A DNA stretch of 17,094 nucleotides from the NCBI GenBank assembly GCA_017510305.1, contig JAFWNO010000025.1:1-17094 (forward strand), read 5' to 3'. Within the stretch, counting starts at the first letter, position 1. The number at the start of each line of letters is the position of its first letter. A model generated the notes under the pieces. That model saw nothing but the letters and a program-made list of their open reading frames with translations, was not told the DNA's origin and searched no databases. Positions 1-17,094 of this stretch are shown in pieces. This DNA comes from Candidatus Saccharimonadota bacterium. GTDB lineage: Bacteria; Patescibacteriota; Saccharimonadia; Saccharimonadales; Saccharimonadaceae. Position numbers and translations under genes: made by a program.

Positions 1-114
1 AAGAAGAGGTAATAAGAAAATGAGAACTAAAATTCGTCTGGGGGGGGGGTATAAAAGCTATTTAACTATCTTTCGCGGAACTGCTATTTTGCTTTCCGCA
101 TTTTTGTTGTCTTA
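1..114 (+). repeat. Direct repeat, copy 1: leader and signal-peptide region of surface genes
   Basis: This stretch runs from the ribosome binding site through the signal-peptide codons. It is repeated at 16470-16586 in the same orientation. The copies differ only in a few bases between AAGAAGAGGTAAT and the ATG, and in G-run length (10 against 12). Similarity stops abruptly after GTCTTA, where the mature proteins diverge. The window begins inside this copy, so its promoter is not visible. Confidence 0.95.
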
Positions 115-1825
115 CATTTTTACTTCCATTTTAAGTCCAGTGCAGAATGGTTCTGCCATAGACTGTACGAATGGCACCATTTCTAGTGGCTCCGCCTCAG
201 ACATTTGTGGCACAGATACTACAGATGTCAATGTTTCTATTGAAGGAGCTTGGACTGTCTCGGTATCTTCCTCCGGCACCCTCGGTCTCAACCTTACTCC
301 TAACTCTTCCGGTATATTAAGTACTGTTACGGACAATGTTAATGTTTATACTAATACGCCAAATGGTTATCAGCTTTACTTAAATAGTACTTCTGGCTCT
401 ACTGATATTTACAATAATAATGTATTAGACCAAAATGGTAATTTAGCTAATAATCTACCATCAGGCACCAATACTAATCACTTTGTAGCCACATCTGGCA
501 CTAAAGCATCTCCATCTACCCTAACTAACAACACTTGGGGTTACTCTTTATCCTCCTCTCCTACCACCTTCTCCAAAGTAGAACTAACTAGTACTTCCTT
601 AGACAGTCTTATCTCCACTGGTTCTAAGACTACCGGAGCTGGAGACAATCTACCAGTTACCTATGGCTTCATGGCTGATACTAAACTTACTCCTGGTACT
701 TATTCTACTCAAGTTACCTATACTGCCATTGCTGAAGTCCCAAGTTATAGTCTTTCTAGTCTTTCTCCTTCTCAAATAGCCCTAGGAGACCAAACGGACA
801 AGACCTTTACTATCCTCACTACCGTCCCAGCTAGTGAATTGGGCTTAGGAGACATCACCGCTAAATTCGTCTGGAATGATGGCACTACCACTCATCAAGC
901 AAATCTAAGTAACTGTACTGAAATCACTCAAGCAGTATCGGGCACAAACTACCGTGGAGCATCTTGTTCCTATACTGGCAATCTCCCACTCGGTATCTAT
1001 AATGTAGAATTAACTAGTTCTTGGCATAATGCTACTTACATATTAAACAATGCTCTAGAAATCTACACCAATATGCAATCCTTTACAGCTACCCAATGTA
1101 CTAACCTAGCCGAAAGCACAACAACTTTAGACAACAGAATTACCTTAAAAGATAGTAGAGATGGTAAAGACTATAAAGTAAGCAAGTTAGCTGATGGGAA
1201 TTGTTGGATGGTATCTAACCTAGCCTTAGACGGTGGCAGAACATTACATACCAGTGATTCAAATGTGACACAGGATAGAATATTGCCAGCTAATATTAGT
1301 AATGGGACGGCCTCTGATTGGGATACTGCCCAAATTTACAGCGGCAATGCTAACTCTACTACTACGGATTGTGGCTCGTATGCATATTGCGTATTAAGCG
1401 ACATCAAGTATGGTAATTTGTATAACTGGAATGCTGCTACAGCGACGGTTGGTAAGCAGGCTACCACTAGCACAGTTACAGAATCTGTTTGTCCCAAAGG
1501 TTGGCAATTACCAAACAATACTGGCACTAAGTCATTTAATGGGCTGATGGCAGCTTATCCTAATTTACCCACTACCGATGGCACAGACGGCACCGCAGTT
1601 CAAACCATCCAGCAAGCCCCATTTAATTTTCCGCTCGCTGGCTACTACACTAACTCATCTGTTCATCAAGCTCATCGCGCAACTTACTGGTCTCGTACTA
1701 TCTATACTAGTAACACCAACCGCACATATGACCTTGGGCTCGATTCGGAAAATGGCGGTCTCTATCCTCAGGACAACAACTATAAGTACTACGGATCCTC
1801 TGTCCGCTGCGTCTTCGGCTCTTAA
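20..1825 (+). CDS. Exported FISUMP-domain surface protein, phase-variable, ON state
   Basis: 601-residue exported protein. Residues 11-37 form a basic-then-hydrophobic segment (core TAILLSAFLLSYIF), which looks like a signal peptide or uncleaved N-terminal anchor. Residues 40-235 are a Ser/Thr/Asn-rich beta region. Residues about 241-350 resemble an Ig/TIG-like domain. Residues about 359-601 match the FISUMP (Fibrobacter succinogenes major paralogous) pattern: DGKDYKV, GNCWMVSNL, YNWNAAT, CPKGWQLP, YWSR and terminal SVRCVF. No C-terminal sorting motif is visible. The ATG at 20 follows AAGAAGAGG. Codons 7-10 lie in a run of ten G (40-49), which keeps the frame open. Eleven G would give a stop at once (GTA TAA), and twelve would stop five codons further on. 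Its partner at 16490 shares the first 114 nt. The likely role is a variable adhesin or host-contact protein; that is inferred from export and domain type only. Confidence 0.85.
   Translation: MRTKIRLGGGYKSYLTIFRGTAILLSAFLLSYIFTSILSPVQNGSAIDCTNGTISSGSASDICGTDTTDVNVSIEGAWTVSVSSSGTLGLNLTPNSSGILSTVTDNVNVYTNTPNGYQLYLNSTSGSTDIYNNNVLDQNGNLANNLPSGTNTNHFVATSGTKASPSTLTNNTWGYSLSSSPTTFSKVELTSTSLDSLISTGSKTTGAGDNLPVTYGFMADTKLTPGTYSTQVTYTAIAEVPSYSLSSLSPSQIALGDQTDKTFTILTTVPASELGLGDITAKFVWNDGTTTHQANLSNCTEITQAVSGTNYRGASCSYTGNLPLGIYNVELTSSWHNATYILNNALEIYTNMQSFTATQCTNLAESTTTLDNRITLKDSRDGKDYKVSKLADGNCWMVSNLALDGGRTLHTSDSNVTQDRILPANISNGTASDWDTAQIYSGNANSTTTDCGSYAYCVLSDIKYGNLYNWNAATATVGKQATTSTVTESVCPKGWQLPNNTGTKSFNGLMAAYPNLPTTDGTDGTAVQTIQQAPFNFPLAGYYTNSSVHQAHRATYWSRTIYTSNTNRTYDLGLDSENGGLYPQDNNYKYYGSSVRCVFGS
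40..49 (+). repeat. Poly-G tract (10 G), in-frame contingency locus
   Basis: Ten consecutive G directly follow CGTCT and precede TATAAAAGC. Slipped-strand mispairing at such tracts is the classic cause of translational phase variation. This length keeps the surface protein in frame; either other frame stops within five codons after the tract. Confidence 0.9.
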
Positions 1826-1846
1826 AGCTATAAATGTTTTTCTAAA

Positions 1847-2021
1847 CCCTAGCTATACCTTTTGATTTCATCTACCAGATTTAAAATGTGTCATTTTTAC
1901 ACGCGTTCAGCTAATAAAAAGTTCCCGTTTGACGAAGTCAAACCATAAAGAACTTTTTATAGCGACGAACGCTGTAAAAATGAGCAACAGTTTAAGTCGA
2001 AATCAAAAGGTATAGCTAGGG
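1847..2021. repeat. Long foldback (nested inverted repeat), about 175 nt
   Basis: The outer arms 1847-1869 and 1999-2021 are a perfect 23-bp inverted repeat (CCCTAGCTATACC... against ...GGTATAGCTAGGG). Inside lie CATTTTTACA (1892-1901) with TGTAAAAATG (1973-1982), then TAAAAAGTTC (1915-1924) with GAACTTTTTA (1950-1959), then GTTTGAC (1927-1933) with GTCAAAC (1937-1943) around a GAA loop. The segments between are also partly complementary, so nearly the whole element can fold into one hairpin. It starts 21 nt after the stop of the surface gene. It may be a miniature foldback element or a large terminator. I do not recognise its family. Confidence 0.8.
1915..1959. terminator. Possible bidirectional terminator inside the foldback
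   Basis: Ten-base-pair stem TAAAAAGTTC / GAACTTTTTA capped by the GTTTGAC-GAA-GTCAAAC hairpin. The T run is part of the stem rather than following it, so intrinsic termination is plausible on either strand but not clear-cut. It is the only terminator candidate soon after the surface gene. Confidence 0.4.
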
Positions 2022-2044
2022 CTTAAGAATAACAAACCTTATGC

Positions 2045-2073
2045 TTGCAAACAATCCTCCCCCTTGCTAAAAT
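2045..2073 (+). promoter_or_regulatory. Promoter of the 2080-2364 RNA
   Basis: -35 TTGCAA (2045-2050), a 17-nt spacer, and -10 TAAAAT (2068-2073). Transcription should start near 2080. No credible long reading frame follows. Confidence 0.65.
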
Positions 2074-2225
2074 CAAACTGTTGGTAGCTCACAACACTTA
2101 TAGAACTAAATGAAACCTCAGCGCAGGTGGGGCGATATAAAACCGTGTGGAGTAACACTCGGCGGAGGCTTCATTAAAGCGATCAGTTCTAGGGAGTATC
2201 AGAAGTCTGCCCAGAAAGGAGTTAC

Positions 2226-2285
2226 ATGAGTATAGAATTCTGTCTCATTAAACTCATCTTTCATCGCAAGCGTAAAAGTAAGTGA
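2226..2285 (+). CDS. Possible 19-residue micro-ORF inside the structured RNA
   Basis: ATG at 2226 follows AAAGGAG (2215-2221) by four bases. The frame encodes a short peptide, MSIEFCLIKLIF followed by a basic tail HRKRKSK, and ends in TGA just before the 11-bp hairpin. A hydrophobic-plus-basic micro-peptide could be membrane-active. TGA is used by no confident gene here, which argues against it. The apparent ribosome site may simply be part of the RNA fold. Confidence 0.2.
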   Translation: MSIEFCLIKLIFHRKRKSK

Positions 2286-2296
2286 AAATGAGAAAA

Positions 2297-2322
2297 GGGC
2301 TAGCTGCCTAAGCAGCTAGCCC
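2297..2322. terminator. Perfect 11-bp hairpin, terminator-like on the minus strand
   Basis: GGGCTAGCTGC / GCAGCTAGCCC with a CTAA loop. On the plus strand it is followed by CAACC, with no T run. On the minus strand it is followed by TTTTCTCATTTTC, so it would work better in that direction. It may instead be a 3' stability hairpin of the plus-strand RNA. Confidence 0.5.
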
Positions 2323-2333
2323 CAACCAACAAC

Positions 2334-2364
2334 AGAAACGTGGTTCCTAGAGCTGCGTTTCTTT
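2334..2364 (+). terminator. Weak intrinsic terminator before dnaE
   Basis: AGAAACG (2334-2340) pairs with CGTTTCT (2356-2362) and a short T run follows. This probably ends the structured RNA about 70 nt ahead of the dnaE promoter. Confidence 0.45.
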
Positions 2365-2431
2365 ATATTCCAATTATATATCACTCATGCTAAAATTGCA
2401 ACAGAAAAATCTACTTCCGCCTCCCCATTTG

Positions 2432-2440
2432 TGCTATAAT
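2432..2440 (+). promoter_or_regulatory. Extended -10 promoter of dnaE, leaderless
   Basis: TG-C-TATAAT, with TATAAT at 2435-2440. Only ten bases separate it from the ATG at 2451, so the transcript should begin at or within a few bases of the start codon. No Shine-Dalgarno sequence fits in that space. Confidence 0.75.
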
Positions 2441-2450
2441 TATAAGTAGT

Positions 2451-5400
2451 ATGAGCGATCAGGGAAACAATTTAAAGCCATCCGATTTTGTGCATCTACA
2501 CAATCACACGCACTACTCCCTTCTTGATGGCCTCACCAAAGTCCCAGAGTTAATCAGTTATGTCAAAGACAACGGCATGGAAGCCGTCGCTGTCACAGAC
2601 CACGGCACCATGTCTGGCCTAGTGGAATTATACAAAGAGGCCAAAGCCAAAGACATCCATCCCATTCTCGGCCTAGAGGCTTATGTCGCTGCTCGCCACC
2701 GTACCGATCGTGATCCTGCTCATGATAAAATTCGCTATCATATCACCCTTCTGGCGATGAACGACAAAGGTTTTGAAAATCTTTGCCGCCTCATTTCCGA
2801 AGCAGAAATCACCGGCACCTATTACAAGCCCCGAATAGACCACGAAATCATGGAAAAGTGGAACGAGGGTATAATCTGCCTCTCTGGCTGTGCTAGCTCC
2901 GAGATTTCCTGCGCACTAAAAGATGGCGACATGGCTCGCGCACGCGAATTGGTCGACTGGTATAGTAAAACATACAAAGACAGATTCTATCTAGAAATGC
3001 AAGACCACGGCCACCCAGACTCTCCAACCCACTGGGACGTCCAAAAGAAAATCAACGAGGGTCTTCAAAAAATCTCTAAGGAAACTGGCTTGCCGCTCGT
3101 CGTCACCTGCGACGGTCACTACATCAAGCACGAAGACCAAGACACTCACGAAGTCCTCCTCTGTATCGGCACCGCTAGCAACCTTTCCGACCCTAACCGT
3201 ATGTCCCTTAAAGATTTCCAGCTTCACGTTATCCCACCAGAGGATATCATCAAACGCTGGGGTAAAGATTTCCCAGAGGCGATTAGGAATACTAAAAAAA
3301 TTGCCGAGCGCTGTCAAGTAGAACTACAACTTGGTCGCATATTAATTCCTAAATTCCCCGTCCCAGAGGGTGAAGATGAAAAGTCTTATCTTGACAAATT
3401 AGTATTTCGTGGTCTAGTATTTAGATATACCGATAAGACAGAGGAAGAGGCCAGCAAGATAGAAACAGTAGAGGAATGTCGCAAGCTGCTAGAAAAGGCT
3501 AACAGAAAAGATGCCATTGAAAGAATCGATTATGAATTGTCCGTCGTAGATAAAATGGGCTATAATGGCTACTTCCTCATCGTCCAGGATTTCATTAACT
3601 GGGGCAAAAAGCAGGGAATTATTTACGGCCCAGGGCGTGGCTCTGCTGCTGGCTCCATCCTCGCCTATGCCCTCCGCATTACCGAGCTAGACCCGCTCAA
3701 ATACGACCTACTCTTTGAAAGATTCCTCAATCCAGACCGTATCTCTATGCCAGATATTGATACTGACATCCAAGATACCCGCCGCGACGAGGTGATTGAA
3801 TATTGTACGCAGAAATATGGCAAAGATCGCGTTACAAATATCTGTACTTTTGGCAAAATGATGGGTAAAATGGCCGTGCGCGATGTAGCACGTGTGCTAG
3901 AGGTGCCCTATGCCGAGTCTGATAGAATTGCCAAACTTGTCCCCGATCCGCAGATGGGCCATCACGTGCCACTCGCTAAAGCTATCAAGGAATCTCCAGA
4001 TTTAAAGCAAGAATACGAAACCAACCCGACCGCTAAAGAAGTGATAGATTTTGCTATCCGCCTTGAGGGGACGGTCCGAAGTCATGGTGTCCATGCTTGT
4101 GGCGTTGTTATCGCTCCGGACGATCTTGTCAAATTCCTCCCCTTGGAAGTCTCCCAAAAGGGTCCTATCGCTACCCAATTTCCATCTACTCAGGTTGAGG
4201 AACTTGGCCTACTTAAAATGGACTTTCTCGGCCTGTCTAACCTTTCCGTGATTAATAATGCTCTCCGCATGATTAAAAAAGTTTATAAGGACGATGTAGA
4301 TCTCTATTCCTTGCCCCTAGATGATGAAGAAACTTATAAACTTCTCCAGCGCGCAGAAACTACCGGCGTATTCCAGCTTGAATCAGACGGCATGAAGCGT
4401 TACCTCAAAGATCTCAAAGCCAACAGTTTTGATGATATTATCGCTATGGTGGCCCTCTACCGCCCCGGCCCGATGCAATTCATCGATTCATTTATTCGTA
4501 GAAAACACGGCAAAGAAAAAATCACCTATCTTCATCCGGGCCTCGAAAACTCGCTCAAATCCACCTATGGCATTATGATTTATCAGGAGCAGTTCATGCA
4601 GATTTCGCGCGAGTGGTGTGGCTTTACTGGCGGCCAAGCCGATACTTTAAGGAAAGCCGTCGGTAAAAAGAAGGTAGACCTGATGAATAAGGTGAAACCA
4701 GAGTTTATTGAGGGCGCTATTAAAATTGGTGGCGCCACCGAGGAAATCGCCGAGACTTTCTGGAGTCAGCTGCTAGAATTCGCAAATTATTGTTTCAACA
4801 AGTCTCACGCTGCTTGCTATGCTCTAATCGCCTACTGGACGGCCTACCTCAAGGCGCACTATCCTGATGCTTTCATGGCCGCCCTGATGACTTCTGATAT
4901 GCGCTGGACGGACCGCCTCGCGATTGAAATGGCCGAATGTAAGCGTATGGGTCTGAAAGTCCTCGGCCCAGATATTAACGAGTCTTATGGCGACTTTGGT
5001 ATCGTACCGGGCAAAAAGACTATCCGTTTTGGTCTCTCTGGCATCAAATCCGTCGGTAAGGCATTGGTGGAGAGCATTGTTCTCCCTGAAAGAGATGAAA
5101 ACGGCCCATTTAAATCTGTTTGCGATTTTGCCAAGCGTGTCAATTCCACCAAGTTCAATAAGCGCTCCTGGGAGGCTGCCATCAAGACCGGCGCCTTCGA
5201 CCAAATGGGCGACCGCTCCGATCTACTCTATAATCTCGAGGCTATCCAGGCCTACGGCGCTAAGATCCAAAAGGATAAGGCAGATGGCCAGACAGATTTA
5301 TTTGCCATGATGGGCTCTGCCGGCGAAGTGCCCGAGCCAAAGCTTGTCCCTGCCCCTGCTAAATATTCCGAAAAAGAGCAACTGCTATGGGAGCGGGATC

Positions 5401-6176
5401 TAATGGGGCTATACCTCTCCGCACACCCGCTAGATAAATATGACACCTTCTTTGAAGACCAGACTCACCCTTACGATCTCGTCAAAGCCGAAAACGACGA
5501 AAAAACTATCACTATCGGCGGCATTATTACCAATGTCCGCACGATTCTCACCAAGTCTAATACTAAAATGGCTTTTGTTAAGATTGAAAATAAGTCCGCC
5601 GAGCAGGAAATTATCATCTTTCCGAACACTTTTGAAGAATATGGTGCTAAACTCGTCCAAGATAATGTCATTAAATGCACTGGCCGTATTTCCGCCACCG
5701 ATAAAGATGGCCGCCCCACCCCTGATATCAAGGTATTAGCCGAAAGTATCGAGGTAATCACCGACGAAGTCCTAGAAAATTATCAGTCTACCGGCACCAA
5801 ATTGCCACCTCTTCAGGCCGCGCCCAAAAAGCGTTATTCTAAGAAATCTCGCACCTCTGCCGAGCGCGTATCTTCCGCTACGTCGTCCAGTAATCCTAGC
5901 CCGGTTGAAGAAGTGCCCCGCGTGCCAATTAATCCTCCAGAGGATAATCGCAAAAAACGTCTCTATTGCCTTATCAAAGACCCAAATAATGCCGAGGTCT
6001 TATCGGATATCAAACATCTCTGTGACCAAAACCCAGGCTTCCAAGAAATCATCCTCGTCCTAGAGAATAAAGACAGTAAGACGCCTCTACGCATGCCCTT
6101 TAAAGTGGACGCTTCAGAGGAGTTAATAAAGCCCCTCTCAGACCTCCTCGGCGAGGCTTGCGTAAAAGTCAAATAA
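2451..6176 (+). CDS. dnaE: DNA polymerase III alpha subunit
   Basis: Replicative DNA polymerase, 1241 residues, usual size for DnaE. The N-terminal PHP domain (about 13-290) keeps a full set of metal-ligand candidates: H17, H19, D26, H51, E76, H97, C147, D221 and H223. That matches PHP domains which proofread in other bacteria, so built-in 3'-5' exonuclease activity is likely (inference). The polymerase core carries PDIDTD with D435 and D437, and KMDFLGL with D591, the expected catalytic aspartates. FNKSHAACYALIAYWTAYLKAHYP is the expected finger/HhH-region signature, cited here by its ends FNKSHA and LKAHYP. An OB fold lies around 1020-1100 (TIGGIITNV), followed by a low-complexity linker rich in Ser, Pro and Lys, and a small C-terminal domain. 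It is convergent with the WG-repeat gene at 6209. It appears leaderless, transcribed from an extended -10 promoter. Confidence 0.97.
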   Translation: MSDQGNNLKPSDFVHLHNHTHYSLLDGLTKVPELISYVKDNGMEAVAVTDHGTMSGLVELYKEAKAKDIHPILGLEAYVAARHRTDRDPAHDKIRYHITLLAMNDKGFENLCRLISEAEITGTYYKPRIDHEIMEKWNEGIICLSGCASSEISCALKDGDMARARELVDWYSKTYKDRFYLEMQDHGHPDSPTHWDVQKKINEGLQKISKETGLPLVVTCDGHYIKHEDQDTHEVLLCIGTASNLSDPNRMSLKDFQLHVIPPEDIIKRWGKDFPEAIRNTKKIAERCQVELQLGRILIPKFPVPEGEDEKSYLDKLVFRGLVFRYTDKTEEEASKIETVEECRKLLEKANRKDAIERIDYELSVVDKMGYNGYFLIVQDFINWGKKQGIIYGPGRGSAAGSILAYALRITELDPLKYDLLFERFLNPDRISMPDIDTDIQDTRRDEVIEYCTQKYGKDRVTNICTFGKMMGKMAVRDVARVLEVPYAESDRIAKLVPDPQMGHHVPLAKAIKESPDLKQEYETNPTAKEVIDFAIRLEGTVRSHGVHACGVVIAPDDLVKFLPLEVSQKGPIATQFPSTQVEELGLLKMDFLGLSNLSVINNALRMIKKVYKDDVDLYSLPLDDEETYKLLQRAETTGVFQLESDGMKRYLKDLKANSFDDIIAMVALYRPGPMQFIDSFIRRKHGKEKITYLHPGLENSLKSTYGIMIYQEQFMQISREWCGFTGGQADTLRKAVGKKKVDLMNKVKPEFIEGAIKIGGATEEIAETFWSQLLEFANYCFNKSHAACYALIAYWTAYLKAHYPDAFMAALMTSDMRWTDRLAIEMAECKRMGLKVLGPDINESYGDFGIVPGKKTIRFGLSGIKSVGKALVESIVLPERDENGPFKSVCDFAKRVNSTKFNKRSWEAAIKTGAFDQMGDRSDLLYNLEAIQAYGAKIQKDKADGQTDLFAMMGSAGEVPEPKLVPAPAKYSEKEQLLWERDLMGLYLSAHPLDKYDTFFEDQTHPYDLVKAENDEKTITIGGIITNVRTILTKSNTKMAFVKIENKSAEQEIIIFPNTFEEYGAKLVQDNVIKCTGRISATDKDGRPTPDIKVLAESIEVITDEVLENYQSTGTKLPPLQAAPKKRYSKKSRTSAERVSSATSSSNPSPVEEVPRVPINPPEDNRKKRLYCLIKDPNNAEVLSDIKHLCDQNPGFQEIILVLENKDSKTPLRMPFKVDASEELIKPLSDLLGEACVKVK

Positions 6177-6201
6177 AAATCGCCCAAGTAAAACTTGAGC
6201 G
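6174..6201 (-). terminator. Intrinsic terminator of WG-repeat gene 1
   Basis: On the minus strand CGCTCAAG-TTTTA-CTTGGGCG is followed by ATTTTTATTT. The T run reaches the dnaE stop codon. The same stem recurs at 7045-7067 and 10594-10616. Confidence 0.8.
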
Positions 6202-6208
6202 GTAAGAA

Positions 6209-6988
6209 CTATTGCGGGCGATAAACTTTTGCCTTCATATCATCATCAATGTCGCGAAACTCCCCAATCTCCCAATAAATATTTCCATATTCAACGCTCT
6301 TCGAAAACAGCCTATGTCTCCCTAGCTCATCCATGTAATAGATATGAATTGCGTAATTATTGGTATTAAAACCATGGCCGTCTGGGTTATTGACTATGAA
6401 AACATTAGAGTATCTATTCAATCGCCTAATCTGATAACATTCGCCATGGTATACCACCGTGCCATCGCGATAGAATACCTCAATACAACAATTCGAATAG
6501 CCCAGAATACGATTAAACTCTCTGCATGAAACCACTGCAACATTATAATCGTGGCTTGGTCTATATTCTGAAAAGCCAAGATAATAATCATCAAGTAGTA
6601 ATTTCCCCTCATTGACTATATTCCAGCGATAGTTGGGCAGAGAACGAAACTCATTGGGTGCGTATTTACCGCATAGACAGTAGTCGCCATAGAAACCGCA
6701 TAATAACTCTACAGTATCCCATTGGGGCTGAAAAACTATTTCACCAGATGGCCACCTTGCCAGACCATATTTTTTGGTGTCCCTATCGACAAACCTAACT
6801 AAGTTCGCTACAATATCATGACTTCCTCTCAGTAGTAGATGCTCACCAATAAACGAAAACGGAAATACTACCTGATTATTACTTGTGATGACTCCGCTCT
6901 TGCCGATATCGTCGTAAATATGTTCGTCGGGTTTGCCTTGATTGATGATGTGCCTTTTCGCAATAGTAAAGGTTCTTTTCTTCGCCAT
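6209..6988 (-). CDS. WG-repeat protein 1, unknown function
   Basis: 259 residues, beginning MAKKRTFTIAKRH. It carries one clear WG-type beta repeat at residues about 73-93 (KYGLARWPSGEIVFQPQW). The rest is rich in Tyr, Arg and Asn and is probably all-beta. Residues IRRLNRYSNVF near the C-terminus match IRRIRGYENTF in the neighbour at 7075, and the N-terminal NQGKPDEHIYDD resembles NRGEENEHVYDS in the gene at 8686, so these are paralogues. There is no signal peptide or membrane segment. The ribosome site AAAGGAGGAGGTGAT is an almost complete anti-16S match. It has its own extended -10 promoter and terminator, so it is a one-gene unit. It ends in TAG, like all four WG genes. WG repeats are known as a fold family with no single assigned function. 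Confidence 0.8.
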   Translation of the reverse strand: MAKKRTFTIAKRHIINQGKPDEHIYDDIGKSGVITSNNQVVFPFSFIGEHLLLRGSHDIVANLVRFVDRDTKKYGLARWPSGEIVFQPQWDTVELLCGFYGDYCLCGKYAPNEFRSLPNYRWNIVNEGKLLLDDYYLGFSEYRPSHDYNVAVVSCREFNRILGYSNCCIEVFYRDGTVVYHGECYQIRRLNRYSNVFIVNNPDGHGFNTNNYAIHIYYMDELGRHRLFSKSVEYGNIYWEIGEFRDIDDDMKAKVYRPQ

Positions 6989-6992
6989 TTTA

Positions 6993-7007
6993 TCACCTCC
7001 TCCTTTG
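6993..7007 (-). promoter_or_regulatory. Very strong ribosome binding site of WG gene 1
   Basis: On the minus strand AAAGGAGGAGGTGA precedes ATG 6988. The surrounding leader (TTTTTTCCGCTATCAAAGG) resembles the leaders of the WG genes at 7075 and 10225. Confidence 0.85.
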
Positions 7008-7028
7008 ATAGCGGAAAAAACTAAGATA

Positions 7029-7037
7029 ATTTTAGCA
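7029..7037 (-). promoter_or_regulatory. Extended -10 promoter of WG gene 1, fused to an upstream terminator
   Basis: On the minus strand TG-C-TAAAAT, with TAAAAT complementary to 7029-7034. It begins directly at the end of the T run that terminates the upstream WG gene, so the stop and start signals for transcription touch. Confidence 0.7.
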
Positions 7038-7038
7038 T

Positions 7039-7067
7039 AAAAATCCGCCCAAGTAAAACTTGAGCGG
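7039..7067 (-). terminator. Intrinsic terminator of WG-repeat gene 2
   Basis: On the minus strand CCGCTCAAG-TTTTA-CTTGGGCGG is followed by ATTTTT. The stem is nine pairs including one G-T wobble, and lies eight bases after the TAG stop. Confidence 0.85.
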
Positions 7068-7074
7068 AATAAAA

Positions 7075-7995
7075 CTAAATGGATTGTACTCCATAATCAC
7101 GCAATATGCGACAAAAGCGATCATGCGTCACGGAATCAATTGCAAGGTCAATAGTATCAGAATTCCTACACTCATGGAAATAGTCGCGATAATTATCAAA
7201 CTTCCACACCATAGGGATATTATCTCGGATAATGATAAGCTCGTAACAGTATGTATAATTATCAGTACGAGCCAAAAATGTATTCTCATATCCGCGAATA
7301 CGCCTGATTTTGTCACAATCTACTTTGTAAACTGTTTGCGCAGTGCATGTAACGATGTGTGCCTTTTTTGGATTCTGCCGAAATTTTATGATATTATACT
7401 CATTAGACATAGTAACCATATCATATGCATCATATACAATTACTTTGCCAGAAAAGTCAATAAAGCACCATCCTACATGCTTGCTCGGCGAGACTACAAA
7501 ACCACGTTTGTATCTATCATAATCTACTGGAGCGTGATCATTTTTATGCAAGCACTTGCCAGATGGAAAATCCGCGATAGCGTTGAGCGCTTCGTGGCGT
7601 CCTGAATTGTACATCTTATGTCCTAACTTAACCCTGATTGCTCCACAGAGATTCTCACCTCTGTCAAACAGTATAAGATCTTCACTATCTATGCCGAAAT
7701 ACTTCATCGGAAAGATTTCTTTGCCACGATAACTAAAGATGCCATGCTTGTTGCCTTCGCCGATTACAACGATAAACCGGTTATATGCTATAATGTAATC
7801 GTACTCAAGCGGTACCGTTACTTGCCCATAGGCATTGATAACTCCCCACTTCCTATTTTTGCATACCAGATAGAAACTGGTGCTCGTGTGTTTTACCTCA
7901 TCATAGTATGAAATACTTCCGTCAGCACGCTCCACAGAATAGCACTTCTTGAAACTTAATTTTCTTGTCATTTTTCTGAACTTTTTTCTTCTCAT
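7075..7995 (-). CDS. WG-repeat protein 2, unknown function
   Basis: 306 residues. It has a strongly basic start (MRRKKFRKMTRK), then WG repeats at residues about 47-69 (RKWGVINAYGQVTVPLEYDY) and 82-101 (KHGIFSYRGKEIFPMKY). A longer C-terminal part shares IRRIRGYENTF with WG protein 1. No export signal is apparent; the basic start could contact nucleic acid (speculative). The ATG at 7995 has GGGGGTGA nearby. A better ribosome site, AAAGGAGGAGGG, lies upstream of a TTG (8051) that begins a different frame, TTG GCG AAA, matching the MAK start of its three paralogues. In-frame extension of this gene upstream is blocked by TGA, so 7995 is the only supported start, although the expected family N-terminus is out of frame. 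It is divergent from the SpoU gene. Confidence 0.78.
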   Translation of the reverse strand: MRRKKFRKMTRKLSFKKCYSVERADGSISYYDEVKHTSTSFYLVCKNRKWGVINAYGQVTVPLEYDYIIAYNRFIVVIGEGNKHGIFSYRGKEIFPMKYFGIDSEDLILFDRGENLCGAIRVKLGHKMYNSGRHEALNAIADFPSGKCLHKNDHAPVDYDRYKRGFVVSPSKHVGWCFIDFSGKVIVYDAYDMVTMSNEYNIIKFRQNPKKAHIVTCTAQTVYKVDCDKIRRIRGYENTFLARTDNYTYCYELIIIRDNIPMVWKFDNYRDYFHECRNSDTIDLAIDSVTHDRFCRILRDYGVQSI

Positions 7996-8051
7996 CCATT
8001 GTCACCCCCTACTGAATTATCCATTAGTTTTAAAATATTACTTTTCGCCAA
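7992..8051 (-). CDS. Possible 19-codon upstream frame, relic or coupling peptide of WG gene 2
   Basis: TTG at 8051 sits behind the strongest ribosome site of this unit (AAAGGAGGAGGG, about 8056-8067). It reads MAKSNILKLMDNSVGGDNG, then TGA overlapping the ATG of WG gene 2 (ATGA). Its MAK start and leader match those of the paralogues. It is either a decayed original start region or a short frame that couples translation to the gene below. Confidence 0.3.
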   Translation of the reverse strand: MAKSNILKLMDNSVGGDNG

Positions 8052-8084
8052 TTTACCCTCCTCCTTTCTAGCGAAACTGCCACA

Positions 8085-8093
8085 ATTATAACA
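8085..8093 (-). promoter_or_regulatory. Extended -10 promoter of WG gene 2
   Basis: On the minus strand TG-T-TATAAT, with TATAAT complementary to 8085-8090. It is back to back with the SpoU gene promoter, whose -10 lies 21 bases away on the plus strand. Confidence 0.75.
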
Positions 8094-8108
8094 TATTTTT
8101 GCGATTTA

Positions 8109-8117
8109 TGCTATAAT
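8109..8117 (+). promoter_or_regulatory. Extended -10 promoter of the SpoU gene, leaderless
   Basis: TG-C-TATAAT, with TATAAT at 8112-8117. Seven bases separate it from ATG 8125, which puts the expected first transcribed base on the A of the start codon. There is no Shine-Dalgarno sequence. Confidence 0.8.
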
Positions 8118-8124
8118 TATAGAG

Positions 8125-8637
8125 ATGGAAATCACCCTGATTTTAGACAATATCCGCTCAACCTATAATGTGGGTGCGATCTTGCGCAATGCTGAAGGTT
8201 TTGGCATAAAAGAGGTGATTTTTTCTGGCTACACACCTTTTCCCGGTGTGCGACCAGGGGTGCTGCCACATATTTCCGAAAAATTAAAAAAGCAAATTAG
8301 TAAGACTGCTCTAGGAGCGGAAGAAATGGTTAAGTGTACGTATTGCCCAGATATTCAGGAGTTTTTAGCCTCAAAAATGGCCGAGAAGGCCACTGTTATC
8401 GCTTTAGAGAACAATATATCAGACAATAGGCTGATAACCTTGTCAAATGTAAAACAGGCCTTAAACGGCGTTAAACGAGCTTATTTAGTCGCCGGAGAGG
8501 AGGTTTTTGGCATAAACCCAGAACTTTATCCATATATTACCATCTTTGCGGAAATACCTATGAAAGGCAAAAAAGAGAGTTTTAATGTCTCTGTTGCCAT
8601 TGGCATAGCGCTGTATGAACTTGCAAAAAGCACATAA
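8125..8637 (+). CDS. SpoU/TrmH-family RNA 2'-O-ribose methyltransferase
   Basis: 170 residues, a minimal SPOUT methyltransferase. Such enzymes use S-adenosylmethionine to methylate ribose 2'-OH in tRNA or rRNA and bind it in a knotted C-terminal fold. All three SpoU motifs are visible: motif 1 at residues 9-27 (DN..NVGAILRNAEGFG), motif 2 at 121-131 (LVAGEEVFGI), and motif 3 at 144-165 (IPMKGKKESFNVSVAIG). There is no extra RNA-binding domain, so the exact target cannot be named; tRNA is as likely as 23S rRNA. It is transcribed from an extended -10 promoter placed on its start codon, divergent from WG gene 2. Its last codons hold the promoter of WG gene 3. Confidence 0.92.
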   Translation: MEITLILDNIRSTYNVGAILRNAEGFGIKEVIFSGYTPFPGVRPGVLPHISEKLKKQISKTALGAEEMVKCTYCPDIQEFLASKMAEKATVIALENNISDNRLITLSNVKQALNGVKRAYLVAGEEVFGINPELYPYITIFAEIPMKGKKESFNVSVAIGIALYELAKST

Positions 8638-8649
8638 AGATGTTAGAAT
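8621..8649 (+). promoter_or_regulatory. Promoter of WG gene 3 inside the 3' end of the SpoU gene
   Basis: -35 TTGCAA (8621-8626), a 17-nt spacer, and -10 TAGAAT (8644-8649). The -35 and part of the spacer lie within the last codons of the methyltransferase gene. Confidence 0.65.
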
Positions 8650-8685
8650 AAGAACAGACTTTTGTTAGTAAAGGAGGGATAAAAA

Positions 8686-9489
8686 ATGGCAAAAGTAGTA
8701 CATCTTGACAAACAGTTGCAAAATCATATTACATTTATTGTTAATCGTGGCGAAGAAAATGAACACGTCTATGACAGTTTAGAAGATTTCTCTAATATTG
8801 AGTGGAGGTATAAGGGCTTATATCGTATTAGCAGTGGCAATAAATATGGACTAATAAATTCCGCTGGTTACGAAGTTATATCACCAAAATACGACGATCT
8901 TCGACCATTCCGTAGAGTAAGAGGCGCCGGGTTTGATGCGACATATTTTATTGCGAAGCTCGGCAATCTACGAGGCATCCTAGATTATCAGGGAAAAATC
9001 ATAGTTCCCTTCAAATATGAGCAAGTAGAAGATATCGATTTTCATAAGAATGTTGCTACCGTTAGTGGTCATCTTGGAATATCTGGCGAAAAATTTGTGG
9101 GCATCACAGATACTACTAACGGAGAGATTATCATTCCTCTAGAATACCGAAAGATATACTTTTCAAAAGAGGGATATTGTCTGCAGACTCCTGATTCGCT
9201 CTGGGGGTTTGCCGATATGAAAGGGAAGATTTTGGTAGAGTGTAAGTATCGTGAAATCGTTGATTTGTGTGACGAGTATAATTTAGCTTATATAAAGATA
9301 CCCAATCGTCAGAGATTTGAATATGATGTTATCGCAAGGGATGGTAGCATCATTGGACACTTTACTTGTGGCTATCTTGCTAAAATGTGGGGGAAAGATG
9401 GCATTTGTATTCATACTTATCCGACGGTCTCTTACTTATACATAAATGAGACCGCTGATGGATATAGTATTGATCGTTTCAAACTTTAG
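8686..9489 (+). CDS. WG-repeat protein 3, unknown function
   Basis: 267 residues beginning MAKVVHLDKQL. It is the clearest WG-repeat protein of the four, with repeats at residues about 51-72 (NKYGLINSAGYEVISPKYDD), 93-113 (NLRGILDYQGKIIVPFKYEQ), 137-157 (FVGITDTTNGEIIIPLEY) and 171-191 (SLWGFADMKGKILVECKY). The expected fold is a series of short beta hairpins. No signal peptide, membrane segment or catalytic motif is seen. AAGGAGG at 8672-8678 gives a strong ribosome site. The gene is a one-gene unit with its own promoter and an intrinsic terminator at 9510. It ends in TAG. It is A+T-richer by eye than dnaE or leuS. A protein-binding scaffold is possible but unproven. Confidence 0.85.
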   Translation: MAKVVHLDKQLQNHITFIVNRGEENEHVYDSLEDFSNIEWRYKGLYRISSGNKYGLINSAGYEVISPKYDDLRPFRRVRGAGFDATYFIAKLGNLRGILDYQGKIIVPFKYEQVEDIDFHKNVATVSGHLGISGEKFVGITDTTNGEIIIPLEYRKIYFSKEGYCLQTPDSLWGFADMKGKILVECKYREIVDLCDEYNLAYIKIPNRQRFEYDVIARDGSIIGHFTCGYLAKMWGKDGICIHTYPTVSYLYINETADGYSIDRFKL

Positions 9490-9509
9490 GTGTTGAGAAT
9501 TTTGCAATA

Positions 9510-9538
9510 ATCCCAGAGGTAGCTCTCTGGGATTTTTT
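9510..9538 (+). terminator. Intrinsic terminator of WG gene 3
   Basis: ATCCCAGAG (9510-9518) pairs perfectly with CTCTGGGAT (9525-9533), followed by six T. The T run leads directly into the extended -10 promoter of tsaC. Confidence 0.9.
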
Positions 9539-9539
9539 A

Positions 9540-9548
9540 TGATATAAT
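9540..9548 (+). promoter_or_regulatory. Extended -10 promoter of tsaC, leaderless
   Basis: TG-A-TATAAT, with TATAAT at 9543-9548, beginning two bases after a terminator T run. Eleven bases separate it from ATG 9560 and no Shine-Dalgarno sequence is present. Confidence 0.75.
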
Positions 9549-9559
9549 ATAAAATAATT

Positions 9560-10126
9560 ATGGAAATTGAGCAAATCGTACGCGCACTAAACAGGGGTGG
9601 AGTAGTGGGCTTACCCACTGAGACGGTTTTTGGGTTGGCCTGCGCACTTGATTCTAAGACAGGGGTAGAGAAGCTGATGCACCTGAAAAACCGGCCAGTT
9701 GACTCTGGCAAAGTATTCACGCTGGTGCCAGAAAGCGTGAAAAATATCTCAAAATATGCAGTTTTAACGGCTAAAACTGAGAAAATCGCAAATGAATTTT
9801 TCCCTGGAGCCCTAACCATGATTTTGCCTAAAAATCCTAGTTTTCGCCACCCGTATTATGATAATTTTGAAAAAATCGGTGTCCGCATCCCTGATTTTTC
9901 ATTATTTCAGAAACTATTGCCCGTATCTGGCCCATTGCTGCTGACTTCGGCGAATTTAAGAGGCGAAAAGCCCGCCAAAGATGCCGCCGAGCTTAAAATC
10001 TTGATGCCGGAATTAGATTATATTATAGACTTCTCCGCTGGCGGCCAGCCACCCTCTACAATTATAGATTTTACTGGCGAAAAGCCTGTAATTATCCGAC
10101 AAGGTAGTCTTAGAATACAGATGTAA
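9560..10126 (+). CDS. tsaC: Threonylcarbamoyl-AMP synthase (YrdC/Sua5 family)
   Basis: 188 residues, the short TsaC form without the Sua5 C-terminal domain. It makes threonylcarbamoyl-AMP from threonine, bicarbonate and ATP for the t6A37 modification of tRNAs that read ANN codons. Seen: PTETVFGLA at residues 19-27, LKNRP (usually KxRP) at 42-46, PGALTMIL at 82-89, SANLRG at 130-135, STIIDFT at 166-172 and RQGSLR at 180-185. All belong to the YrdC fold nucleotide and bicarbonate pocket. The partners needed for t6A (TsaD, TsaB, TsaE) are not in this window. It sits between two WG cassettes and is transcribed from its own leaderless promoter. No convincing terminator follows. Confidence 0.95.
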   Translation: MEIEQIVRALNRGGVVGLPTETVFGLACALDSKTGVEKLMHLKNRPVDSGKVFTLVPESVKNISKYAVLTAKTEKIANEFFPGALTMILPKNPSFRHPYYDNFEKIGVRIPDFSLFQKLLPVSGPLLLTSANLRGEKPAKDAAELKILMPELDYIIDFSAGGQPPSTIIDFTGEKPVIIRQGSLRIQM

Positions 10127-10153
10127 AAAAGCAAGCATAAAGACTTGTGGAGA

Positions 10154-10182
10154 TTGTGTATATAGGTGGAGTATGCTACAAT
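10154..10182 (+). promoter_or_regulatory. Promoter of WG gene 4
   Basis: -35-like TTGTGT (10154-10159), a 17-nt spacer, and -10 TACAAT (10177-10182) preceded by TG-C. An overlapping TATAAT at 10183-10188 is an alternative -10. Confidence 0.55.
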
Positions 10183-10224
10183 TATAATTGATATAAATTT
10201 TTCGCTAGAAAGGAAGGTGGGAAA

Positions 10225-10587
10225 ATGGCGAAACGCAAATTAAACTATACTGCTACTTTTACCGTAAACCCTGATACTGATCTTGAGGCCGAATTTTCTT
10301 GGATTGAAGAGATAAAGCCACCCAAACACTATTATCGACACAGATTTGGGCGGTACTACAAGGTTCGCAGCAAAGACGCTGATGGCAAGTGGGGAATCAT
10401 GGATGCCGATGGTCGCCTGCTTACTCCGCTTGCTTTTGATTATGTTAGCAGCAAAATCAAATATACTCATAGCGGGGACAAAGAATTTGGCTATACGATT
10501 AAGTGTATTAGTGGAGACGATATCGGGCTTTTTAATGTAACTGTTCACAAAATTATGGAGAAGGTTCATTCGGAAATGGAAGAGTAG
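10225..10587 (+). CDS. Short WG-repeat protein 4, unknown function
   Basis: 120 residues beginning MAKRKLNYTATF. A single WG repeat lies at residues about 53-74 (DGKWGIMDADGRLLTPLAFDY), preceded by a charged N-terminal part with aromatic residues. It is much shorter than its paralogues (259-306) and looks like a minimal or shortened member of the family. Its frame is intact and it has all the usual signals: leader TTTTTCGCTAGAAAGGAAGG, ATG GCG AAA start, TAG stop, and the CCGCTCAAG terminator seven bases later. The leader matches that of WG gene 2 and the terminator matches those of WG genes 1 and 2, so the cassette seems to have been copied together with its control signals. Confidence 0.75.
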   Translation: MAKRKLNYTATFTVNPDTDLEAEFSWIEEIKPPKHYYRHRFGRYYKVRSKDADGKWGIMDADGRLLTPLAFDYVSSKIKYTHSGDKEFGYTIKCISGDDIGLFNVTVHKIMEKVHSEMEE

Positions 10588-10593
10588 TACATT

Positions 10594-10622
10594 CCGCTCA
10601 AGGTATACTTGGGCGGTTTTTT
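10594..10622 (+). terminator. Intrinsic terminator of WG gene 4
   Basis: CCGCTCAAG (10594-10602), loop GTATA, CTTGGGCGG (10608-10616), then six T. It is the third copy of the stem shared by WG genes 1 and 2, and runs straight into the leuS promoter. Confidence 0.92.
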
Positions 10623-10623
10623 A

Positions 10624-10632
10624 TGGTAAAAT
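10624..10632 (+). promoter_or_regulatory. Extended -10 promoter of leuS, fused to the upstream terminator
   Basis: TG-G-TAAAAT, with TAAAAT at 10627-10632, starting two bases after the terminator T run. The leader is about 18 nt and has GGAG (10648-10651) five bases before ATG 10657. Confidence 0.7.
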
Positions 10633-10656
10633 ATTATTAATAAACATGGAGTTTTT

Positions 10657-13296
10657 ATGGATCGCTATAATCCGGCAGAAATAGAGAAAAAATGGCAAAA
10701 AATCTGGGAAGAGACTGAGGCTTTCAAAGCTCCATCCCTTGATGAGATTGACAAAAAGCAAGCCAAGATGTATCTTGCAGAGATGTTCCCTTATCCATCT
10801 GGTGCCGGCCTCCACGTCGGCCACGTCCGCAATTTCACCATCGTTGATGTTTTAACTCGCTTCTACACTCAGCAAGAAATGAACGTCCTTCGGCCCTTTG
10901 GCTATGATACTTTCGGGCTCCCTGCCGAAAATTACGCCATCAAGACCGGCACCGCTCCCCAAGAGGTAACCAAGGAAAATATTGCTAATTTCCGCCGCCA
11001 GGCCAAAAAGCTCGGCTTTGCCATTGATTGGTTACGCGAGATTAACACTTCCAACCCAGAATATTACAAGTGGACTCAATGGTGTTTCCTCCAGCTTTAT
11101 AAAAAAGGCCTCGCCTATCGTAAAGAGAGCTACCAGTGGTGGTGTCCAGTAGACCAGACAGTCCTTGCGAACGAGCAAGTAGAAAACGGCCGCTGTTGGC
11201 GCTGTGGCGCAGAGGTCGAAAAGAAGAAAATGAAGCAATGGTTCTTCAAGATTACCGCCTATGCCGATGAATTATTAGATGAGATTGATGCCCTAGACTG
11301 GCCCGACAAAATCAAGACCATGCAAAAGAATTGGATCGGCCGCAGCGAGGGCGCAGAAATAGACTTTACACTAGCAGATGCAGCTGAGTTGAGCGCGCAA
11401 GCGCGATGCGAAACCGAGGCTCCGCGGGCTGTGGGTGTGGGGAGCCCGCACCCGTCGGAGCCCCGGCTTGAGCGTGAAGCGGCATCTGCTAGCGCGAAGT
11501 CTATTCGTGTCTTTACTACGCGTCCAGATACTATCTTCGGTGCCACCTTCCTAGTCCTCGCCCCCGAGCACCCGCTCGTCGACAAGCTCGTCACAGACAA
11601 GACTCGCGAAAAAGTCAATCAATACCAGACCGAGACTTTGAAAAAGTCTGAAATCGAGCGCCAAGAAAACAAGGAAAAGACAGGTGTCTTTACTGGCTCC
11701 TACGCTATTAATCCTGCCACCGGCGAGAAAATTCCTATCTGGCTCTCTGACTATGTCCTGATGGGTTACGGTGAGGGCGCCATTATGGCGGTGCCAGCTC
11801 ACGACGAGCGCGACTTTGACTTTGCCGAGAAATTTGATTTGCCAATTGTTACCGTCATAGATAAGCCGGAAAATTCCGAAGATGATGGCCGTTGCTATCA
11901 TGGTGAGGGCGAGCTAGTCAATTCCGGCCAGTTTAACGGCGTCCGCACCGAGGATGCTCGCGAGCAAATTGTCACTTGGCTAGAGCAGCAAGGAGTAGGG
12001 AAGAGTAAAGTCACCTACCGTATGCGCGACTGGCTCATTTCTCGCCAGCGTTATTGGGGCTGCCCGATTCCTATCGCCTACGATAAAAATGGTGAGCCTC
12101 ACGCTATTCCAGAGGACAAGCTTCCAGTTATCTTGCCAGAGGTGACAGATTATCAGCCAGATAAATCCGGCCGCTCGGCCTTGGCTAAGGCCAAAGATTG
12201 GCTCAAGGTAGAAATCGATGGCAAGGAAATGACTCGCGAGACAGATACCTTGGATGGCTATGCTTGCTCCTCTTGGTATCTCTGGCGCTATGTTTCTCCG
12301 CACGACGACAAGGCCGCTTGGGATAAAGATGCGATTAAATATTGGGCGCCTACAGATGTCTATGTCGGCGCAGACCACGCTGTCGCACACCTTCTCTATA
12401 TCCGTTTCTGGTGTAAATTCTTTGCTGATGAAGGTCTGTTGCCTTTCCGCGAGCCAGTCAAGAAATTGCTTTATAATGGCTACATCAATGCTCCTGATGG
12501 CAAAAAGATGAGCAAATCCAAGGGTAATGTGATTGATCCGCTTGATGTGATAGACAGTGGCTACGGTGCCGACACTCTCCGTACCTACGAAATGTTTATC
12601 GGCCCATACAACGAGGACGCTTCTTGGGACACCAAAGCCATCGGCGGCGTCTATCGCTTCCTCAACCGCTGCTGGAACCTCGCGTTTAGTAAGGAGAAAA
12701 GGGGAGCGGATGACAATTCTGAATCTTCAGCTGAATTGAGCGCGAAGCAGCGATGCGAAACCGAGGCTCCGCGGGCTGTGGGTGTGGGGAGCCCGCACCC
12801 GTCGGAGCCCCGGCTTGAGCGTGAAGCGGAAGATTCAAAATTGTCAGACGCAAACATTGTAATACGCAACAAAACGATTAAGAAGGTAACGGAGGACCTC
12901 CACCGAGTCTCCTTTAACACCGCCGTTGCCGCCCTAATGGAGTATGTAAACGAGCTCTACAAAAACGGCACCACTGCCGAAGACAATATTGTCTTGGCAA
13001 AGTTACTCAAACCTTTTGCCCCACACCTCGCCTGTGAAATCCTGGAAAAATATGGCGTCGGCGACATCTGGCCAGTCTGGGATGAGTCTGCCCTTGTCGA
13101 AGATACGGTAGAAGTAGTTGTTCAAGTCAATGGCAAACTTCGCGCTAAGATCCAAGTCTCCACCGAAGATTTAGCCAACGAAGAAAAATTGACCGAGCTA
13201 GCCCTCAAAGAGGAAAATGTCGCTCGACGTATCTCTGGCGCGCCAAAGAAAGTCATCATCCCTAAAAACGCCAAACTCATCAATATCGTCGCATAA
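10657..13296 (+). CDS. leuS: Leucyl-tRNA synthetase with two in-frame palindromic insertions
   Basis: Class I synthetase that charges tRNA-Leu, 879 residues. Seen: the HIGH-type motif HVGH at 53-56, a Cys-rich zinc-type insert near 160-190 (WWCPVDQ...CWRCGAEV), the start of the CP1 editing domain with TTRPDT, editing motif AVPAHDERDFDF, ACSSWYLWRY, KMSKS at 617-621, and a C-terminal anticodon-binding region. Two near-identical segments, about 243-276 and 692-724 (core RCETEAPRAVGVGSPHPSE), are not part of the family. The first sits just before the editing domain and the second in a loop of the anticodon-binding region. Both keep the frame, so the enzyme is probably functional with two disordered loops. 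The start at 10657 is set by GGAG and homology; the ATG at 10646 is out of frame. Confidence 0.96.
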   Translation: MDRYNPAEIEKKWQKIWEETEAFKAPSLDEIDKKQAKMYLAEMFPYPSGAGLHVGHVRNFTIVDVLTRFYTQQEMNVLRPFGYDTFGLPAENYAIKTGTAPQEVTKENIANFRRQAKKLGFAIDWLREINTSNPEYYKWTQWCFLQLYKKGLAYRKESYQWWCPVDQTVLANEQVENGRCWRCGAEVEKKKMKQWFFKITAYADELLDEIDALDWPDKIKTMQKNWIGRSEGAEIDFTLADAAELSAQARCETEAPRAVGVGSPHPSEPRLEREAASASAKSIRVFTTRPDTIFGATFLVLAPEHPLVDKLVTDKTREKVNQYQTETLKKSEIERQENKEKTGVFTGSYAINPATGEKIPIWLSDYVLMGYGEGAIMAVPAHDERDFDFAEKFDLPIVTVIDKPENSEDDGRCYHGEGELVNSGQFNGVRTEDAREQIVTWLEQQGVGKSKVTYRMRDWLISRQRYWGCPIPIAYDKNGEPHAIPEDKLPVILPEVTDYQPDKSGRSALAKAKDWLKVEIDGKEMTRETDTLDGYACSSWYLWRYVSPHDDKAAWDKDAIKYWAPTDVYVGADHAVAHLLYIRFWCKFFADEGLLPFREPVKKLLYNGYINAPDGKKMSKSKGNVIDPLDVIDSGYGADTLRTYEMFIGPYNEDASWDTKAIGGVYRFLNRCWNLAFSKEKRGADDNSESSAELSAKQRCETEAPRAVGVGSPHPSEPRLEREAEDSKLSDANIVIRNKTIKKVTEDLHRVSFNTAVAALMEYVNELYKNGTTAEDNIVLAKLLKPFAPHLACEILEKYGVGDIWPVWDESALVEDTVEVVVQVNGKLRAKIQVSTEDLANEEKLTELALKEENVARRISGAPKKVIIPKNAKLINIVA
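11358..11505 (+). repeat. Palindromic coding element in leuS, copy 1
   Basis: Outer inverted arms: AATAGACTT (11358-11366) with AAGTCTATT (11497-11505), and CTAGCAGATGC (11371-11381) with GCATCTGCTAG (11482-11492). The G+C-rich core holds CCGAGGCTCCG (11414-11424) pairing 10 of 11 with CGGAGCCCCGG (11456-11466), and CGGGCT (11425-11430) with AGCCCG (11443-11448). An 80-nt run, 11403-11482, is identical to copy 2. It is read in frame as about 33 extra residues. Confidence 0.9.
12711..12846 (+). repeat. Palindromic coding element in leuS, copy 2
   Basis: It has the same core as copy 1 (12750-12829 identical to 11403-11482) and the same reading frame. The outer arms are different in sequence from those of copy 1 but again inverted: TGACAATT and GAATCTTC (12711-12728) pair with GAAGATTC and AATTGTCA (12829-12846), with two mismatches over about 22 bases. 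TTGAGCGCGAAGC (12736-12748) recurs as TTGAGCGTGAAGC (12815-12827), a near-direct repeat flanking the hairpin. Confidence 0.9.
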
Positions 13297-13300
13297 AATA

Positions 13301-13318
13301 GGGGCGCCTTGGCGCCCC
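13301..13318. terminator. G+C-rich hairpin between leuS and purC
   Basis: GGGGCGCC / GGCGCCCC with a TT loop. On the minus strand it is followed by TATTTTATG, so it can terminate purC. On the plus strand no T run follows, so its action on leuS is less certain. It lies between convergent genes. Confidence 0.65.
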
Positions 13319-13351
13319 AAATCACAGATTGGAGGATTCTATGGCTATGCT

Positions 13352-14278
13352 CTAATGAAAGAGCATGTCATAAGCTTGATGGTATCTACGGATAGTCTTT
13401 GTGACTACTGCATCCGGCAAAGGCTTTTGACTTGCGCCGGGATGTGCCGTCAGGAAATCTCTTACGACCTGCTTGTCAAAGCTTTGCTGTGGCTTGCCCT
13501 CGGCATAGCCATCTACCGGCCAAAACCGCGATGAATCCGGAGTCAATACTTCGTCTGCCAGATACATCTCACCGTCAGAGCCTACACCAAACTCAAATTT
13601 AGTATCGGCGATGATAATCCCACGATGCCTTGCATATTCCTCTGCTGCGCGATAAATTGCCAGTGACCAATCTTTAGCCTTCTTTGCTAATTCTTTGCCT
13701 CTACCGGGGAACTTCTTTTCGATAATATCTGCCGTCATTACGTAAGTAATGTGTTCGTCATGGCCATTTGCCGCCTTTGTCGTTGGAGTGTAAATCGCCT
13801 CGGGTAGCTTGCTTGCCTCTGTCAGACCAGGCACCAGCTCTATTCCACAAACTTTACCAGAAGATCGGTAGCTCTTTAGCCCCGAGCCAGTCAGATATCC
13901 GCGCACGATGCATTCTATTGGCAGCATCTCCAGTCGCTTCATCAGCGTAGCTCTACCTTCGTAGGGCCCTTTGCCAAACATCGCATACGGCGTACCAGGT
14001 GCGAAGTCGCAAGGCATATATGCTACTTTAATGTTACGAAGCTCTACTGTTAGTGAGTCTGACAGTGTTGCTAGCTTGGCTGCTTCTGCAATTTGCTCGC
14101 ACCATCTGGCAGACATCTCTGTCAAAATCTTCCCCTTGTCAGGGATAAAAGTCGGCAGCACTTTGTCAAAAGCCGAAATCTTGTCGCTTGCGTAGAATAC
14201 CAGCTCGTCCGTATCATTTGTGTAGACCTCACGGATCTTGCCAGTCTTCAGTAGTTTCCAGTCGTTCTTAATATCCAT
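13352..14278 (-). CDS. purC: SAICAR synthase (phosphoribosylaminoimidazole-succinocarboxamide synthase)
   Basis: 308 residues. It joins aspartate to CAIR with ATP in de novo purine synthesis. Seen: GKIREVY at residues 13-19, SDKISAFD at 31-38, IECIVRGYLTGSG at 121-133, DTKFEFG at 225-231 and DEVLTPDSSRFW at 242-253, all family signatures. The length fits the longer ADE1-like form rather than the shorter form of about 240 residues. ATG 14278 follows TAGGAGGG. It is alone: no other purine gene is nearby, and reduced CPR genomes usually lack the full pathway, so its role here is unclear. It is divergent from rpmF, and the two promoters overlap. The stop is TAG. Confidence 0.95.
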   Translation of the reverse strand: MDIKNDWKLLKTGKIREVYTNDTDELVFYASDKISAFDKVLPTFIPDKGKILTEMSARWCEQIAEAAKLATLSDSLTVELRNIKVAYMPCDFAPGTPYAMFGKGPYEGRATLMKRLEMLPIECIVRGYLTGSGLKSYRSSGKVCGIELVPGLTEASKLPEAIYTPTTKAANGHDEHITYVMTADIIEKKFPGRGKELAKKAKDWSLAIYRAAEEYARHRGIIIADTKFEFGVGSDGEMYLADEVLTPDSSRFWPVDGYAEGKPQQSFDKQVVRDFLTAHPGASQKPLPDAVVTKTIRRYHQAYDMLFH

Positions 14279-14321
14279 TTCTTTCCCTCCTAAAGAACAA
14301 ACTTTAATAAGTTGCTAATCA

Positions 14322-14350
14322 ATTCTATCATAATTTGCATTTTTTTTCAA
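14322..14350 (-). promoter_or_regulatory. Promoter of purC
   Basis: On the minus strand -35 TTGAAA (14350-14345), a 17-nt spacer, and -10 TAGAAT (14327-14322) preceded by TG-A. It overlaps the rpmF promoter on the other strand. Confidence 0.75.
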
Positions 14351-14363
14351 GGTGTGGTAATAT
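14335..14363 (+). promoter_or_regulatory. Promoter of the rpmF-nusB-Nudix-rnc operon
   Basis: -35 TTGCAT (14335-14340), a 17-nt spacer, and -10 TAATAT (14358-14363) preceded by TG-G. Bases 14335-14350 are shared with the purC promoter, so polymerase cannot occupy both at once. Confidence 0.75.
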
Positions 14364-14402
14364 AGAACAAAGTTATATATATCAAGTTAAAGGAGCACAT
14401 TA

Positions 14403-14579
14403 ATGCCTGAACCAAAAAAGCAATCCAGCCCTAGAAAGACCGGCCTTCGCCGTAGTCATCTCCGGCTTAAACTTGCTAAAAACGTAAATAGCAAGTCCCC
14501 AGTAAAAGTTTTTGAAACTGCCAAAAAGACCCCTAATCTAAAGGTTAAAACAATAAAGAAGAAGGGCTCAAGTAAATAA
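14403..14579 (+). CDS. rpmF: Ribosomal protein bL32
   Basis: 58 residues, very basic. The start MPEPKKQSSPRKTGLRRSH fits the bL32 pattern (P-PKK--S--R---RRSH), and the C-terminal half is Lys-rich. The CxxC zinc pair of many bL32 proteins is absent, so this is a zinc-free form. It belongs to the large ribosomal subunit near the peptidyl transferase region. AAAGGAG lies six bases before ATG 14403. Its stop TAA is followed at once by the nusB ATG. Linkage of rpmF to rnc is common in bacteria and supports the call. A generic basic small protein is the alternative. Confidence 0.82.
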   Translation: MPEPKKQSSPRKTGLRRSHLRLKLAKNVNSKSPVKVFETAKKTPNLKVKTIKKKGSSK

Positions 14580-15158
14580 ATGGCAAGCAATCGGCATTTA
14601 GGTAGAATTATATCATTACAGAGCTTATACGAATATGAGTTTCGTAATAAGGCGGGCGATACCACAGCCGAAATCGATACTATTGTCGCCAAAAATATCG
14701 AGCCTTACTCTAAAGCGCTTGGCGATACTGAATTCGTATATCAGCTTACAAAAGGTGTAGTAGATCACATCAAGGAACTTGATGATGCTCTGCGCCCCCT
14801 TGCCCCAGAGTGGCCACTAGATACTATCGCATCAGTAGATAGAAATACTTTGCGCATTGGTCTTTATGAGCTTTCCTCTGGTAATGTCCCCCCAAAGGTC
14901 GCAATCAACGAAGCCGTCGAGTTAGCCAAAGCTTTCGGCTCGGATAATTCCTCACGCTTTATTAACGGCGTGTTAGGCACAGCCTATAAGCAGCTTGGGC
15001 TTGAGGAAAAAGAAGGAACTAATGAACAACAAAAATCAGATAAAGAGGCAAAGGCCAAGCCAGATGAGGCCAAGCAATCGGCCCCAGCAGCCGAGAAAAA
15101 GGCCGGCAAGCCGTCCTCAGACTCAGCAGAGGAAGGTGCCGGAGGCTCTACCGAATAG
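14580..15158 (+). CDS. nusB: Transcription antitermination protein NusB with a low-complexity tail
   Basis: 192 residues. Residues 1-141 are a NusB domain, all helical: [17 protein letters not shown] at the start, then [29 protein letters not shown] and RFINGVLGT. NusB with S10 binds boxA RNA and supports antitermination and rRNA transcription. Residues 142-192 are an added tail of Glu, Lys, Ala, Pro and Ser, disordered by composition and not part of usual NusB (about 130-150 residues). The start touches the rpmF stop, so translation is probably coupled. The tail is encoded in DNA that also encodes the start of the Nudix protein in another frame. The stop is TAG. Confidence 0.93.
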
Positions 15159-15657
15159 ATATCAAGAGTCTGCCTTCTCTAAACTTCGCACAAAAGTTTT
15201 TAAACGGCGCCCAGTTATTCAAGAAATCGTTCGTGAGCCTACCGCTGGCGGCATTGTCTTTCGCATGAGCAAAGACCAAAAAGACATCGAGATTTTGTTG
15301 ATTCAAGATTCTAAAAACCGCTGGACGATTCCCAAGGGCCACATCGAGCACGGCGAAACTGCCAAGCAGACGGCTATCCGCGAGATAGATGAGGAGACCG
15401 GCCTCACTCATATTCAAGTCCTCACTTGGCTTGGCAAAATTCATTTTAAATATCGCCGCCTAGATAAACTAGTCTTGATGACTACTCAGATTTACCTTGT
15501 CCGCTCTCTAGATGATAGTGAGATTCCTCAGAAAGAAAAGTGGATGAACGGTATCAAATGGTTTAGTTTCTCTGAAGCCCTAGATGCCATCGAATACGAA
15601 GACATCGAGAAGTTAATGTTAATTGCCAAAAAGAAAATACGTTCAGGAGAAGTATAA
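15022..15657 (+). CDS. Nudix hydrolase with a basic N-terminal tail
   Basis: 211 residues from ATG 15022. The Nudix box at residues 96-118 is complete: G-x5-E-x7-RE-I-x-EE-x-GL, preceded by RWTIPKGH. This makes it an Mg-dependent hydrolase of nucleoside diphosphate-linked compounds. The WTIPKGHIE context resembles Ap4A/(di)nucleotide polyphosphate hydrolases, but the substrate is not determined. Residues 1-60 are a Pro/Arg/Gln-rich basic tail. I chose ATG 15022, behind AAGGA, over the TTG at 14995, which has no ribosome site; ATG 15064 is a further option. The first 137 nt overlap nusB in another frame. The stop TAA overlaps the rnc ATG (TAATG). Confidence 0.88.
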
Positions 15658-16412
15658 TGTATTTAACTAGAGATATGATTGATGAATACCAAGATTTTGC
15701 CAAAGAGCGGCTTGGTTTTGAGTTTAAAAATGTCGACTTGCTCGTGACCGCCCTAACCCACCGCAGTTACGTCAACGAGCATAAAAAATCTGGCGCCGAT
15801 CATAACGAGCGTCTAGAATTCCTCGGTGATGCCATCTTGGAACTTGTCAGTTCGGACTACCTCTATAAAACTTATAATAAGCCCGAAGGTACCATGACTG
15901 TCTGGCGCTCTGCACTTGTGCGCACCGAGTCTATCGGCGATGCTGGCGAAAAACTTGGCTATCTGCCGCTTATTCGCTTGTCTAAAGGCGAAAAGGGCAA
16001 CACCGAGCGCGCTCATGCCTCTATCGTGGCGGATTGTTTCGAGGCCTTAATTGGCGCAATTTACCTAGACCAAGGTTTTGATACGGCCAAGGATTTTATC
16101 TATAAACACATCATTTCTAAAGCCGACGAAGTTATCCATGGCGACGATTGGCGCGATCCAAAGACCTACCTCCAAGAATTTGCCCAAAAATACGACGGCG
16201 TCACCCCGCAATACCAATTAATCAAAGAGGAAGGCCCAGACCATGACAAGACTTTTACTATTGCTCTGCGTGTTGGTAAATATACCCGCGGCACCGGCAC
16301 CGGCAAGTCCAAGCAAGATGCTCAAGAAATGGCTGCCCGCGAGGGAATTAAATACTACAAGTCCACTCTCACCCCAGAAGAGCTTCGTGTTTTCAACGAA
16401 AATCTAGACTAA
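15657..16412 (+). CDS. rnc: Ribonuclease III
   Basis: 251 residues. It cleaves double-stranded RNA, including rRNA precursors and hairpins. The signature ERLEFLGDA lies at residues 51-59, giving metal ligands E51, E54 and D58, and D126 and E129 (ADCFEALIGA) complete the site. A double-stranded-RNA-binding domain covers about 163-240 (DPKTYLQEFAQ..., GTGKSKQDAQEMAA). Size and order are standard. AGGAG (15645-15649) precedes ATG 15657, which overlaps the Nudix stop by one base. It is the last gene of the rpmF operon. Notably, the same window holds long hairpins in leuS and a foldback that would be possible substrates if transcribed (inference). Confidence 0.96.
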   Translation: MYLTRDMIDEYQDFAKERLGFEFKNVDLLVTALTHRSYVNEHKKSGADHNERLEFLGDAILELVSSDYLYKTYNKPEGTMTVWRSALVRTESIGDAGEKLGYLPLIRLSKGEKGNTERAHASIVADCFEALIGAIYLDQGFDTAKDFIYKHIISKADEVIHGDDWRDPKTYLQEFAQKYDGVTPQYQLIKEEGPDHDKTFTIALRVGKYTRGTGTGKSKQDAQEMAAREGIKYYKSTLTPEELRVFNENLD

Positions 16413-16415
16413 TTC

Positions 16416-16436
16416 CAAAAATGTCTAGCATTTTTG
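16416..16436 (+). terminator. Weak intrinsic terminator after rnc
   Basis: CAAAAATG (16416-16423), loop TCTAG, CATTTTTG (16429-16436). It is A+T-rich with the T run inside the stem, so probably weak. Confidence 0.5.
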
Positions 16437-16446
16437 ATTATGTTTG

Positions 16447-16455
16447 TGCTATAAT
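16447..16455 (+). promoter_or_regulatory. Extended -10 promoter of the second surface gene
   Basis: TG-C-TATAAT, with TATAAT at 16450-16455. Transcription should begin near 16462, giving a leader of about 28 nt that holds AAGAAGAGG (16470-16478). This shows that the gene is transcribed even while its frame is closed. Confidence 0.75.
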
Positions 16456-16469
16456 TAAAATAAGCATTT

Positions 16470-16586
16470 AAGAAGAGGTAATATTTCAAATGAGAACTAA
16501 AATTCGTCTGGGGGGGGGGGGTATAAAAGCTATTTAACTATCTTTCGCGGAACTGCTATTTTGCTTTCCGCATTTTTGTTGTCTTA
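16470..16586 (+). repeat. Direct repeat, copy 2: leader and signal-peptide region of surface genes
   Basis: Matches 1-114 except for a few bases just before the ATG and two extra G in the tract. Both copies point the same way and enclose about 16.4 kb of mostly housekeeping genes. Confidence 0.95.
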
Positions 16587-17094
16587 TATCTCATCTAGTC
16601 TTATCTCTCCAGTAAACAACACCTCCGCCACCTCCCCTTCCACCATCTCCGGCTCAGACACCGCTCCTGTTTCTGTTTCAGTATCAAATAGTCCTCTCGC
16701 CTATTATATTTCTGTAAGTAGTAGTCATGGTAGTGCTGGTACTCCAGTATCTCTAAATTACTCTCAAGATGGCAGTACTGGCGGCATACTAGGTAATGTA
16801 GTATCTAGTTCAGATAATGTCTATTTAGAAACTAATAGTCCACTTAATCATCAATTACTATTATCTACTTCCGGTACTCATAGTGAATCTACTATTCCTA
16901 GCAGTATAGTAGCTAATAACCTAACTGGCACCAATACTAAAGAATCTTCTGGTAGTCTGGTTACTAATACCTATATTGCGCCAGTAGGTAATACTACTAC
17001 TAGTTCTCTAAACTCTGCTACGGCTTTATCTAATAATACTTGGGGCTTTGCCTTAAGTAGCACTACTCCAGGTATAGTAACTAATAACTTCAAT
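16490..17094 (+). CDS. Exported surface protein, phase-variable, OFF state, cut by window end
   Basis: ATG 16490 begins MRTKIRL as in the first surface gene, but the twelve-G run shifts the frame and translation stops at TAA 16535-16537 after 15 residues. From TAT at 16522, the frame that continues in the first gene stays open to the window end (191 codons): YKSYLTIFRGTAILLSAF, then a Ser/Thr-rich region with NNTWGFALSS, matching NNTWGYSLSS of the first protein, and GGILGNVVSSSDNVYLETNS, matching its GILSTVTDNVNVYTNT segment. It is thus a paralogue with the same N-terminal plan, not a decayed gene. Ten or thirteen G would restore it. The C-terminal domain is outside the window. The role is inferred to be as for the first protein. 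Confidence 0.85.
16510..16521 (+). repeat. Poly-G tract (12 G), out-of-frame contingency locus
   Basis: Twelve consecutive G in the same place as the ten-G run at 40-49. This length gives GGT ATA AAA GCT ATT TAA after the tract, an early stop. Long G runs are prone to sequencing error, so the exact count needs read-level support. Confidence 0.85.

Follow-up and report, generated by a model that had tools for sequence, protein, structure and literature searches.

A dispersed palindromic element lies in frame within leuS and other genes of Saccharibacteria and carries outer arms that appear to derive from the target

The window, that is the whole stretch of 17,094 nt analysed here, carries a leuS gene whose frame encodes a leucyl-tRNA synthetase (LeuRS) of 879 aa and stays open across two copies of a strongly folding sequence. 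Pfam recognizes the LeuRS editing, class I and anticodon-binding domains in the product. The gene and the parts of the two copies are located as follows:

10657..13296, + strand: leuS host gene, 879 aa, open across both copies (ORF list and Pfam)
11358..11381, + strand: copy 1, left outer arm, native leuS sequence (GAEIDF...; protein alignment and arm comparison)
11382..11480, + strand: copy 1, body of 99 nt (covariance model)
11393..11404, + strand: copy 1, small side hairpin (fold)
11425..11454, + strand: copy 1, conserved hairpin tip (copy alignment)
11482..11505, + strand: copy 1, right outer arm, mostly an inverted copy of the left arm (arm comparison and fold count)
12706..12728, + strand: copy 2, left outer arm, favoured as the native side by the fold count
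12729..12827, + strand: copy 2, body of 99 nt (covariance model)
12772..12801, + strand: copy 2, conserved hairpin tip (copy alignment)
12829..12851, + strand: copy 2, right outer arm (arm comparison)

The direct repeat in leuS amounts to 102 nt (11381-11482 and 12728-12829), with 95-97% identity in two comparisons. A preliminary description had stated that 80 nt of it (11403-11482 and 12750-12829) are identical, that both copies share frame and orientation, that the core forms a strong hairpin and that the antisense strand is open as well. All of this is reproduced: the 80-nt segments are 100% identical, both copies lie in the one leuS frame, - strand ORFs at 11259-11618 and 12651-12920 span them, and both fold beyond chance, copy 1 with -84.3 kcal/mol (z -6.41, 0 of 200 shuffles as good) and copy 2 with -81.2 kcal/mol (z -6.80, again 0 shuffles as good). 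Beyond what that description covers, the hairpins run on past the common 102 nt into arms of 23-24 nt that differ between the copies, 11358-11381 pairing with 11482-11505 in copy 1 and 12706-12728 with 12829-12851 in copy 2, so that the addition is larger than the common core. The segments had been described as absent from the leuS family, and in relatives both sites indeed have a loop that is short or holds another insert. The best PDB match is 1h3n, whose residue 236 aligns with residue 239 of LeuRS and whose residue 242 aligns with residue 282; the solved enzyme thus has a short turn at site 1. The match to the anticodon-binding domain, at residues 738-837, lies beyond site 2. The insert is read in frame, with a hydrophilic loop as its predicted product. 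The assembly to which the leuS contig belongs (457 kb in 60 contigs, 58% complete) holds these two copies only, and the 17,094-nt window yields 0 matches to Rfam families over their gathering score.

Elsewhere in the window, poly-G tracts of 10 (40-49) and 12 (16510-16521) nucleotides lie near the starts of two similar surface-protein-like genes; the former reads through in frame, and the latter is followed by a stop after 15 codons. These two genes are a candidate phase-variable pair.

The body of the element is branched: its stem is variable, its tip almost invariant, and a small side hairpin branches off on the 5' side. Across nine copies, 93.3% of the pair cells in the stems are standard and 14 of 30 pairs are changed on both sides. 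Stem cells changed on both sides number 37, as against 10.4 in shuffles, and only three are changed on one side; pair types in the stems of these nine copies are no more numerous than in shuffles (21 versus 21.4). Outside the body, each of the ten copies tested has a second, outer stem of its own: the two arms of one copy score 17-25 against each other over 18 to 44 alignment columns, and 90 cross pairs have a mean of 6.3 and a maximum of 11. Terminal inverted repeats common to the copies were not found among the ten compared in the window's genus.

The preliminary description had proposed to look for the core elsewhere, and had named recurrence of the core together with relatives lacking the segments as what would distinguish a mobile element from a duplicated domain. 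Both are found. A covariance model built from nine copies detects 11 places in 6 of the 174 genomes of the genus, nine of which are the model's own sources. Seven of the 11 lie in genes, namely leuS (twice), lepA, uvrB, obg, a methyltransferase gene and a gene for a TrwB-like ATPase; these copies are in frame and occur in either orientation. Within the methyltransferase and TrwB-like ATPase genes the element is antisense and the frame is still open, which agrees with the earlier guess that insertion is tolerated in either direction. At three places (L063, L065 and L068) there is no gene on the element's strand, and the L068 copy is located in a terminator-like stem. The remaining place of this first family (L122 in G031) was not located by tip words and stands outside the counts of genes, contexts and arms. 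When the model was run on a draw of 392 genomes of the order it found six, including two from other genera within the family, G033 and G140 not being among the hits of this draw. An exact scan of genome contigs for part of the tip gave eight contigs, of which seven are Candidatus Saccharibacteria and six of these seven are titled sheep or goat intestine; the eighth belongs to a cyanobacterial MAG and seems to be a chance match within G+C-rich coding sequence. A phage, plasmid or viral origin was considered and rejected, the pattern having no match in viral contigs and the body none (blastn) in plasmid and phage records.

In related species the same loops of leuS, lepA and uvrB carry other, partly related palindromes. 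The loci compared are the best 30 of 99, 118 and 118 genomes and were chosen by their match to insert-bearing queries, so that they give no unbiased estimate of how often loops carry inserts; 13 of the 30 lepA loci and 2 of the 30 leuS site-2 loci fell outside anchor parsing. Loops of at least 60 nt number 67 in total (11 at leuS site 1, 12 at leuS site 2, 14 in lepA and 30 in uvrB). With 60 shuffles for each, 49 of the 67 long inserts fold at z<-3 and 18 do not, as against 1 of 35 shorter loops at the same sites. All 67 are multiples of three and free of stops, partly by construction since they were read from open frames. Sequence is shared at a score of at least 30 by 143 of 1540 insert pairs from different genomes and different sites, by 81 of 647 pairs at the same site and by 6 of 24 pairs within a genome, the top score among 400 shuffles being 23; 45 of the 67 inserts link into one cluster. 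Thirty same-site pairs have their common sequence in opposite orientation, which could reflect repeated entry or inversion between the arms. Three leuS site-1 inserts of more than 600 nt (L040, L043 and L046) were set aside from the counts of fold, sharing, frame and polarity; the piece of the L040 insert that was tested is a NUDIX domain (PF00293, E 3e-13).

In the sister genus g47, none of 25 parsed loci (29 loci in all) has an insert at leuS site 1, all loops being short, and 1 of 26 parsed loci reaches 60 nt at site 2. The leuS frames of five g47 genomes (G400, G425, G437, G479 and G498) comprise about 940 aa, with 400-440 nt extra near query residues 411-417. Nesting is seen in uvrB, where L178 carries 69 nt within the tip of a hairpin that it has in common with L183. 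The element bodies in these two loops, which belong to two species, are identical over about 90 nt and the uvrB regions are about 78-79% identical, a situation that may stem from recent entry, transfer or conversion.

Where the native side can be judged, one arm appears to be the gene's own sequence and the other its inverted copy. For the methyltransferase, the insert-free ortholog L288 shows that the right gene flank is native and that the left arm is its inverted copy; comparison of the TrwB-like ATPase gene with L244 and L246 gives the same pattern. In leuS copy 1 and in lepA, protein alignment identifies the left flank as native. With respect to the element, the native arm lies on the 5' side in all four cases, obg being left out of this judgement as its orthologs did not decide the native side. 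Among the 49 hot-spot inserts with z<-3, a fold count is both tip-oriented and decidable for 14, the other 35 being undecided or lacking an orientation mark. The native arm is 5' in all three decidable members of family 1, two of which are among the four judged sites, and in a second tip family 9 of 11 fall on one side, L058 and L142 being opposite; this polarity rule was formulated after inspection, and some of the inserts counted are related to each other. In a pair of related species, uvrB of L175 exceeds that of L176 by 24 nt, of which 18 match the reverse complement of the opposite flank. A clean pair of empty and filled sites in near-identical DNA was not found for a family-1 copy. The genomes G057 and G155, tried as such a pair, have about 76% DNA identity over their aligned parts and few palindromes.

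The element is one of several palindrome families in the genus. A strict inverted-repeat scan of 324 kb of G033, about half of the genome, lists 19 long palindromes, Markov controls giving 0, 0 and 0; these include two or more additional interspersed cores whose arms are private. The scan undercounts palindromes, because the bulged leuS copies are absent from its list. The window's own genome contains another coding palindrome, in dnaX (L099, 2172-2346; G000:C7). In G468, a member of genus g78 of the same family, the same model finds eight full copies of 147-148 nt with the same conserved tip (L297-L303). These possess constant terminal repeats and, in six of the eight, 9-bp direct repeats, and in this resemble IS5/IS903-type MITEs. 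The conserved tip can thus ride on a conventional transposon.

Two kinds of non-coding repeat were also observed in the window. At 1843-2025 lies a 183-nt palindrome with 27-nt arms that are 96% complementary, which probably belongs to another element family. Short intergenic palindromic repeats at 6175-6202, 7040-7067 and 10589-10616, the third reversed and less alike, may be terminators or a small repeat family.

The explanation that we favour, with a probability of roughly 0.6, is a non-autonomous mobile palindrome with a body of about 100 nt, one of several families in the genus, that enters coding loops and non-coding sites. As a mechanism, a self-priming, flank-copying hairpin may be put forward, for which we hold the odds to be about even. 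The 5' end of the hairpin would join a 3' end in the target, the hairpin's own 3' end would prime itself on the stem, synthesis would run through the stem into the flank, and the product would rejoin the far side, which yields L-element-L'-R. Both the joining and the return are steps that we infer. In genes, only in-frame and stop-free products would survive, and the two leuS copies would be recent copies of each other. If copying is self-primed, one expects arms private to each copy, a conserved tip, changes that are double and not single-sided, and the polarity described above. A return step via microhomology was tested on the flanks and is not supported by them. Inverted repeats already present in the flanks, for which uvrB L070 at first was convincing, were likewise rejected as a targeting or return signal, since native flank pairs are only slightly above cross pairs. 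A bolder and more tentative version, which we would rather doubt than adopt, defines a class of mobile palindromes by the tip alone, the stem being remade from the host flank by fold-back synthesis without a dedicated transposase. If true, one process would account for entry, near-perfect arms and tolerance in genes.

Since the G468 MITE carries the same tip, a transposase is the main rival. On this view a DDE transposase encoded elsewhere would move the palindrome, a MITE whose arms are diverged terminal inverted repeats and whose direct target duplications have decayed. The eight full G468 copies with their constant terminal repeats and, in six, 9-bp direct repeats speak for this; in the window's genus, however, the outer arms of different copies are unlike each other, and those within genes hold host codons common to insert-free orthologs, and we regard the MITE reading as rather unlikely. 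The private arms could also be older than the insertion if the element enters hairpins already present in the target, such as terminators, and both the L068 copy in its terminator-like stem and uvrB L070, where both outermost flanks look native, fit this possibility. It is nevertheless improbable: the insert-free methyltransferase ortholog L288 has no such stem, only 1 of 35 short hot-spot loops reaches z<-3, and the complementarity of native flank pairs barely exceeds that of cross pairs.

Mobilization as a REP by a RAYT (Y1) transposase has its precedent in intragenic REPs, which include cases in uvrB and tRNA synthetases (PMC3733652). The element, by contrast, is about 100 nt long and three-way branched, and a search for the Y1 transposase (PF01797) in four genomes with the element, namely G000 (58% complete), G031, G032 and G033, gave no match, the bearers G109 and G140 standing outside this search; the REP reading is accordingly very improbable. 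Strong hairpins within essential genes could finally be skipped, like the mobile bypassing elements of yeast mitochondria, or be kept as an mRNA signal. Mobile bypassing elements are not translated and are hence free of limits on frame and stops, whereas each of the 67 long inserts has a length divisible by three and no stop, in part by construction, and nearly all protein matches listed are stop-free inside; skipping or an mRNA signal can hardly be expected here. Two identical copies within one gene might, lastly, suggest a duplicated lineage-specific LeuRS domain. This reading is ruled out for practical purposes: there are relatives that lack the segments, and the same DNA recurs at non-coding sites as well as in lepA, uvrB and obg. 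What the comparisons describe is a dispersed palindrome rather than a duplicated domain.

The mobile palindrome favoured here matters in two respects. Its arms record the target, so that the insertion reaction is readable from sequence, and the genus, which counts 174 species or more, shows different palindromes in the same LeuRS, LepA and UvrB loops. It thereby serves as a natural experiment on a large scale, from which one may learn how far loops tolerate inserts and how small genomes acquire new protein segments. Among the papers listed by a literature search, none reports palindromic or hairpin inserts in Saccharibacteria or Patescibacteria. How coding palindromes of the Rickettsia type move is, to our knowledge, still unknown.

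Among known systems, the G468 MITE is alike in its conserved tip and differs in its constant terminal repeats and in the 9-bp direct repeats of six of its eight copies. Nematomorph mitochondria have coding palindromes with locally templated arms, for which template switching was proposed; as far as is reported (PMC6649704), no common mobile core is evident there, whereas the saccharibacterial copies each have a conserved core. Intragenic REPs are palindromes lying in frame in several bacterial groups (PMC3733652); they are 20-40 bp long and end in a GTAG or CGTC tag, in contrast to a branched body of about 100 nt with an invariant tip and no RAYT in four genomes. The Rickettsia palindromic elements (RPEs) are palindromes of 100-150 nt in several families that lie in frame in genes as well as in non-coding DNA and encode a loop (PMC10969869), and they are said to lose their repeat identity over time (PMC6649704). 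The comparison with RPEs made in the preliminary description is fair as a description of behaviour, the element being a palindrome of about 100-150 nt that is dispersed and lies in frame in unrelated genes as well as in non-coding DNA. The likeness described is one of behaviour; Saccharibacteria belong to another phylum, their element has target-templated outer arms, and the same loops have been entered many times across species. Coding palindromes as such are thus already known from Rickettsia and from intragenic REPs; what is new is their occurrence in this phylum and on this scale, the repeated use of the same loops, and target-templated arms round a common mobile core.
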